Assembly: GCA_001029295.1 (NCBI GenBank)
Contig: LDXJ01000064.1
Span: 186,001 to 250,000 of the forward strand
Length of the DNA stretch: 64,000 bases
Direction: 5' to 3'
Origin: Peptococcaceae bacterium CEB3
GTDB taxonomy: Bacteria > Bacillota > Desulfitobacteriia > Desulfitobacteriales > Desulfitobacteriaceae
The notes beneath the pieces were generated by a model, which made no database searches, was not told where the DNA came from, and saw nothing but the letters and a program-made list of their open reading frames with translations. This document shows positions 1-64,000 of this stretch, piece by piece (the first letter of the stretch is position 1; the number at the start of each line of letters is the position of its first letter). The translations under genes and the position numbers were made by a program.

Positions 1-1
1 C

Positions 2-2029
2 GCCATGATTCTGGCCGAGCTGGAATTGGACGAGCCGACGATCGCGGCCGGTCTGCTGCACGATGTGATCGAAGACACTTCCTGCACGCGTCAGGACATA
101 GAGAAGGAGTTTGGCGCGGAAATTGCCCTGCTGGTGGATGGGGTCACGAAGCTGGGACGGCTGGAATACAAGTCAAAGGTTGAACTCCAAGTGGAAAACC
201 TGCGCAAAATGTTTCTGGCCATGGCCAAGGACATTCGCGTCATTCTGATAAAACTGGCAGACCGCCTGCATAATATGCGCACTCTTAAATACCATTCGGA
301 GCAGAAACAAAAAGAGATTGCCCAGGAGACCTTGGAGATATTTGCTCCTCTGGCCAACCGCCTGGGAATTTTCCGGATTAAATGGGAACTGGAGGACCTG
401 TCCTTTCGTTATTTGAAACCGCAGGAATACTATGATCTGGTCGAGGGAATCGCCTTAAAAAGAAGGGAACGGGAGGCCCAGATCAACGAGGTCATCGACC
501 AGATGAGCCAGCGTCTGACGGAAGTCGGGATCAAAGCGGATATCTCCGGCCGGCCGAAACATTTGTACAGTATCTACCGTAAGATGGTCATCCAAAACAA
601 AGAGTTAAGCGAAATTTACGATTTGACAGCCATACGGGTAATTGTGGATTCTGTCAACGATTGTTACGGTGCCCTCGGGATCATCCATACCTTATGGAAA
701 CCTATTCCCGGTCGGTTTAAGGATTACATTGCCATGCCCAAGCCCAACATGTATCAGTCCCTGCACACGACTTTGGTGGGTGCCCACGGGGAACCTTTTG
801 AAGTTCAGATCCGCACCTGGGAAATGCACCGCACTTGTGAATACGGTATCGCGGCCCATTGGAAATACAAAGAGGGCGGAAAGTCGATCAACACCAATTT
901 TGAGCAAAAGCTCTCCTGGCTGAGGCAACTCTTGGAATGGCAGCATGATTCGCGCGATGCCGGGGAATTTATGGAATCCTTGAAGATCGATCTATTTGCG
1001 GACACTGTTTTTGTGTTTACACCCAAAGGAGATGTGGTGGAGCTCCCGGCCGACTCCTGCCCGGTCGACTATGCTTACCGCGTGCACACGGATGTGGGGC
1101 ACCGCTGCGTAGGGGCGAAAATTAACGGCCGCATCATCCCCTTGGATTCGAAGCTGAGTAACGGTGACATCGTTGAGATCCTGACCAGCAAACAGGCTAA
1201 CGGCCCCAGTCGGGATTGGCTGAATTTCGTGAAAACGTCCCAGGCGAAGAATAGGATCAGACAGTGGTTTAAGAAAGAGCAAAGGGAAGAAAACATCCTG
1301 CGCGGGCGGGAAAGCTTGGAGAGAGAAGTTCGCAAGCTGGGACTGGAGCCGTTGACGACACTGAAGCCGGACCGGCTCTTGGAGTGGGCCAAAGGATATA
1401 ACTTTACGGCTGTCGAAGACCTTTACGCGGCCATCGGAGACGGTGCGCTCAGCACGAATAAGATTATCTCGCGCCTGCGGGAAGAGATGACGAAGGAGGA
1501 GCGGGAGAACGTTCAGTTGGAAACCCTGACACAGGGGGAGGGAAAGGTTTCGGGGAAGGTTTCGGGGAAGCCCTCCCAGGGTGTCTTGGTCAAGGGTATC
1601 GACAATGTTCTGGTTCGCTTTTCCCATTGCTGCAATCCCCTGCCGGGCGATGAGATCATCGGCTACATTACGCGAGGGCACGGGGTCTCGGTCCACCGGC
1701 GGGACTGCCGGAATTTCAAGGCCCGCAGCCTGGAGGATCAGGAACGCGTGGTCGAAGTGATGTGGGATGAGAACACGGAAACGACCTATTCGGTGGATAT
1801 TCACGTGTCAGTTGGGGATCGCGCCCGCCTGGTGACAGATGTCATGAACGCGGTGATGGATACCCGGACGAATATGCTCGGGATCCATGCCCATGTGGGT
1901 AAAGACAGGGTCGCCCATATCCAGCTGCGGCTGGAAATCCGGAATCTGGAGCATCTCAATTATGTCATCCAGAAAGTCCGGCGGGTCAAAGATGTGTTGG
2001 AAGTGGAAAGAATTTCAGGGGGTGGCTGA
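2..2029 (+). CDS. rel: RelA/SpoT-family (p)ppGpp synthetase/hydrolase, 5' end outside window
   Basis: Bifunctional stringent-response enzyme that makes and degrades (p)ppGpp in the cytoplasm. The frame is open to the left edge, so the ATG at 5 is internal and roughly 50 N-terminal residues are missing. Visible domains in order: HD hydrolase (LLHDVIEDT, then [11 protein letters not shown]), the synthetase domain ([13 protein letters not shown], later [10 protein letters not shown]), a TGS domain ([16 protein letters not shown]), a Cys-containing zinc-finger-like stretch (HCCNPLPGD) and a C-terminal ACT domain. Both the HD metal residues and the synthetase motif are present, so both activities are expected. 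Its TGA overlaps the dtd start by one base, which implies translational coupling. Confidence 0.96.
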
Positions 2030-2478
2030 TGCGTTCTGTAGTGCAAAGGGTCAAAGAGGCCTCGGTGAAAGTGGATGGGGTTGTGGTTGGAGCGATCGGG
2101 CCGGGGCTCCTCGTCCTGTTGGCGGTGGGTGAAAATGACGGGGAAAGCGATTTGGCTTGGATGGTGGAGAAAATAGCCGGTTTGCGCATTTTCGCCGACG
2201 AAGAGGGTAAAATGAACCGTTCGGTAGAGGATAGTGACGGAGAAGTCTTGCTGGTGTCCCAATTTACGCTTTTTGGCGACTGCCGCAAAGGGAAGCGTCC
2301 CAGTTTTTCCCGGGCGGCGGCCCCGGAACGGGCGAAGAAAATATTTGAGGATGTCGTCGCGGCGGTGAAGGGGAAAGGAATTTCCGTGGCCACCGGGGTT
2401 TTTCAAGCGGAGATGGAAGTGGGTTTAGTGAACGACGGTCCGGTCACACTGCTCCTGGACAGTGAGAAAAACTTCTAG
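2029..2478 (+). CDS. dtd: D-aminoacyl-tRNA deacylase
   Basis: Hydrolyses D-aminoacyl-tRNAs such as D-Tyr-tRNA and so protects translation. At 149 aa it has normal family length. It starts with the conserved [13 protein letters not shown] and carries the SQFTLFGD motif and a C-terminal segment with NDGPVT, the two cross-dimer motifs of the DTD fold. The ATG overlaps the rel stop (TGATG). The rel-dtd pair is common in Firmicutes, and the MBL gene follows about 100 bp later. Confidence 0.95.
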
Positions 2479-2579
2479 GGGCGGTGCTTGACAGAACCGT
2501 AACCTGCCGCAGTGTTGTTCACTAAGCGGTAGCGGCGCTCGGACGCGCCGTGAGTCGGGACAAAGGGAGGTTAGGCATA

Positions 2580-3194
2580 ATGCTGGAAGGACGGGCGATG
2601 GGCAGCATGGCTGCCAATTGTTACTTATATGCCTGTGATGTGACAAAGAGAGGGGTACTGGTAGACCCCGGCGGTGAGGCGAAGCGCATCTACCGCTGGG
2701 TCCTGGAGAAGGGTATTAAAGTAGAAAGCATTCTGCTGACGCACGGGCATCTCGATCATATTGGGGCTGTGGACGAACTGCGCGAGCTGTTGTCTGCCAA
2801 GGTATACATTCACGCGGGAGACGCGGAGATGCTTACGGACGCGACAAAGAATATGTCGGCCTATTTTGGTCCCCGCCTGGTCTTCCGGGCGGCTGACGGT
2901 TTCTTGAGTGACGGGCAGATCATAGCGTTGGGAGAGAAGTCCTTAAAGGTCCTGGCCACGCCCGGGCATTCGCCGGGCAGCGTCTGTTTCCTGACCCCGG
3001 ACGGCCTTTTGAGCGGGGATACCCTATTTGCCGGTTCCATCGGCAGGACGGATTTTCCGGGGGGTTCGCTGGAAGAGCTCCTGCGCGGGGTGGAAGAAAA
3101 AATCCTGGTCCTGCCTGATGAGACACCTGTCTATCCCGGGCACGGCGAGTCGACGACGATAGGCCGGGAACGGGCGGAGAACCCGTTCCTGTGA
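2580..3194 (+). CDS. MBL-fold metallo-hydrolase (glyoxalase II-like)
   Basis: A 204-aa metallo-beta-lactamase-fold hydrolase, probably of hydroxyacylglutathione-hydrolase type with unknown substrate. Metal ligands are visible: LTHGHLDHIG, the GHSPGS histidine, SGDTLF and the terminal PGHGES. ATG 2580 is preferred over an in-frame GTG at 2550 because AAAGGGAGG (2562-2570) lies 9 nt upstream of it. The last bases overlap the hemZ start (GTGA), so the two are probably co-translated. The rel-dtd-MBL-hemZ order is familiar in clostridia. Confidence 0.88.
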   Translation: MLEGRAMGSMAANCYLYACDVTKRGVLVDPGGEAKRIYRWVLEKGIKVESILLTHGHLDHIGAVDELRELLSAKVYIHAGDAEMLTDATKNMSAYFGPRLVFRAADGFLSDGQIIALGEKSLKVLATPGHSPGSVCFLTPDGLLSGDTLFAGSIGRTDFPGGSLEELLRGVEEKILVLPDETPVYPGHGESTTIGRERAENPFL

Positions 3195-5242
3195 GTGCGA
3201 GGGATGCTGGGCCAAAGGGTGAACCGAATATTTCGCTCGTGAGCGCGACTTTCCCTCTGAAAGCTCTGGAGGCGGCTCGGGGTCTCGTACTCTCGTTTTT
3301 TCCCTGGGCAGCCATTCGGGTTGGGGTGGAGGTCCGGGCGGATGAGCGGCAGCCGGGGGACGGTATTGTGATCGAGGCCAGGCTGGGACCGGCGGCCGAG
3401 GCGCTTCTGAGCGGGGAGTTGGCGGACGCGGGGGATGGAGGCGCCGGACGGGATCCTGGGAAGAGACCGGCGGCCGGGGCGCTTCTGAGCGGGGAGCTGG
3501 CGGACGCGGGAGATGGAGACGCAGGGCGGGACCCCGGGAAAAGATCGGCGGCCGGAGCGCTTCTGAGCGGGGAGCTGGGGAACGCGGGGGATGGAGGCGT
3601 CGGACGGGACCTTGGGAAACGACCGGTAGATCGGTTCCGAAGGGAGAGAGCTTGCCCGGAGGAAGAAAGTTCTGAGCGCGGGCAGGGTGAACTGTGGTCC
3701 GGCGGAAAACCGCGGTCCGACGAGCAACCATGGTCAGAGGGGAAACCGTGGTCCGAGAGGAAGCCGTGGTCTGACAGGAAGCAGTTGTCAAGGGGAGTGG
3801 CCGCGGCGGACGGGGACGCGGTATCGGCTGTTTGGCGGCCCCAGGGCGGGCTGATTGCCGGCCCGGGCGCGCAATCCGTGGGCTTGGCGCCTTCTGCACC
3901 CTTGGCACCCGCCCGGGCGGAGCTTTCTCTGGCGGAACTCAGGGACATGCTGTGCCAGCCGCGTGGGGGTCGGGAGACGCTTGTGAGCATGGCACTCAAA
4001 CTCGTCTTGCTCAGGTTATTGTCGACTGTGACGGGAAAGGAATTGCCCTGGGGTATTCTGACCGGCATCCGCCCCACGAAGCTGGTGCACCGCCTGCGCG
4101 AGCAAGGTGTGGGGGAAGACGGACAAATGAGGGTTTTGCGCGCGCTCTATGCGGTACGGACTGACAAGACAGAGCTGTTGCAGGGCATCGCCGCCGTGCA
4201 GGCTCCTTATCTGGACCGGTTCAGGCTTCATCCGGAAAGAGTAGGGATTTACTTGGGGATTCCTTTTTGCCCCAGCCGCTGCAGCTACTGCTCTTTTCCT
4301 GGGTATGCCGTCGATCAGGAGGGACTTTGGCTGGAAGAGTATTTAAGGGCGCTGAGTGAGGAGATCGAGGCAGCCGGGCAGCTGATGCGAGCCTTGGGCT
4401 TGGAGGGAGACGCGCTTTATTTCGGCGGCGGCACACCCGGCATTTTGACGGAAAGGCAGATTGCGGGACTTTTGACGGCCTGCCGCGCCCACCTTCCTTT
4501 AGGAAAAGAACTTGAGCTCAGTTTCGAAGCGGGCCGGCCGGACACCCTTTCCGCAAGGAAGCTGGAACTTCTGGCGGAATTGGGCACTACCTGTTTGAGC
4601 ATCAATCCGCAAACCATGCAGGACAAAACTTTGCGGCGCGTAGGCCGGGCGCACGATGTGCGCAGTGTGGCGGAAGCTTACCGCCTGGCCCGGGAAATAG
4701 CCCCCTGGGTCATCAATATGGATATTATTCTCGGTCTACCCGGTGAAGGGTTGGAAGAGGTGCGCTCAACCCTCGACCAATTGGCGGAACTCCGGCCCGA
4801 TCATCTGACAGTCCACGCCTTGGCTTTGAAACGCGGGGCGAGAGAAACCGAAGAGGGATATACACATGCCGAGAATTCCCCGGTACCACAGATGCAGGCC
4901 TTAGCGCGAGCGAGTGCCCGTTCCTGGGGTTTGAGGCCGTACTACCTCTATCGGCAGAAACGTACGGCGGGGAATTCCGAAAACATCGGCTATGCCCGGC
5001 CGGGTACGGAATCTCGCTACAACATTGCCATCATGGAAGAAAGGCAGAGCATCATCGGTCTGGGAGCCGGGGCTTCGACCAAAGTGGTCAATCCTGCGGA
5101 TTACAGCCTGCTAAACCTTCAGCACCCGTCCAACTGGCAAGTATATATGAAGGCTTGGCCTCGGCTGCAAGAAAAGCGGGCCCGAGAATTTGCCAAGATC
5201 TACGCCATGCCTGCGGCCAACTTCTCAGCGCCGGAATACTGA
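3191..5242 (+). CDS. hemZ: Radical SAM coproporphyrinogen dehydrogenase-like protein with a repeat-filled insert
   Basis: HemN/HemZ-type radical SAM enzyme, expected to decarboxylate coproporphyrinogen III without oxygen. The CxxxCxxC motif is at C360-C364-C367 (GIPFCPSRCSYC), followed by FGGGTPG and the HemN-type half with NMDIILGLPGE. The GTG start overlaps the preceding stop. The protein is 683 aa, whereas the family is usually near 500. The excess is a low-complexity block at about residues 67-230 made of three 26-residue repeats and then a six-residue repeat (KPWSER type). This block separates the N-terminal domain from the SAM barrel and looks like a minisatellite expansion that stayed in frame. 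Confidence 0.85.
   Translation: MSARDAGPKGEPNISLVSATFPLKALEAARGLVLSFFPWAAIRVGVEVRADERQPGDGIVIEARLGPAAEALLSGELADAGDGGAGRDPGKRPAAGALLSGELADAGDGDAGRDPGKRSAAGALLSGELGNAGDGGVGRDLGKRPVDRFRRERACPEEESSERGQGELWSGGKPRSDEQPWSEGKPWSERKPWSDRKQLSRGVAAADGDAVSAVWRPQGGLIAGPGAQSVGLAPSAPLAPARAELSLAELRDMLCQPRGGRETLVSMALKLVLLRLLSTVTGKELPWGILTGIRPTKLVHRLREQGVGEDGQMRVLRALYAVRTDKTELLQGIAAVQAPYLDRFRLHPERVGIYLGIPFCPSRCSYCSFPGYAVDQEGLWLEEYLRALSEEIEAAGQLMRALGLEGDALYFGGGTPGILTERQIAGLLTACRAHLPLGKELELSFEAGRPDTLSARKLELLAELGTTCLSINPQTMQDKTLRRVGRAHDVRSVAEAYRLAREIAPWVINMDIILGLPGEGLEEVRSTLDQLAELRPDHLTVHALALKRGARETEEGYTHAENSPVPQMQALARASARSWGLRPYYLYRQKRTAGNSENIGYARPGTESRYNIAIMEERQSIIGLGAGASTKVVNPADYSLLNLQHPSNWQVYMKAWPRLQEKRAREFAKIYAMPAANFSAPEY
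3389..3622 (+). repeat. 78-bp tandem repeat x3 inside hemZ
   Basis: Three adjacent 78-bp units (3389-3466, 3467-3544, 3545-3622), each encoding 26 residues of the type PAAGALLSGELADAGDG followed by xAGRDPGKR. Period and phase are exact multiples of three, so the hemZ frame is kept. The copies differ by scattered substitutions. Confidence 0.95.
3695..3802 (+). repeat. 18-bp tandem repeat x6 inside hemZ
   Basis: About six degenerate 18-bp units starting at TGG TCC GGC GGA AAA CCG encode a hexapeptide series (WSGGKP, RSDEQP, WSEGKP, WSERKP, WSDRKQ, LSRGVA). It lies 72 bp after the 78-bp array. Confidence 0.9.
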
Positions 5243-5310
5243 ATCTCCCCGGCAGGAAGCCGTCCACGACGACGTCGCGCGCCAGCGGTCGCCGCCTGCC
5301 CGGAGCCAGG

Positions 5311-5339
5311 TTGACAAAGCCCGGCTGCGTTGTTATGAT
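5311..5339 (+). promoter_or_regulatory. SigA-type promoter of hisS-aspS
   Basis: TTGACA at 5311-5316, 17-bp spacer, TATGAT at 5334-5339. It lies immediately upstream of the T-box leader, placing the transcript start near 5346. Confidence 0.75.
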
Positions 5340-5345
5340 GTTATA

Positions 5346-5610
5346 CAACAAAATGTCGAAAGAGCGAGAGCCATACCCTGGTTCAAGCCTCTGAAAAGGT
5401 GGAACGGGAGATCTCTCTACAGGGAGGGCCGGCCAGACTGGAACCGGACCGGGAGATGTTCCACGGGACAGCGGAGGCCAAGGGATGCTGCTTCGGGTGG
5501 TTGACGTTATAAACCGTAAAGTGGGCGGGTTTTCTGTAAATCCGTCAAAAAGGGTGGCACCGCGGGAATCCCGTCCCTTGCCTGACAGCAAGAGACTGGG
5601 ATTTTTTATT
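5346..5610 (+). promoter_or_regulatory. T-box leader controlling hisS-aspS
   Basis: The T-box consensus AGGGTGGCACCGCG is at 5551-5564, followed by the antiterminator partner region CCCGTCCCT. The remaining upstream part (5346-5550) would hold stem I. The T-box binds uncharged tRNA through a specifier codon and the tRNA 3' end, which stabilises the antiterminator and lets transcription enter the synthetase genes. I could not fold stem I reliably by eye, so whether the specifier is His or Asp is left open. Confidence 0.9.
5567..5610 (+). terminator. T-box attenuator terminator
   Basis: AATCCCGTC (5567-5575) pairs with GACTGGGATT (5594-5603). An inner CTTGC/GCAAG extension caps the stem, and a U-rich run follows (5602-5610). 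It is mutually exclusive with the antiterminator formed by the T-box sequence. Confidence 0.8.
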
Positions 5611-5630
5611 TTGAAAGAGGAGGGTTTTCT

Positions 5631-6905
5631 TTGACGATTCAACGCCCGAAAGGGACTCAAGATCTCTTGCCCGGGCCGATCAGCAAGTGGCATCACCTGG
5701 AACAGATTATCCGTTCCGTGTGCCGGGAGTACGGCTATGAGGAGATCAGAACTCCTATATTTGAAGCCACGGAACTTTTTCAGCGCGGTGTCGGTGAAAC
5801 GACGGATATCGTGAACAAGGAGATGTATACCTTCCTGGACAAAGCGGATCGCTCTCTGACTCTGCGTCCGGAAGGCACGGCCTCTGTCTGCCGGGCTTAT
5901 GTGGAAGACAAACTGTACGCTCAGGCCCTGCCTGTCAAACTCTACTATATCGGTCCCATGTTTCGCTACGAAAAACCGCAGTCCGGGCGTTACCGGCAGT
6001 TTCATCAGTTCGGGGTGGAAGTGTTGGGGGCGGATAAGCCGGTGGTCGATGCCGAGGTCATCTCTTTGGTTTGGGACATTTACCGGCGGCTGGGCTTGAA
6101 AGATCTGGAAGTTCATGTCAACTCCGTGGGGTGCCCTACGTGCCGGGCGGAACACCGCCGGCAGTTGCGGGATTTTTTGGCTCCCCGGCTGGGAGAACTC
6201 TGCCGTGACTGCCAGGAGAGGTATGACCGCAATCCCCTGCGCATCCTTGATTGCAAGAATCCCGGGTGCCAGGAGGTCAGCCGCGGCGCCCCCACCACGG
6301 CGGATACCCTTTGCGGGGATTGTCGGGAGCACTTTGAGGAGGTTCAGGAATTTCTGACGGCGGCCGGTGTCATTTACCGGCTGGATCCCCGCTTGGTGAG
6401 GGGACTGGATTATTACCGCAGGACGGCTTTTGAAGTCATGGTGGAAGAAATCGGCGCCCAGAGCGCGATCTGCGGCGGAGGCCGCTATGACGGACTGGTG
6501 GAGGAAATCGGCGGGCCGCCGACACCGGCTATCGGGTTTGCTATGGGGCTGGAGAGGGTACTGGCGGCACTCGAACTGCAACGGGTCCTTCCGGAAAGTG
6601 AGCACGGACCGTTCGCGGTACTGGTTGCTTTAGGCAAAGAAGCGGAAAAGCAGGGATTTGCCCTCTTGAGTTCTTTGCGGCAAGCGGGGGTGCCGTCCGG
6701 GATGGACTTCCTGGGGCGGGGTCTGAAGGCCCAGCTTAAGCAGGCGGACCGCCAAGGCGCCAGATTGGCGCTCATTTTAGGGGACGAGGAACTGAAGTGG
6801 AAGGTCGTGATTTTACGGGATTTGACCCTCGGGGAACAGACGGAGGTTCCGTGGCCGGACATTCTCGCGACGGTGAAGGGTAAGTACGAGGAGGAGAAGA
6901 AATAG
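5631..6905 (+). CDS. hisS: Histidyl-tRNA synthetase
   Basis: Class II synthetase charging tRNA-His. It is 424 aa, of usual length, starting at TTG with an AGAGGAGGG ribosome site 8-10 nt upstream. Class II motifs are visible: [12 protein letters not shown], motif 2 [19 protein letters not shown], the HisA motif [15 protein letters not shown] and motif 3 [11 protein letters not shown], followed by a C-terminal anticodon-binding domain. A Cys-pair-rich insert (CPTC, CRDC, CGDC) sits at about residues 165-230, as in a subset of bacterial HisRS. It is the first gene after the T-box and aspS follows after 1 bp. Confidence 0.97.
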
Positions 6906-6906
6906 G

Positions 6907-8691
6907 ATGACACTTTTAGGAGAAAGAACAGCGGGTGGCCGCTTGCGGTCGGAGCAGGCGGGAGAAACAGTCCGGCTTTTGGGTTGGATTCAGAGACGAC
7001 GCGACCACGGCGGGGTGATTTTTGCCGATGTGCGCGACCGTTCCGGCTTGGTTCAAGCGGTCTTCAACCCGGACATGCCGGGAGATGGCTTTGCACAAGC
7101 CGAACGCCTGCGCTCGGAATATGTCGTTTCCATTCGGGGACGGGTGAGGCTCCGTCCGGAAGGCTCGGAGAACGGCAGCTTGGCTACCGGAGCCGTTGAA
7201 GTGGTGGCGGAAACCCTGGACATCTTAAACCGGGCTAAAACTCCTCCTTTTTATATTGAAGATGATCTCGATGTGGATGAGACCCTGCGCTTGAAATACC
7301 GTTATCTCGACCTGCGCCGCCCGGAAATGCAGGAGACCCTCATGCTCAGGCACCGCGTCACTCAAATCATGCGCAACTTTTTCGACGGTCACGGTTTCCT
7401 GGAAATTGAAACTCCTATGCTGATCAAATCCAGCCCCGAGGGGGCGCGGGATTATTTGGTCCCCAGCCGGGTTCACCCGGGGGAATTTTACGCTTTACCG
7501 CAATCCCCGCAAATTTTCAAGCAGTTGTTGATGGTCTCCGGTCTGGAAAAGTATTTTCAAATCGTGCGCTGTTTCCGGGATGAGGACTTACGGGCGGACC
7601 GTCAGCCGGAATTTACCCAACTCGATGTGGAAATGTCTTTCGTGGAGATGGAGGATATTCTGCCGTTAATGGAAGAGCTCATGGCCCTGATCTTTGCCGG
7701 CACGACGGGGAGACAAATCGCCGCTCCTTTTGCCAGGCTCACTTACCGTGAAGGGATGGAACGTTTCGGTTCCGACAAACCTGACACTCGCTTTGGGCTG
7801 GAACTCATTGAAGTGGGAGACCTCGTGGCCGACACGGAGTTTAAAGTGTTCGCCGGCGCCGTGGCCAAAGGCGGCAGGGTTAAAGGGATCTGTGCCAAAG
7901 GGGCAGCGGGGCTTCCCAGGCGCGAGATTGACGGCTTGTCCGATTTTGTTCGGACCTTCGGGGCCAAAGGATTGGCCTACATCGTCCTGACGGCAGAGGG
8001 AGTAAAGTCGCCGATTGCCAAATTCTTTACGGAAGAGCAGCTTCAGGCCCTGATTAAGCGCATGGGCGGCAAGGCGGGAGACATCCTCTTCTTTGTGGCG
8101 GATAAAGAACAGGTGGTCTTCGACGCTTTGGGACATCTGCGCCTGGAATTGGGCCGGCGACTAAACCTCATTCCGGTGGGGGTATTGAATTTTCTCTGGC
8201 TGACGGAGTTTCCTTTGTTGGAGTATGATGAGACCGAAAAACGCTATGTGGCGATTCACCATCCCTTTACCTCACCAATGGATGAGGATGAGCCCTTGCT
8301 CGCAACGAATCCCCTGAGCACGCGCGCCAAAGCCTATGACTTGGTGCTCAACGGCGTGGAATTAGGAGGCGGCAGTATCCGGATTCACCGCCGCGAAGTG
8401 CAGGAGCAGATGTTTCGCCTTTTGGGCCTGTCGCGGGAAGATGCCGAAGCCAAGTTCGGCTATCTCCTGGAAGCTTTCGAATATGGTACTCCGCCGCACG
8501 GTGGGATCGCTTTCGGTTTGGACCGCTTAATAATGCTCCTAACGGGAAAAGATAATATCCGGGATGTGATCGCTTTTCCCAAAACTCAGAGCGCGGCGGA
8601 TCTTATGTCTCAGGCTCCGTCCGCTGTCTCAGCTAAGCAGCTTAATGAACTGCACCTCAAGACGGACATTGTCCGGGCAAAAATCGGTTAG
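6907..8691 (+). CDS. aspS: Aspartyl-tRNA synthetase
   Basis: Bacterial-type AspRS of 594 aa: an N-terminal OB-fold anticodon-binding domain ([14 protein letters not shown]), a catalytic core with motif 2 ([18 protein letters not shown]), the bacterial GAD insertion in the middle, and motif 3 [13 protein letters not shown]. It starts 1 bp after the hisS stop and shares the T-box transcript. Whether it is discriminating or also charges tRNA-Asn cannot be told from motifs alone. Confidence 0.97.
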
Positions 8692-8719
8692 AGAATCGGC
8701 GGTTTTTGGCAGAATCCCT

Positions 8720-8775
8720 TTGACAGAAAGCGCTTGATCTCTGTATAATGGTAGTGTGATTACCCCCATAGGGTA
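8720..8775 (+). promoter_or_regulatory. csoR promoter with CsoR-type operator
   Basis: TTGACA at 8720-8725, 18-bp spacer, TATAAT at 8744-8749. A dyad TACCC-CCATA-GGGTA at 8761-8775 covers the initial transcribed region. G/C-tract dyads of this shape are the known DNA targets of CsoR-family repressors, so autorepression is likely. Confidence 0.75.
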
Positions 8776-8793
8776 TACGAGGAGGGCTAAACG

Positions 8794-9072
8794 ATGGTTC
8801 CAGCTCCTTATTCTGAGGCTAAAGAAGACCTTATTCGACGCTTGCGTAAAATTGAGGGACAGGTCAAAGGGCTGCAGCGCATGGTTGAAAATGACAAATA
8901 CTGTGTCGATGTCCTGGTGCAGGTCGCGGCGGTACGGGCGGCGATCAATAAAGTGGGGACGATCGTCTTTGAACATCATTCGCGTGGCTGTTTGCTCCAG
9001 GCGGTCGAAAACAATGATAAGGAAGGTGCCATCGAGGAGCTGATTGGGGTGCTCACGAAATTCGTTAAGTAA
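8794..9072 (+). CDS. csoR: CsoR-family copper-sensing repressor
   Basis: A 92-aa all-helical DUF156 repressor. The copper(I) ligand triad is visible at C37, H62 and C66, with the 25- and 4-residue spacings of the characterised CsoR proteins, which argues for a Cu(I) sensor rather than an FrmR or RcnR type. ATG 8794 has AGGAGGG 8 nt upstream. The operator-like dyad lies directly in front of the gene, and thioredoxin follows 36 bp downstream, probably in the same transcript. No copper ATPase lies beside it, which is less usual. Confidence 0.88.
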   Translation: MVPAPYSEAKEDLIRRLRKIEGQVKGLQRMVENDKYCVDVLVQVAAVRAAINKVGTIVFEHHSRGCLLQAVENNDKEGAIEELIGVLTKFVK

Positions 9073-9108
9073 GTTAGTTAAAACACGCGGTATGAGGAGG
9101 AATGTATC

Positions 9109-9438
9109 ATGGCGGGGCAAAACATTAAAACTTTAACGGCTGGCAACTGGGACACGGACGTGTTAAAATCGGAAAAACCGGTATTGGTAGATTTCTGGGC
9201 GGCTTGGTGCGCACCCTGCCGTATGGTGGCTCCGATAGTGGAAGAACTGTCCGGTGAATACGCGGGCCGGGTCGTCGTGGGTAAACTGGATGTCGACGCC
9301 AACGGCTCGGTGGCCAGCCAATATGGGGTCATGAGTATCCCCACCTTGGGTGTGTTTAAGGGCGGAAAAATGGTGGACAAAATCATCGGCTTCCGCTCCA
9401 AAGGGGATCTGGTCAAGATGCTCGATCGCCACGCTTAA
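9109..9438 (+). CDS. trxA: Thioredoxin
   Basis: A 109-aa thioredoxin with the active site WCAPC (C34, C37) after DFWAAW, the cis-proline in SIPTLGVFKGG and a C-terminal helix. It reduces cytoplasmic disulfides. The WCAPC variant replaces the usual WCGPC. ATG 9109 is preceded by GAGGAGG. It is likely co-transcribed with csoR, so copper or thiol stress may control its level. Confidence 0.93.
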   Translation: MAGQNIKTLTAGNWDTDVLKSEKPVLVDFWAAWCAPCRMVAPIVEELSGEYAGRVVVGKLDVDANGSVASQYGVMSIPTLGVFKGGKMVDKIIGFRSKGDLVKMLDRHA

Positions 9439-9590
9439 GGGAGAGCGAGGCTGAAACCGTGAGAAGGGTCGCAAGATCTGAGTACTGAGGCGCTGTTTAT
9501 GAGGCGAGATCAAGCGCCATGCCATACGACAAGGGTGGCCAGGCAGGAATGTAACGACAGCGATGCGCTTTTCCGCACCGCTGTCTTCCT
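9439..9590 (+). other. Structured non-coding stretch downstream of trxA with terminator-like hairpin
   Basis: No gene is seen. It contains GGCGCT...AGCGCC (about 9491-9520) and a strong 12-bp stem with one mismatch at 9556-9585 (GACAGCG arm, loop CTTTTC), followed by TTCCTTT. This could simply be the trxA terminator with a long 3' UTR, or a small RNA. I could not match it to SRP RNA, 6S or a known riboswitch. Confidence 0.4.
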
Positions 9591-9622
9591 TTGCCCGGGA
9601 TGTCAAGGCGCGGAGCCGCCTC

Positions 9623-9820
9623 TCAGCGTACCGCATCCTCATAATAGGCATTCACCTTTTCGAGGACGGGCAGACAATCCTCGCAGACGCACCAACAGGT
9701 TTTCTCGGTTTTTTCCGCGGGTTCTCCTTCGACGACAAAGGTGCACATCAGTTCCGCAGGTTTTTCTTGGTGGCAAATGTCACAGGCGCTGCAGATGATC
9801 GAATGGTCAGGTTCGAGCAT
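9623..9820 (-). CDS. Small cysteine-rich protein of unknown function
   Basis: A 65-aa protein beginning MLEPDHSIICSACDICHQ. Cysteines are arranged as CSACDIC, one MC and a CWCVCEDC cluster, suggesting a zinc ribbon or metal/thiol protein. An upstream ATG would give 84 aa, but AGGGAGG lies 8-9 nt before the ATG at 9820, which favours the short form. It is divergent from the CopZ-like selenoprotein gene, with a 440-bp regulatory region between them, and converges on trxA. I recognise no family. Confidence 0.65.
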   Translation of the reverse strand: MLEPDHSIICSACDICHQEKPAELMCTFVVEGEPAEKTEKTCWCVCEDCLPVLEKVNAYYEDAVR

Positions 9821-9909
9821 GATTTCTGCCTCCCTCTTAAAAATTTTGCCGTTCGCTATCGAACGGATATATTTCATGTGGCGGCCGAGTGCCTCCGCAT
9901 GAAAGTTGG

Positions 9910-10024
9910 CTAAAGTGGTTAAAGTTAGCTAAAGTGGTTACGGTAGAGTGGTTGCGCTAGAGTGGTTATGGTAGAGTGATTTCTGTAAAGTGGTAGCGCA
10001 AAGCGATTCCTGAAAAGCGATTAC
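9910..10024. repeat. Degenerate 14-bp tandem repeat
   Basis: About eight units of the type TAGAGTGGTTGCGC, drifting toward AAAGCGATTCCTGA at the right end. The array lies in the divergent intergenic region (9821-10259) between the Cys-rich gene and the CopZ-like gene. Confidence 0.85.
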
Positions 10025-10030
10025 TATATA

Positions 10031-10081
10031 GTTACTATATAGTAACAGCAAGTTATGCCTTGGTGTGTGACACAGATCACA
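10031..10081. promoter_or_regulatory. Perfect palindrome and CRP-type site upstream of the CopZ-like gene
   Basis: GTTACTATATAGTAAC (10031-10046) is a perfect 16-bp palindrome, with a half-copy just upstream. TGTGA-CACAGA-TCACA (10066-10081) is an exact match to the TGTGA-N6-TCACA consensus of CRP/FNR-superfamily regulators. Both are candidate operators for the divergent genes. No convincing -35/-10 pair was found, and the regulator is unknown. Confidence 0.45.
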
Positions 10082-10259
10082 GTAAAAGGTGATTATCCAA
10101 ATTTTCTGGCAGGGGAATTTATGGCAATAGAGAGAGTGGGTGCTCTCCGTTCAGCCGGCGGCGGTGAGCATGTCCTGGGAATATGGGGGAGAGGAAGCCT
10201 GCGGAGGGTAGAAGGTCCGCGGGCGAGGTGCCAGTCCCTCGAAAGAGAAGGAGGTTCAG

Positions 10260-10733
10260 ATGCAACTGAATGTTAAAAAGTCGACCGCACCGACGGGTGC
10301 CGGATGTCCGCGCTGTGGCGCACCTGCTCAACGGGTGCGCAAGGTTACGGTCGCTCATCAGATGCTGCCCGACATCGAGTTGCCCGGGGACGACGAACAG
10401 TATTTTCTCTGCCGCAACCCGAAGTGTGAGGTAGCCTACTTCCAGGCTGAAGGCAGAGTTTACACACAGGACCGGCTGAAAAACAAGATATGGTTCAAGG
10501 AAATTACGTCCCCGGTTCCAATTTGCTATTGTCTGAATGTGACGGAGGAGGAAATTCTCCACCATGTGGCGGAGGTCCAATGTTGTTCTACGTTGGAGGA
10601 TATTCAGAAACATACCGGGGCGAACACCGGGCATGAATGCCTCACCAAGAATCCCGCCGGTGGCTGATGCTCCGCAGTAGTGCGATCGGTGATCGCCAAA
10701 GGGTTGACCATGCGGAGCGTTCAGGAAGAGTGA
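10260..10733 (+). CDS. CopZ-N-like zinc/[2Fe-2S] protein, probable selenoprotein (UGA at 10665-10667 read as Sec)
   Basis: Relative of the N-terminal domain of archaeal CopZ (known there to bind zinc and a [2Fe-2S] cluster and to reduce Cu(II)) and of the clostridial 2Fe-2S (seleno)protein family. Zinc-type cysteines C16, C19, C51, C56; cluster-type C89-x-C91 and C127 followed by NPAGG. A conventional reading stops at the UGA after residue 135, exactly where Archaeoglobus CopZ continues with Cys-Cys. Reading through gives U136-C137 and 20 more residues to the UGA at 10731, 157 residues in all. A SECIS-like hairpin starts right after the UGA. Start ATG has AAGGAGG 6 nt upstream. The selenoprotein call is inference; the Sec machinery is not in this window. 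Confidence 0.75.
10665..10718 (+). promoter_or_regulatory. Candidate bacterial SECIS element
   Basis: Directly after the UGA, GCTCCGCA (10669-10676) pairs perfectly with TGCGGAGC (10711-10718). Inside is a second hairpin GCGATC-GGT-GATCGC (10682-10696), whose GGU loop lies 20 nt past the UGA, in the range seen for bacterial SECIS apical loops. There is no U-tract after it, so it is not a good terminator. Confidence 0.6.
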
Positions 10734-10847
10734 GGTTAGCGGTGCTTTCGCTATCTTTCGACGTATGCTATAATCGTACAGGTCCCTATTATGGGATTGC
10801 GTTTGCCGCGATGCGAGTAATGTTGCGAGAAATTTGGAAATGAGAGA

Positions 10848-10913
10848 AATTAGGATTAGGTATTAGGGTGAGGTATTAGTTATTAGGATTAGGTATTAGG
10901 GTTAGGTATTAGG
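10848..10913. repeat. ATTAGG-type short repeat upstream of gltX
   Basis: A run of TTAGG/ATTAGG/TATTAGG words (about ten) ends 6 bp before the gltX ribosome site. It resembles telomere-type repeats in sequence but sits in the middle of a chromosome. A TATAAT-like box lies near 10770. Confidence 0.85.
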
Positions 10914-10934
10914 TCTTCAAGGAGATTATTGATT

Positions 10935-12425
10935 ATGGAAGAAGTAAGAGTACGTTTTGCGCCCAGCCCCACCGGGTATTTGCACATAGGCGGGGCGAGG
11001 ACGGCGTTATTCAATTGGCTTTTCGCGCGCCGCAACAGTGGTAAACTAGTCCTTCGCATCGAAGATACGGACAGCGACAGGCTGAAAGAAGATTCGGTCG
11101 CGCAAATTCTCAGCAGCCTTCGCTGGTTAGGAGTGGATTGGGACGAAGGGCCGGAAAAGGGAGGGGATTTCGGGCCATATTACCAATCACAGCGGCAGGA
11201 GTTCTATACGGCCGCGGCCAAAACCTTGGTTGAAGAAGGCAAAGCTTATTATTGTTTTTGCAGCGAAGAGGAACTGGCGAAAGAGCGCGAGGAGCGGCGC
11301 CGGGAAGGTTTGCCTCTGTTATACAGTGGGAAATGCCGTTCCCTGGCCGCCAATGAAGTCCGGGAGCGACTTAGGCAGGGCTTGAAGCCGGTCATTCGCC
11401 TCAAAGTGCCGAATCGCGATCGGGTCTTAGTGAAGGATATTATACGCGGGACCGTCAGCTTTGCGCGGGACCAGTTCGACGACTTCATTATCGTAAAATC
11501 GAACGGTTTACCGGCTTATAATTTTGCCTGCGTGGTGGATGATCACGCTATGCAGATTAGCCATGTCATAAGGGCTGAAGAACATTTGTCAAATACTCCT
11601 AAGCAACAACTGATTTATGAGGCTTTGGGTTACGAGATCCCCCAATTTGCCCATTTGTCCATGATCCTTGCCCCTGACCGCAGCAAGCTGAGCAAGCGAC
11701 ACGGAGCGACTTCAGTCAGCGAATTCAAAGAGATGGGTTGCCTGCCGGAAGCCGTCGCCAATTACTTGACACTGCTCGGGTGGTCTCCGACCGAAGAGCA
11801 GGGGGAGATCATATCTCCGGCGGAGGTTGTTTCGTCGTTTTCCCTGGAGAAGGTCTCTAAGACGGCGGCCATCTACGATCTCCAGAAGTTGTTCTGGCTT
11901 AACGGCCGCTACATTACGGATTACGACTTAGAGAAGCTTGCATTTCAGGCGGTGCCCTTTCTCCTGCGGGAAGGGATCCTGTCCCCACTCGAGGCGGAAC
12001 AAAACCAGGAGTACATCTTATCTGTCCTCCGGACTGTCAGGGACCGGGTTAAGACTCTGAGGGAACTGGCGGAGGCCAGTCGTTACTTTTTCCGGGATAT
12101 CGAGGGATATGAGGAAAAAGGCCAAGAGAAATACTTCGGCAGACCGGGCGTGGCTGATCTGCTCGCGCGGGGGAGAGAGCGCCTGGCCGGGGTTGAGGTC
12201 TTCACCGCGGAAAACACAGAGAGAGCTTATCGCGACCTGATCGCGGAATTGGCGATCAAGGGCGGGCAACTCATTCACCCAACCAGACTTGCCCTGACGG
12301 GGCGCACCGTGAGCCCCGGTCTGTTCGAAGTCATGGCCGTCCTCGGCCGGGAGAGGTGCCTGGACCGTCTTGAACAGGCGGTCAAATTCATCAGATTGTA
12401 CAATGCTGAGAAAGAGAAAACCTGA
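10935..12425 (+). CDS. gltX: Glutamyl-tRNA synthetase
   Basis: Class I synthetase charging tRNA-Glu (496 aa). HIGH region PTGYLHIGGARTALFNW and KMSKS-type LSKRHGATS are present, with the C-terminal anticodon-binding helical domain. ATG 10935 is chosen over TTG 10929 because AAGGAGA (10919-10925) lies 9 nt upstream of the former and only 3 nt from the latter. Product Glu-tRNA also feeds HemA in the heme cluster at 59.9 kb. A tRNA-Glu gene lies 380 bp downstream. Confidence 0.97.
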   Translation: MEEVRVRFAPSPTGYLHIGGARTALFNWLFARRNSGKLVLRIEDTDSDRLKEDSVAQILSSLRWLGVDWDEGPEKGGDFGPYYQSQRQEFYTAAAKTLVEEGKAYYCFCSEEELAKEREERRREGLPLLYSGKCRSLAANEVRERLRQGLKPVIRLKVPNRDRVLVKDIIRGTVSFARDQFDDFIIVKSNGLPAYNFACVVDDHAMQISHVIRAEEHLSNTPKQQLIYEALGYEIPQFAHLSMILAPDRSKLSKRHGATSVSEFKEMGCLPEAVANYLTLLGWSPTEEQGEIISPAEVVSSFSLEKVSKTAAIYDLQKLFWLNGRYITDYDLEKLAFQAVPFLLREGILSPLEAEQNQEYILSVLRTVRDRVKTLRELAEASRYFFRDIEGYEEKGQEKYFGRPGVADLLARGRERLAGVEVFTAENTERAYRDLIAELAIKGGQLIHPTRLALTGRTVSPGLFEVMAVLGRERCLDRLEQAVKFIRLYNAEKEKT

Positions 12426-12484
12426 GGCAGATAGGCAGATATTAGATTGTACAACGCTGAGAAAGAGAAAGCCTGCGGCAGATA
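12393..12484. repeat. 41-bp near-duplicate of the gltX 3' end
   Basis: Copy 1 at 12393-12433 spans the last codons and stop of gltX; copy 2 at 12444-12484 lies just after it, with 3 mismatches in 41. The copies are offset by 51 bp. This is a tandem duplication of the gene tail. Confidence 0.9.
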
Positions 12485-12764
12485 AACGTCGAAAAATGCC
12501 GCTAATGATAGAATAGTTGGTATTGACGGGTGTTGCCTTTGGAGATTGTTAAGTATAGTATAGGGTCTTGCACGGACATAAGCTTGGGTGCCTGATTGCT
12601 CGGTCCTGCCGTCAAAGGACGGCGTCGGTCGCGGCCGTGATGACAACGCTGGGATGGCGCCTCGGGTTGACTTCGGTTTATACGCAGCGGCCACAACCGC
12701 AATTGGCATCCACCGCTGGCAGAATGATAAAGTCGGGATAATGAGGCTGGGCGGGTTTGTGTTT
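12485..12764. other. Intergenic region without recognised gene
   Basis: Between the gltX tail duplication and the tRNA promoter I see no convincing coding frame. A small CCGTC-AAAG-GACGG hairpin lies near 12610, without a U-tract. Confidence 0.5.
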
Positions 12765-12793
12765 TTGGCAGATTCGTGTATAATTGTATAAGG
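12765..12793 (+). promoter_or_regulatory. Promoter of tRNA-Glu
   Basis: TTGGCA (12765-12770), 17-bp spacer, TATAAG (12788-12793). The tRNA begins 10 nt after the -10 box. A second TATAAT at 12779 has no matching -35. Confidence 0.65.
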
Positions 12794-12802
12794 TTACAGT
12801 TT

Positions 12803-12878
12803 GGCCCCATGGTCAAGAGGCCTAAGACGCTGCCCTCTCACGGCAGAAACAGGGGTTCGAATCCCCTTGGGGCTACCA
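12803..12878 (+). tRNA. tRNA-Glu (anticodon CTC)
   Basis: 76-nt cloverleaf with encoded CCA. Acceptor arms GGCCCCA and TGGGGCT (first pair G-U), anticodon stem CTGCC/GGCAG with loop CTCTCAC giving anticodon CTC, T-arm GGGGTTCGAATCCCC. It reads GAG codons. The accessory region starts some 500 bp downstream, but no direct repeat of the tRNA 3' end was noticed, so there is no evidence for integration here. Confidence 0.95.
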
Positions 12879-12887
12879 GAAGATCCA

Positions 12888-12928
12888 CCACCTATTGATA
12901 GAAGGAGTTTTATCGGCAGGTGGTTTTT
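12888..12928 (+). terminator. Terminator after tRNA-Glu
   Basis: CCACCT (12888-12893) pairs with AGGTGG (12918-12923), helped by an inner GATA/ATC pairing, followed by TTTTTG. Confidence 0.55.
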
Positions 12929-13390
12929 GTTTGCCCGCTTCACCGGACGAACATGTTGCCACAGACCAGGCACGTTGGAGACAAGCGCCCAAGCGTGATG
13001 ATTTGCGATATTTGAGTGGCCGGACGAGAGGGGCCCGCGGTAGCGGCGCCTTTTTTCGGCTAATCAGAAAGTATAACTTTCACGGCGCATACCCATAGGG
13101 CATAAGAATTCTTGCGAAATCAGAGATTTCGAGAATTCTTTATAAGTGCAACTAAGGCTTCCGCCTGCGCTAAGGCTTGGCGCAAGCCAAGTTTTCTTTA
13201 GGGTCATTAATCTTTGAAGGCAGGAAATGGAGAAAGCGCGTCGAATGAGTGACTGCTGGGGGAATTCCCCGGGGACTGGGCGTTGGCGTCCGATGCAATC
13301 GGTTGTCTTGCGGTTATGATATATTGTGTTCGGGAGGAGAGAGATTCCGGACTGGTGACGTATGAGGGGCATACGAGGAGGTGTAACGGG
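12929..13390. other. Intergenic region with a long inverted repeat
   Basis: No gene is recognised. An imperfect hairpin at 13104-13140 has 16-18 bp arms (AAGAATTCTTGCGAAATC against GATTTCGAGAATTCTT, 3-nt loop). It lies at the left border of the accessory region and could be a transposon-end relic or terminator. GAGGAGG before 13391 is the ribosome site of the next gene. Confidence 0.45.
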
Positions 13391-14269
13391 ATGAGCAAAA
13401 GTCACAGTCAGCCAACATACAAACGGCAGCGATTCCTGTTAGCATTTATCCGCCAGCTTCAGGGAGGCGTAACATCCACCGACTTACAGAAGTTGGTATT
13501 CCTCCAGATGATGTCGGAAGGCTTAGATTTCTACGAGTTTATTCCATATAGATACGGCTCGTATTCCTTTCGGCTTGCGGAGGACTTGGATATCCTCCGC
13601 AGGGACGGGTACTTGTCCGTTGAGTACACACCGGAGAGTACACGGATTAAAGCCGTCGGGGAGTATCCACTAGAAGCTCCCTTTCGAATAGCAGCAGAGC
13701 GGGGCAACGCTCTTATTCGCAAGGCGTACCGCGAATATCCGTACTACGCAATTAACAGCGAAATTACAGGACGGCTCTTTCGCGGGGAGGAATTGGAGCG
13801 ATTTAATAACAGAAAAAAAGCCTACGCCAAGACTGGGCAAGTCTTGTTCACGCTAGGCTATGAAGGCAAAAGCATCGAGGCGTTTATTAATGGCTTGATT
13901 CAGAACGACATTCGATTGTTGTGTGATGTGCGCAAAAACCCGTTAAGCCGCAAATTCGGGTTTTCTAAAGGCAAGCTCGAACACATTACGGGAACAGTCG
14001 GGATTAAGTATGTTCATATCCCCGGCCTTGGGATTGAATCCGCCAAGCGCGGTTCGCTTGAAACGATTGAGGACTATAGATGTCTGTTCAGCGATTACGC
14101 AAGGACGCTCCCGAACCTTACTCCATTGCTCGAGCGGGTTTATTCGCTGTTGTGTTCCGATATGCGGATCGCCTTGATGTGCTATGAAAGAGAGCCGGAG
14201 ATGTGCCATCGGCACGTCATCAGGGACTACATCGCAAGTACACACACAATAAGGAGCGTTGATTTATAG
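13391..14269 (+). CDS. DUF488-domain protein with N-terminal helix-turn-helix-like region
   Basis: A 292-aa protein. Residues about 1-120 look like a winged-helix type region (RQRFLLAFIRQLQGGVTSTD); residues about 150-290 are a DUF488 domain (TLGYEGKSIEAFINGL, LCDVRKNPLSRKFGFSK, YVHIPGLG, CYERxPxxCHRHVI). DUF488 proteins are of unknown biochemical function and are often found in genomic islands. ATG 13391 follows GAGGAGG with 9 nt; upstream in-frame extension to 13283 is not supported. It overlaps the next gene by one base, so the two form a unit. Confidence 0.8.
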   Translation: MSKSHSQPTYKRQRFLLAFIRQLQGGVTSTDLQKLVFLQMMSEGLDFYEFIPYRYGSYSFRLAEDLDILRRDGYLSVEYTPESTRIKAVGEYPLEAPFRIAAERGNALIRKAYREYPYYAINSEITGRLFRGEELERFNNRKKAYAKTGQVLFTLGYEGKSIEAFINGLIQNDIRLLCDVRKNPLSRKFGFSKGKLEHITGTVGIKYVHIPGLGIESAKRGSLETIEDYRCLFSDYARTLPNLTPLLERVYSLLCSDMRIALMCYEREPEMCHRHVIRDYIASTHTIRSVDL

Positions 14270-15105
14270 TGCCGGATAAGAAGCGAATCTACATTGTCGT
14301 AAAGACATACCCAACAATCTCAAAAGAGTATTCAGAGCTTGTCTGCACGGCAGGCGTCCTTGAGGACGGCTCGTGGATTCGCCTCTACCCGGTTCCGTTT
14401 CGGAAGCTTGATATTGACCAGAAATACCCAAAGTACACATGGATTCAGATTGAGGCGGCGCGTAACACAAAAGATTTTCGTCCCGAAACATATCGTCCCA
14501 ACTTATCCACCATCTCGGTTGAGACGAGACCCACTAAAGCCGATTGGGACGAAAGGCGCAGAATTATTTTCAAGAACAAGAAGGTTTACATGAATCTGGA
14601 AGAGCTAATCGGCAAGGCAAAATCAGATGGGACTTCCCTCGCTATATTTAAGCCAAGGAAGGTGCTTGATTTCATTGTTCAGGAAGTCGAGCGCGACTGG
14701 GACCCAAACAAGCTGGCAATCTTGAAAGGACTGTCACAACAGTTGAATCTGTTCCAAACCCCAGAGGAGATTGCTGAAGAATTCAAGGCCGTGCCCAAAG
14801 TGCCGTACAAGTTTTCCTACAAATTGGAAGACGATTCGGGTAGGCGGTCCACCATGATGATTGAGGACTGGGAGATGGGCATGCTGTACTTTAACTGCTT
14901 GAAAAGGGCAAATGGTGATGAAGACGTGGCTGTATCCAAGGTTAGGGAGAAATACTTCGACTACTTCGTCGCGCGAGACCTTCACTTTTTTCTCGGCACC
15001 ACAAAGCAGTTCCATAATGTCGCCCCCAACCCATTCATCATAATCGGCGCGTTCTACCCGCCGATGCCGTTACTGAATCAGCAGATGAGTATTTTTGATT
15101 TGTAG
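14269..15105 (+). CDS. Hypothetical protein paired with DUF488
   Basis: A 278-aa soluble protein starting at GTG 14269, overlapping the DUF488 stop. The N-terminal signature is VVKTYPTISKEYSELVCTAG followed by EDGSWIRLYPVPFR; the C-terminus reads FLGTTKQFHNVAPNPFIIIG. I know no function; proteins with this type of N-terminus appear beside DUF488 genes in defence-like or mobile islands (from memory, not checked). No membrane segments or known catalytic motif were seen. A helicase fragment follows directly. Confidence 0.7.
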   Translation: MPDKKRIYIVVKTYPTISKEYSELVCTAGVLEDGSWIRLYPVPFRKLDIDQKYPKYTWIQIEAARNTKDFRPETYRPNLSTISVETRPTKADWDERRRIIFKNKKVYMNLEELIGKAKSDGTSLAIFKPRKVLDFIVQEVERDWDPNKLAILKGLSQQLNLFQTPEEIAEEFKAVPKVPYKFSYKLEDDSGRRSTMMIEDWEMGMLYFNCLKRANGDEDVAVSKVREKYFDYFVARDLHFFLGTTKQFHNVAPNPFIIIGAFYPPMPLLNQQMSIFDL

Positions 15106-15114
15106 GGCGAGTAA

Positions 15115-15522
15115 CGGTTTACTTGGTGGTACGGCAACTCCGTCCTGGAGATTACTTTCAAGAACGCCAAGGGGCAGCTCGCCAGCCAGCTTTTATACAG
15201 GGAAGATGAGGAGCGGCTTTCCGTAGCGGACGGCAGCCTGCCTTGGAGTTTTGATGCGGACGCCGACTTGCTACGCCTCACGTCAGAGGCCTACCGCATC
15301 AACCTTGCCCACATATTTGACCCCTATCTCGCCGTGCACACGTCGGCGATTGAACCGGTGCCGCATCAGATTGCGGCGGTTTATCAGGAAATGCTCGCGC
15401 GCCTGCCGCTCCGCTACATCCTGGCAGACGACCCCGGCGCCGGCAAAACAATTATGACGGGTCTGTTCCTCAACTCGCGGCAGCGGCGCCGACCTGACAA
15501 AACCGAAAGTGGGGCTGCGTAA
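15115..15522 (+). pseudogene. Remnant of a large SNF2/DEAD-type helicase (N-terminal piece)
   Basis: The open frame without a start codon encodes RFTWWYGNSVLEITF..., PWSFDADADLLRLTSEAYRI, HTSAIEPVPHQIAAVY and a Walker A region LADDPGAGKTIMTGLF, then loses homology and stops at 15520-15522. This matches the beginning of large island-borne helicases linked to methyltransferase or DISARM-like systems, which normally exceed 1000 residues. Both ends are missing; the next gene's ATG overlaps the new stop. The remnant suggests a deletion that removed the rest of a defence-type module. Confidence 0.75.
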
Positions 15523-16241
15523 TGTCAGTAAAGAATGTTCTTGAGACCGAGCGACTGACGCTCCGAGAAATGACAATAGAAGATTTGCCCGCCCTATCGG
15601 ACATCCTGCAGGACGAGCAGACGATGTACGCTTACGAGGGTGCGATGAGCGATGCCGAAACGCAGGAGTGGCTCGAACGGCAACTCTGGCGTTACAAAGA
15701 AGACGGCTTTGGCCTTTGGGCGGTCGTGCTGAAAGAAACCGGTAAGATGATGGGTCAGTGCGGTTTGTCATGGCAGAATGCCGACGGCAAGCGTGTGCTT
15801 GAAATTGGCTACTTATTGAACCGTGCATACTGGCACAAAGGCTACGCTGCCGAAGCCGCCGAAGGATGTAAGTTATACGCCTTTGAAGCTCTGAACGCTG
15901 ACGAGGTGTACTCCATTATCCGCGACACAAACACAGCGTCGATGAACATAGCCATCCGGATGGGCATGACCATCCGAGGGCGTTTCGTCAAGCACTATCG
16001 CGGAGTGGATATGCCGCACGTCATCTTTTCGGTTCGCAAGAACGAGAGAGGCGGTGTTGGCTTCAGCCAATCGGAACTAAGCGAAGCCCACCGCGCCCTG
16101 CTGTCTACGCTCCACAAGTGCGAGAAGATGGATGTGGAGAAGCTGGGCAAGTCACAGCGGACTTTGCTTGAACGGCGAATCGCAGCCCTGAAGGTTTCAC
16201 TGGCACTAATCGAAAAAGAACAAGGGAGGATACCGAAATGA
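15522..16241 (+). CDS. GNAT acetyltransferase (RimJ/RimL type) with C-terminal extension
   Basis: A 239-aa protein. Residues 1-170 are a GNAT domain (LETERLTLREMTIEDLPAL, the acetyl-CoA loop area YWHKGYAAEAAEG, NTASMNIAIRMGM). Residues about 175-239 form an additional charged helical tail (SEAHRALLSTLHKCEKM, LLERRIAALKVSLALIEKE) that I do not recognise. Start ATG overlaps the helicase remnant's stop; its own stop overlaps the VOC gene by 4 bp. Substrate unknown. Confidence 0.8.
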   Translation: MSVKNVLETERLTLREMTIEDLPALSDILQDEQTMYAYEGAMSDAETQEWLERQLWRYKEDGFGLWAVVLKETGKMMGQCGLSWQNADGKRVLEIGYLLNRAYWHKGYAAEAAEGCKLYAFEALNADEVYSIIRDTNTASMNIAIRMGMTIRGRFVKHYRGVDMPHVIFSVRKNERGGVGFSQSELSEAHRALLSTLHKCEKMDVEKLGKSQRTLLERRIAALKVSLALIEKEQGRIPK

Positions 16242-16642
16242 TAGAACCTTACATTATGTTCAACGGGCAGGCTTCGGAAGCCATCGACTTCTACGAGAAG
16301 GTCTTCCACGGCACAAACAAGCGCGTTATGCGTTGGAGCGACGCTCCGCCCGCGCCTCATTACCCTGTGGACGTAATGAAAAAGGAGTGGGTGCTTCACG
16401 GCGAAATTGAACTGTGTGGCACGAACTTCTCCATCTCGGACTGCGACCAAGTCTTCCAGTCCACCCACTTCATGTCGCTGATGGTTCGGCTTGACACGCC
16501 GGAGGAAGTCCGGCGCATATACGGCGAACTGCAAGCGGATGGCGGTAAGGTGCTGATGGAAATTGAGCCGACGTTCTACGCCAAGATGTATGCTTGGGTG
16601 CAGGACAAGTTCGACGTGAGTTGGCAGTTGATTTGCGAGTAA
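16238..16642 (+). CDS. VOC-family (PhnB/glyoxalase-like) protein
   Basis: A 134-aa protein of the PhnB-like branch of the vicinal oxygen chelate fold: starts EPYIMFNGQASEAIDFYEKV, then HGEIELCGTNFSISD and the C-terminal AKMYAWVQDKFDVSWQL. Substrate and metal unknown. It is translationally coupled to the GNAT gene (ATGA) and has GGGAGG upstream. A degraded copy of its 3' end occurs at 22030-22145. Confidence 0.82.
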   Translation: MIEPYIMFNGQASEAIDFYEKVFHGTNKRVMRWSDAPPAPHYPVDVMKKEWVLHGEIELCGTNFSISDCDQVFQSTHFMSLMVRLDTPEEVRRIYGELQADGGKVLMEIEPTFYAKMYAWVQDKFDVSWQLICE

Positions 16643-16763
16643 GATTGCTCTTTCGGGAGGGAAAATCACAAACGGCTTTGCCTTACTAAATCATGAAGCC
16701 GCCTTGGCGGAGGCTAGCCAGTAGTGGGGGTATCGGGTCTGTGGGGGTCGGAGGCGGTATATT

Positions 16764-17273
16764 ATGGAGTTTCGAATTAGGCCAGTTTGTTTAGGCGATG
16801 CAAAAGATATTAACGAGTTACGCCACATGCCTGGCGTTTTCGAAAATATCCTTGGGATTCCTTCCGAGAGACTCAAAAAAACTGAAGATTGGATTTCTAA
16901 GTTGGATAATTACACACATGAATTTGTTGCAATTATTACGGACGAATCTGGCTCAGAAAGAGTAGTTGGTATGGCTGGGCTTACCGTGTTCGGAAATAGT
17001 CGTTTACGCCACTCGGCTGGTATTGGTATTATGGTTCATAGAGAATATCAAGGAAATGGTATCGGACGCAAGTTAATGGAAACTCTATTGGATATTGCCG
17101 ACAATTGGCTTATGCTTGTGAGAGTGGAATTGTCAGTTTTCGTTGATAATCTAAAAGCAATAGAGTTATATAAGAAACTAGGATTCGACATAGAAGGAAC
17201 AAAGCGTAAAGCCGCAATAAGAAATGGTGAATATATTGATGAATACGTCATGGCGAGAATTAGAAATACCTAA
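16764..17273 (+). CDS. GNAT acetyltransferase
   Basis: A 169-aa single-domain GNAT. The acetyl-CoA-binding loop is REYQGNGIGRKLMETLL and the C-terminal motif LKAIELYKKLGFDIEG; it resembles the PhnO/RimI-like general class. ATG 16764 has GGAGG about 10 nt upstream. The gene is visibly AT-richer than the preceding one, suggesting a separate origin. Substrate unknown. Confidence 0.85.
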   Translation: MEFRIRPVCLGDAKDINELRHMPGVFENILGIPSERLKKTEDWISKLDNYTHEFVAIITDESGSERVVGMAGLTVFGNSRLRHSAGIGIMVHREYQGNGIGRKLMETLLDIADNWLMLVRVELSVFVDNLKAIELYKKLGFDIEGTKRKAAIRNGEYIDEYVMARIRNT

Positions 17274-17390
17274 AATGGCCCGCACCAGAGGCAGTCTTTG
17301 CTCGGCCGCGTGCCACCGGCTTTAGCCGGCCGAAGCCAGGGGAGATTCAGGGTCAAGTCCATGTAGGGCTTGGCTCTTCTTTGTTTCGCT

Positions 17391-17457
17391 GCAGTTTACT
17401 TTTCCCTGAAAAGTAAACTGCGAGTCGCTTGGAAGTTTACCTTGTAAACCGTATAAT
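17391..17457 (+). promoter_or_regulatory. Promoter with nested GTTTAC dyads in front of the XRE regulator
   Basis: TTGGAA (17429-17434), 17-bp spacer, TATAAT (17452-17457). The spacer holds GTTTAC-CTT-GTAAAC (17435-17449), which would block RNA polymerase when bound. Just upstream, 17391-17421 is a perfect 14-bp inverted repeat with 3-bp centre, also built on GTTTAC/GTAAAC. It is probably the autoregulatory operator of the downstream XRE protein. Confidence 0.7.
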
Positions 17458-17477
17458 AATGGGCGGAGGTGACGTTG

Positions 17478-18587
17478 GTGAAAGAAATCAATCTTGCGTC
17501 AGTCATCATATCTAAGCGCAGAGAAAAAGGAATCACGCAGGAGGAGCTCGCGGTATATATTGGCGTTTCTAAAGCGTCTGTTTCAAAGTGGGAAACGGGA
17601 CAGAGCTATCCCGATATCACCTTTCTTCCGCAGCTCGCCGCCTATTTTAACATCAGCATTGACGAACTGATGGGCTATTCCCCGCAAATGGAGCGGGCGG
17701 ACATCGCGAAACTCTACACCCGGTTGGCCTCCGATTTCGCTTCCTTGCCTTTTGAAGATGTAATCACGGAGTGTGCGGCTATTATCAAAAAATATTATGC
17801 TTGTTTCCCGCTTCTTTTGCGAATGGCCAAACTGTACGCAAATCATTTCATGCTGGCGGGAACTCAAGAGGGAAAAGAGGCGCTCCTGAACGAAACGGTG
17901 ATCCTGTGTCAGCGGATTCGGGCAGAAAGCGACGATGTTCAAGTGGCCAAAGAAGCGGTTTTATATGAGGCGTTTTGCTATCTGACGCTAAAAAGCCCGC
18001 AACGGGTTTTGGCTTTGCTCGGGGAAGGAATCCGACCTATGATACCGGAGGGTGTGTTGATTTCGCGGGCGTGGCAGGCTATGGGCGACTTTGGCAAAGC
18101 CAAAGAAATCTCACAGATTGAATTGTATCAGAACGTGATGGCGGTCTTTCAAGGATTGCTGAACGCTCTGGAAATGAATGTGGACAACTTCGGAAAAGCG
18201 GAAGAGACCTTTCTGAGGGCGTCAAATCTGGCACAGATTTTTCATATGAAGCGGCTGAACCCAAACAATGTCGTCCTGCTTTACGCACTGGGCGCTCATA
18301 TGTATTGCACGAACAATCTCGCCGAAAAGGCGGTAGAACTGCTTGGAAAGTATGTGGATACTTGCGTGGCAGGATTCTTCCCCTTTGATCTTCATGGAGA
18401 TTCCTTCTTTGACCTGATTGACCCATGGCTGAAGGATTGTGACGCAGCCGCGCTCCGCAGCGAGCAAATAGTAAAGGAAAGTATGATGCGGGATGTACTG
18501 TTGAATCCGGCGTTCGATTCGTTACGAGATCACCCTGAATATCAACGAATAATTAAGAAAATGAAGAACTTCATCGGAGGAAGCTGA
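17478..18587 (+). CDS. XRE-family transcriptional regulator with helical-repeat C-terminus
   Basis: A 369-aa protein. Residues about 5-65 form an HTH_XRE domain (ITQEELAVYIGVSKASVSKW, YPDITFLPQLAAYFNISIDE). The rest is alpha-helical with TPR-like character (AMGDFGKAKEISQIELYQNV). GTG 17478 is chosen because GGAGG (17465-17469) is 8 nt upstream. It likely represses its own operon through the GTTTAC dyads; the CPBP gene follows immediately and is the obvious target. Confidence 0.82.
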   Translation: MKEINLASVIISKRREKGITQEELAVYIGVSKASVSKWETGQSYPDITFLPQLAAYFNISIDELMGYSPQMERADIAKLYTRLASDFASLPFEDVITECAAIIKKYYACFPLLLRMAKLYANHFMLAGTQEGKEALLNETVILCQRIRAESDDVQVAKEAVLYEAFCYLTLKSPQRVLALLGEGIRPMIPEGVLISRAWQAMGDFGKAKEISQIELYQNVMAVFQGLLNALEMNVDNFGKAEETFLRASNLAQIFHMKRLNPNNVVLLYALGAHMYCTNNLAEKAVELLGKYVDTCVAGFFPFDLHGDSFFDLIDPWLKDCDAAALRSEQIVKESMMRDVLLNPAFDSLRDHPEYQRIIKKMKNFIGGS

Positions 18588-18588
18588 A

Positions 18589-19359
18589 ATGAAAAAAATT
18601 ATCAACTGGAAACTATTCCTTGTACTCATCGCTGTGTCCGGTGTGACGGGTGCACTGGTTCTGCCGTTTGCGTACGCGCTGGCGCCGTTACCGGACAACA
18701 CGCCTATGCAGATCATCATACTGACGCAGATTGCGCAGACGCTTGTGTTGAGTGCGTTAGCGAGCTTTTTCGGATTGCTTTTGTCACGACGCGTTGGGTT
18801 TGGTGCACCGATTCTGGAGGGAATTACAGGTGGCGAGCAGCGAAAGGGCTATTTGAAGTCTATACTCGGCTCATCCGTCCTCTGGGGCATTGGGGGTGGT
18901 GTGCTCGTCGTTTTATTGTGTATCCCGTTTTGGAATATGTCCATTGAACTGATGAAGGCGGAAATGGCGGTACCGGTTTGGAAATCCGCACTTGCGATTT
19001 TCTACGGCGGTACCACGGAAGAAATATTGTTCCGGCTGTTTTTGATGACGCTGTTGGTTTGGATTACTGCCAAAATTAAAAAGACGAAAGACGGAGGCCC
19101 AACTCAAATCGGCGTGTGGTTGGCCATCATCATAACAGGCGTGATTTTTGGCCTCGGCCATTTGGACATCACGAGCGCGATAACCGCGATTACTGACGAC
19201 GTAATCCTCCGGGCGGTATTGCTAAACGGTTCTCTCAGCGTTATTTATGGTTGGCTCTACTGGAAAAAGGGGCTGGAGTCGGCAATGATTGCCCATTTTT
19301 CTACCGACGTTGTGCTGCATCTAATTATTCCGCATGTAATAGCGCCATTATTGCTCTAA
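18589..19359 (+). CDS. CPBP-family intramembrane metalloprotease
   Basis: A 256-aa polytopic membrane protein with about 6-7 hydrophobic segments. Catalytic signature: TTEEILFRLFLM (EExxxR) and IFGLGHLD (FxxxH), as in CAAX prenyl protease 2/bacteriocin-processing enzymes. The ATG lies 1 bp after the XRE stop, so it is part of the same operon. Likely roles are bacteriocin self-immunity or membrane-protein processing; target unknown. Confidence 0.85.
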   Translation: MKKIINWKLFLVLIAVSGVTGALVLPFAYALAPLPDNTPMQIIILTQIAQTLVLSALASFFGLLLSRRVGFGAPILEGITGGEQRKGYLKSILGSSVLWGIGGGVLVVLLCIPFWNMSIELMKAEMAVPVWKSALAIFYGGTTEEILFRLFLMTLLVWITAKIKKTKDGGPTQIGVWLAIIITGVIFGLGHLDITSAITAITDDVILRAVLLNGSLSVIYGWLYWKKGLESAMIAHFSTDVVLHLIIPHVIAPLLL

Positions 19360-19374
19360 TCGGAGGTTACGGAC

Positions 19375-20343
19375 ATGAACGAAAAGATAATCGTTGGCGG
19401 AGGAATGAAGTACCCGCTGAATGGGATTTTGTCGTTGCCGGATAACTGTTGTTCAAAGGTTCCGGCTGTTGTGTTGGTGCATGGCTCCGGCCCTGCAGAT
19501 ATGGATGAAAGCATCGGCGCAAATAAGCCGTTCCGCGATATTGCCGAAGCGTTGTCCGCCAAAGGAATTGCCGTACTGCGTTATGACAAGCGCACCAAGA
19601 TTTACGGCAAACAGATGCTGTAAGAAAGCCCCGCCAGTGTAACGGCGGAAGGCGAAACAATAGAGGATGCTATCCTTGCCGCCAAACTGCTCAAAACTGA
19701 CAGCAGAATTGACCCTGATAAGGTGTATGTTTTAGGTCACAGCCTCGGGGGTATGCTTGCGCCACGAATTGATGCTGAAGGGGGTAACTTTGCGGGATTT
19801 ATTATTTGTGCAGGCTCGCCTCGACCTCTGAGTGATATTTTGATGAGCCAAAGTGAGGATGTGCTCACTCAGCTGCCAAAACTCCTGCAAAAAATAGGGA
19901 ACAGGCAAATCGCGGGCCTGAGAGCCAAATTCGACGCCATTCCAGGTATGAGTGAGGAAAAAGCAAAAGAGACAAAGGTTTTTGGTAAAACCTACGCATG
20001 GTATTTCAGGGAGATGGCCGGACATCCCGCAGTTGATTACCTGATCGCAATAGAAAAACCCGTGCTGATATTGCAGGGAGACAAGGATTTTCAGGTCTCC
20101 GCTAAAAGGGATTTCGCGCTCTATCAGCAGATCTGCCGTGGTAAGGCCAATATTAGTTTCAAGCTCTACCCCGGATTGAACCATCTGTTTATGAATTCAG
20201 TTTTTGGTAGGGTCAAAGACTTCAAGAAAGAGTACAAAATCGCGCAAAAGGTGTCCGCAAAAGTTTTGGAGGATATTGCAGAGTGGATATTGGGGCACCA
20301 TGTCAATGTCCAAAGCTCCCGGACGATTTTTTCCCAGTCATAA
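19375..20343 (+). pseudogene. Alpha/beta hydrolase interrupted by an in-frame stop
   Basis: Frame 1 encodes VPAVVLVHGSGPADMDESIG and AKGIAVLRYDKRT, reaches TAA at 19621-19623, then continues in the same frame with ETIEDAILAAKLL, the nucleophile elbow GHSLGG, VLILQGDKDFQVS and the catalytic-His region GLNHLF. Without the TAA it would be one 322-residue hydrolase, the usual length. One substitution explains the break. GGAGG stands before the start, 15 bp after the CPBP gene. Confidence 0.85.
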
Positions 20344-20708
20344 TGGTCGATTGGAATCCTGGAGCGAAGTCCAGAAAGAGTCTTGCGCTGCGGTAAGATT
20401 CGTTTGGCCCTACGGGGGTGCCAGACTGCCAATCGGCGGGCTAGGGTCGCGCGGCTCATTAGGGCAAGCTCGGAACGAACTAGTGGAGAAAGACTTTAAG
20501 TATTGGCGGCAACTGCTCAGAGACATTCTTATTTCACATCCCCTCGGTAAGATTTCGCTGTGAGTGAGCCGACACCTGTTAGGCAATATTGTAACCGAGT
20601 GACCGTGAGTTCTTGACAGTCAGGTGTGATATAGATTACCATTGAATTGATATTTATTGGCAATTATTTGACCTCAGAATGTGGCCCAAGTACAAAAAGG
20701 AGATTAGC
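20344..20708. other. Intergenic region without recognised gene
   Basis: Short open frames here have no recognisable motif. TTGACA at 20613-20618 has no well-spaced -10 box. AAGGAG at 20697-20702 is the ribosome site of the following gene. Confidence 0.4.
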
Positions 20709-21266
20709 ATGATGAAAAGGAAAATTCGTGTACCAAAAAGCTTAAAGGAATTATTCGGTGAAGAACAGACACCAATGGAGCTATTGATTACAGTAATCTT
20801 TTCCATAGGCACTTTGGCAATCATAAGTGTTGTAACAAGAGACTATTGGCAAAGCTTAAAATGGTATCAATCACTGGTCCTGTTGTTGCTGTATATTGAC
20901 ATTTCCGGTGGAGTTGTTGCTAATCTTTCCGCAGGGACAAATCAGTATTACGTTGACAAACCCAGGATGCGGTGGATATTTATTGCTATACACATACAGC
21001 CGCTTTTGCTTTCTTGGGTGTTGCGAAGTTCAATAACGATCGCCTTGCTCGTATGGGGATATACGATGTTAAGCACGTTTCTCGTAAATATATTTCAGGG
21101 AAAGGCTTTTCAACGCACTTTAGCGGCTGCACTATTCGGCGTGGCGATTTCATTCTTCTTTTTGATGGATTTTGGACTGCCGTCGGTGATTTCTATTATC
21201 TATATTTTTTATATGTTTAAGCTCATTTATGGATTTGGTGTGAATCATCAGTTTGTTAGTGATTAA
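20709..21266 (+). CDS. Hypothetical membrane protein
   Basis: A 185-aa protein with a charged N-terminus (MKRKIRVPKSLKELFGEE) and about five hydrophobic segments (MELLITVIFSIGTLAIISVV, SLVLLLLYIDISGGVVA, LLLSWVLRSSITIALL, AALFGVAISFFFLMDFG, SVISIIYIFYMFKLIYG). No family recognised. ATG 20709 follows AAGGAG with 6 nt. AT-rich like its neighbours. Confidence 0.65.
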   Translation: MMKRKIRVPKSLKELFGEEQTPMELLITVIFSIGTLAIISVVTRDYWQSLKWYQSLVLLLLYIDISGGVVANLSAGTNQYYVDKPRMRWIFIAIHIQPLLLSWVLRSSITIALLVWGYTMLSTFLVNIFQGKAFQRTLAAALFGVAISFFFLMDFGLPSVISIIYIFYMFKLIYGFGVNHQFVSD

Positions 21267-21543
21267 TGCTTGTCTCAAGAAAACAGACAGTTGAAAGTGG
21301 CTTTACAAGCGGGTTTGCGGGCTCAAATATGTGCGTATTAGGATTGCGAGATGTGTTCAGGAGAAAGTTGATGTGCAGGGGAACATCTTTCAGGGGTAAA
21401 ATACGCAGAAATTATGATTCAGTGTAAAGGCCCCCTGAGACTGTGGATGTAGTTTTTATGTATCATTTATAATCGTAGGATTTGGCGACATGTGCCGTAA
21501 AACAAACATTATGAACACTGTTGTGATGCTGGAGGTCTAAATA

Positions 21544-21984
21544 GTGAAGAAACTACTGTGGCTAGTTTTGCTGATCATGACGGTTGTTTCGGGGTGCGGA
21601 ACTCCTAGAGGGACAGCTACGACAATCGATTTATCGAAACTTACCCCAAGTCAAGTGGTCGAAACTTATTACAAGAGTATAGCATCAAGCGACTACTCAA
21701 CGGCAAAAGCTTGCCTTGCCGATGACATTGGCCAGCAGTATTTAAGTGCCCCAGACTCCGACTTTAAGAATATCAAACAGTTAACGAACCTGAAAGTTTC
21801 TTCTCCTGCCCCGATTAAACTCTATGGCAAGAATTATGAGGAAGTTCAAGTAGTTGCTGAATATGTAGCAGAGTTCAAAAAGGTAATCACATCCAATAGC
21901 GGAAAACAAACCAGGTTTATTTATGTTGGCAAAAAGGAAAAGGATTCTCCTTGGAAGATAATTAGCATTGGTACGGGTCCATAA
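21544..21984 (+). CDS. Putative lipoprotein of NTF2-like/DUF4829-type
   Basis: A 146-aa exported lipoprotein: signal peptide MKKLLWLVLLIMTVVSGC with lipobox VSGC, mature chain starting at the Cys. The body LTPSQVVETYYKSIASSDYS resembles small NTF2-like lipoproteins (DUF4829/DUF4878) of Firmicutes with unknown function. GTG 21544 with GGAGG 10-14 nt upstream. Confidence 0.7.
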   Translation: MKKLLWLVLLIMTVVSGCGTPRGTATTIDLSKLTPSQVVETYYKSIASSDYSTAKACLADDIGQQYLSAPDSDFKNIKQLTNLKVSSPAPIKLYGKNYEEVQVVAEYVAEFKKVITSNSGKQTRFIYVGKKEKDSPWKIISIGTGP

Positions 21985-22029
21985 GTAGCTGTGCCATCCT
22001 TGGAGCGAAGAGGGAATCAGGATGTATTC

Positions 22030-22145
22030 TGGAAATCGAGCCGACGTTCTACGCCAAGATGTACGCTTGATGTATGCTTGGGCGCAAGAGAAGTTCGGCG
22101 TGAGTTGGTAGTTCATTTGCGATTAAGATTTACTCTTTCGGGGGT
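22030..22145 (+). pseudogene. Degraded duplicate of the VOC gene 3' end
   Basis: This closely matches 16557-16660 (3' end of the VOC gene plus the first bases after its stop), with substitutions and an internal 13-bp duplication around ATGTACGCTTG. The duplicated part ends in CTCTTTCGGG as in the original. There is no start, and the frame is broken. Confidence 0.85.
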
Positions 22146-22314
22146 GATTGTGCTCGGAGCAAGCACCGGCGACATTATAGGGTCGCGTCGGGGGGGTCTG
22201 GCGTGAGTAGCAGGTGCCTTTCAAAGATTGCCGAGCGGGTGCTCAAATTTAATACTGTATGGTCGGGGTTAAAGAACTTTGAATTGAAAACATAGAAAGG
22301 GACTAATAATTGCT

Positions 22315-22983
22315 ATGAATGCGAAATACGAAAAAATAAAAGAGATTATGGAAAAAGAATTATCTTGTTCGGCTCATAACTTAGACCATGTCCTTCGAGT
22401 TCACAATCTGTGTATAGAATTAGCGAAATATGAAAGAGATGTTGATTTTGATGTTCTTATTCCAGCCGCGTTGTTGCATGATATCGCGAGAGTAAAGGAA
22501 AGTCAAGACAAAACGGGAGAAATTGACCATGCCGTTTTAGGTAGCATACTAGCGGAGGAAATACTCAATGATTTAAATTATAAAAAGGAGAAAATTGAAG
22601 GCATCAAACATTGCATTATTGCTCACAGGTTTAGAAGTGGAAATGAACCGCAAACAATTGAAGCCAAAATACTATTTGACGCAGATAAGCTCGACGCAAT
22701 AGGTTCGGTTGGAATTGCCCGTTCATTTATGCTGGCCGGACAATTTGGGCAAAGTCTATCGAGAAAAGATGAGCTAAATGACTATCTGACCCAAAATACC
22801 AGTGAAAATGGAAGATTAAAGGATGTGTCAAAGCATTCACCAATGATTGAATACGAAGTTAAGTTTAAAGAGATTCCGGAAAAGCTACATACTCAAAAGG
22901 CAAAAGAAATTGGTACTGATAGATTGAAATTTATGGATGAATATTTCAAAAGACTGACTTTAGAAATTGAAGGGATTAGATAA
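22315..22983 (+). CDS. HD-domain phosphohydrolase
   Basis: A 222-aa metal-dependent hydrolase of the HD superfamily. Ligand motifs: HNLDHVLRVHNL (His), LLHDIARV (HD) and IAHRFRSG, with DADKLDAIG for the last Asp. This is the small uncharacterised HD class acting probably on nucleotides. Strongly AT-rich, unlike the core genes, hence probably acquired. GAAAGG precedes ATG 22315 at about 12 nt. Confidence 0.85.
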   Translation: MNAKYEKIKEIMEKELSCSAHNLDHVLRVHNLCIELAKYERDVDFDVLIPAALLHDIARVKESQDKTGEIDHAVLGSILAEEILNDLNYKKEKIEGIKHCIIAHRFRSGNEPQTIEAKILFDADKLDAIGSVGIARSFMLAGQFGQSLSRKDELNDYLTQNTSENGRLKDVSKHSPMIEYEVKFKEIPEKLHTQKAKEIGTDRLKFMDEYFKRLTLEIEGIR

Positions 22984-22994
22984 TCGACTAAGAG

Positions 22995-23017
22995 AAAAAT
23001 CCCCTCGGTTGGAGGGG
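22995..23017 (-). terminator. Terminator for the MarR-ICMT operon (possibly bidirectional)
   Basis: CCCCTC-GGTTG-GAGGGG (23001-23017). Read on the minus strand the hairpin is followed by ATTTTTCTC, giving a terminator about 150 bp past the ICMT stop. On the plus strand it follows the HD gene by 18 bp but lacks a U-tract. Confidence 0.5.
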
Positions 23018-23170
23018 AATGAGGGAGATGAATAAATTTGTTACCATTCTGTGAATTGCAGTTAAAGAATACATTAAGGCTTATGCTGGGAGAAATGCGT
23101 AAGAGAAGCTGGGAGGACGAACGACTGTGTTCTGTCCGGGTTGGTAGGCCTGAGGTCGAGAAGGTGAACC

Positions 23171-23755
23171 TCAGCGGGCTTTTAGTCCGGGAATGAGTTT
23201 GGGCACCCTTCTCCGGTAAGCCAAGTATTCTTCCCCGAAAGTTTCAACCATCAACTTCTCCTCCAGGCGAATTCGGTTAAAGAAGAATATCAGGACGAGG
23301 ATAAAAATCAAGGCGAAAGTCTCTTCCATGGAAAATGTGGAACCCAGGATCATGCCCAAAATGCCGGTGTAGATGGGATGCCTCGTAATTCGGTAAGGCC
23401 CGCCGGTCACCAGGCGGTGCTCTGTCTTTACCGCTGCGTTCGTAGCCCACATTTTGCCCAGAGTCCAGCGGGACCACAGGGTAAACACCGTGGACACGAG
23501 GAGAAGGATCGTTCCGAGCCATGTCAGCCAGGGGAGGTGCCAGGGAAGGCGAAACTGGAAAAAACTCGGATAATGGGGGGCGTAATGGCTGCCGAGGTAC
23601 AAGGCCAGCCCGGCCAAAATGAGCCAATCGTAGCGAAAACGCTTTTTCGTGGTTTTCGGGGCTTTGTAGGAGTTATAGAAGGCTCCCACAATCCAAACCA
23701 GGCCGAAGAGGCCCCAGCAGAACCAATTAAGCCAATTAATGAAGGTGGCGGTCAT
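23171..23755 (-). CDS. Isoprenylcysteine carboxyl methyltransferase (ICMT)-family membrane protein
   Basis: A 194-aa membrane protein with about five hydrophobic segments and the SAM-binding signature GGPYRITRHPIYTG followed by RIRLEEKLMVETFGEEY, typical of bacterial ICMT/PEMT-like methyltransferases. Substrate unknown; bacteria lack CAAX proteins, so a lipid or quinone-like acceptor is possible. AAGGAGG precedes the start. It lies 95 bp downstream of the MarR gene on the same strand. Confidence 0.85.
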   Translation of the reverse strand: MTATFINWLNWFCWGLFGLVWIVGAFYNSYKAPKTTKKRFRYDWLILAGLALYLGSHYAPHYPSFFQFRLPWHLPWLTWLGTILLLVSTVFTLWSRWTLGKMWATNAAVKTEHRLVTGGPYRITRHPIYTGILGMILGSTFSMEETFALIFILVLIFFFNRIRLEEKLMVETFGEEYLAYRRRVPKLIPGLKAR

Positions 23756-23850
23756 GTCGTTTCCTCCTTAAATGCAAATGACGCTAAAGTTCTTTGGGCA
23801 GGCAGTTAATCTCAGAATGCTCCTTGCCAAGAGGGTTTGACGTGTTTGAG

Positions 23851-24303
23851 TCAGGCGGTTGGCAGGTCTGCCGCAGTGGCGAGTAAATGCAGCCCTTGTA
23901 TGACGAGGGCCTGTTCAGCGGGAGTCAAGCGGCCAAGAGCAGCCAGTACGGCTTCGTTGACAAATTCCAGACGATCCTGGCGCAAAAAATGAACGACTGC
24001 CTCCGTAGGGTAGATCTGAACGGCGCGTTTGTCGTGCGAGTTGGACCGCTTGGTGAGGATGCCTTTGTTGATCAGGCGTTCGACGACGCCGGACACTGTG
24101 CTCTGAGTCATCGCCAGACAGGAAGAAATCTCTTTAATGCTGACACCCGGGCGGGCGACAACTTCTGTCATAACCCGCATCTGGGGTTCGGTAATACCTT
24201 GCTCTTCAGCCTTTCTCTGAACGCTTTTCGCGAAGTGGCGTTCCAGATGTTCGATTGTTTTGCGAACGAACTCCGCGTCCTGTAATAATGTCGAAGGATC
24301 CAT
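23851..24303 (-). CDS. MarR-family transcriptional regulator
   Basis: A 150-aa winged-helix regulator: recognition region SIKEISSCLAMTQSTVSGVVERL, wing KRSNSHDKRAVQI. AAAGGAG precedes ATG at 24303. A large dyad lies about 60 bp upstream, probably its operator. It most likely controls itself and the ICMT gene in response to a lipophilic or phenolic ligand (family knowledge). Confidence 0.88.
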   Translation of the reverse strand: MDPSTLLQDAEFVRKTIEHLERHFAKSVQRKAEEQGITEPQMRVMTEVVARPGVSIKEISSCLAMTQSTVSGVVERLINKGILTKRSNSHDKRAVQIYPTEAVVHFLRQDRLEFVNEAVLAALGRLTPAEQALVIQGLHLLATAADLPTA

Positions 24304-24361
24304 GGCCTGCTCCTTTCTTCGTGACGCATCCCTCCGGATGTAGGATGGTACATATTACGAG

Positions 24362-24409
24362 ATGAATCGTCTGCGATGTATAACGTAGTATACATTGCAG
24401 ACGATTCAT
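24362..24409. promoter_or_regulatory. 48-bp inverted repeat upstream of marR
   Basis: Two 21-bp arms (24362-24382, 24389-24409) with a single mismatch are separated by ACGTAG. The arms begin ATGAATCGTCTGC and the centre reads ATGTATA-ACGTAG-TATACAT. Fits a MarR dimer-pair operator, or a strong hairpin. Confidence 0.6.
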
Positions 24410-24595
24410 AGTCAAGGCCGACACCGGATTTATCAGCACTCAGTGGTTATTTTGTCGCGGTTCAGTCTCGGGCTAAATCATGGCAGGCCAAAGAGCCAGA
24501 TCGTTTGGAATGGTCTTTCTTTTTCGCAGTTAGAAGGAGGTGAGGGAAACGTGTGCAATATGTTAGCTATCCGGAAGCTTTATCCGAAATCGTAA

Positions 24596-24700
24596 GACCC
24601 CCACTTATACAAAGTGGGTCCCACGTACCCTGTTTCGGTGGGGGTAGACTCCCCTACCGAAGTCTCGATGTTCAGCTTAAGCTGAACGAGTTCACTGACT
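24596..24700. mobile_element. Hairpin cluster resembling an IS200/IS605-type end
   Basis: Three stems lie in about 90 bp: GACCCCCACTT/AAAGTGGGTC (24596-24620), CGGTGGGGG/CCCCTACCG (24636-24659) and the palindrome GTTCAGCTT-AAGCTGAAC (24670-24687), then GAGTTCACTGACT. Terminal hairpins with CCCCCACTT/AAGTGGGGG and a TTCAC/TTGAC-like end are common in IS605-family elements, but no tnpA or tnpB is present. The remaining sequence of 24410-24815 holds no gene I recognise. Confidence 0.3.
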
Positions 24701-24815
24701 AAAAGAGAGGTTTAGGGATAAGGCTCCACGCCTACATCCGGAACGTGCTTTCTTTGGTTGTGCTGGTGTCCTGCCACAGAACTTGGCTACATATCGATAG
24801 GAGGGGGAGGGTGCT

Positions 24816-25394
24816 GTGTCATATTTGCTTTGTCCATTATCCAGTGATCAGATGCATGTTCTTTATGAATGGAGGTCAGATGAGCGAAACTATGATTTAT
24901 ACACATGCCGCCCCGTGCAGGCTGTGCCAGACGAGTCCGAATTCATTGGAAAGTTAAAGCAAGACATTGTTCAGGAAGTTCGGCAGATCTTTGTAATGGT
25001 AATGGAGCAAGCACCGAGTAAGCCATTAGGACGAATCACCCTTTTCGATTTTAACCCAAGAAATCACAGTGCTGAATTTGGATATTACATACCGGCTGAA
25101 CTACGGGGCAAGGGGATAGGTCGGAGTATGATGGGATTGTTGTTGGAGAGGGTATTTGGGCAAGAAAATCGTCTAAACAAGATTTATGCTACCACTGCTT
25201 CGAACAACGAGCCTTCAACCAGGCTGTTGGAGAGGAATGGCTTTACGCTTGATGGCCGGCTGCGTGAACACTTTTGGATTAGAGGGAGAAGATACGATCA
25301 ATTGCATTATTCGATGCTCAGGAGTGATTGGGAGTTAATCATGTCACATAAAGGTAGTAATGGGCCTGCTTTGAAGCAGGTGAAACTCCCCTAA
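24816..25394 (+). CDS. GNAT acetyltransferase
   Basis: A 192-aa protein starting at GTG 24816 after TAGGAGGGGGAGG. The GNAT core is visible: EFGYYIPAELRGKGIGRSMM and NNEPSTRLLERNGFTLDGR, then HFWIRGRRYDQLHYSML. It overlaps the convergent PEP-synthase-like gene at its 3' end by about 50 bp. A 68-bp piece of it (25187-25254) recurs at 32549-32616. Substrate unknown. Confidence 0.82.
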   Translation: MSYLLCPLSSDQMHVLYEWRSDERNYDLYTCRPVQAVPDESEFIGKLKQDIVQEVRQIFVMVMEQAPSKPLGRITLFDFNPRNHSAEFGYYIPAELRGKGIGRSMMGLLLERVFGQENRLNKIYATTASNNEPSTRLLERNGFTLDGRLREHFWIRGRRYDQLHYSMLRSDWELIMSHKGSNGPALKQVKLP

Positions 25395-26267
25395 GCCATA
25401 GCTCCACTCGATATCTTGAGGAACTCCATTGAAATGCTCTTCTATCCGGAGACATAGACGGGCCAACTCCTGAACCTGTCGGGAGGTTAAACACCCTCGG
25501 ACAGGGCATTGTGTACGAATGAAGGGCGAAGGCGATTTGAATTGTACCTTCTTCGGAGCAGGAGTGAATTTAAGAACTGCACCATCAGGACGTCTGACAA
25601 GCCATTGATCAGGAATGATTTCTCCTTGAACCAAAGCCTCCCCGACACCATGTGCAGCATTAATGATCAGCTCGCTTGAGTCATTTGAAAGAGGGTTAAC
25701 TGTAAAGACCACTCCCGAGACCTCATGCGGCGCCATTTCCTGAATGACCACAGCAAGGGCGATTTCACTATCTCCAAATCCTTGTAATGACCGATACTGC
25801 ATTGCTCGGGGCGTCCAAAGTGAAGCCCAGCATTTTTTTATGGCATCAAGAACCGCACTTTCCTCTTGGATATTAAGATAAGTTTCTTGTTGACCTGCAA
25901 AACTTGCACTGGGTAAATCTTCAGCCGTAGCCGAGGAACGAACAGCAACTTTAGGGTTTCCCATCCTTCTATAAGCTTTAAGGACTTCTATCGTTACTTC
26001 ATCAGGCAAATAAACATTTTCTATTTCCATCTGAATCTTAGAAGTTACATCTTCTAAAGTTGGTAAGTCATAGACGTTAATTTTCGGTAAATGGACATTC
26101 GTTATGCAACGACGATACCCTTCAACGGTTAAAACAAAGCCCTGGGGTACTTTCATTCCTGCTAACACTAATTCACCTAGATTAGCCCCTTTTCCGCCAG
26201 CTAACGATTGATCTTCTCTTGTTAATTCATGAAGTAACCGTACATATTTCATTTCATTATGCTCCAT
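25344..26267 (-). CDS. PEP-synthase-like ATP-grasp subunit (PPDK N-terminal domain only)
   Basis: A 307-aa protein equal to the ATP-binding half of PEP synthase/pyruvate phosphate dikinase: SLAGGKGANLGELVLAGMKV, AVRSSATAEDLPSASFAGQQ, GVVFTVNPLSNDSSELIINA and DIEWSYGLGEFHLLQSRPI. It carries no swivelling His domain; that is on the gene 12 bp upstream. A separate 40-kDa-class ATP subunit with a larger His subunit is the arrangement known for phenylphosphate synthase. Alternative: rifamycin-phosphotransferase-like enzyme with split chains. Substrate not determined. Confidence 0.8.
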   Translation of the reverse strand: MEHNEMKYVRLLHELTREDQSLAGGKGANLGELVLAGMKVPQGFVLTVEGYRRCITNVHLPKINVYDLPTLEDVTSKIQMEIENVYLPDEVTIEVLKAYRRMGNPKVAVRSSATAEDLPSASFAGQQETYLNIQEESAVLDAIKKCWASLWTPRAMQYRSLQGFGDSEIALAVVIQEMAPHEVSGVVFTVNPLSNDSSELIINAAHGVGEALVQGEIIPDQWLVRRPDGAVLKFTPAPKKVQFKSPSPFIRTQCPVRGCLTSRQVQELARLCLRIEEHFNGVPQDIEWSYGLGEFHLLQSRPITTFM

Positions 26268-26279
26268 TTAGCTATTCCT

Positions 26280-27968
26280 CTAGCTATTCTTAAGAACTTG
26301 AACCTTTCCAGCGGCTCCGTCCACACGGACACGTTGGCCATTATGCAATATTTTGGTTCCATTAATCGTCCCGACTACCGAAGGGAGTCTGTATTCTCGA
26401 GAAACAATTGCCGCGTGGGATAACATTCCTCCTGAGTCAGTGACTAAGGCAGCCACATGTGGAAAGAGTACCGTCCAGGTTGGGGTAGTTAAAGGACAGA
26501 CTAAGACCTCCCCTTCTTGAACCAAGTGGAACTCCTCAGCCGTATGAATAATACGCGCGGATCCTTCTGCCACTCCTGGAGAACCTGGGGTACCAAACAA
26601 CTCTCCCTCAGGAGATAGATCCAACGAAGCTTCCTGTTGCACTTCAATATGGGAAGCTTGTTTCACGAAAATCTTCATTCCCTCCGCTGCAATAGAGGGA
26701 AATACATCCAAAGGGGGCTCGATGGGCATTTCCCCAATTGTTTGTGGAGGCACTAACGAGAAATTTTGGGTATGCTCCGCCTTTCTCTCAGCCACCAATC
26801 CCTTTAAGCTAGCAAGGTTGTAATTTCCTCTCAGAGCTGAGAGTAATTCTTCTCGGTATAGGAATAGAGTGTCCTCCGGACCATCAAGAACACGATCCTG
26901 AACCAATCTTCTGCCAGCCTCAATTGCATCATAACGCGTATGGGAAAGGGGAACATTCATTAAAAGGTAGTCGTGGGTTTCGGATAACGGGTGAGCTTGC
27001 TCTGCTAATTCAAGCCAAGCGTCGAACTTCTGCCGCTCTTCTCCCGTTAAAGTGCTACGAAGTTCATTAATCCGCTGAAGCCGGTACACTTGAAAATCAG
27101 AGTCTTCGGTCATGGAGTCATCTAGGTCCATTAACCCCTTAATAATCCCAACCACCATCTCTGGCATTTCTTTCCACGTGGGTTCGAATTCGAAACCGTC
27201 TGCGGGCCGATCTCCTTCAACTTCCAAGAATTGATCGAGTTCTTGCTTAAACCAAGTATTGGATAGCCGATCGAGTGCTATTTCACTAGGTAAAGACAAA
27301 ATCTCGCTAATCGTTGGGTCTGCAGCAGTACGTCGTGCCAAGGTTAAGAGACGATTCATCGTGTTAAATACCGCTGGATCACTAATCTGAACTAATTCGT
27401 AGGCTTCAAATTCTGTTAGATTAAGGAGTTTTTTACATACCTGCATCCAACGCTCACGAATGTACATACCGATCATCACAACTTTAGTATGTGGATTCCA
27501 GGCCCAGCATAAAAAGTCATAGCATTGATCAAGGTGATTGGCCAGTTCTTCTAAACTCGCGTTTGCGCGATCAAAATATCGAATCGGCTCGAGACGCTTC
27601 TGAGCTTGCGGTTCCCATACTTCCGTCCATGCATGGACGTGATTCTCAAACCCTTTTTCATTAAGAAACCGACCAAAACCAAAGACCCGGCTGCGGAGCT
27701 TCGGATTAATCCGCCACAAATGAAAGAGAAACGGAAACCGCTCCATAATTGGCGGAGCATCTCCCCCAATGGGTTCAATACGTTGAAAGACATATCCATG
27801 GAGAACAAGGTAGGCATATTTAAGAGAAGGCATAGACCATTCCTCAAAAGCACGAGCTGACCCGACTTCGACAGGAATGAGTCCATAAGAGACAAAAAGT
27901 GGGTGTACCGGTCTCGGCCAATGAATATTATCTCGCATCCAGAATTCCTTAGCTTCCCAAAGAGACAT
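26280..27968 (-). CDS. PEP-synthase-like subunit with phosphohistidine (mobile) domain
   Basis: A 562-aa protein. The long N-terminal part (MSLWEAKEFWMRDNIHWPRP...) matches the central region of RPH/phenylphosphate-synthase-like proteins. The last about 90 residues are the swivelling domain with VCPLTTPTWTVLFPH, then GGMLSHAAIVSREYRLPSVV, whose His accepts phosphate from ATP. It precedes the ATP-grasp gene in a probable TetR-His subunit-ATP subunit operon, the same gene order as the phenylphosphate synthase pair. No third CBS-type subunit or phenylphosphate carboxylase gene is in the window. Confidence 0.8.
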   Translation of the reverse strand: MSLWEAKEFWMRDNIHWPRPVHPLFVSYGLIPVEVGSARAFEEWSMPSLKYAYLVLHGYVFQRIEPIGGDAPPIMERFPFLFHLWRINPKLRSRVFGFGRFLNEKGFENHVHAWTEVWEPQAQKRLEPIRYFDRANASLEELANHLDQCYDFLCWAWNPHTKVVMIGMYIRERWMQVCKKLLNLTEFEAYELVQISDPAVFNTMNRLLTLARRTAADPTISEILSLPSEIALDRLSNTWFKQELDQFLEVEGDRPADGFEFEPTWKEMPEMVVGIIKGLMDLDDSMTEDSDFQVYRLQRINELRSTLTGEERQKFDAWLELAEQAHPLSETHDYLLMNVPLSHTRYDAIEAGRRLVQDRVLDGPEDTLFLYREELLSALRGNYNLASLKGLVAERKAEHTQNFSLVPPQTIGEMPIEPPLDVFPSIAAEGMKIFVKQASHIEVQQEASLDLSPEGELFGTPGSPGVAEGSARIIHTAEEFHLVQEGEVLVCPLTTPTWTVLFPHVAALVTDSGGMLSHAAIVSREYRLPSVVGTINGTKILHNGQRVRVDGAAGKVQVLKNS

Positions 27969-28002
27969 TATTTTTCTACCCCCCCAATTTTTAGATTGAT
28001 TC

Positions 28003-28593
28003 TCACTGTTTTATCAACGCACCTGTTAAGTAGGTGTTAACCGCGGATAGGAGAGCGGATAAGAGGTCGTCTTGTTTACCATAATGATACCATCTCACCA
28101 TGTGAACCATATATAACCCATCAATATCGTGAGCTAGATCCTGTGGACGTCGTTCTCTCGTTACAACTCCAGCGATCTGACCACGTTCGAAGGTTTCTGT
28201 GATCATCCTTCGGAAGAGAGTTCCGCCCGGGTGTTCTGGTGTATGTCCGCGTTTCATCTTTTCGAGCAGGGTGACCAAGAAGAGTTCCGGTCTCTTTTGG
28301 GTCCACTCGACGGCATTTGCGATGATTGCCTGAATTTGATTCTCTGTTCCTGAAGTGGTTGCAAAAAAATCCTCAACTTGCTTTGCCGTTAATTCTTCTG
28401 TCCCGTAAAATATCTCAAGTGCTAAATCTTCTTTTGTCTGAAAATAATTATAGAAGGTCCCCCTTGCTACCCCGGCTGTGCCAGTGATCTCCTCAATTGT
28501 GATTTCCTTAAACCCATTAGTCCTGAAAAGCTCTTCACCGGCTCGTACGAGGGCTGATTTAACTTCCGCCTTTTGTTTATCTCTTAATTTCAT
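28003..28593 (-). CDS. TetR-family regulator
   Basis: A 196-aa TetR repressor: ITIEEITGTAGVARGTFYNYFQTKEDLA is the HTH. The ligand domain is unassigned. It starts with ATG preceded by GAGGTGAAAG and is followed 34 bp later by the His-domain subunit gene, so it likely autoregulates that operon. Divergent from a second TetR gene 312 bp away. Confidence 0.88.
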   Translation of the reverse strand: MKLRDKQKAEVKSALVRAGEELFRTNGFKEITIEEITGTAGVARGTFYNYFQTKEDLALEIFYGTEELTAKQVEDFFATTSGTENQIQAIIANAVEWTQKRPELFLVTLLEKMKRGHTPEHPGGTLFRRMITETFERGQIAGVVTRERRPQDLAHDIDGLYMVHMVRWYHYGKQDDLLSALLSAVNTYLTGALIKQ

Positions 28594-28816
28594 TACAATC
28601 TTTCACCTCAATTGTAGACGTAATTGACTGGAAACAACGATGTACACATGCCACTTTATATACACCATACATCATATGGCATAGTTCATTATATTCCTAA
28701 AAGATCCCACAGTCAAGAATAAAGTTCTATTTTTGACCGAATGAAGTAAGAGATATATGTCATGTCAAAATTTCCCTGGCTAGTTTGTAAAAACCTAAAA
28801 ATCTCAAACGGCAGTG
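28594..28816. other. Upstream part of the divergent TetR intergenic region
   Basis: AT-rich, with TATATACACCATACATCATATGG-type repeats near 28655-28680 that may be the leftward promoter/operator. No gene seen. The rightward promoter follows at 28817. Confidence 0.4.
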
Positions 28817-28883
28817 TTGACAAACGCAGGGTGTAGTGTTAAACTAAAGTAAATAATACACATGTGTAATAATACACGTGTGT
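28817..28883 (+). promoter_or_regulatory. Rightward TetR promoter with duplicated operator
   Basis: TTGACA (28817-28822), 17-bp spacer, TAAACT (28840-28845). Directly downstream, two tandem 16-bp copies, AATAATACACATGTGT (28852-28867) and AATAATACACGTGTGT (28868-28883). The first contains the palindrome TACACATGTGTA. They would overlap the transcript start: a probable repressor site. Confidence 0.65.
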
Positions 28884-28905
28884 ATAGATACGGGAGATCA
28901 AGGTA

Positions 28906-29502
28906 ATGATTGACAACAGTACGAGTAGGACAGAACGGAAAAAGGAAGAAACCAAAATTAAGATAGTTTCTCTAGCAATGGGTCTATTTAGAGGTCAGGG
29001 TATTAAGTCAACAACAATGGAGCAGATCGCTGAAGAGGTCGATATTTCGCGCAAAACTCTTTACAACTATTTCCCCAATAAGGAGGCTATTGTCGGAGAA
29101 TACATGAAGGGATATTTACAAGATTTTCCGCAATTCCTCGATGACTTACCAGACACTTGCTCCCGTTTGGTCGCAGTAATGTCTAAAGGCGAGGAGTGGT
29201 CTAAACTAGACATTTCAGAAGATGTTATTGCAGCTTACCGAGAGTACCGCTTAAATACATTTATTCAATCGTTTAAAGATCAAAGGCTAAGAAGTGGTTT
29301 GAGTGACATTTATCGCCATATCATCAAGCTAGGCCAGGAAAGTGGAGAACTCAGATCGGATATAAATGAAAAAGAGTTAGCTAATTACCTGAAAATGATT
29401 GTGACGGTCAGCAGGTTAAGCAACCCGGAGAAATTTGAGTCACGAGAAAGCATTTCCAAGAACATTGATATTTTTCTCAACGGAGCGAGAAGTATGTCCT
29501 GA
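28906..29502 (+). CDS. TetR-family regulator
   Basis: A 198-aa TetR protein with HTH at TTMEQIAEEVDISRKTLYNY followed by FPNKEAIVGEYMK. It is a different subfamily from its divergent neighbour (low similarity outside the HTH). It lies between its duplicated operator and the single-chain PEP-synthase-like gene, which it probably controls. Confidence 0.87.
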   Translation: MIDNSTSRTERKKEETKIKIVSLAMGLFRGQGIKSTTMEQIAEEVDISRKTLYNYFPNKEAIVGEYMKGYLQDFPQFLDDLPDTCSRLVAVMSKGEEWSKLDISEDVIAAYREYRLNTFIQSFKDQRLRSGLSDIYRHIIKLGQESGELRSDINEKELANYLKMIVTVSRLSNPEKFESRESISKNIDIFLNGARSMS

Positions 29503-29570
29503 TTTAATGGTCTCATCTTTAGATCGGGAAGAAGTGTTTTATGGGGAGTACGTTGATGGGGGGGACGATA

Positions 29571-32224
29571 ATGAGGACTAATCAAGCGTTCTTTTTCAGT
29601 TGGCCCGAAGCTTTTCTTACTGATACAGAGACGGTTGGGGGAAAGGGCTGGAACCTAGCGAGGCTCGATAGGTACGGGTTTGGAATTCCTCGGGGAGGGG
29701 TTTTGTCTGCAGCTGTTTACGTGCATTTTCTTGAAGTGAACGGATTAAAGCCGTTTATGCAGAGCTTGCACAATCGGTCACAGTAACGAATATTTGCGAA
29801 GAAGAAGTATCTAATCAACTCAAAGTTCTTAGAGAACGAATAAATTCCGGTTTCATACCTGGAGACATTCAGGAACAGTTATTAGCCGGCTTAAAAGAAA
29901 GTGGTATCTTAGATAGACCGCTAGCAGTTCGCTCATCGGCAACATCTGAAGATTCTACGAGAGCCTCCTTCGCTGGTGTGCACGATTCTTTCTTAAACGT
30001 ACGCGGGCAAGAATACCTCTTGTCTGCTATAAAGGGATGTTTTGCTTCCCTTTGGACCACGAGAGCTCTGGCTTACCGTCGAAAAATGAAGATCGAAGAT
30101 GATGAAGTTCAGGCGGCAGTGGTGATAATGGAAATGGCAGAAGCCAAAGCTGCAGGTGTTGGCTTTACCTGTGATCCACGCACGGGGCGGCAGAATATCA
30201 TGTTGATCAACGCCAATTATGGTTTGGGTGAATCGGTGGTTAGTGGAATCGTAGAACCAGACGAATATCGGTTAGATCCCACGCCCGCATTGCCAACGGT
30301 AATAGAAAAGAGAATTGGAACAAAGAAGGGCCAAAGTGTTGCTAAAGAGGGTGGAGGTACCGAACTTATTAACTTGGACAGATCCGAAGGAAACCAGGTG
30401 CTAACGGACGGACAAATTACTCAATTGGGCCTACTTATGTTGAGAGTTTATGAAGCCTTAGGGCAGGGGGAGCAACATCAGGATGTAGAGTGGGTCTTTG
30501 ATGGGAAAGGGTTTATGATACTTCAAGCTCGCCCTGTTACCATTTTGCCGAGGTACACCTATGCCGAAATAAAGGACCAACCGGATGTCTGGTCTGATAC
30601 CGGTTACAGAGAGTCCAACTCTATGGTTCAGTCCACGCTCAATTGGCGGCTGGCTAAACTGCACGTTGATGCCATGCGACTAGCGCCGTATAAGGACATT
30701 GGGTATCCGCTGCTTCTTGGTGTCCAATATCATCGACTGTTCGAAGGACGTGTGTATGGTAATATTTCCGCCGCTCAATGGGTTGCTTATGACGCAGTGG
30801 GTATTATAGCCAATGACGTAGAATCAATGTTTGGGTTTTCTGTGCCACTTCAAATTACGGGTAATAACCCTTTCCGGGGGATCGCCGGAATTAAAAGGCT
30901 ACAGCATTTGATAAAGCTAATTGTAAAAACCGTCAAGAGTTTGCGGAATGCTCAGCGGTTTTATGCCCGGATCAATCACTTAACCGAAAATTGGCATGGG
31001 GACGGTTTCTACACAGTATCGGATAAAGATTTCCCTGATTTATATAACAAGTTGGCTGGTTTGATTGAGGAAGCGACGCTGGTTTTCAGTGTAATGATGG
31101 CTTCTGCCACTATTCCTCTCATGATATTGACCAAAGAATTAAATAGGTATTTCCCGGGCCGGGGAAACAGTATGGTTAATGCTCTGATGGTTGGAAACGC
31201 CAACATCACCAGTGCTGAACATGGTTATTGCCTGTTAGAAATGGCAGAACTCGCTAAGAGTGATCAAGAAGTCCAACGGTTTCTTTCTACTAGTAGGTTT
31301 GATTCCATGTCATGGGATAAAGAATTGAAGGACAAATCTCCGTTCAAACAAGCCTTTCGCGTATATTTGAACAAATTCGGGCATCGGGGGACCGGGGAAC
31401 TTGATATTATTAATCCGCGTTGGCGGGAAAACCCTGATTATCTTTTACAGACGATCAGAAACAGCATGAATACTGCTGATGTCAGCGGATTGAAAGCCCG
31501 GCAACAGGAAATACACCAACGGGCATGGCAGGAGATCTTGGAAAAATTCCCAGCCTATCGGCGTCCGCTCTTAAAGTATTGGCTCAAGCGAGCTGCCAAA
31601 GGATCGGAAATGCGGGAAATGTCTAAGTCGGTATTAGTTAAGGTCTTTGGGATTTTTCGGGTGCTAGCTCTAGAGCTAGGCCGGCGCTTTGAAAAAAGAG
31701 GAATTATTCAGCAGCAAAACGATATTTTTCACATTGCCTGGCCAGAAATTATTTCTGTTTTGCAGGAAGAATGGGATGGTAAAGGATTAATCGAGTTGGT
31801 GGTTGAGCGAAAGGAGAGAAGACGAAAAATGGAGCAAATCTCTTTACCAGACGTAATCGTTGGGGAAGTTCCTAAACGTGTTGAACATGTAAAATTGAGT
31901 GAGGGCAGTATATTGAGTGGGTTTGGGGTAGCCTCAGGAAGAGCTGTTGGTCGAGGCAGACTTATATTGCATCCCTATGAGGGGGAAAACTTGGAATACG
32001 GCGATATCTTAGTGGCTCCATCAACTGACCCTGCTTGGACACCGTTATTTTTAAGAGCCTCTGCGGTAGTTATGGAAACGGGGGGGATTATATCTCATGG
32101 CGCTATTGTAGCTAGGGAGTACGGCATCCCCGCGGTAGTGAACGTCCACAATGTAATGAAATTAATTAGAGGGGGTCAGATGGTAGAGGTGGACGGTGAT
32201 GAAGGGAAAATTGTTCTGCATTAA
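29571..32224 (+). pseudogene. Single-chain PEP-synthase/rifamycin-phosphotransferase-like gene with frameshift
   Basis: Reading 29571-29756 gives VGGKGWNLARLDRYGFGIPRGG, then the frame ends at 29784-29786. The continuation lies in another frame from about 29756 (YAELAQSVTVTN, AVRSSATSEDSTRASFAG) and runs uninterrupted to 32224. Loss of one T in the run CCGTTTATG near 29754 explains the shift. The joined product is about 884 residues: ATP-grasp, central domain, and swivel domain with GGIISHGAIVAREYGIPAVV, the length and order of rifampin phosphotransferases. Function is uncertain: PEP synthase-like, RPH-like or aryl-phosphate forming. Sequencing error cannot be excluded. The start is also uncertain (ATG 29541 or 29571). 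Confidence 0.8.
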
Positions 32225-32410
32225 GTGACGAGCATCCCCGATCCTAAATCACCCCGCCACTTGTGCCTTGCGGTCGACATTTCCAAGGAATTTGGCAAAT
32301 CATCTTCAGGAAAAAGCATTGTTATTGGTTCGACTGAAGGAAATGTGTCTATACCCGAGAAAGATGAGATAAAAATCGGTCTTAATGTCTATAGAGAAGC
32401 TCAAGGTTGA
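32225..32410 (+). CDS. Small hypothetical protein
   Basis: A 61-aa frame starting at GTG immediately after the PEP-synthase-like stop. It reads PRHLCLAVDISKEFGKSSSG, then KSIVIGSTEGNVSIPE and IKIGLNVYREAQG. The composition is protein-like and the SGKSIVI...GNV...IGLNVY pattern resembles small conserved hypothetical proteins, but I cannot name the family. There is no strong ribosome site; translational coupling is possible. Confidence 0.45.
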   Translation: MTSIPDPKSPRHLCLAVDISKEFGKSSSGKSIVIGSTEGNVSIPEKDEIKIGLNVYREAQG

Positions 32411-32548
32411 GTTTATCGATAACTATTTCGCGGGATGGAAATGATTGTAATGAGAAGAAATGCAGAGCAAGCATATTTATCAGCAAAACTTCCGTGGTTG
32501 GGTTGACGGCGCGCTGGGGTTGCCACACGGGATATGACGGGTAAATTC

Positions 32549-32616
32549 ATGCCACCACTGCTTCGAACAACGAGCCTTCAATCAGGCTGTTGGAGAGGAA
32601 TGGATTTTCGCTTGAT
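32549..32616 (+). pseudogene. 68-bp duplicate fragment of the GNAT gene
   Basis: Nearly identical to 25187-25254, covering the NNEPSTRLLERNGF region (few substitutions). It has no start and stands isolated between the small hypothetical gene and ldh. It marks the right border of the accessory region. Confidence 0.88.
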
Positions 32617-32666
32617 TATGATCGGTTTCCGCGGGCATCCTAACGAAGAAAGGGCAGGTGGTTGGC

Positions 32667-33614
32667 GTGAGCATTCATGACAGTAAAGTCGTGATCATCG
32701 GCAGCGGATTTGTGGGGGCCAGTATCGCCTATGCCGCCATGATCCGGGGACTGTGTACGGAGTTAGTCCTGGTGGACATCAACCGGAAAAAAGCGGAAGG
32801 AGAAGTCATGGACTTGAGTCACGGACTTCCTTTTGTCCAGCCGCTGGAAATTCGGGCCGGCGGGTATGAGGAGTGCGCCGGGGCCGAAATCATTGTAATA
32901 ACGGCCGGAGCGAATCAAGAACCGGGGCAGTCCCGCCTGGACCTTGCTCAGAAAAATGCCGGGATACTCCGCTCCATTCTCAAGGAAATAGAGAAATATG
33001 AGCGAGACGCTATTCTTTTGATTGTCACAAACCCCGTCGATGTGTTGACGACCCTCGCCGTCCGGCACGGGTTTCCGGGTGAGCGCGTTATTGGGTCGGG
33101 TACCGTGCTCGATACGGCGCGCTTTCGGTACTTGCTCAGCCGGCGGTGCGGAATCAGTGCGGCGAGTGTGCATGCCTATGTCGTGGGCGAACACGGGGAC
33201 TCGGAAGTTCCGCTGTTCAGTTCGGCCAGCATTGCGGGAAGTCCGCTGAGTCTGATGTGCGGTCGGGATATGAGTGCAGACTCTGGGAGTTGGCGGGAAG
33301 AGGTGACTGCGCAAGTCCGCCGGGCGGCCTACGAAATCATAAACCGCAAAGGGGCCACTTATTACGGCATCGGCTTAAGCAGCGCCCATATCCTGCAATC
33401 TGTCCTGCGGGACGAACATAGTGTCTTGACGGTATCCGGCTGGTTGAATGACTCCTTCGGCGAGTTGGGCACCGCGCTCAGCGTCCCTTCTGTACTGGGC
33501 AAAGGGGGGATCGAGCGTCGGCTTCAGGTCAGTATGAGCCCTGTGGAGGAGGAGATGTTCAGAAAGTCGGCGCAGGCTTTAAGGGAAGTCGTGGGGAAGA
33601 TACAAGTCGAATAA
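32667..33614 (+). CDS. ldh: L-lactate dehydrogenase
   Basis: NAD-dependent dehydrogenase of 315 aa: Rossmann GSGFVGASIAYAAMIRG, active-loop ITAGANQEPGQSR where Gln rather than Arg indicates lactate over malate, NPVDVLT, and the catalytic His in GEHGDSEVP. GTG 32667 is preferred over GTG 32658 on ribosome-site spacing. It converges on the CDF gene, with only 9 bp between stops. Confidence 0.92.
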   Translation: MSIHDSKVVIIGSGFVGASIAYAAMIRGLCTELVLVDINRKKAEGEVMDLSHGLPFVQPLEIRAGGYEECAGAEIIVITAGANQEPGQSRLDLAQKNAGILRSILKEIEKYERDAILLIVTNPVDVLTTLAVRHGFPGERVIGSGTVLDTARFRYLLSRRCGISAASVHAYVVGEHGDSEVPLFSSASIAGSPLSLMCGRDMSADSGSWREEVTAQVRRAAYEIINRKGATYYGIGLSSAHILQSVLRDEHSVLTVSGWLNDSFGELGTALSVPSVLGKGGIERRLQVSMSPVEEEMFRKSAQALREVVGKIQVE

Positions 33615-33623
33615 GTGAAGGCT

Positions 33624-34763
33624 TCAGTGCGTATGTTTCTGATCGGCCGGCTGCCTTTCCCAGAGCGTATCCTGGCAGAGCAGGGATGTGCAGGGACACT
33701 GGGCAGTTTCCAATTCGATGGTGGCGTGGGAGATGTTAAAGGTTTGCCGGAGATAGGTCTTTATCTGCTCGATCAAATGCAGGCCTGAGGAGAGGGAACT
33801 GTTAGGCTCAATGACCAGGTGGCAGCTGAGGGCTACCCGTTCAGGCGTGACACTCCAGACATGCAGGTCATGCAAGCCGCAAACTCCCGGGAGGGTTTTC
33901 ACATAGTCCAAGAGTGGCTCAGCTTGAAAATCGACGGGCGTTCCCTCCATGAGGATGTGCACGGTTTCCCTGACGATCTTCCAGGCTCCCCAAGCGACCA
34001 GGAAAGCGATGAGCACCGAGAGAATGGGGTCGATAATGTACCAATGGGTCACCTGCATGATTACCCCGCCCAAGATGACTCCGGCCGAGGCGGCCGCATC
34101 TCCCAGGACGTGGAGCAGAGCGGAACGGATGTTCAGGTTGCCTTCGCCTCCACGGAAGCCCAGGGCTATGCCCAAATTGACCAGGACACCGACCCCGGCG
34201 CTGATGTACATAATCGTGCTTTGTACGGGTTCCGGATGTTGCAGGCGGTGGAAAGCTTCCACCAGGATGATGAGCGCGATGACGATCAAGGTTACGGAAT
34301 TGGCCAGGGCCGCCAGGATGCCTGTGCGATGATAGCCGAAAGTGTGCTTTAGGGTCGGAGATTTCTGCGCCTGAACTGCGGCGAACCAGGCCAGGCCCAG
34401 GGCCGCGACATCTGTGAGGACGTGGCCGGCATCGCTGAGAAGGGCCAGGCTGTTGGCCAGGCTGCCGCCGATGACTTCGACGGCCAGGATGATCATGGTA
34501 GCCCAAAAAGCCCATTTCAGGCGGTCTCCGCTCGCGTGCACATGCCCGCCCAATCCCCCGTGGGTATGGCCGTCGCCGTGGCTGCCACTATGTTTGTGCC
34601 CGTGGTTATGCTCTGTTGCGGAAGCGGACTCGCGGTCGGTGGAGTCCGATGTGTCGCCGGGAGCCGCGGCGGGTCGGAGGGTATCGGCGTGGGCAGTGTT
34701 TCTTTTGCTTTCCTCGTTCCGGTTCTTGGCGGTGGGAAAGGGAGTCGTTTTGTTGTCAGACAT
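33624..34763 (-). CDS. Cation diffusion facilitator (zinc exporter type)
   Basis: A 379-aa CDF antiporter. The N-terminus is long and His-rich (EHNHGHKHSGSHGDGHTHGG), then six membrane segments with the metal sites LLSDAGHVLTDVAAL and HVLGDAAASAGV, and a cytoplasmic domain ending in a Cys/His tail. The HxxxD/DxxxD site points to Zn/Cd/Co. AGAGGTG before ATG 34763 fixes the start; the longer frame to 34850 is unsupported. It lies downstream of an ArsR regulator in the same orientation, a metal-sensing efflux pair. Confidence 0.92.
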   Translation of the reverse strand: MSDNKTTPFPTAKNRNEESKRNTAHADTLRPAAAPGDTSDSTDRESASATEHNHGHKHSGSHGDGHTHGGLGGHVHASGDRLKWAFWATMIILAVEVIGGSLANSLALLSDAGHVLTDVAALGLAWFAAVQAQKSPTLKHTFGYHRTGILAALANSVTLIVIALIILVEAFHRLQHPEPVQSTIMYISAGVGVLVNLGIALGFRGGEGNLNIRSALLHVLGDAAASAGVILGGVIMQVTHWYIIDPILSVLIAFLVAWGAWKIVRETVHILMEGTPVDFQAEPLLDYVKTLPGVCGLHDLHVWSVTPERVALSCHLVIEPNSSLSSGLHLIEQIKTYLRQTFNISHATIELETAQCPCTSLLCQDTLWERQPADQKHTH

Positions 34764-34895
34764 ATCCAAGCACCTCTTTCTCATCAGAAACCGCAGACTG
34801 TGATTCTTCCCCTGGCTAAAGCTGCTAAAGCCGGCTAAAGCCGGGGGCATGCGGGTGAGCTTTTTGGTTAGTTGGCACCCATAGGCACGAGGTTG

Positions 34896-35264
34896 TTAAG
34901 CCCGCAGATGGGCACTGTGCTCCAGGGCTTTCTCCAGGATTAAGCGTACATGTTCATCATTGAGGGAATAGTGGACCGACTTCCCTTCGCGGCGCGAACG
35001 AGCGAGGCCCATGTTTTTCAGCAAACGTAAGTGGTGGGAAGCGGCTGCCGCGGTGAGGGATGTGATGGCAGCCACATCACAGACGCAGAGATCGGGCTCC
35101 TGCAGTAAAGCGTAGATAATCTTGACGCGAGTTTCATCAGCCAGGGCCTTAAAGATTGGGGTTACACCGTCAGTCCGCTCGATTGCCCGCCTCAGTTCGT
35201 TCAAGCGCTCCGGAGGGTGACAAGGCGTCTCACAGATCCGGTGGTGGTAGTCGGGACTCGTCAT
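34896..35264 (-). CDS. ArsR/SmtB-family metal-sensing repressor
   Basis: A 122-aa winged-helix repressor. LADETRVKIIYALL, the recognition helix region TAAAASHHLRLLKNMGL, and wing RREGKSVHYSL. CVCDVA supplies a CxC near alpha-3 as in CadC-like sensors; DEHVRLILEKALEHSAH offers alpha-5 His/Asp ligands as in CzrA/SmtB. Cd/Pb versus Zn sensing cannot be decided. The adjacent CDF exporter supports zinc/cadmium efflux control. Confidence 0.88.
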   Translation of the reverse strand: MTSPDYHHRICETPCHPPERLNELRRAIERTDGVTPIFKALADETRVKIIYALLQEPDLCVCDVAAITSLTAAAASHHLRLLKNMGLARSRREGKSVHYSLNDEHVRLILEKALEHSAHLRA

Positions 35265-35295
35265 ATACTTGCCCCCTCATTAATCGTGTGCTTAC

Positions 35296-35324
35296 ATTAT
35301 AACACTTGCTTGAATGTTTTCAAG
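35296..35324 (-). promoter_or_regulatory. Promoter and operator of arsR-CDF operon
   Basis: On the minus strand TTGAAA (35318-35323), 16-bp spacer, TATAAT (35296-35301). The perfect dyad CTTGAA-TGTT-TTCAAG (35309-35324) overlaps the -35 box, the normal place for an ArsR/SmtB operator. Confidence 0.75.
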
Positions 35325-35462
35325 TAGATGACGAAAAACAAAATCTTACACACCGTTTACGATGAATGGGAAGACCTTTAACAGAACCGGAAATCAGCCT
35401 TTACACTTCGGTGTTATTATGTCCTGGAGCTGATTTTAAGTTGTGGAAAGGGAGGTCTATTC

Positions 35463-36542
35463 TTGAGACAGGTGAACGGAAAGAGAACTTGCACTAGGAT
35501 TTTACCGCTGCTGGTTATCATCTCGGTGATCGTCGCGGCCACTGTTACGGGCTGCGGCACTTCTACCAGCGCCGCGGCCAGTGCGTCGGCCGCGCCGGCT
35601 AAACAATTGGTCTTCTATTCGGCTCAAGGCTACGATAGTGCGATGGCTAAGGCTTTTGAAGCGAAAACAGGGATTAAGGTCAAGCTGGTAGATGACTCCA
35701 CCGGAAAAATTGTAGCCAAGATCGATGCCGAGCGCTCCAATCCCCACTGGGATGTCGCCTGGTTTGACGGGGATTCGACCATGCAAGGTTTGGACAATGA
35801 AGGTATGTTGCTGCAGAACTGGACCCCCAAGGATGTTAGCAATTTGACGACTTTGGGGCAGTCCCTGGTTCCTGCGGACAAAGCCTATTATCCCGCGTCT
35901 GTGACAGCGGCGGCGGCGATCGGGGTCAATACAAAACTGCTGTCTCCCGACCAATATCCCAAAGATTGGCGCGACCTCTTGTCTCCGGTCTTTAAGAACT
36001 CCCTGGCGATGAATGACCCCAGCATCTCCGGTCCCACCTACCCTTACGTGGCCGGCATCATGGATATCATGGGAACAACGCAGGGTAAGCAGTATTTTCA
36101 AGACCTCAAGGCCAACGGTTTAAGGGTTTTTCCGACCAATGATAACACCCTCAAGGCACTTCTCGCCGGTCAGGTTAAGGCTGTGACGATTCAGGATTCC
36201 GCCTTGGTAGCGGCGAAGGTCAAGGGAGACCCCATTAAGATCATCTATCCTTCGTCGGGGGTATTCACCCTGCCGGGCGTGATCGCCATCAATAAAAATG
36301 CCCCCGATATGGCCGCCGCCAAACAGTTTGTAGAATACGTGCTTTCTCCCGCCGGGCAAAAAGTCATGGCCGACGTGAAAAACGGAGGAGGCGATTCCTA
36401 TTTTAACCCTGTGATCAATGGCATACAACCGAATCCAGCCCGGAAGCAGAGCGGGATCAATTGGGTTAAAGTCGACCCCATCAAGGCTGCGAAAGATGAA
36501 AACAGTTTGAAGAAGTGGTTCCATGATAACATCGTCCAATAA
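35463..36542 (+). CDS. ABC importer solute-binding lipoprotein (Fe3+/phosphonate-type)
   Basis: A 359-aa extracellular binding protein: signal peptide with lipobox VTGCG, Ala/Ser-rich linker, then LVFYSAQGYDSAMAKAFEAK characteristic of the iron/thiamine/2-aminoethylphosphonate group. I do not see the adjacent tyrosine pair of classical ferric-binding proteins, so the ligand is open. TTG 35463 is used because GGGAGG stands 7 nt before it. First gene of a three-gene importer. Confidence 0.88.
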   Translation: MRQVNGKRTCTRILPLLVIISVIVAATVTGCGTSTSAAASASAAPAKQLVFYSAQGYDSAMAKAFEAKTGIKVKLVDDSTGKIVAKIDAERSNPHWDVAWFDGDSTMQGLDNEGMLLQNWTPKDVSNLTTLGQSLVPADKAYYPASVTAAAAIGVNTKLLSPDQYPKDWRDLLSPVFKNSLAMNDPSISGPTYPYVAGIMDIMGTTQGKQYFQDLKANGLRVFPTNDNTLKALLAGQVKAVTIQDSALVAAKVKGDPIKIIYPSSGVFTLPGVIAINKNAPDMAAAKQFVEYVLSPAGQKVMADVKNGGGDSYFNPVINGIQPNPARKQSGINWVKVDPIKAAKDENSLKKWFHDNIVQ

Positions 36543-38313
36543 GGCGGAACACACCAAGGCAGAACATATCGGCTCACGTCTTCGGCACTGGGGATCCGGT
36601 GCCGGGGACGTGACGGGGGCCATACTTCTCTCGCTTTTGATAGCCTATCCTTTGGCGACCCTTTTGGGGCAGGCTCTTCTGCCTCATCTCTTCAGCAAGC
36701 CGATGAGCCTGATCCCTTCTTTGGCGCCGCTGCGGAGCGTATTTGGGAGTAAATTGAATCTGGTGGCGGTTGTAAATTCATTGTCTATCGGCTTGGCCGA
36801 GGCCGTCCTGGCCATTGTCCTGGGTTCCTTCAGCGCTCTGGCCCTGGCCCGAGTGCCGCGGAAGTTGGGAGCGGTTCTGGATGCTCTGATCTGGGTGGTG
36901 TTTTTTGTTCCGTCCTATGTCATTGCCCAAGGCTGGGTGATTCTCATGCAGGACAAAGGCATTTTGGCCCAGTTGACCGGCTTGCCCAACGGTTGGTCTG
37001 CTTGGTTTTTCACCCGTTTCGGTTTAGTTTTGATCATGGGCCTGCGTTATTTTCCTTACGTGCATTTCGGTATGCAAGAGGCCCTGCTGCACATCAACGA
37101 GGATCTGGTGCAAGCCGGACGCGTTGCCGGGGCCGGCCGCCGGCAGATCATGACCAAGATCATTTTACCGCTCTTGACTCCGGCTTGGCTGGCCGGGGGA
37201 TCGATCGCTTTTGCCGAGGGGTTCGGGGATTTCGGGATTGCCGCGGCCATTACCCCGCAGGCCCACATCCCGATGGCGACTTACCAGATTTATGCCTCAC
37301 TCAGTGAAGCCCCCGTCAATTACCCGGCCGCCGCGGGCATGTCTATGGTCGTGGTGCTCGTGACAGCCGCCGCCATTGTGCTTCAGTTTTGGTGGCTGAA
37401 AAAGAGAAATTACAATACGCTGTCATCGCGGGCTAGCCAAGACCCGTCGGAAGGCAAAAGCTATCGGGCTCTGGCGATCGGGGTGGCCGCGCTTCTTTTC
37501 ATCGCTCTCTTTTTACCTTTGGGGGCGACTCTTTGCGCTTCCCTTTGGAAGACGTGGAGCGGAGGGATGAGCGCAAGCAATTGGACCTTGAGTCATTACG
37601 TCCGGGCTCTGCGTCTGGGGGGGAGCGGCTGGCAAGCGCTGAGGCGTTCGCTTGAATACTCCCTGGTGACAGCTTTCCTCACCATGTCCATGGCCTTGAT
37701 GGTAGGTTTTCAGATGTCGTTCAAGGATTCGAAACTTAGCCGCCTGTTGAATGTTTTGACCATGTCGGTGATCGCTGTACCCGGTATCGTTTTGGCGGCA
37801 TCTTTCATTTTTGCCTGGAACGCGGTTTGGCTCATTCCCATTCATCTGGTCTTGTACGGAACCCCCATATGTCTGGCCATGGCTTATATTGCTTCCAGCC
37901 TCCCATACGCCATAAGGCTTGAGGTGGGAGCCATGAGTCAGCTGCCCGCCAACATTCTCAAAGCGGCCGAATCTTTTGGGGCCCGCAACCGTACGGTGAT
38001 CATGCGGATTGTGCTTCCCCTGGTACGGGGAACGGCCATCTCGACGTTTTTTATGACCTTTACCGGCGTCATGTTTGAACTCCCTGCTTCGTCTTTGCTT
38101 TACCCCCCGGGAGAACCGACGTTTTCAGTACTGATTCAATCTAAATTCGACAATTTTGATTGGTCCGGGGGAGCCGCGCTGACTGTTATCGGGCTGGTTG
38201 TTGTGTTCGCTGCCTATGGCCTGGGACGCTATCTGGTTCATTACAGTGGCAAGGTTCGGGTCGAAAAGGCGCAGCGGGCGGACCGGGACGTGGTCGCGGC
38301 GGCCGGCGGCTGA
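36523..38313 (+). CDS. ABC importer permease, two fused permease domains (FbpB-type)
   Basis: A 596-aa membrane protein with about 12 hydrophobic segments forming two BPD_transp_1 halves; EAA-type loops EDLVQAGRVAGAGRRQIMTK and LKAAESFGARNRTVIM bind the ATPase. Such fused permeases are typical for Fe3+ and phosphonate importers. The ATG lies 20 bp inside the binding-protein gene, so translation is coupled. Confidence 0.9.
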   Translation: MITSSNKAEHTKAEHIGSRLRHWGSGAGDVTGAILLSLLIAYPLATLLGQALLPHLFSKPMSLIPSLAPLRSVFGSKLNLVAVVNSLSIGLAEAVLAIVLGSFSALALARVPRKLGAVLDALIWVVFFVPSYVIAQGWVILMQDKGILAQLTGLPNGWSAWFFTRFGLVLIMGLRYFPYVHFGMQEALLHINEDLVQAGRVAGAGRRQIMTKIILPLLTPAWLAGGSIAFAEGFGDFGIAAAITPQAHIPMATYQIYASLSEAPVNYPAAAGMSMVVVLVTAAAIVLQFWWLKKRNYNTLSSRASQDPSEGKSYRALAIGVAALLFIALFLPLGATLCASLWKTWSGGMSASNWTLSHYVRALRLGGSGWQALRRSLEYSLVTAFLTMSMALMVGFQMSFKDSKLSRLLNVLTMSVIAVPGIVLAASFIFAWNAVWLIPIHLVLYGTPICLAMAYIASSLPYAIRLEVGAMSQLPANILKAAESFGARNRTVIMRIVLPLVRGTAISTFFMTFTGVMFELPASSLLYPPGEPTFSVLIQSKFDNFDWSGGAALTVIGLVVVFAAYGLGRYLVHYSGKVRVEKAQRADRDVVAAAGG

Positions 38314-38367
38314 AGAAGACGTTTTGGTGGTGCAGGCAGCTGGGCGGAAAGTTCATGAAGCCGGAAG

Positions 38368-38491
38368 CGGTGGTTGCAGAAGAGGCGTGGGGGCAAGCAG
38401 TGGTTCCGGAGGACGTGCAGGGGCCAAGCTGCGGTTGCGGACGACGTGCGGGAACCAAGCGGCGAACGAAGAAGACGTGGATGTGGCAAGC
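38368..38491. repeat. 31-bp tandem repeat x4 between permease and ATPase genes
   Basis: Units at 38368-38398, 38399-38429, 38430-38460 and 38461-38491, each ending in CAAGC and with a GACGTG or GGCGTG core. The array fills most of the 220-bp gap inside the ABC operon. Copies are diverged. Confidence 0.8.
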
Positions 38492-38534
38492 GGCGGAGGA
38501 ACGGAGTATACCGGCAGCCAAGAAGGAGGGTTTT

Positions 38535-39671
38535 ATGAGTCCTATCATTTTGGAAAACGTCAGGAAATCTTACGGCGACAAATTGGTCTTGGACAGCCTG
38601 TCCTTGGAAATCCGGGAGGGTCAGTATGTCGCCCTCCTGGGGCCTTCGGGCTGCGGCAAAACGACCTTGATCGGCGCGCTGGCCGGACTGATCGCCATTG
38701 ACGGCGGAGTGATCATGAGCGGGGAGAAGCGTTGGTCCGCCCGAGGGTATAACCTGACGCCTGAGGCGAGAAATGTGGGTCTGGTTTTTCAAGATTACGC
38801 TCTGTGGCCCCATATGAATGTCTTCGCCAACCTGGCTTTCAGTCTGAAGATCAAAAAGCGGCCCCGCCAGGAGATCAAGCGGCGGATAGCCGAGGCACTG
38901 GCGACCGTACAGATGACAGACTTTGAGAACCGTTATCCCCATCAGCTTTCGGGGGGACAAAAGCAGAGAGTGGCGATTGCCCGGGCCTTGGTCGCCAAGC
39001 CCTCCCTCTTGCTGATGGATGAGCCCCTGTCCAGTCTGGACGCTCAGTTGCGGGAAACGATGCGCTGGGAGCTTTTGCGCATTATCCGGGACGCGGGCAT
39101 AACCACGGTCTATGTCACTCACGATCAGGCTGAAGCCTTGAGTATGGCTGATTATGTGGTATTATTGAACCAAGGGCACATAGAGCAGGCAGGGAGTCCC
39201 ACTGACCTCTACCGGGAACCGGCGACTGTTTTTGCGGCGAATTTCCTCGGCTGTTCCAACATCCTGGAAGGCCGGGCCTTGGCCGGGCTGGGAGAATATA
39301 CGCCTGTGGAATGCGGGGGATTCAGAATCTATAGCCGCGGCTCGCTCCCTGTCGGACAAAGAGCGAAAATAATGGTCCGCCCTGCGGATATTATGCTTGA
39401 CAGGCGGGATCCCGGCCCGGGCGCACTGCTCGACGCGGTGGTCGCCCAGCGCTCGTTTCAAGGGGTCAACTGGCAATACAAGTTAGCGTTGCGGGAGGCG
39501 CCTGATATCTGTCTGGAGGTGTGGGACACAGCCGAAAGAACGGTGAGTGATGCTGTTGAGCTCTGGCTGCCCGCGGCTTGCTGTCGGCCTGTGAGCGAAC
39601 AGTCACTCGCCGGGGCGGAGGAGCCCCTAAGGGGAAAGCAACCGGTCGTCGGGGTAGAGGCTATCGTCTGA
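38535..39671 (+). CDS. ABC importer ATP-binding protein
   Basis: A 378-aa ATPase: Walker A GPSGCGKTT, Q-loop FQDYALWPHM, signature LSGGQKQRVAIARAL, Walker B LLLMDEPLSSLD, then a C-terminal TOBE-like regulatory domain. ATG 38535 is preceded by AAGGAGGG; the open frame extending to 38160 runs through the repeat array and is not used. Together with the two preceding genes it forms one importer. The C-terminal end overlaps a 33-bp repeat. Confidence 0.92.
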   Translation: MSPIILENVRKSYGDKLVLDSLSLEIREGQYVALLGPSGCGKTTLIGALAGLIAIDGGVIMSGEKRWSARGYNLTPEARNVGLVFQDYALWPHMNVFANLAFSLKIKKRPRQEIKRRIAEALATVQMTDFENRYPHQLSGGQKQRVAIARALVAKPSLLLMDEPLSSLDAQLRETMRWELLRIIRDAGITTVYVTHDQAEALSMADYVVLLNQGHIEQAGSPTDLYREPATVFAANFLGCSNILEGRALAGLGEYTPVECGGFRIYSRGSLPVGQRAKIMVRPADIMLDRRDPGPGALLDAVVAQRSFQGVNWQYKLALREAPDICLEVWDTAERTVSDAVELWLPAACCRPVSEQSLAGAEEPLRGKQPVVGVEAIV

Positions 39672-39755
39672 ATTCGTGACGCCAGGGCCGAGGGTATCGT
39701 CTGCGCCCGTGACGTCAGGGCCGAGGCTCTCGTTTGAGCTCGCGAGGCTGAGGAA
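39657..39755. repeat. 33-bp tandem repeat x3 at the end of the ABC operon
   Basis: Units 39657-39689, 39690-39722 and a diverged 39723-39755, all starting GAGGnTnTCGT. The ATPase stop codon lies in unit 1. The remainder up to 39931 has no recognised gene. Confidence 0.85.
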
Positions 39756-39931
39756 AGGGCAAACGGCAGATGGGTGGAGTGCCGGACAGAGATAGACTCA
39801 AAAGAGCAGAGCCCTACCCTTCCAGATTGGCAAGAGCGTGTGGGGTTTGATGACTAGCGGCCGTACACTCGCGACTTCAGTCATGAGTTAGGGCGGTCGT
39901 GTCTAACTAAATTGAAAAGGAGTGAGGCCTG

Positions 39932-40378
39932 ATGAAATGGGTGACCAGAGAGAACGTACATGTGGACCGGGTGGCTTGTCCCTGGTTGATTAAGAAATTC
40001 GTGGACACGGAGGCGGAATTCGTCTTTGTGCCGGCTGATACAGACCCGGCGGGCATTACGGAGGGCATCCCTTTCGACATGAAAGGGGTTGAACTGGGAC
40101 ATATGGGGGATGAGTGCTCTTTCGACGCCATTATCCATAAGTTTAAACTGACCTCAGATCCCGCTTTGGCTGAAGTCCGGAGAATTGTCCGCCTGGCCGA
40201 TACCGGCCGTGGGCAAGAGGAACCCCTGGCGCAGGCTCTCGATTTGTTAGCCAGAGGGTATGGTTATATTAGCGTGAACGACCACGAGACGCTGGAGAAA
40301 GAGTTTGTCCTCTACGATGCGCTGTACGCCTACTTTCAACATGCCTTGGAAAAAGGAGCGGCCGATAAATCACTCTGA
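39932..40378 (+). CDS. ChrB C-terminal-domain protein
   Basis: A 148-aa protein equal to the ChrB_C domain of chromate-resistance regulators: HVDRVACPWLIKKFVDTEAE, FDMKGVELGHMGDECSFDAI and LADTGRG. The usual N-terminal ChrB part is absent. Function is unclear (chromate response or redox sensing in other bacteria). AAAAGGAG precedes the ATG. It is followed by a COG4280-type membrane protein rather than the ChrA chromate pump. Confidence 0.82.
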   Translation: MKWVTRENVHVDRVACPWLIKKFVDTEAEFVFVPADTDPAGITEGIPFDMKGVELGHMGDECSFDAIIHKFKLTSDPALAEVRRIVRLADTGRGQEEPLAQALDLLARGYGYISVNDHETLEKEFVLYDALYAYFQHALEKGAADKSL

Positions 40379-40450
40379 ATTCCGGCTTGCCTACGGAGAC
40401 TAATTAATACCAGCGGAATTTAATACCCGCGGAAAGAAAGGAGAACCTTG

Positions 40451-41233
40451 ATGGTTTGGTCGGCTGTCCTACCGTCTTTCTTTGCTTCAACGGTGGAGTT
40501 CGTGGAAGCATTGACTATCGTTTTGGTCATTGGTGTGACAATTAATTGGAAGAGCAGTTTGCTGGGAGCGGCCGCTGCGGCCCTCACTTTGGGGGTTTTG
40601 GTCCTTATTTTTGGCTCAGCCATCGTTCTCTTCATTCCGATTGAGGTCTTGCGGCTGGTCGTCGGCATCATCCTGGTGCTTTTCGGCCTGCAGTGGCTCA
40701 AGAAGGCTTTGCTCCGCTACAGCGGCCTCAAAGCGCTGCACGACGAAGGCGCAATCTACGAGGAGAGATTGCGTGAATTGAAAGCACGCGGTGAGATTGA
40801 TGCCGGTAAATTTAACGGTTTCGGCTTTCTCACTTCTTTCAAAAGCGTGTTGCTCGAAGGTCTGGAAGTCGCCTTCATCGTCATTACCTTCGGGGCCAGC
40901 GCCGGTACCCATAAAGTGGACGGGCTCTGGGCTGCGGCCGTCGGGGCTCTGCTGGCCTTCGTGGTTGTCGTTTTACTCGGGTTTGCGGTCCGTGGTCCGC
41001 TGACCAAAATCCCGGAGAATACCCTTAAGTATATTGTCGGTCTAATGCTTGTCACTTTCGGGACCTTCTGGGGCGGGGAAGGGCTGGGGATCGCCTGGCC
41101 GTTCGCGGACCTGTTTCTGTTGGTGCTCTTGGCAGCGTATTTCGTTGCGAGTCTGTTGATCGTGCGCTGGCTCAAACCGTACGGCAGAGCCCGGGAGAGG
41201 CAGAAACCCGGAGTGGGAGGGAGCCGCTCATGA
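40451..41233 (+). CDS. COG4280-like polytopic membrane protein
   Basis: A 260-aa protein with about seven hydrophobic segments. Two acidic membrane motifs, TVEFVEALTIVLVIGVTINW and LLEGLEVAFIVITFGASAG, recur in each half and suggest an internal-repeat ion transporter related to the LysE/TMEM165-like superfamily. Substrate unknown. ATG 40451 has AAGGAG 7 nt upstream. The stop overlaps the following small gene (ATGA). Confidence 0.75.
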   Translation: MVWSAVLPSFFASTVEFVEALTIVLVIGVTINWKSSLLGAAAAALTLGVLVLIFGSAIVLFIPIEVLRLVVGIILVLFGLQWLKKALLRYSGLKALHDEGAIYEERLRELKARGEIDAGKFNGFGFLTSFKSVLLEGLEVAFIVITFGASAGTHKVDGLWAAAVGALLAFVVVVLLGFAVRGPLTKIPENTLKYIVGLMLVTFGTFWGGEGLGIAWPFADLFLLVLLAAYFVASLLIVRWLKPYGRARERQKPGVGGSRS

Positions 41234-41442
41234 AAATGGCAGTGCGGATTTTACAGGAAATCTTTGATTTCTTCTGCGGCGATTGGCTCATTTTCTGGGG
41301 CATTGCCCTGACCGTCGTCGTGATCGAGGGAATTGAGCGTCTGCCGGCCCTGGCGTCGGCCAGGCCGTGGGCCGGTCTCATCTTTTTCGCGGGCGTTGCT
41401 TTAAGCCTGATGAACTCTCTCAAAAGGGAAACAAAGGAATAG
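41230..41442 (+). CDS. Small membrane protein
   Basis: A 70-aa protein with two hydrophobic segments (WLIFWGIALTVVVIEGIE and WAGLIFFAGVALSLMNSL). It is translationally coupled to the preceding transporter-like gene and may be an accessory subunit. No family recognised. Confidence 0.65.
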   Translation: MKMAVRILQEIFDFFCGDWLIFWGIALTVVVIEGIERLPALASARPWAGLIFFAGVALSLMNSLKRETKE

Positions 41443-41457
41443 CGGCGGTCCGGAAGA

Positions 41458-41490
41458 AGCCCTTTCGTCAATCGAACGGAAGGGCTTTTT
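41458..41490 (+). terminator. Rho-independent terminator of the chrB-COG4280 operon
   Basis: AGCCCTTTCGT (41458-41468) pairs with ACGGAAGGGCT (41476-41486, one wobble), followed by TTTTT. Confidence 0.85.
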
Positions 41491-41680
41491 GCGCGTGCTT
41501 CGCGCCGGCTTACGACTCTGCCATGATGACTTCAAGGACTTAGACGTCCTTTTGAGATACTCGGAGTGTCGTCTAAGCGGACTTTATCTATTACATACGG
41601 GCTTAAAACTCTTCATCTCATATGATGTATTCGGTCTGCGGCCAGGTTCCGACGCTTCTTGGGACATTCGGGTGTGGGAG

Positions 41681-41709
41681 TTGAGAGCTTTGCGCGTTTG
41701 TGATATGCT
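41681..41709 (+). promoter_or_regulatory. Promoter of MOSC gene
   Basis: TTGAGA (41681-41686), 17-bp spacer, TATGCT (41704-41709), 37 bp before the start codon. The stretch 41491-41680 has no recognised gene. Confidence 0.5.
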
Positions 41710-41745
41710 CTTGATTGAGACATACCCTGAAAAGGAAGGATACCT

Positions 41746-42162
41746 TTGGGAATAGTAATTTCTTTGCATACCAGCCCGCTGCGGGGAACCGCAAAAAACG
41801 ATGTCGCTGAGGTCGAGATCGTCATGGGCTGGGGTCTTGCAGGCGATGGTCATGGCGGTGATTGGGACCGCCAGGTCAGCATTTTTTCTCTCGAGGCCTT
41901 GGCAAAAGTGCCGGCCGAGAAGCGGGAGGAAGTATTAAATGACGGCTATACCGAAAATATCACGATCCGTGGGGTGCCCTTGAACCTATTGGTACCCCGG
42001 GCGGTGTTGAGATTCGGGGCGGCGGAAGTGGAGATACGCCACGTGGGCAAGGATGAATGGAAAGAGCATGGGCGACCGTATATTGTCAGCCGGGAAGGCC
42101 GTTTTGGACGGGTCCTCAAAGGCGGCAAGGTCAGGGTGGGGGACGAAGTGGAACTGGTCTGA
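41746..42162 (+). CDS. MOSC-domain protein
   Basis: A 138-aa stand-alone MOSC domain (molybdenum-cofactor sulfurase C-terminal type): GLAGDGHGGDWDRQVSIFS, ENITIRG and SREGRFGRVLKGGKVRVGD. MOSC proteins transfer sulfur or handle Moco. The Cys normally found after the GKE motif is not visible (GKDEWKEHGRPYIVSREG). TTG start with AGGAAGG upstream. Followed 59 bp later by sufC. Confidence 0.82.
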   Translation: MGIVISLHTSPLRGTAKNDVAEVEIVMGWGLAGDGHGGDWDRQVSIFSLEALAKVPAEKREEVLNDGYTENITIRGVPLNLLVPRAVLRFGAAEVEIRHVGKDEWKEHGRPYIVSREGRFGRVLKGGKVRVGDEVELV

Positions 42163-42221
42163 AGTGGAACCGAGAGGCCGTTTCTGACGGAAAAGCTTAG
42201 AAAGAACAGGGAGGAATGATC

Positions 42222-42971
42222 GTGCTGGAAATACAAGGGGTCTCTTTGACCATGGAAGAAGGTCAGACGGCCGAAATTTTAAGGCATATTAATCTTAGAC
42301 TTGCCGAGAAAAAAATATACGTTATCACGGGACCGAACGGAGGGGGAAAATCCTCGCTGGCCAAAGTTATCATGGGGGTCTATCCGCCGAGCGAGGGCAA
42401 GATTTTGCTGGACGGACAGGATATCACGTCCAAGACGATCACAGAGAGGGCGCTTTTGGGCTTGGGCTATGCTTTCCAGAATCCCCCCCGGTTCAAAGGA
42501 CTTAAGGTCAAGGAATTAGTCAAACTGGCTGCTTCCACCAATCCGGATAAGTTGAATATTGGCGACCTTCTCCATGACGTGGGACTCTGTGCCCAGGATT
42601 ATCTGGACCGGGACGCGGATGCCAGCCTCTCCGGTGGGGAAATGAAACGGATCGAGATCGCCACGGTCCTGGCGCGCAAACTCAAGGTGGCGGTCTTTGA
42701 CGAGCCGGAAGCGGGGATCGATCTTTGGAGTTTTCAAAGGTTGGCGGAGACTTTCAAATTCATTCATGAAAAGTATGACACAACTATCATTATTATTTCA
42801 CATCAGGAAAGGATTCTCGACCTTGCGGACGAAATTATCCTTATAGCTAATGGCGAAGTCAGTGAGCAGTCGGCCAAGGACAAGATTCTCAACAAGATTT
42901 TAAAGAACGAAGATTGCTGCAGCAGTCAGTGTGAGAAAGGAGTCATTCAGGATGCTGAGTTCGCTGGATAA
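42222..42971 (+). CDS. sufC: SufC-like Fe-S assembly ATPase
   Basis: A 249-aa ABC-type ATPase with Walker A TGPNGGGKSSLAK, SufC-typical AFQNPPRFKGL, signature LSGGEMKRIEIA and Walker B AVFDEPEAGIDLWS. It ends in a Cys-containing tail (EDCCSSQCEK). GTG 42222 is chosen because AGGGAGGA ends 6 nt upstream, while ATG 42216 touches it. Overlaps sufB by 20 bp. Energises Fe-S scaffold SufB. Confidence 0.88.
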   Translation: MLEIQGVSLTMEEGQTAEILRHINLRLAEKKIYVITGPNGGGKSSLAKVIMGVYPPSEGKILLDGQDITSKTITERALLGLGYAFQNPPRFKGLKVKELVKLAASTNPDKLNIGDLLHDVGLCAQDYLDRDADASLSGGEMKRIEIATVLARKLKVAVFDEPEAGIDLWSFQRLAETFKFIHEKYDTTIIIISHQERILDLADEIILIANGEVSEQSAKDKILNKILKNEDCCSSQCEKGVIQDAEFAG

Positions 42972-43872
42972 AGAGATGCTGGAAAAAGTCGCCGATTTGC
43001 ATGAAATTCCCCAGGGTGCCTACAATATCCGAAGGAATGGAGTGGGGGTTCAGAGAAACACGACGGCCAACATCGACATTGTTACCAAGAAAGACAAACC
43101 CGGGATTGACGTGATTGTTAAGCCGTACACCACGGGCGAAAGTGTCCATATACCTGTCATAGTGACGGAAGAGAATATCACGGATTTGGTTTACAATACG
43201 TTCGAGATTGGAGCTTACTCGGACGTTTTGGTTGTTGCCGGCTGCGGGATTCACAATTGCGGAGACCAAAAGTCCCAACATGATGGCATTCATAATTTTT
43301 TCGTGCGCAAGGGTGCCAAGCTTAAATACGTGGAAAAGCATTATGGTCAAGGGGATGGCCGGGGGGCGAGGGTCCTCAATCCCAAGACCATCATTGAAGC
43401 GGAAGAGGGAGCGGTTGTAGAGCTGGAGATGGTGCAGATCAAGGGAATTGACAATACGCTGAGGGAGACGGAGGTCAGACTGGGGGACAAAGCCAAGCTG
43501 GTGCTGACGGAACGCCTCTTGACCTACTTGGGCCAGGAAGCGCAGTCCAAAATAACCGTTGAGCTTAACGGGGTGGATTCGTCGGCCCAGATTATTTCCC
43601 GTTCCGTCGCGCAGGATGAATCCAGGCAGGAATTCTATTTTGATTTGGTGGGGCGCAATCGCGCCAGGGGCCATATCCAATGTGACGCTATCATCATGCA
43701 CGCGGCCCAGGTTCTTTCCACGCCCAGGGTTTCCGCCTATCATTCCCAAGCGCAGCTGATCCACGAAGCGGCCATTGGCAGAATCGAATCCGAACAATTG
43801 GTGAAACTCATGTCTTTGGGGCTTTCGGAAAAAGAAGCGGAAGACACTATCCTAAAGGGATTTTTGGCTTAG
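42952..43872 (+). CDS. sufB: Short SufB/SufD-like Fe-S scaffold protein
   Basis: A 306-aa beta-helix scaffold, much shorter than SufB of E. coli (about 495). CGIHNCGDQKSQHDGIHNFF and the C-terminal HEAAIGRIESEQLVKLMSLG region are visible. With sufC alone beside it, this is the minimal two-gene (SmsCB-like) assembly system known in anaerobes and archaea. ATG 42952 follows AAAGGAG with 9 nt; no cysteine desulfurase is adjacent. Confidence 0.88.
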   Translation: MLSSLDKEMLEKVADLHEIPQGAYNIRRNGVGVQRNTTANIDIVTKKDKPGIDVIVKPYTTGESVHIPVIVTEENITDLVYNTFEIGAYSDVLVVAGCGIHNCGDQKSQHDGIHNFFVRKGAKLKYVEKHYGQGDGRGARVLNPKTIIEAEEGAVVELEMVQIKGIDNTLRETEVRLGDKAKLVLTERLLTYLGQEAQSKITVELNGVDSSAQIISRSVAQDESRQEFYFDLVGRNRARGHIQCDAIIMHAAQVLSTPRVSAYHSQAQLIHEAAIGRIESEQLVKLMSLGLSEKEAEDTILKGFLA

Positions 43873-43997
43873 GAATAGTAAAGTGTCGCCGTTAGGCCGC
43901 CGCTTTAGTTGTTCCTTTAGGATGTGTTCTATCTCCGGAATCGGATTTCTAGGTTTTCTCGCGCGTTTTCTATAAGAATGTTCTCTAAACAGTTAGC

Positions 43998-44024
43998 CCC
44001 GCGGAGTGGATTCTCTGCGGGGCC
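43998..44024 (+). terminator. Hairpin downstream of sufB
   Basis: GCCCCGCGGAG pairs with CTCTGCGGGGC (one wobble) in a 27-nt hairpin. It lacks a good U-run, so termination is uncertain. Confidence 0.4.
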
Positions 44025-44059
44025 GTTGCCGTTTGAGCGAAGAAGAAGGCTGCGCGGAC

Positions 44060-44104
44060 GAGAAGTATTCGGACGAAAGGTATTCGGACGAAGGGGATTC
44101 GGAT
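44060..44104. repeat. 15-bp tandem repeat x3
   Basis: Units 44060-44074, 44075-44089 and 44090-44104 of type GAAAGGTATTCGGAC. Located in the 580-bp gap between sufB and the germination gene; no gene recognised in that gap (open frames there encode only Arg/Lys-rich low complexity). Confidence 0.8.
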
Positions 44105-44201
44105 GGCGGATATACGGAGAGTGTGTACTGGGACGGCGGATTATGGGAATATTTATCTGCCGATCGGCAGAAAATAAGCTGGAAGAAGCAGGCAAGCGGG
44201 A

Positions 44202-44452
44202 ACGACATAAGAGAGAGGAAAGAAAGGTGAGGGAAAGACAGGCGAGGGAGACAGGGAAGGGACAGACGGACAGAGAGAGAACACGGAAACAGGGGAACAA
44301 GAGGTGAACAAGGAAAGGAGGGCAAACAGGGAAAGAAGAAAGAACTGAGAACAAGGGAAGACCAAGGAACATGGAAGGAATAAGGAATAAGGAATAAGGA
44401 ACAAGGAAAGGACAAGGAACAAGGAAACAAGAAGGAAGGAGGAACCGAACAG
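44202..44452. repeat. 250-bp polypurine tract with AAGGAATAAGG-type repeats
   Basis: Almost uninterrupted A/G sequence on the plus strand, with words GGAAC, AAGGAATAAGGAATAAGG and GAGGGAAAG, running into the ribosome site of the following gene. It contains many Shine-Dalgarno-like words and could form a triplex or H-DNA. Confidence 0.85.
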
Positions 44453-44453
44453 A

Positions 44454-45983
44454 GTGGGAATGACAGAACCTTACAGTCAACCTCTCCCGCCGATCTCCGC
44501 TAAGCTCGACGATAATGTCAAATACCTGAACGAGTTGCTGGGAGTTGGCGAGGGAGCGGGACACAGTTGGGATATTATGGCGAAGCCCTTCGCCTTTTCC
44601 AATCTCAACATGATGTCGTATGTTCTAAACGGCTACTTTTTGACCATGAACATGGTGCTCATTCTCAACGATGTGGAGAAATGCATTCAAACATTCGTCA
44701 GCCAACATCAGACATACACGTTGCCGGACTTAATGAATTATCTAAACACCAATGTGACCTTTGTCCAGGTACAGCCGGTAACGAAGATGGAGGATGTGGT
44801 GCGCTTCATTCTCTCCGGTCCGATGGTCACATTTGTCGACGGTTATGACGCCGCCCTGCTCATCGACACCCGTATTTACCCCATGCGCAGTATTCAGGAA
44901 CCGGAGGTCGAGCGGGTGGTACGGGGGCCGAGGGACGGGTTTACGGAAACGATGCTCATGAATACCGCTTTGATCCGGCGCCGCCTCAGGGAGCCGAGCC
45001 TGAGGGCGGAATTGATGCAGATCGGTCTGCGCTCCAAGACGGACGTCAGTTTGATGTATTTGGAGGATGTCGCCAATCCGGAAACGGTCAATATGATCCG
45101 CGAGCGTTTGAAGGGCATTCAGGTGGACACGATCGCTATGGCGGAACAAAGCGTCGTCGAACTGATCGGCAAGGTGAAGTGGAACCCGTACCCGATTGTG
45201 CGCTATACGGAGAGACCGGATGTCGCCACAACCGCGCTGGTGGAGGGACATGTGGTGATAGTCGTGGACACCAGCCCGGAAGTTATCATCGCGCCGATCA
45301 CTTTTTTTCAGTTACTGCAGCATCCGGAGGAATATCATGAATATCCGATGGTCGGGACTTACCGGCGCTGGACCATGCTGATTGCTATGCTGGCTACGAT
45401 TATTTTGCCGGGCTTGTTTCTCTTGGCGAATTTTCACCCCGATCTCGTGCCTAAGCAACTGGCGTTTTTCAAGGCGAAGAGAAGTGACCCGCTCCCGCTC
45501 TGGGCGGAATTAGTCATCGCCGAGGTGACCATCGATCTTCTCAGGGTGGCCGTCACGACTTCGCCGGTGACCTTGGCCTCGATGGTGAGTATTATGGCGG
45601 CCGTCATCTTCGGCCAGTTTGTGGCCCAAATACATTTGTTACAGCCTGAGGTTCTGGTCTATATGGCCCTGGTCATGGTGGCCCAATTCTCCCTCACCTC
45701 CTATGATCTGGCCTCAGCCAACCTGATGTCCCGCCTCTTTATCCTTCTGTGCACCCAACTGGGGTTTGCGTTCCATCTTCGCGCTTTGGGTTTCGGAGTC
45801 TCCTTGGCTCTCCTGTTAGTGTTTTTGATTACCCGCAAGTCTTTCGGAATTCCTTATTTCTGGCCCTTGTTTCCTTTCAAGTGGAAAAACGGCCTGGACG
45901 ACGTCGTGCTGCGCAAACCGTTCGCGGATATTCGCGGCCGTCCCGGGGTTCTGCGCCCGAAGATGGGAAGACGAAACGGTTAA
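44454..45983 (+). CDS. GerA/SpoVAF-family spore germination protein
   Basis: A 509-aa protein. Soluble N-terminal region (residues 1-300) with VRGPRDGFTETMLMNTALIR and VSLMYLEDVANPETVNMIRE, then about five membrane segments (TMLIAMLATIILPGLFLLA and onward) as in GerAA/SpoVAF inner-membrane germinant-receptor subunits. It stands alone, without GerB/GerC-type partners, which fits SpoVAF-like or orphan receptors. GTG 44454 follows AAGGAGG with 11 nt. Confidence 0.9.
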   Translation: MGMTEPYSQPLPPISAKLDDNVKYLNELLGVGEGAGHSWDIMAKPFAFSNLNMMSYVLNGYFLTMNMVLILNDVEKCIQTFVSQHQTYTLPDLMNYLNTNVTFVQVQPVTKMEDVVRFILSGPMVTFVDGYDAALLIDTRIYPMRSIQEPEVERVVRGPRDGFTETMLMNTALIRRRLREPSLRAELMQIGLRSKTDVSLMYLEDVANPETVNMIRERLKGIQVDTIAMAEQSVVELIGKVKWNPYPIVRYTERPDVATTALVEGHVVIVVDTSPEVIIAPITFFQLLQHPEEYHEYPMVGTYRRWTMLIAMLATIILPGLFLLANFHPDLVPKQLAFFKAKRSDPLPLWAELVIAEVTIDLLRVAVTTSPVTLASMVSIMAAVIFGQFVAQIHLLQPEVLVYMALVMVAQFSLTSYDLASANLMSRLFILLCTQLGFAFHLRALGFGVSLALLLVFLITRKSFGIPYFWPLFPFKWKNGLDDVVLRKPFADIRGRPGVLRPKMGRRNG

Positions 45984-46045
45984 TTGTAAACAACGGTTAA
46001 TTTCCAATATCGCACCCACATAGCCGGTTTACCCCGGCCGCCCCC

Positions 46046-46087
46046 AAGACCGATCGTCCGAATCGTCAACGGGGGTCTTTTTTTTTA
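46046..46087 (+). terminator. Terminator after the germination gene
   Basis: AAGACC (46046-46051) pairs with GGTCTT (46074-46079), with an inner CGAT/ATCG, followed by ten U residues. Confidence 0.75.
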
Positions 46088-46125
46088 TCTGAAAAAGATT
46101 TACAATACTTAGTGCTCGAACAATA

Positions 46126-46139
46126 ATCGTTCGAACGAT
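46126..46139. promoter_or_regulatory. Perfect 14-bp palindrome upstream of the MFS gene
   Basis: ATCGTTCGAACGAT, about 20 bp downstream of TACAAT (46101-46106). Candidate operator; regulator unknown. Confidence 0.4.
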
Positions 46140-46255
46140 AGCCACTGGAATCACCGCTCGCGGCGATTGGTGGCAGAACTCCGCGTCGGGTCCCCTTGGG
46201 TCCCGGTGGGTCTCGGTGGATTCCAAGGATAAATAGACTAGAAGGGGGAGTCCGT

Positions 46256-47461
46256 TTGGGTCGCTGGCTTAATAAGAATTTGGCCTTGCTCTTTGTCGCG
46301 CGGGTGATCCGCAGTATTACCCAGGCTTTTCTCGTGATCGTCGTGCCCATCTATCTGGCGAGACTGGGGTTCAGTGCGGTGCAGATAGGAACGTTGTTCA
46401 TGGGGACGACGATAGGCGGTGCCTTGCTTATACTGGCAGTGGGTATAGGGGCAGACCGTTGGGGCCGCAAGCGAGCTATGATCGTTTTGGCTGCTCTGCA
46501 GGCCCTGGGAGCAGCGGGCTTTGTTCTCAGCGCTAATCTGGCCGTGCTTACCCTCTCGAGCGCTGCCGGTACGATCGGTCGGGGAGGCGGTGCCGGCAGC
46601 GGGGGGGCTTTTGGGCCTTTTTACCCGGCAGAACAACCGCTTCTGAGTGAGCACGCCGAGAGTAAGTACCGCAATGAGGTGTTTGGCTTTCTCTCTTTTC
46701 TCGGCGTTTTGGGGGGAGCCGTCGGGTCACTTCTGGCAGCTGTGCCTCAGCTTTGGCCGAGCGGGCCGTTCGGCTGGCGGACGGGTTACCTTTTTCTTTT
46801 CGCCCTGACGGTATTCAGCTCTCTCTTGCTCATTGCGGTGGTTTTGCCGGTGTCAGAGCGTAAACGCACCGTGAAGAGGCAGCCCTTGCAACTCTCTTGG
46901 CGCCTCCTGGGCAAGTTTTCCCTGACGAATATTTTTAACGGCTTCGGCATCGGTTTCTTGGGACCTCTGCTTACCTATTGGTTCTACGTGCGTTTCGGGG
47001 CGGGAACCGCCACCATCGGGGTTCTTTTTACTGTTGTCAACCTGTTGACGGCCCTTCCGTATCTTATTTCCGCCTACTTGGGAAATCGTTTCGGCGTTGT
47101 GCGCACCGTTGTAGCCACCCGGGCGATCGCGGTGACCTTGACCGGGGTCATGGCTTTCTCACCGACTTACTTGGTGGCGGGGACTCTGTTTGCTTTGCGC
47201 ATGGTGTTCAATTCCCTGGGCAATCCCCTGCGCCAGTCTATGGTTATGGGTATGAGCAATGAGGGGGAACGCTCTACCATGGCCGCTTTCAGTAATCTGC
47301 CGATGCAAGTCTCCTCGGCGCTGAGTCCGCCTTTGGGAGGTTTACTGATGGACGAAGGCATGCTTGGCCTGCCACTTGTCTTGGCAGCCGGCTTCCAAGC
47401 GGTAAACACGGTTCTCTACTGGCGGTTTTTCCGGGGAGTGAGAAATCAGGATCTTCATTGA
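46256..47461 (+). CDS. MFS transporter
   Basis: A 401-aa protein with about 12 hydrophobic segments. The loop 2-3 motif GADRWGRKRAMIVLAAL is the MFS signature. Substrate unknown; drug efflux-like. TTG 46256 has AAGGGGGAG 6-7 nt upstream and places the start right before the first membrane segment; a longer frame from 46196 is less likely. Confidence 0.85.
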   Translation: MGRWLNKNLALLFVARVIRSITQAFLVIVVPIYLARLGFSAVQIGTLFMGTTIGGALLILAVGIGADRWGRKRAMIVLAALQALGAAGFVLSANLAVLTLSSAAGTIGRGGGAGSGGAFGPFYPAEQPLLSEHAESKYRNEVFGFLSFLGVLGGAVGSLLAAVPQLWPSGPFGWRTGYLFLFALTVFSSLLLIAVVLPVSERKRTVKRQPLQLSWRLLGKFSLTNIFNGFGIGFLGPLLTYWFYVRFGAGTATIGVLFTVVNLLTALPYLISAYLGNRFGVVRTVVATRAIAVTLTGVMAFSPTYLVAGTLFALRMVFNSLGNPLRQSMVMGMSNEGERSTMAAFSNLPMQVSSALSPPLGGLLMDEGMLGLPLVLAAGFQAVNTVLYWRFFRGVRNQDLH

Positions 47462-47538
47462 GCTCAATGTTATAAAAATTCGCTTTCTGAACCACACTAA
47501 GACCTGTTAAGCCAAAAATCACAGGGGGGAATTTCAGT

Positions 47539-47751
47539 ATGACGGTTCAACAGGATTTGCAGAAAGCGGTAGCCAGTGCTCAGTCGTCTCTCGGGACTTA
47601 CTCCGTGTTTGCCGAATCTACCCAGGATCAGTCGGCCAAACAGATGTTCAAAGACATGTCTAAGGATATGCAGCGCCACGTAGATGTACTCAACAACCGC
47701 CTTAAGTATATCAGTGAGAACAATGACATGAACCAGCCGCTGAACCAGTAG
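47539..47751 (+). CDS. DUF1657-domain small protein
   Basis: A 70-aa helical protein (MTVQQDLQKAVASAQSSLGT, QDQSAKQMFKDMSKDMQRHV). DUF1657 proteins are found almost only in spore-formers, often near spoVA genes, function unknown. Strong AGGGGGGAA ribosome site. Confidence 0.85.
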   Translation: MTVQQDLQKAVASAQSSLGTYSVFAESTQDQSAKQMFKDMSKDMQRHVDVLNNRLKYISENNDMNQPLNQ

Positions 47752-47955
47752 GAACGGTGTTCGGGACCGCGGTCGCGCTTCGGGCTTGCGGGCGCGGTTA
47801 GGCTCGCGGTCACAGTTGGGAATAGAGCCGGAGACTCTTGGCCGGGGGCCGGGAGTCTTTTCGCGTCCGCCGTAAGGTGTCACGCGCCGGGGCCCCGGCG
47901 CGGATTTTTTGCCCTATCCGCGGCGGACGCAAACAGTTCAAACAGTTCGCCGGAA

Positions 47956-47984
47956 TTGAATTGCACTTGACGGCATGCTATACT
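47956..47984 (+). promoter_or_regulatory. Extended -10 promoter of the glycosylase gene
   Basis: TTGAAT (47956-47961), 17-bp spacer, TGC-TATACT (-10 at 47979-47984). The gap 47752-48040 otherwise has no recognised gene. Confidence 0.55.
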
Positions 47985-48040
47985 TACAAAGAAAGTAATG
48001 GAAATTTTGACGAAGGCTTTGGCCTGGCGGACGGAGAAGA

Positions 48041-48646
48041 TTGGCGAGTATGGCGTTTTTTCCCTACGGCACGAAGGAAACGGACCACCTCAAAGAGAGG
48101 GATGAGAAGCTTGGGGCGGTGATTGAACGGATAGGTCCGATCCGGCGGGACATTGTCCCGGATCCTTTTGAAGCGTTGATTTTGAGCGTGGTCAATCAGC
48201 AAATTTCTAAACAAGCCGCTCAAACTGTTTGGGACAGGCTGTGCGCCTTGCTTGGGACGGTGACAGCGGAGCGGTTGGACGGGGTCGCTCCGGCGCGGCT
48301 TCGTGCCTGTGGTCTCTCCGACAGAAAGGTCGGATATTTGAAGGGGATCGCGGAGGCCGCCCTGCGGAGAATCGAGTTTGCCGGGTTGTCTGAGCTTACT
48401 GACCGGGAGATTATAGAGACATTGTCCGCATTGCCGGGGGTGGGGGTGTGGACGGCCGAAATGTTCCTTATTTTTTCGCTCTGCCGCCCCGATGTGGTGA
48501 GTTATGGGGACTTGGCTATCCGGAGGGGCATGATGAAGTTATACGGGCTGACGGAACTTCCCCGGGAGACATTCCAAAACTTCAGAGAGAACTATTCACC
48601 CTATGGTTCGGTAGCATCCTTGTATCTCTGGGCCTTCTCCGTGTGA
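48041..48646 (+). CDS. DNA-3-methyladenine glycosylase II (AlkA-type HhH-GPD)
   Basis: A 201-aa base-excision glycosylase. ALILSVVNQQISKQAAQTVW, the helix-hairpin-helix ALPGVGVWTAEMFLIFSL and the catalytic Asp region VVSYGDLAIRRGM are visible. It lacks the AlkA N-terminal beta domain, as in the short AlkA2-type enzymes. Start may be TTG 48041 (GGAG 4-5 nt upstream) or ATG 48050. Confidence 0.9.
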   Translation: MASMAFFPYGTKETDHLKERDEKLGAVIERIGPIRRDIVPDPFEALILSVVNQQISKQAAQTVWDRLCALLGTVTAERLDGVAPARLRACGLSDRKVGYLKGIAEAALRRIEFAGLSELTDREIIETLSALPGVGVWTAEMFLIFSLCRPDVVSYGDLAIRRGMMKLYGLTELPRETFQNFRENYSPYGSVASLYLWAFSV

Positions 48647-48679
48647 TCGGAGGGGAGCGGGAAAAGGGTTTGGAAAGCA

Positions 48680-48731
48680 ATGATTAGGAGTTATGATTGG
48701 GAGTTATGATTGAGAACTATTATTGAGAAGG
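48680..48731. repeat. 13-bp tandem repeat x4
   Basis: ATGATTAGGAGTT, ATGATTGGGAGTT, ATGATTGAGAACT, ATTATTGAGAAGG. It ends just before the ribosome site of the next gene. Confidence 0.85.
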
Positions 48732-48745
48732 AAAGGTGATATCCA

Positions 48746-50236
48746 GTGAAGATTCTTCTGGTCTACCCCGAATATCCTGTTACATACTGGGGGTTCCAGT
48801 ATGCCTTGAAGTTCGTCTCCAAACGGGCCAGTTTCCCGCCGCTGGGTCTCATGACCGTGGCGGCCATCCTTCCGGCTGACGATGAGAAGAAATTGGTGGA
48901 TTTGAACGTGGAACCCCTCAAGGACCGGGACATTCTTTGGGCTGACTATGTTTTCATCAGTGCCATGGTGGTGCAGAAAGCGTCGGTCCTGGAAGTTGTC
49001 AAGCGCTGCCGGGACTTGGGGGTCAAAACGGTAGGAGGGGGTCCTCTGTTCACATCCGAGCCGGAGGAATTCGCGCAAGTCGACCATCTGGTCCTGAATG
49101 AAGGGGAATTGACCATTCCCCAATTTCTCCGGGACCTGGAGAAAGGAGAAGCGGCCCACCTTTATACATCAACTGAATGGGCCGACCTGGAAAAGACACC
49201 GGCCCCTCAATGGAACCTTATCAGGCAGAAAGCTTACGCTACCATGAATATCCAATATTCCCGCGGCTGTCCGTTCAATTGTGAATTCTGCAATATCACA
49301 ACTCTGTACGGCCGCATTCCCAGAACCAAGGGCGTGCCTCAGCTGATCCACGAGTTGGACACCCTGTACGAGTCCGGCTGGCGGGAGGGCGTATTTTTTG
49401 TCGACGACAACTTTATCGGCAACAAGAAAAAGTTGATGCAAGAAGTCTTGCCCGCCCTGATTGACTGGATGGACGCCCGAAACCATCCGTTTGCGCTTTT
49501 GACCGAGACTTCCATTAATCTGGCGGATGATGAGGAGCTCATGCGGCTGATGGTCAAAGCGGGTTTTGACACGGTCTTCATCGGGATCGAGACGCCGAAT
49601 GAAGAGAGCCTCGTCGAGTGCAACAAGATGCAGAATAAAAACCGGGATCTCATTGCCTGCGTGAAAAAGATTCAGCGCTTCGGGCTCCAGGTGCACGGGG
49701 GCTTCATTGTCGGCTTTGATAATGACACCTCATCGATTTTTGACAGCCTGATTAACTTTATTCAGCAGAGCGGCATAGCCGCCGCCATGGTCGGGCTGCT
49801 CAACGCGCCTCGCGGGACCAAGCTTTATCAGCGGCTGGCCGGAGAGGGCCGGCTGATCGAGGGATTCAGCGGCAGCAATACGGACTTCAGCATGAACTTC
49901 ATTCCCAAAATGGACAAGGAACTGTTGGTCAAGGGCTATAACCGGATTGTTGAGACGATTTACTCGCCTAAGAAATACTACGAACGGGTGCTGACTTTCC
50001 TTCAGGAGTACAGCCCGGTGAAAGCCGCCAAGATCCCGATAAATTTTGAGCATGTGATGGCCTTTGCCAAGTCGGTGGTACGCTTGGGCATCATCGGCAA
50101 GGAGAGACGCTATTACTGGCGGCTGATCACCTGGTCTCTGTTCAAGCGGCCGGACGTTTTTCCTTTGGCGGTTACCCTGTCAATTTATGGGTTCCACTTC
50201 CGGAAGAGCTTTAAGCGCACAGCCATAGAGACGTGA
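48746..50236 (+). CDS. B12-binding radical SAM protein with DUF4070 (HpnP-like)
   Basis: A 496-aa protein. N-terminal cobalamin-binding-like domain (residues 1-150), radical SAM domain with YSRGCPFNCEFCNI (CxxxCxxC), VFFVDDNFIGNKKKL and FIGIETPNEESL, then a DUF4070 C-terminal domain (TIYSPKKYYERVL). It resembles hopanoid C-2 methylase HpnP and many uncharacterised relatives. No hopanoid genes are near, so the methylation target is unknown. Confidence 0.88.
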   Translation: MKILLVYPEYPVTYWGFQYALKFVSKRASFPPLGLMTVAAILPADDEKKLVDLNVEPLKDRDILWADYVFISAMVVQKASVLEVVKRCRDLGVKTVGGGPLFTSEPEEFAQVDHLVLNEGELTIPQFLRDLEKGEAAHLYTSTEWADLEKTPAPQWNLIRQKAYATMNIQYSRGCPFNCEFCNITTLYGRIPRTKGVPQLIHELDTLYESGWREGVFFVDDNFIGNKKKLMQEVLPALIDWMDARNHPFALLTETSINLADDEELMRLMVKAGFDTVFIGIETPNEESLVECNKMQNKNRDLIACVKKIQRFGLQVHGGFIVGFDNDTSSIFDSLINFIQQSGIAAAMVGLLNAPRGTKLYQRLAGEGRLIEGFSGSNTDFSMNFIPKMDKELLVKGYNRIVETIYSPKKYYERVLTFLQEYSPVKAAKIPINFEHVMAFAKSVVRLGIIGKERRYYWRLITWSLFKRPDVFPLAVTLSIYGFHFRKSFKRTAIET

Positions 50237-50405
50237 GGGGAGTTTTCTTTGCTGGGAGTGATGTCAAAAACATTCCGTCCCTAATATAATGGTTTAGCAA
50301 GAGGTAGCGGTTTAACGAGGAAAATAGAGAAAGGTGGACTTTGCCGGAATTAATTACGGAAAATCCGATACTGGTCTGAAGGATTGGCTCATTTGTATTT
50401 TTTTG

Positions 50406-50433
50406 TTGACAAGCGCAAACTTTATGCTACAAT
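50406..50433 (+). promoter_or_regulatory. Promoter of speD
   Basis: TTGACA (50406-50411), 16-bp spacer ending TGC, TACAAT (50428-50433): an extended -10 promoter. A structured 90-nt leader follows. Confidence 0.75.
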
Positions 50434-50443
50434 TTAACTCGAT

Positions 50444-50492
50444 AGGAATTTGGGTCACCGGACCTGGCGGGGTCCGGCTCGGATTCCTTCAT
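50444..50492 (+). promoter_or_regulatory. Structured leader of speD mRNA
   Basis: Inner stem CCGGACC-TGGCG-GGGTCCGG (50458-50477), enclosed by GGAAT/ATTCC arms (about 50445-50487). Possible regulatory RNA of unrecognised class; there is no U-tract, so it is not a plain terminator. Confidence 0.4.
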
Positions 50493-50526
50493 ATTTTGCC
50501 AGCAAAAAGGGGGCAACGATGACAAG

Positions 50527-50904
50527 ATGAGCAATTCTTTGGGACGTCATGTGTTGGCTGAGATTTACGAGTGCAGCTTTGACATTCTCAATGACCGGGA
50601 GAAAGTCGAGCGCATCATGGTCAACGCAGCTTTGGAGGCAGGTGCAGAGATCCGGGAAGTGGTTTTTCACAAGTTCAGTCCCCAGGGCGTGAGTGGGGTG
50701 GTCGTGATTTCCGAATCCCATCTCGCGATTCATACCTGGCCTGAACTGGGGTATGCAGCTGTTGACGTCTTCACATGCGGGGACCGTGTCAATCCCTGGG
50801 ATGCCTGTAATTACGTTACGGAGCACTTTAAGTCCGGTCACATGACTGCTACGGAAATGAAACGAGGAATCGTTGAAGATCCCAAGGAAGCAGTAAATCT
50901 TTAG
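50527..50904 (+). CDS. speD: S-adenosylmethionine decarboxylase proenzyme (class 1B)
   Basis: A 125-aa proenzyme that self-cleaves to a pyruvoyl enzyme and supplies aminopropyl groups for spermidine. Cleavage site VVISESHLAIHTWPE (Glu-Ser) and the active-site Cys in VDVFTCGDRV are present. Length is typical of prokaryotic SpeD. No speE is beside it. A strong terminator follows. Confidence 0.95.
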   Translation: MSNSLGRHVLAEIYECSFDILNDREKVERIMVNAALEAGAEIREVVFHKFSPQGVSGVVVISESHLAIHTWPELGYAAVDVFTCGDRVNPWDACNYVTEHFKSGHMTATEMKRGIVEDPKEAVNL

Positions 50905-50948
50905 GAGGGATATTTATTTTATTCCGTACTAAGATGTGGGTAGGCTAG

Positions 50949-50986
50949 CAGGCCTTGCAATCTCGTAACGAGATGGGCAAGGCCTG
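50949..50986 (+). terminator. Terminator of speD
   Basis: Perfect 10-bp stem CAGGCCTTGC/GCAAGGCCTG with inner ATCTCG-TAA-CGAGAT, followed by TTGATTTAT. Confidence 0.85.
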
Positions 50987-51387
50987 TTGATTTATAGAAC
51001 GGGCAAAGGAAATTAGGCGTTGCCGGCGAAATACTTAGCAAGAGATACAAAGGTATGCAGGGAAACGTCAAAGTCCTGTGGCTATCTTTGCACTTTACAG
51101 CACTCTTGGGTCCACGAGCGGCTCTGCAGTGCCCGCTCACCTTGGCGCCGGAGCTGCGTACTCGAAGGCTCCGCTAACGCGCCTAACCTCTGGGTATTTA
51201 AGCAGTGGAATCCAAATGCTGCCGCCCTGTCGGGCGCATTTGGCGTCAGTCCGCACCGTGGACTGACGTCTGAGGCGCGTTCTAACGCTGCGCCTTCTGC
51301 GTGCGCGGACGCTCCTTTGCCTGAAAGGTTCGCTAAGCACTTGCAACGCTCGCTCGTTAACTTTGACGAGACCCTGCCAAGGTATGT
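50987..51387. other. Hairpin-rich intergenic region
   Basis: An open frame crosses it but has no protein-like features. A perfect hairpin CGTCAGTCC/GGACTGACG lies at 51244-51268. No gene recognised; possibly degraded sequence. Confidence 0.4.
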
Positions 51388-51432
51388 GAGATACGAGAGA
51401 TACGAGAGGTACAAGAGATACAAGAAATATTG
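51388..51432. repeat. 9-bp tandem repeat x5
   Basis: GAGATACGA, GAGATACGA, GAGGTACAA, GAGATACAA, GAAATATTG, 40 bp before hdrC. Confidence 0.85.
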
Positions 51433-51472
51433 GAAAGTGCAGGGTGCCAAGCGTGGGGGGAGGACGGAAGGG

Positions 51473-51997
51473 ATGGCAAGGCTCGTTAACGGAATGGATG
51501 TCAATGCTTGTTATCAGTGCGGCAAATGTTCCGCCGGCTGTCCGGTGTACTTTGCGATGGACATTTTGCCTCATCAGATGCTCCGGCTGCTGCAGATCGG
51601 GGAAGTGGACCAAGTTCTGGACTGTGAGTCGATCTGGCTCTGCACCCTTTGTTCGGCTTGTTCCACCCGCTGTCCGCGCGGTGTCGATTTGCCGGCCATT
51701 ATAGAGGAACTGCGCCGGGCAGGTTTGCGCAGGGAGTCCGGCCGGGGAAGGAGCCAGCGCGCTTTTCACAACTAGGTCCTGCGCTCGCTTGAGCGCCACG
51801 GTAGGGTCTATAAAGCCGGGATTGCGGCCTCCGGTAATCTGGGCCTGGGCAGCCGCAAAAAGGACGCTCGCTTAGTCTTGGCCCTTTTAAAACGGGGAAA
51901 GCTGAGAGTGTGGCCCTCGCGTATACGGGGGAGGCTCGTTGTTCGGGGTTTCTTTCAGCGGGTAAAAGCCGGACAGGAGGGGGAGAAAGATGCCTAA
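51473..51997 (+). CDS. hdrC: Heterodisulfide reductase subunit C-like, with in-frame TAG at 51773-51775
   Basis: Iron-sulfur protein with two [4Fe-4S] motifs: CYQCGKCSAGCP and CTLCSACSTRCP. A conventional reading gives only 100 aa, ending QRAFHN. After the TAG the same frame continues as VLRSLERHGRVYKAGIAASG, then KKDARLVLALLKRGKLR, which is the normal HdrC C-terminus, to a TAA at 51995-51997 that overlaps the hdrB start by 8 bp. Full length would be 174 residues plus the TAG position, as expected for HdrC. The TAG may be a nonsense mutation, sequencing error, or be suppressed/decoded as pyrrolysine. ATG 51473 has GGGAGG 9 nt upstream. Confidence 0.8.
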
Positions 51998-52883
51998 CTA
52001 TGCCTTTTATCCCGGTTGTTCTCTGCATACCACTGCCCGGGAGAGCAGTCAGTCACTCCTCTTGGTCATGGACCGCCTGGGGATCGGTTACGAGGAGGTA
52101 CCGGATTGGAACTGCTGCGGGGGCACTTCCGCCGTGTCGCTGGATGAACAACTGGCTGTGACACTGGCTGTTCGCAACCTCCTCCAGGCCAAGCCTTTGG
52201 CGGGTGACGGTCTGGTCGTACCCTGTGCCCATTGTTACCACCGCCTTATGTCCGGGAAAAAGAGGGTGGAGTCCGATCCCGATATGCGCCGGAGGGTGGA
52301 GAATGAGCTCCAACATCCCGTTGAAGATCTGCCGCCAATTTACAATGCCTTGCAAGTGATCGAGAGAGCGGAGATTTTGGAGAAGATCAGGCTCTACGCC
52401 GTGAAAAGCCTGAGCGGTCTCAAAGTAGCTTCCTATTACGGCTGCCAATTGGTGCGGCCACCCCGGCTGACTAATTTTGACCACCCCGAAAATCCGACCG
52501 GACTGGATGAGATTGTCGAGACTCTGGGCGGAGAGGCGGTTCCCTGGCCCTTGAAGACGGAATGCTGCGGCGGAAATTTATCTTTAGCTAAGCGCGACAT
52601 TTCAGAAAAACTGGTGCGGCGCATTTTGGACATGGCAATCGAATGCGAAGCGGAGTGCATTGTGACGGCTTGCCCCATTTGTCAGGCTAACCTCGACCTC
52701 CATCAGTTTCAGCTTTTTAACCAGTTCACCGGCGCGCAAGGAGCGCCTGTCCGCAAAAAAATCCCTGTCTTCTTTTTTAGCCAACTGATCGGTTTGGTAC
52801 TAGGCTTCGATTCGCACGTCGTTGGGCTGAGCAGACACTTTATCCCGGCGTGGGACGCGCTGGCGTTGGCGGGGCTTCGCTAG
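51990..52883 (+). CDS. hdrB: Heterodisulfide reductase subunit B-like
   Basis: A 297-aa protein with two CCG domains that hold non-cubane [4Fe-4S] clusters: WNCCGGTSA with PCAHCY, and YYGCQLVRP, TECCGGNLS, TACPICQANL. With HdrC it forms the thiol/disulfide or electron-bifurcating module linked to HdrA in other organisms; no hdrA here. Strong GGAGGGGG ribosome site. Confidence 0.92.
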   Translation: MPNYAFYPGCSLHTTARESSQSLLLVMDRLGIGYEEVPDWNCCGGTSAVSLDEQLAVTLAVRNLLQAKPLAGDGLVVPCAHCYHRLMSGKKRVESDPDMRRRVENELQHPVEDLPPIYNALQVIERAEILEKIRLYAVKSLSGLKVASYYGCQLVRPPRLTNFDHPENPTGLDEIVETLGGEAVPWPLKTECCGGNLSLAKRDISEKLVRRILDMAIECEAECIVTACPICQANLDLHQFQLFNQFTGAQGAPVRKKIPVFFFSQLIGLVLGFDSHVVGLSRHFIPAWDALALAGLR

Positions 52884-52999
52884 TCCGGCATTGGTAAGTT
52901 TCAAATTTTAGGGGAATACTTAGGCATGCGACTGCAGGAATTCGGGAAGAAATCTAGAATATACTGTAGGTTAGTCTCGGAACAAGGGGAGATAAAAAC

Positions 53000-53755
53000 G
53001 TGCCGCAGGCGCTGAGTTTCCGTGAAGAATTAACGGAAGTCCAATCACAGCTGAGACGCGAGATCCGCTTCAAAGCGGCGGATTTTCGCGAACTGGTGGA
53101 GTATTCGCCGGATGTGCTGGAGGCTGACGCATGTCCCGCTATCGTGATAGCGGTGAGCCGAGCATGCGGTTTTTCGGCTCCGAGTGTGGTAAAGTTGGCG
53201 ACGATTATTGAGCTCATTTTCCTGGCGGATCAAGTCCACGCTCTCATGAAAGATGATGAGAGCCTCAGTGAAGAAGGACGCCAGTTTCCCGTTCTCGTGG
53301 GGGACTATCTTTATGGCAGGTTTTTTCTGGACTTATGCCGCGACGGGTTGTTGCCCTTTCTCAAGCCTTTGGCGGAAGCGATCATCACGATGAGTGAGGG
53401 CGGCATTTCCCGCTGGCTGGCGCGTGAGCGGGAGCTCTCCCCCCGGGAGTGGCTTCGCGTATTGGAACAGGAACGCGCCAGCCTGACGGGTCTGGCGGGC
53501 CGTCTTAGCGCGCGACTGGCCGGAACCGCGGAGACGGTCCAAGAAACGGCCGCGTGTTTGGGCCAGGCTCTTGGGCTGGCTTGGGCAGCGCGCCAACAAG
53601 GACTGGGTGAGTCTCTCGTGCAGACGCAGTTGGCCAAAGCGCGGCGGATAATCCGGCAGTTTCCGGAGACGCTGGAATTCAAGGCACTCTATGAACTGGT
53701 GGATTTCATGGGCGGGGAACTCCTGATGGATGGAGGAATGTTGCGCCATGCATAA
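53000..53755 (+). CDS. Degenerate polyprenyl-synthase-like protein
   Basis: A 251-aa protein with the helical outline of trans-polyprenyl synthases (FPVLVGDYLYGRFFLDLC corresponds to the conserved LAGDYLYARAF-like helix). The first Asp-rich motif is altered (HALMKDDES) and no second DDxxD is visible, so it is unlikely to be catalytic alone. Possibly a regulatory subunit of heptaprenyl diphosphate synthase together with the intact enzyme at 58133. GTG start with GGGGAG upstream; overlaps mqnP by 8 bp. Confidence 0.65.
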   Translation: MPQALSFREELTEVQSQLRREIRFKAADFRELVEYSPDVLEADACPAIVIAVSRACGFSAPSVVKLATIIELIFLADQVHALMKDDESLSEEGRQFPVLVGDYLYGRFFLDLCRDGLLPFLKPLAEAIITMSEGGISRWLARERELSPREWLRVLEQERASLTGLAGRLSARLAGTAETVQETAACLGQALGLAWAARQQGLGESLVQTQLAKARRIIRQFPETLEFKALYELVDFMGGELLMDGGMLRHA

Positions 53756-54605
53756 GGTCAAAGTGTTCCTGGAAATGATTAAATTCGAACACACGGTTTT
53801 TGCGTTGCCCTTTGCCTATATGGGGGGCTTTTTGGCGGCGGGGACGGTGCCGCCCGCGGGCAAGCTTCTCTGGATTACCTTGGCCATGGTGGGGGCCAGA
53901 ACCGCGGCTATGTCGTTGAACCGCCTTATTGACAGGCGCCTTGACGCTTTGAATCCGAGGACGGCCGGGAGGGCGCTGCCGGCAGGGCACCTTGGTGTTG
54001 CCGAGGTATCACTCTACGCCGTGCTTTCCTTTCTCCTGCTGGGGTACTCCGCCTACAGACTTAATCTCCTGGCCTTGGAGCTCATGCCCATAGCGGTCTT
54101 TTTTTTGGTCTTTTATTCGTATACCAAGCGCTTTACCTGGGCCTGCCATTTCGCCTTGGGTCTGGCCCTCGGTTTGGCTCCGCCGGGAGCCTGGATCGGG
54201 GTCACCGGGCATTGGGCCTTGGCGCCGGTGCTCTTGGGCTTGGGTGTCATGAGCTGGGTTGCGGGATTCGACATTATTTATGCCAGCCAGGACATAGAAT
54301 TTGACCGCAAGAAAGGGTTAAAATCCATTCCGGCAGTCTTTGGCTTGAAGCGGGGGTTTGAAATTTCCGCTTTGCTGCATGTAGTGGCCCCGCTGTTATT
54401 CGTCATGGTCGGTGTTGTCCTGCACTTGCATGTGCTTTATTATCTTGGGGTGGCCGTGGCTGTCATCCTCCTCTTCCGGCAACATCGCATGGTGTCGGTG
54501 GACAACCTGTCGAAGGTGGGAATTGCTTTTTTTAATCTTAACGGCTATTTGAGTGTCCTCATGTTTGTTTTTTCCCTCGCGGATGTCCTGCTCTTCAGGT
54601 GGTAA
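53748..54605 (+). CDS. mqnP: UbiA-type prenyltransferase (menaquinone, MqnP)
   Basis: A 285-aa membrane protein with about eight hydrophobic segments. Motifs NRLIDRRLDALNPRTAGRA and DIIYASQDIEFDRKKGLKS provide the two Asp-rich metal/diphosphate sites. The neighbours mqnE and mqnC indicate it prenylates the futalosine-pathway naphthoate intermediate. ATG 53748 has GGAGGA 10 nt upstream. Confidence 0.88.
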   Translation: MHKVKVFLEMIKFEHTVFALPFAYMGGFLAAGTVPPAGKLLWITLAMVGARTAAMSLNRLIDRRLDALNPRTAGRALPAGHLGVAEVSLYAVLSFLLLGYSAYRLNLLALELMPIAVFFLVFYSYTKRFTWACHFALGLALGLAPPGAWIGVTGHWALAPVLLGLGVMSWVAGFDIIYASQDIEFDRKKGLKSIPAVFGLKRGFEISALLHVVAPLLFVMVGVVLHLHVLYYLGVAVAVILLFRQHRMVSVDNLSKVGIAFFNLNGYLSVLMFVFSLADVLLFRW

Positions 54606-54673
54606 GGCGAGGGAGTCAGGGGCGGTAAACCCGGCCCACCGCCCCTCGCGAAAAACTTAAGGAGATGTTTTCT

Positions 54674-55795
54674 GTGGATAGATTATTCGCCCGCAGTGAG
54701 CTTGCGGACTTGATCGAGAAAGTTGACCGGGGTGTACGCCTGGATTTTGACGAGGGAGTGCGCCTGATGCGGAGCAAGGACATCCTGGCCCTGGGTTACA
54801 TGGCCAATCAGGTGCGGGAGCGCAAGAACGGAGACACTACTTATTTTATCGTCAATCGGCACATTAACCACACGAATGTCTGTGTCAATCTTTGTAAGTT
54901 TTGCGCCTATGGAGTCGGGAAAGAGGATCCCCAGGCTTTTACCTTGTCTTTGGAGGAGATTGAGGCGGCGGCAAGAAAAGCGGCCGCCGAGAACGTTTCC
55001 GAAGTGCATGTGGTGGGCGGCCTTAATCCGGAGCTTCCCTTCGATTATTATCTGGAGATGTTGAGGCGGATCAAACGGATTCTGCCGGATGTGTGCCTGC
55101 AAGCGTTCACCGCGGTTGAGGTCGATTATTTTACCCAAATCACCGGTCTCAGTGTGGCGGAAGTGCTGGGGCAACTGATGCGGGCGGGGCTGGATTCGCT
55201 GCCGGGAGGCGGGGCTGAGGTCTTTTCGCCCCGGGTGCGCGCCCTGATCTGTGAGAAGAAGATTTCCGGTGACCGCTGGCTGGAAATCCAGGCAGAGGCG
55301 CACCGGTTGGGAATGCGCACGAACGCGACCATGCTGTACGGGCATGTGGAGAGTGCTGAGGAGCGAATTGACCACCTGTTGCGGCTGAGAACGCTGCAGG
55401 ATCAAACCCATGGTTTTCTGACCTTCATTCCTCTGCCTTTTTATCCGAAGAATACCCAGCTGGAGGGAAATATGGGGGTCGGCAGCACCACGGGTTTTGA
55501 AGATTTGCGTATGCTGGCCGTGGCGCGCATTTTTCTGGACAATTTCGACCATATCAAGTCATTTTGGATCATGCTGGGCCCGAAATTGGCCCAGGTGTCT
55601 CTCAATTTCGGGGTGGATGACCTGGACGGGACGGTAGTGGAGGAGCGCATTATCCACGCGGCCGGGGCGGAGACAGGGCAGGTTATGGCCAAAGAGACTC
55701 TCATCCGCCTGATTCAGAAAGCGGGACGCGTTCCGGTTGAACGGGATACACTCTACCGTGTCCGGAAATCCTATGGATTAAAGGAGAAGCCGTGA
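54674..55795 (+). CDS. mqnE: Aminofutalosine synthase
   Basis: Radical SAM enzyme (373 aa) joining the chorismate-derived enolpyruvyl benzoate with SAM in futalosine-type menaquinone synthesis. CVNLCKFCAYG (CxxxCxxC) follows NRHINHTN; LPGGGAEVFS is also conserved. GTG 54674 lies 8-9 nt after AAGGAGA, whereas ATG 54665 overlaps it. The stop overlaps mqnC. Confidence 0.93.
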   Translation: MDRLFARSELADLIEKVDRGVRLDFDEGVRLMRSKDILALGYMANQVRERKNGDTTYFIVNRHINHTNVCVNLCKFCAYGVGKEDPQAFTLSLEEIEAAARKAAAENVSEVHVVGGLNPELPFDYYLEMLRRIKRILPDVCLQAFTAVEVDYFTQITGLSVAEVLGQLMRAGLDSLPGGGAEVFSPRVRALICEKKISGDRWLEIQAEAHRLGMRTNATMLYGHVESAEERIDHLLRLRTLQDQTHGFLTFIPLPFYPKNTQLEGNMGVGSTTGFEDLRMLAVARIFLDNFDHIKSFWIMLGPKLAQVSLNFGVDDLDGTVVEERIIHAAGAETGQVMAKETLIRLIQKAGRVPVERDTLYRVRKSYGLKEKP

Positions 55796-56877
55796 TGGAA
55801 GCAAAGACTTTGGCGATCCTAGAAAAGCGGCTGGCGGGAAAACGCCTGAGCTGGGAGGAGGGGACGGCACTGCTCCAAGAGGCGGACCTGCTCTCTTTGG
55901 GCCAGGCTGCCGATACCGTCCGGGAAGAAATGCATCCGGAGAAGATTGTGACCTTTGTCATCGACCGAAATATTAATTATACCAATATCTGTGCCTGTCG
56001 CTGCCGTTTTTGCGCGTTTTACAGGCAGCCGGGCGATCCGGATGCCTATGTTTTGTCAGAAGAGGAGTTACATGATAAAATTAGGGAGACTGTGAACTTG
56101 GGCGGAACCCAGTTGCTCATTCAGGGGGGATTAAACCCGGACCTTTCCCTTGAGTATTTCGAGAACATGTTGAGAAGAATAAAAGAACGTTTTGCCATTC
56201 ACATTCATTCCTTCAGTCCCCCGGAAATCTGGGATCTGGCCCGGAAATCCGGTTTGACCATTGAGCAAGTAATCGGGCGCCTGAAAGAGGCCGGGTTGGA
56301 TTCCATCCCCGGCGGCGGCGCGGAAATCTTGGTGGACCGGGTGCGCGGGAAAATCAGTCCCAACAAAATCGGCTGGCAAGCCTGGATGGATGTCATGACC
56401 ACGGCGCACCGGCTGGGCATGAAGACGACGGCCACCATGATGTTCGGCCATGTGGAGACCGCGGCCGAGCGGGTGCTGCATATGGTCCGCGTGCGGGAGG
56501 CGCAGGACGTGAGCGAGGGTTTTACAGCCTTCATCCCTTGGAGCTTTGCACCGAAACATACTGAACTGGGGGGAGAGGGGAGCACGGGGGTGGACTATTT
56601 GCGGACCTTGGCCGTTGCTCGCCTTATGCTGGACAATGTGCCGAACCTCCAGGCTTCGTGGGTAACTCAGGGAGCGAAGATGGCTCAGGTGGCACTGCGT
56701 TTTGGCGCCAATGACTTCGGCAGTACCATGCTGGAAGAAAACGTCGTTCGGGCAGCCGGGGTGCAGACAAGGGTCCCCTTGAAGGAGATTGTGCGCTGTA
56801 TTGAGGATGCGGGTTACACCGCCGTGCAAAGAAACACGCAGTATGAGACACTGCGTGTCTATGGAAAGGAAGTGTAG
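55795..56877 (+). CDS. mqnC: Cyclic dehypoxanthine futalosine synthase
   Basis: A 360-aa radical SAM enzyme acting after MqnB in the futalosine pathway. CACRCRFCAFYR (CxxxCxxC) after NINYTN; IPGGGAEILVDRVR. The ATG overlaps the mqnE TGA by 1 bp, with AAGGAG 9 nt upstream. MqnA, B and D are not in the window. Confidence 0.93.
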   Translation: MEAKTLAILEKRLAGKRLSWEEGTALLQEADLLSLGQAADTVREEMHPEKIVTFVIDRNINYTNICACRCRFCAFYRQPGDPDAYVLSEEELHDKIRETVNLGGTQLLIQGGLNPDLSLEYFENMLRRIKERFAIHIHSFSPPEIWDLARKSGLTIEQVIGRLKEAGLDSIPGGGAEILVDRVRGKISPNKIGWQAWMDVMTTAHRLGMKTTATMMFGHVETAAERVLHMVRVREAQDVSEGFTAFIPWSFAPKHTELGGEGSTGVDYLRTLAVARLMLDNVPNLQASWVTQGAKMAQVALRFGANDFGSTMLEENVVRAAGVQTRVPLKEIVRCIEDAGYTAVQRNTQYETLRVYGKEV

Positions 56878-56882
56878 GACCG

Positions 56883-57653
56883 GTGCGCAGGAGGCCACGG
56901 AGTGATCTTAACATGCCTTTGATGGAACACATCAAGGCTTTGCGCCGGGTGCTGATCATCGCGGCCTATGCCGTTGCGGCCGGTACGGTTATCGGTTGGT
57001 TTCTGAGCGATCAGGGTTTCGCTTTTTTGGCCCGCCCGCTGCTCGATGTGAACAGGACCTTGTTCATCACCACAACTCCGCTGGAGCCTGTTCTGGTCAA
57101 GATAAAAGTCTCGGTCGTCATCGGTATCGTCATCGCGCTTCCGGTTCTGATGTGGCAGCTCTGGGCTTTTATTTTGCCGGCCCTGAAAAAAAACGAGCGC
57201 CGGTACCTGTATTTGCTGGTTCCCAGTTCGATTGTACTTTTTTTGGCCGGGGCTTCTTTTTGTTTTTTTGTCGTTCTGCCCATCGGCATCAAATTTTTGA
57301 TCTACGCTGGGGGGCACGCTGTGCCGGCGACCCCTTTTGTCACCAAGACTTCATATCTTAATTTTATCCTCACGTTTCTGCTCACTTTCGGCCTGGTTTT
57401 TCAACTTCCCATCATCTTGCTGGTTCTCATACGCGTCGGGGTCCTGACCCCGCGGGCTTTAGCCAAGAAACGGCGCTGGGCGCTGCTGATTATTATTGTG
57501 CTGGCGGCGACTTTCGCGCCGACACCGGATCTGTTCACCCAGGGCCTGATGGCAGTGCCTATGTATATGTTGTACGAAGTGAGCATTTGGTTGGGATATT
57601 TGGTGGCCCACAAGCGGAAGAAAGCCTTGGCCCAGAAAGAAGGCGGGACTTGA
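56883..57653 (+). CDS. tatC: Twin-arginine translocase subunit TatC
   Basis: A 256-aa protein with six membrane segments; N-terminal MPLMEHIKALRRVLII matches the conserved TatC cytoplasmic start, then FILPALKKNERRYLY and TFAPTPDLFTQGLMAVPMYM. Receives folded Tat substrates such as Fe-S and molybdenum enzymes. GTG 56883 with AAGGAAG upstream. Paired with tatA/B downstream. Confidence 0.93.
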   Translation: MRRRPRSDLNMPLMEHIKALRRVLIIAAYAVAAGTVIGWFLSDQGFAFLARPLLDVNRTLFITTTPLEPVLVKIKVSVVIGIVIALPVLMWQLWAFILPALKKNERRYLYLLVPSSIVLFLAGASFCFFVVLPIGIKFLIYAGGHAVPATPFVTKTSYLNFILTFLLTFGLVFQLPIILLVLIRVGVLTPRALAKKRRWALLIIIVLAATFAPTPDLFTQGLMAVPMYMLYEVSIWLGYLVAHKRKKALAQKEGGT

Positions 57654-57690
57654 AGTTCGAATTGTATTTTGACGCGGGGAGGGATGACGG

Positions 57691-58125
57691 ATGGGTTTCA
57701 GTGAAATTATTTTGATCATGGCCATAGCCTTGATTCTTTTTGGCCCTGAGGATTTGCCGGAAATTGCCCGGACCCTCGGCCGGGTCGTCTATGAAATTCG
57801 CAAGGCCACCGGGGAACTCACCGGCGGATTTTCAGATATCGTGCGGAATCCGACAGACGCCTTGAACAAGGCGTTTGAGGAGACGGGCAAAAGGGCCCCG
57901 GACGGTCCGGAGAGTGGAACAGAGAGCCCCGGGGCCGGGAAAAACGCCGACGACTCCGAGGAAGAACTTGTGGACTACGAGGGCAATCCGGTGCAACCGG
58001 AGGGCACCCCCAAGCCGGCTGCCGGGGAAGGTGAAGAGGTGAGCCAAAAGCAGAGCGACGATCCTTTGGCTAAACTGCCGGCGGGCGTTGTATCGTACGA
58101 AGAAGAAAAGGACGCGAGCAGGTGA
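57691..58125 (+). CDS. Sec-independent translocase TatA/TatB-like protein
   Basis: A 144-aa protein: one N-terminal membrane helix (FSEIILIMAIALILFGPEDL), an amphipathic helix, and a long acidic Pro/Gly-rich tail. The FGPEDLPEIAR motif corresponds to the TatA/B hinge (FGPxxLP). Length suggests TatB-like; a single protein may do both roles. Confidence 0.9.
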   Translation: MGFSEIILIMAIALILFGPEDLPEIARTLGRVVYEIRKATGELTGGFSDIVRNPTDALNKAFEETGKRAPDGPESGTESPGAGKNADDSEEELVDYEGNPVQPEGTPKPAAGEGEEVSQKQSDDPLAKLPAGVVSYEEEKDASR

Positions 58126-58132
58126 ACCGGTT

Positions 58133-59101
58133 TTGAAGCAGTTGTGGTTATTCAATCAGATTAATGCGGATTTGCGGCGGGTGGAACAAGAACTCGAACG
58201 ATTTGTGGGAACAGATTATCCGCTGCTGGATGAATCCTCGGTTCATTTGTTAGCAGCCGGGGGTAAGCGCTTGCGCCCAGCGTTCACCCTTCTGGCCGGC
58301 AAATTCTATGACTATTCTCTGGAAAAGTTATTACCCATCGCTATGACTCTCGAACTCATACATATGGCTACCCTTGTCCATGACGACGTGGTGGACGCGT
58401 CCTTGACCCGGCGCGGCCGGGAAACGGTCAAAGCCAAATGGGGCAATGTCGTGTCGGTGCAAACGGGAGATTATCTCCTGGCCAAATCCCTCGTCCTGAT
58501 TGCCCAAATCGATCACCCGGTGATTTCCGGGATTTTGGCCCGGGTCAGTGTTGAAATGTGTCAAGGAGAAATTCAACAAATTAAGTCGAGCTTTGACACC
58601 AAACAGACGCTGAAGCAATACTATTACCGCATTAAGCGTAAGACGGCTTTGCTCATCTCGGCCAGCTGTAAGCTGGGGGGCATTGCCAGTTCGGCGCCGC
58701 CTCGGCAGGTCTGGGCCTTGGGTGCTTATGGGCATGCCTTGGGCATGGCTTTTCAGATCGTAGATGATGTCCTCGATATTACGGCCAGACCTACGGAATT
58801 GGGAAAACCGGTAGGGGGCGATTTACACCAAGGGATTATGACCTTGCCGATGATCCTAGCCTTGCGCTCTTCAGCCGAAGGCGGCCGATTGGAAGAGCTG
58901 CTGGCAAAACCGGATAAGAGCGAGGAGGAAATCTCGACCGCGATCGAATTGATTCGGCGCTCGGGGGCTATCGAGGAATCTATGCAATGGGTTGAACGCT
59001 ATGTGGCTAAAGCGGTGGGGTACCTGGAAGAACTGCCGGATGTCACAACCCGCAGAGCGCTGAGGGAACTGGCGGAGTTCATCAGGGTGAGGAAGTTTTG
59101 A
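58133..59101 (+). CDS. hepT: Heptaprenyl/polyprenyl diphosphate synthase
   Basis: A 322-aa trans-prenyltransferase with both Asp-rich motifs (LVHDDVVDASLTRRGR and FQIVDDVLDI) and GGKRLRPAF. Makes the menaquinone side chain. TTG 58133 start 7 bp after the tatA stop; no better start is in frame. Chain length not derivable by eye. Confidence 0.9.
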   Translation: MKQLWLFNQINADLRRVEQELERFVGTDYPLLDESSVHLLAAGGKRLRPAFTLLAGKFYDYSLEKLLPIAMTLELIHMATLVHDDVVDASLTRRGRETVKAKWGNVVSVQTGDYLLAKSLVLIAQIDHPVISGILARVSVEMCQGEIQQIKSSFDTKQTLKQYYYRIKRKTALLISASCKLGGIASSAPPRQVWALGAYGHALGMAFQIVDDVLDITARPTELGKPVGGDLHQGIMTLPMILALRSSAEGGRLEELLAKPDKSEEEISTAIELIRRSGAIEESMQWVERYVAKAVGYLEELPDVTTRRALRELAEFIRVRKF

Positions 59102-59119
59102 TATTTAGACGAATAAAGT

Positions 59120-59165
59120 CGATTTCTGCAGGGAAGTTATGTACAGGGTCGAATATAAAGAGTGG
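59120..59165 (+). promoter_or_regulatory. Putative upstream element of the heme cluster
   Basis: The stretch CTGCAGGGAAGTTATG followed by GTCGAATATAAAGAG resembles an element seen upstream of many genes in some clostridia (memory, unverified). Possibly a sporulation-sigma or unknown promoter for sirC-hemA-hemC. Confidence 0.25.
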
Positions 59166-59267
59166 GCTTCAGGGACCGACAAACAAAAAACTGGCTCATT
59201 GGATTAAGAATGCCTAGGTGGATGAAAGCCTGCAAGAGATTAGGCGAACTGAAAGCAGTGAGAAAAG

Positions 59268-59906
59268 ATGTCACAGTATTATCCGGTTTTTATGGATTTA
59301 AAGGAGAAAGAGGTGCTCGTGGTCGGCGGCGGAGCGGTGGCCGAACGCAAGATTGAAACCTTGCTGGCTCACTCGGCCCGGGTACGTGTCGTGGCGCCCG
59401 CCTTGATCCCGCCGCTTCTCAGTCTGGTGCGCGAGGGCCAATGCCTGTGGGAGGAGAAGGAATATGCGGACGGAGATATTCGCGACGCCTGGTTGGTCTT
59501 TTCCTGTACGGAAAAAGAAGAAGTGAATGCCCGGGTGGCCGCTGATGCCCGGGCCATGGCCAGACCGGTCAATGTCGTGGACGACCCGGATAAGTGCGGT
59601 TTTATCGTACCGTCAATTTTGGAACGGGGAGATTTGACGATCGCCGTGTCCACTGCCGGCAGCAGCCCGCTGGTGGCCCGGCAGATCCGCGCTGAGATAG
59701 AGCAGTCTTATGGGGAGGAGATGGCAGAATACTTGGCCTTGCTGAAGAAATGGCGCGTGGAGGTAAAACGCAGTTTGCCGCCGGAAAAACGCGCGGAATT
59801 TTGGGCCGGTGTGACCGATGGAAAGGTGAGAACCCTGATTAAAGAGGGACAGGCAAAACTGGCGGAAGGGGTGGTTGAGCAGTGTTTCCAATCGCTGTTG
59901 GTCTAA
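59268..59906 (+). CDS. Precorrin-2 dehydrogenase/sirohydrochlorin ferrochelatase-type
   Basis: A 212-aa SirC/Met8/CysG-N protein: NAD-binding VLVVGGGAVAERKIETLL, NVVDDPDKCGFIVPSILERG, and TAGSSPLVARQIRAEIE. Oxidises precorrin-2 to sirohydrochlorin and may insert iron. It overlaps hemA by 25 bp. Part of siroheme/heme formation with the following genes. Confidence 0.92.
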   Translation: MSQYYPVFMDLKEKEVLVVGGGAVAERKIETLLAHSARVRVVAPALIPPLLSLVREGQCLWEEKEYADGDIRDAWLVFSCTEKEEVNARVAADARAMARPVNVVDDPDKCGFIVPSILERGDLTIAVSTAGSSPLVARQIRAEIEQSYGEEMAEYLALLKKWRVEVKRSLPPEKRAEFWAGVTDGKVRTLIKEGQAKLAEGVVEQCFQSLLV

Positions 59907-61219
59907 ATCACCGCACGGCGCCGCTCGAAGTCCGTGAAAAAGTCAGTTTTCACCATAGCCAACTCCCCGCCGCTTTGACGGACTTGCTGGCTTATCCCGG
60001 GATGCAGGGCGTTCTGATCTTAAATACCTGCAATCGTCTGGAGATTTACGCGGCGACAACGGATGTGGAAACCGGGAAAAAGTCCATTCTGGAATTTTTA
60101 GCCCGTCACGCCGGGCTGGATGAAGGGCAGCTGCACCAGTATCTCTATGTCCACACCTTGTACGACGCGGTGCGGCATCTCTACCGGGTGACGTCCGGAC
60201 TTGATTCCATGGTTCTGGGGGAAACCCAGATCCTGGGACAGGTTGCCAAAGCATATGAGGTAGCGGTGGGGGCGGAGGTGACGAATAAAGTCATCAACGT
60301 GTTTGTGCAGAATGCGCTCACGGTGGGCAAGAGAGTCCGCACCGAGACCTTGATTGATCAGCATCCGGTTTCGATCAGCTATACGGCTGTGGAAATGGCC
60401 AAACAGAAAATGGGCAGTTTGGCGGACATCCCGATCTTGCTGCTGGGAGCGGGAGAAATGAGCGCACTGACCGCCAAGCACCTGACGGCCGCGGGGGCCT
60501 CGCAAGTGATCGTTTCTAACCGGTCGCATGGGCGGGCTCTGGGTTTGGCTGAGAGTTCGGGAGGCCGGGCACTCCCGTTTGACCGCCTTGACGAGGGGTT
60601 GACGGAAGCGGACGTTGTTATTACGGCGACGTCCGCCTTGAACTTTATCCTCATGCCGGAGCGGATGGAGAAGATCATGCGGGAACGCGGGGGGCGCCCC
60701 CTCTTGCTGATCGATATTGCGGTGCCCAGGGATATTCATCCCGATGTAGGGAAAATTTCCGCGATCACGCTTTACGATATTGACGATTTGCGTGAGGTCG
60801 TCGATCAGCATCGTCAGGCCAGGGAACTTGCGGCCCTGGCGGCCGAAAAGATCATCGACGAAGAGATGGCGGCTTTTGCCAAATGGCACAATTCCCTGTT
60901 TGTTATTCCCACCATCGTGGCCCTGCAGGAGCGCGGACAGCAGATTAAAGAGGCGTTGCTGGCGCGCACTTTGGATCGGATGGGGGCGCTGACGCCGAAA
61001 CAGGAGAAAGCGATTCGCTCCCTGGCCAATTCTATTGTGAACCAGCTCCTGCACACGCCGATAACCAATTTGAAAGAATGCGCTAACACGCGGCAGGGCC
61101 ACCTTTACACGGAAATTTTACAAAACCTTTTTGACTTGGATGTTGACGAGGAGACAGAGCGGCCTCTGCGCGTGCTTGCCACAGGCCAGACACAACCGGG
61201 AAGGACAGAGTCGTCATGA
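59882..61219 (+). CDS. hemA: Glutamyl-tRNA reductase
   Basis: A 445-aa enzyme reducing Glu-tRNA to glutamate-1-semialdehyde, first step of tetrapyrrole synthesis. [10 protein letters not shown] contains the nucleophilic Cys; [21 protein letters not shown] domain [18 protein letters not shown] start lies inside sirC; the stop overlaps hemC. Confidence 0.95.
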
Positions 61220-62127
61220 GCATTTGGCGGATCGGGACGCGGGACAGTGTCCTCGCTCTCTGGCAGGCGGAGTGGGTTCGGGCTCGTTTGGAGAGTGTTT
61301 ATCCTGAGCAGGAGTTTGTCTTGGTTCCGGTTAAGACCAAGGGAGACAAAATTTTGGATGTCCCGCTGGCGAAGATTGGAGACAAAGGGTTGTTTACCAA
61401 AGAACTGGAGGCGGCACTGCTGCGGGGAGAGATAGACTTAGCCGTGCATAGTTTGAAAGACCTGCCGACCGTCTTGCCGGACGGTTTGCTGATCACCGCT
61501 TACTGCGAGCGGGAGGAAGCGAGGGATGTCTTTCTGGGACGCGGGGGAGCAGGCTTGCGGGATGTGCCGCGGGGAGGGGTCATCGGGACCAGCAGCCTGC
61601 GCCGCAAAGCCCAGCTCCAATATTTCAGGCCAGATTTGCGCTTTTCCGACCTGAGAGGGAATTTGCAGACCCGCTGGCGCAAACTTCAAGAGTCCGGGAT
61701 GGCCGGGATTGTCCTGGCGGCCGCCGGGGTTAAACGGCTGGGCTGGGAAGAGAGAATCACCGAAGTCATACCGGAGGAAATCATTCTCCCGGCCGTGGGG
61801 CAGGGTTCGATCGCGGTGGAAATCTCCGTCTCCCGCGAGGACATGAAGGAGAAGCTGGATCCTCTCAATCACCGGGAGACGGAAAAAGCCGTCCTGGCCG
61901 AACGCGCGCTCATGCGCAAGTTGGAGGGCGGCTGCCAGGTGCCAATCGGGGCGTTGGCCCGGTTGGAGGGGGATGAAATCCGGCTGAAGGCAATGGTGGC
62001 GGGTTTGGACGGCGCGAGAGTCTTGCGCGCGGAAGTTTGCGGCCGGGACCCGCTCACGGTGGGCTTGGAGGCAGCCGAAAGACTACTCGAACAGGGAGCT
62101 GGGGAAATCCTAGCCTCCCTAAGGTAG
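61216..62127 (+). CDS. hemC: Porphobilinogen deaminase (hydroxymethylbilane synthase)
   Basis: A 303-aa enzyme; [36 protein letters not shown], and the dipyrromethane-cofactor Cys in [12 protein letters not shown]. Overlaps hemA by 4 bp (ATGA). Normal length. Confidence 0.96.
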
Positions 62128-62462
62128 AGCTGCCGCAAGCGGACAGGTCACCGGGGGCGACTCCGTTAACATGGGGAGCCAAATAACCCGGTAACCAGGA
62201 TGCCGTCTCGGATACCGGGTTCCAAGGTTTCCAAGTTCCCGGATTCCCTTTGCCGCCTTTTGCGTGTCCATTCTCCGGCTGATCCTCCTGATTTTATATG
62301 CCGCCTACAGGTATCACCTTTCCTCGATTCTTGGGTTTATCTATCGGCTTCTAAATCCGTTTTGGTTCGAGTTTCTTCCTCACGGGCTTCCAGCTTCTGA
62401 CTTCCGGTTTCCAGTTTCTGACTTCCCACTTCCGACTTCTGAATTAGATTGGGGTGTATAGA
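62128..62462. other. Intergenic region with pyrimidine-rich 21-bp repeats
   Basis: No gene seen. At 62388-62450 about 2.5 units of TTCCAGCTTCTGACTTCCGG type occur. An extensive pyrimidine bias runs 62220-62440. No riboswitch recognised. Confidence 0.6.
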
Positions 62463-63977
62463 TTGGGCCAAGGTTATGTTTATCTAGTGGGTGCGGGTCC
62501 CGGGGATCCGGGTTTAATTACGGTGAAAGGGGCGGACTGCCTGGCCCGGGCGGAGGTCCTGGTTTATGACCGTCTGGCTTCCAGACGTTTCCTGAGTTGG
62601 GTTTCGCCGGAGTGCGAGCTGATTTATGTGGGGAAATCCCCTGAAAGGCATACGTTGACCCAAGGTGAGATTAACGCTCTCCTGGTTCGCAAAGGTGCGG
62701 AAGGAAAAACCGTGGTCAGGCTCAAAGGCGGGGATCCTTTCGTCTTCGGGCGCGGCGGGGAAGAAGCCGAAGCCTTGATCGAGGCCGGGCTCCCTTTCGA
62801 AATCGTGCCGGGTATTACGTCGGCCGTTGCGGTGCCCGCTTATGCCGGCATTCCGGTGACTCACAGGGACCTGACTTCGAGTCTGACGATCGTCACCGGC
62901 CACGAAGATCCCAATAAGAACACATCATCGCTCAATTGGGAGCAGATTGCGCCCGGAACGGGGACCCTCGTGTTTCTCATGGGCATGGAGAACCTGGAAC
63001 TCATTGCCAAGAAGCTGAGAGAGTACGGCCGGCCGGCCGAGACCCCGGTCGCGGTCATCCAATGGGGGACCCGGCCTGAACAGAGAGTGGTTACCGGGCG
63101 TCTGGATGAGATTTCTGCCTTGGCCGAAGAGGGAGGTTTTACTTCCCCGGCCATTATTTTAGTGGGTGATGTCGTTTCCCTGAGAACCAGGCTGCAGTGG
63201 TTTGAGAAGAAACCCCTGTTCGGCCAGAGAATTGTGGTCACCCGGGCTCGCCGGCAAGCGAGTGCGTTGGCCCGGGCGATTGAGGAGTTTGGCGGAGAGG
63301 CTTGGGAGTTTCCGGCGATCGATTTTGCGCCTCCTACGGACCCCAGCCGTTTGGCTTTGGCCGTCGAGAAGATCAAGAGTTTCGAATGGCTGGTTTTTAC
63401 CAGTGTCAACGGAGTGGAGGCTTTTCTGGGCGAGTTGAAGCGGCAGGCCAAAGATATCCGCGACTTGGCGGGAATTGACCTGGTGGCAATCGGACCCGCG
63501 ACTCAGGCGGCTTTGGAAGACAGGGGCCTGCGCGTGTCCTTTGTGCCGCCGGAGTATCGGGCGGAGGCGATTATCAGCGGGTTGGCCGGTCGGGTCTTAA
63601 GAGGGCAGCGCGTTCTGTTGGCCCGGGCCGAGGAAGCCAGGGACATCCTGCCTGAGTCTTTGAAGGCCTTGGGGGCGGACGTCTGGGACGTCCCCGCTTA
63701 CCGCACAGTCTTGGGTCCGGCGGACCGGGATATGCTCAAGGGTCTCTTGGCTCAGAAATCGGTGCAGGCGGTGACGTTCACCAGTTCTTCGACAGTGCGA
63801 AACTTCATGCGGATGGTCGACGGGGACAAAAGCCTCTTGGCAGGGATCAAGTTATTTTCTATCGGTCCCATCACCAGTGCCACAGCCCGGGATCTCGGCC
63901 TGACGATTGACGGCGAAGCGGAGAAGTATACCATCAAGGGATTGGTTCAAGCCCTGGTGAAGGGGGTTAAGGAATGA
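62463..63977 (+). CDS. cobA-hemD: Uroporphyrinogen-III C-methyltransferase / uroporphyrinogen-III synthase fusion
   Basis: A 504-aa fusion. Residues 1-250 are the SUMT domain (VYLVGAGPGDPGLITVKGAD, VVRLKGGDPFVFGRGGEEAE, GIPVTHRD); residues about 255-504 are HemD (GQRIVVTRARRQASALARAI, WLVFTSVNGVEAFL, VTFTSSSTVRNFM). Makes uroporphyrinogen III and methylates it to precorrin-2, feeding SirC. TTG 63 rather than GTG 62454 is favoured by GGGGTG spacing and the family N-terminus. The stop overlaps the next ATG. Confidence 0.94.
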   Translation: MGQGYVYLVGAGPGDPGLITVKGADCLARAEVLVYDRLASRRFLSWVSPECELIYVGKSPERHTLTQGEINALLVRKGAEGKTVVRLKGGDPFVFGRGGEEAEALIEAGLPFEIVPGITSAVAVPAYAGIPVTHRDLTSSLTIVTGHEDPNKNTSSLNWEQIAPGTGTLVFLMGMENLELIAKKLREYGRPAETPVAVIQWGTRPEQRVVTGRLDEISALAEEGGFTSPAIILVGDVVSLRTRLQWFEKKPLFGQRIVVTRARRQASALARAIEEFGGEAWEFPAIDFAPPTDPSRLALAVEKIKSFEWLVFTSVNGVEAFLGELKRQAKDIRDLAGIDLVAIGPATQAALEDRGLRVSFVPPEYRAEAIISGLAGRVLRGQRVLLARAEEARDILPESLKALGADVWDVPAYRTVLGPADRDMLKGLLAQKSVQAVTFTSSSTVRNFMRMVDGDKSLLAGIKLFSIGPITSATARDLGLTIDGEAEKYTIKGLVQALVKGVKE

Positions 63978-64000
63978 TCAGCGTTACCAAGCTGCTTTTC
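63974..64000 (+). CDS. Start of next gene (possible AhbC/NirJ-like radical SAM protein)
   Basis: Only nine codons are in the window (MISVTKLLF), starting with ATG that overlaps the cobA-hemD stop. The N-terminus resembles those of AhbC/NirJ1 heme-pathway proteins, which would suit the siroheme-dependent route, but nine residues cannot prove it. Confidence 0.4.

Follow-up and report, generated by a model that had tools for sequence, protein, structure and literature searches.

The window analysed here, a stretch of 64,000 nucleotides from contig LDXJ01000064.1 of Peptococcaceae bacterium CEB3, carries at positions 10260-10733 of its forward strand a small gene with an in-frame UGA close to its 3' end. 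A Shine-Dalgarno-like AAGGAGG, read directly at 10248-10254, precedes the ATG at 10260 by 5 nt, and the frame runs through the UGA (codon 136, 10665-10667) to a TGA stop at 10731-10733, giving 157 residues with selenocysteine (Sec) at position 136. An earlier reading, made from the sequence alone, had placed the UGA immediately after an NPAGG motif and had predicted that readthrough would add U-C and 20 further residues before the next stop, both of which the frame translation bears out. As this sequence-only reading also anticipated, a gene caller using translation table 11 truncates the gene, leaving an open reading frame of 135 amino acids in which both protein domains can still be recognised. 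The window holds 24 other long frames with UGA read-through, none of which looked like a selenoprotein by eye.

The first of the two domains is a zinc domain of the zf_CopZ type (residues 16-74, 10305-10481, delimited by the Pfam match and the invariant columns), which matches PF18423 with 67.8 bits over residues 15-74 (cut-off 28.4) and whose Cys16, Cys19, Cys51 and Cys56 are invariant among the aligned relatives. The second is a Bfd-like [2Fe-2S] domain (residues 89-153, 10524-10718), for which Fer2_BFD (PF04324, gathering score 26) gives 26.2 bits with the 135-residue form and 21.0 bits when the tail is included; this domain call is supported by the fold match described below. Cys89, Cys91, Cys127 and Cys137 are the likely ligands of its cluster. 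The product is in this way a stand-alone [2Fe-2S]/zinc protein of the CopZ N-terminal type (CopZ-NT), without a C-terminal heavy-metal domain. Its best NCBIfam match is NF045877, whose score rises from 94.3 to 111.9 bits once the UGA is read through, still below the cut-off of 190 and with profile positions 1-22 unmatched, and the Sec forms of the same GTDB family score at most 112.8 bits with this model. A second model, NF047645 (CopZ_Nterm_CC), gives 87.5 bits, under its curated cut-off of 100. With NCBIfam models that miss the group at their cut-offs and gene calling that stops at the UGA, both the Sec and the fourth cluster ligand are easily lost from annotation.

Our searches took in 46 genomes from its own GTDB family, 83 from its class and a draw of 398 from its phylum. 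The UGA occupies the identical codon in 39 distinct relatives, spread over many Bacillota families, and is followed by a conserved tail, (U)C...VQSVIA; Cys, TAA or TAG at this codon occurs in none of the 39. All ten relatives in the genome collection read NPAGxUC and continue into a tail with SVIA, and in the nearest named relative, Acididesulfobacillus acetoxydans, the protein is 89-90% identical and has the same UGA. Against a profile of the Sec forms, every match above about 160 bits has TGA, and no orthologue above 160 bits carries Cys or another stop at the Sec codon, whereas the matches at or below 151 bits are, among those read, Cys forms (a low-scoring full-length match with an internal TGA, G057:C114, was left out of this reading). 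The family alignment that the sequence-only reading proposed as a check is thus uniform at the Sec column, with UGA throughout the Sec group and Cys in the Cys homologues, and relatives ending at this place with a stop other than UGA, which it had named as evidence against itself, were not found: all have UGA and all continue. In a maximum-likelihood tree of 58 sequences a single Sec/Cys change suffices (support 98/93), and judged from these sequences the Sec forms are a single clade, apart from the Cys forms. With one change on the tree and no reversion to Cys in 39 sequences, this is a clean case of Sec/Cys exchange. The clade is also marked by His102 and a Cys108-Cys109 pair (10563-10586), found in 39 of 39 Sec forms and in none of the 18 Cys forms sampled, a contrast that counts as one clade difference and not as 39 independent events. 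Two frames of 65 amino acids (G024:C17:54579-54743 and G014:C23:46473-46637) comprise the UGA-containing 3' part alone and are perhaps gene remnants; no relative of the gene was present in viral contigs.

Downstream of the UGA, the sequence-only reading had described a perfect 8-bp stem enclosing a hairpin with a GGU loop. Both are present in the window, the outer stem pairing 10669-10676 with 10711-10718 and the inner hairpin, a 6-bp stem closed by GGU (10682-10696), starting 14 nt after the UGA with its loop at a spacing of 20 nt. The stem does not hold beyond the genus, the only place where it is perfect: in the relatives it is 52% paired, which rules it out as a general SECIS element. The fate of the inner hairpin is different. 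It reads GCGATC-GGT-GATCGC here and GCAAUC-GGU-GAUUGC in relatives, and its six pairs form in 24 of 24 sequences, with a compensatory change from A-U to G-C at one pair in three of them and a change from A-U to G-U at another pair in two; in the larger set it is identical in 34 of 39 sequences and keeps all six pairs in 38. The tail codons that cover it (GTG, TCG, GTG) do not change among the 24 sequences, although synonymous variation is seen at V, L and R codons close by, a pattern that points to a constraint at the RNA level. Conservation of this kind is what counts, since about 7% of all the TGA triplets in the window have a bSECIS-like stem of 6 bp behind them, and a hairpin in one sequence is therefore weak evidence. 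The 69-nt RNA starting at the UGA folds with -25.8 kcal/mol (z = -2.8 against shuffled sequences), and the inner hairpin alone with -7.1 kcal/mol. Published limits for bacterial SECIS elements are a loop of 3-9 nt with a G in its first two positions, a stem of 4-16 bp, a distance of 16-37 nt from the UGA and a minimum free energy of at most -7.5 kcal/mol (PMC13188914), and the 3-nt GGU loop, the 6 bp, the 20-nt spacing and the -25.8 kcal/mol of the 69-nt RNA all lie within them. The functional SECIS is predicted to be the inner GGU hairpin, and not the outer stem.

The genome of this bacterium (5.3 Mb, 98% complete) encodes the machinery for such decoding, including all four of the genes, selA to selD, that the sequence-only reading had proposed to look for: selA (547 bits), selB (342 bits, or 369 together with its neighbour in frame), the tRNA-Sec (66.8 bits) and selD (404 bits). 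The last of these (L018:1501-2427) has an in-frame UGA of its own, in SGUGCK, and is very likely itself a selenoprotein gene, so that UGA very probably stands for Sec in one or more further genes of this bacterium. Most genomes with the Sec-form gene also have selA. Three from the class set (G030, G041 and G042) have the UGA form and no selA match, and selB and tRNA-Sec are present in all three; these genomes are fragmented or 78-90% complete, and the missing selA is likely due to missing sequence, an explanation that is unproven for G042, at 90%.

It is conceivable that the UGA is a true stop, that the protein ends at Gly135 and that the conservation downstream reflects an overlapping or regulatory element, a reading for which the 135-residue frame of the gene caller, with its two recognisable domains, can be adduced. 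A protein ending there would be without the fourth cluster Cys and without the C-terminal helix, both present in every Cys homologue, and this reading is also at odds with the Sec machinery in the genome and with 39 of 39 relatives that keep UGA, never TAA or TAG, ahead of a conserved protein tail. We regard it as extremely improbable, and the assignment of Sec to codon 136 as virtually certain. The original proposal of a selenoprotein is supported by the machinery, by the conserved UGA and tail, and by the conserved hairpin, and we hold with very high confidence that the gene encodes a selenoprotein of the CopZ-NT type into which Sec is inserted by means of the GGU hairpin. SelB and tRNA-Sec would decode the UGA under the direction of this element, 14 nt downstream, and the predicted product would join a four-Cys zinc domain to a Bfd-like [2Fe-2S] domain with Sec at 136.

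An AlphaFold2 model of the protein (mean pLDDT 81) superposes on the N-terminal domain of Archaeoglobus fulgidus CopZ (2hu9) with Z 14.2 and 30% identity over the aligned part, in agreement with Foldseek, and with zinc and cluster cysteines in common. The two sequences align with E = 4e-15, and this sequence alignment confirms the earlier claim that the UGA falls on a conserved Cys of the Archaeoglobus protein, U136 pairing with C118 and C137 with C119. A. fulgidus CopZ has Cys118 where Sec stands here, and lacks equivalents of H102, C108 and C109. The full archaeal protein also carries a C-terminal copper chaperone domain, which is absent from the window protein. The match to Bfd is more distant (Z 7.1, residues 86-153 on Bfd 1-57; Z about 7 over 57 residues with 4e6k and 6e6s), with the CxC motif shared; Bfd lacks the zinc domain and has neither a Cys-Cys nor a Sec-Cys pair at the fourth ligand, and the Bfd of Pseudomonas aeruginosa reads CCS at the site of C108-C109.

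Which residue of the Sec-Cys pair would bind iron bears on the earlier description of the UGA as lying at a cluster-cysteine position, of which the first half stands, a conserved Cys, and the second probably does not. Model residue 153 corresponds to Bfd residue 57, and with a constant offset Cys137 falls on Bfd Cys41, which we take to be the fourth cluster ligand. In the model, and assuming that the last helix aligns without gaps, Cys137 is the more likely canonical fourth ligand, and Sec136 would adjoin it. In the Cys homologues neither residue of the Cys-Cys pair varies, so that sequence alone cannot pick the iron binder, and Sec136 might itself be the fourth ligand through an Fe-Se bond, with Cys137 as a free thiol; as the modelled superposition puts residue 137, and not 136, on Bfd Cys41, we consider this arrangement unlikely. 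The clade also raises the question of the part that a selenol plays next to a [2Fe-2S] cluster when the protein handles metals.

Selenoproteins of this family are already known as predictions, and the gene is a new member of one of the forms described. A 2026 review lists a “(2Fe-2S)-binding protein (copper chaperone CopZ family) form 1, GxUC” (cd10141, WP_245779778.1) and a “form 2 (Csac_0668), CU” (PMC13188914), a 2022 review lists both forms as well (PMC9312934), and the two reviews credit them to Zhang and Gladyshev 2008 (PLoS Genetics), in whose main text the words CopZ and 2Fe-2S are absent. Compared by its listed description, form 1 is a predicted selenoprotein of the same domain family with Sec then Cys after G-x, and shows no difference in kind from the window protein, which reads GGUC, with G-A/T/S/V/L/R/K-U-C in its relatives. 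Form 2, represented by NF045877 (CopZ_Nterm_CU, Csac_0668), has the same two-domain architecture and may be a different design: in the one form-2-like gene that was read, Sec belongs to a tail at the N-terminus (SCUASN), with the Cys-Cys pair of the cluster intact, unlike the Sec136 site, and the Cys relatives of form 2 lack the H/CC motif of the Sec clade. This gene (L117:523-1011), on plasmid pTPELB2 of Acetoanaerobium noterae, has its in-frame TGA in the Cys-Sec of the tail, and the plasmid table, itself incomplete, has no gene annotated there. The putative iron-sulfur cluster-binding metallochaperones of NF047645 have the same domain with Cys-Cys in place of Sec-Cys. CopZ-family selenoproteins appear to have had no bench study, and what is new here is the single origin of the Sec clade, its H/CC motif, the covariation in its SECIS and its gene neighbourhoods.

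At 0.8-1.2 kb upstream of the selenoprotein gene, the window holds genes for a metal repressor of the CsoR/RcnR type and for a thioredoxin, in an order shared with A. acetoxydans; an opposite-strand gene separates them from the selenoprotein gene. Beside the latter we identified no gene for a copper ATPase. Between thioredoxin and selenoprotein gene, the reverse strand carries a Cys-rich ORF of 84 amino acids (9623-9877) that is conserved in A. acetoxydans and has no Pfam match. A regulator of the MerR type is encoded upstream in several relatives, and the one tested exceeds the mercury-MerR cut-off, while near others we found ACR3, ArsR, an ArsP-type permease, ArsC, an ArsE-like thioredoxin and a DsbD/CcdA-type membrane protein. 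Many Sec forms adjoin housekeeping genes, and neighbours so variable do not settle whether the role concerns metals. The most likely role, to which we give about equal belief and doubt, would be the redox handling of thiophilic metals: a selenolate next to the cluster, beside the ligand Cys137, may bind or reduce a thiophilic ion (Cu, Hg or As), for whose reduction the cluster would supply or relay an electron. Sec-Cys pairs are typical of redox sites, and the pair of this protein, together with its Bfd-like domain, the thioredoxin gene nearby and the many relatives without metal genes next door, would also suit a thioredoxin-partnered redox protein (a thiol/selenol reductase or an electron carrier) concerned mainly with something other than metal resistance. 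The recurrence of mercury-type MerR, arsenic and CsoR-type neighbours and the Cu(II) reduction reported for A. fulgidus CopZ-NT speak against this role, which we consider the less probable of the two. On the side of metal handling, a more specific and rather doubtful proposal is that Sec136, with the clade-specific His102 and Cys108-Cys109, could form a second soft-metal site adjoining the [2Fe-2S] cluster, and that the cluster could reduce Hg, As or Cu bound to the selenolate.

Some further features of the surroundings deserve mention. Scanned with Rfam, the window and the segment 9850-10950 gave just a tRNA-Glu and one match far under its family threshold. A segment of some 120 bp immediately before the gene (approximately 10122-10243) is missing from A. 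acetoxydans (L050) and occurs once in the genome of CEB3, which rules out a conserved leader or riboswitch at this place. Short degenerate repeats of the ATTAGG type and the AAAGTGGTT type flank the gene (10846-10917 and about 9910-10060); in A. acetoxydans they are either shorter or lacking. Farther downstream, an ORF at 15268-15522 resembles, by eye, a truncated helicase fragment and is followed by an acetyltransferase-like ORF.
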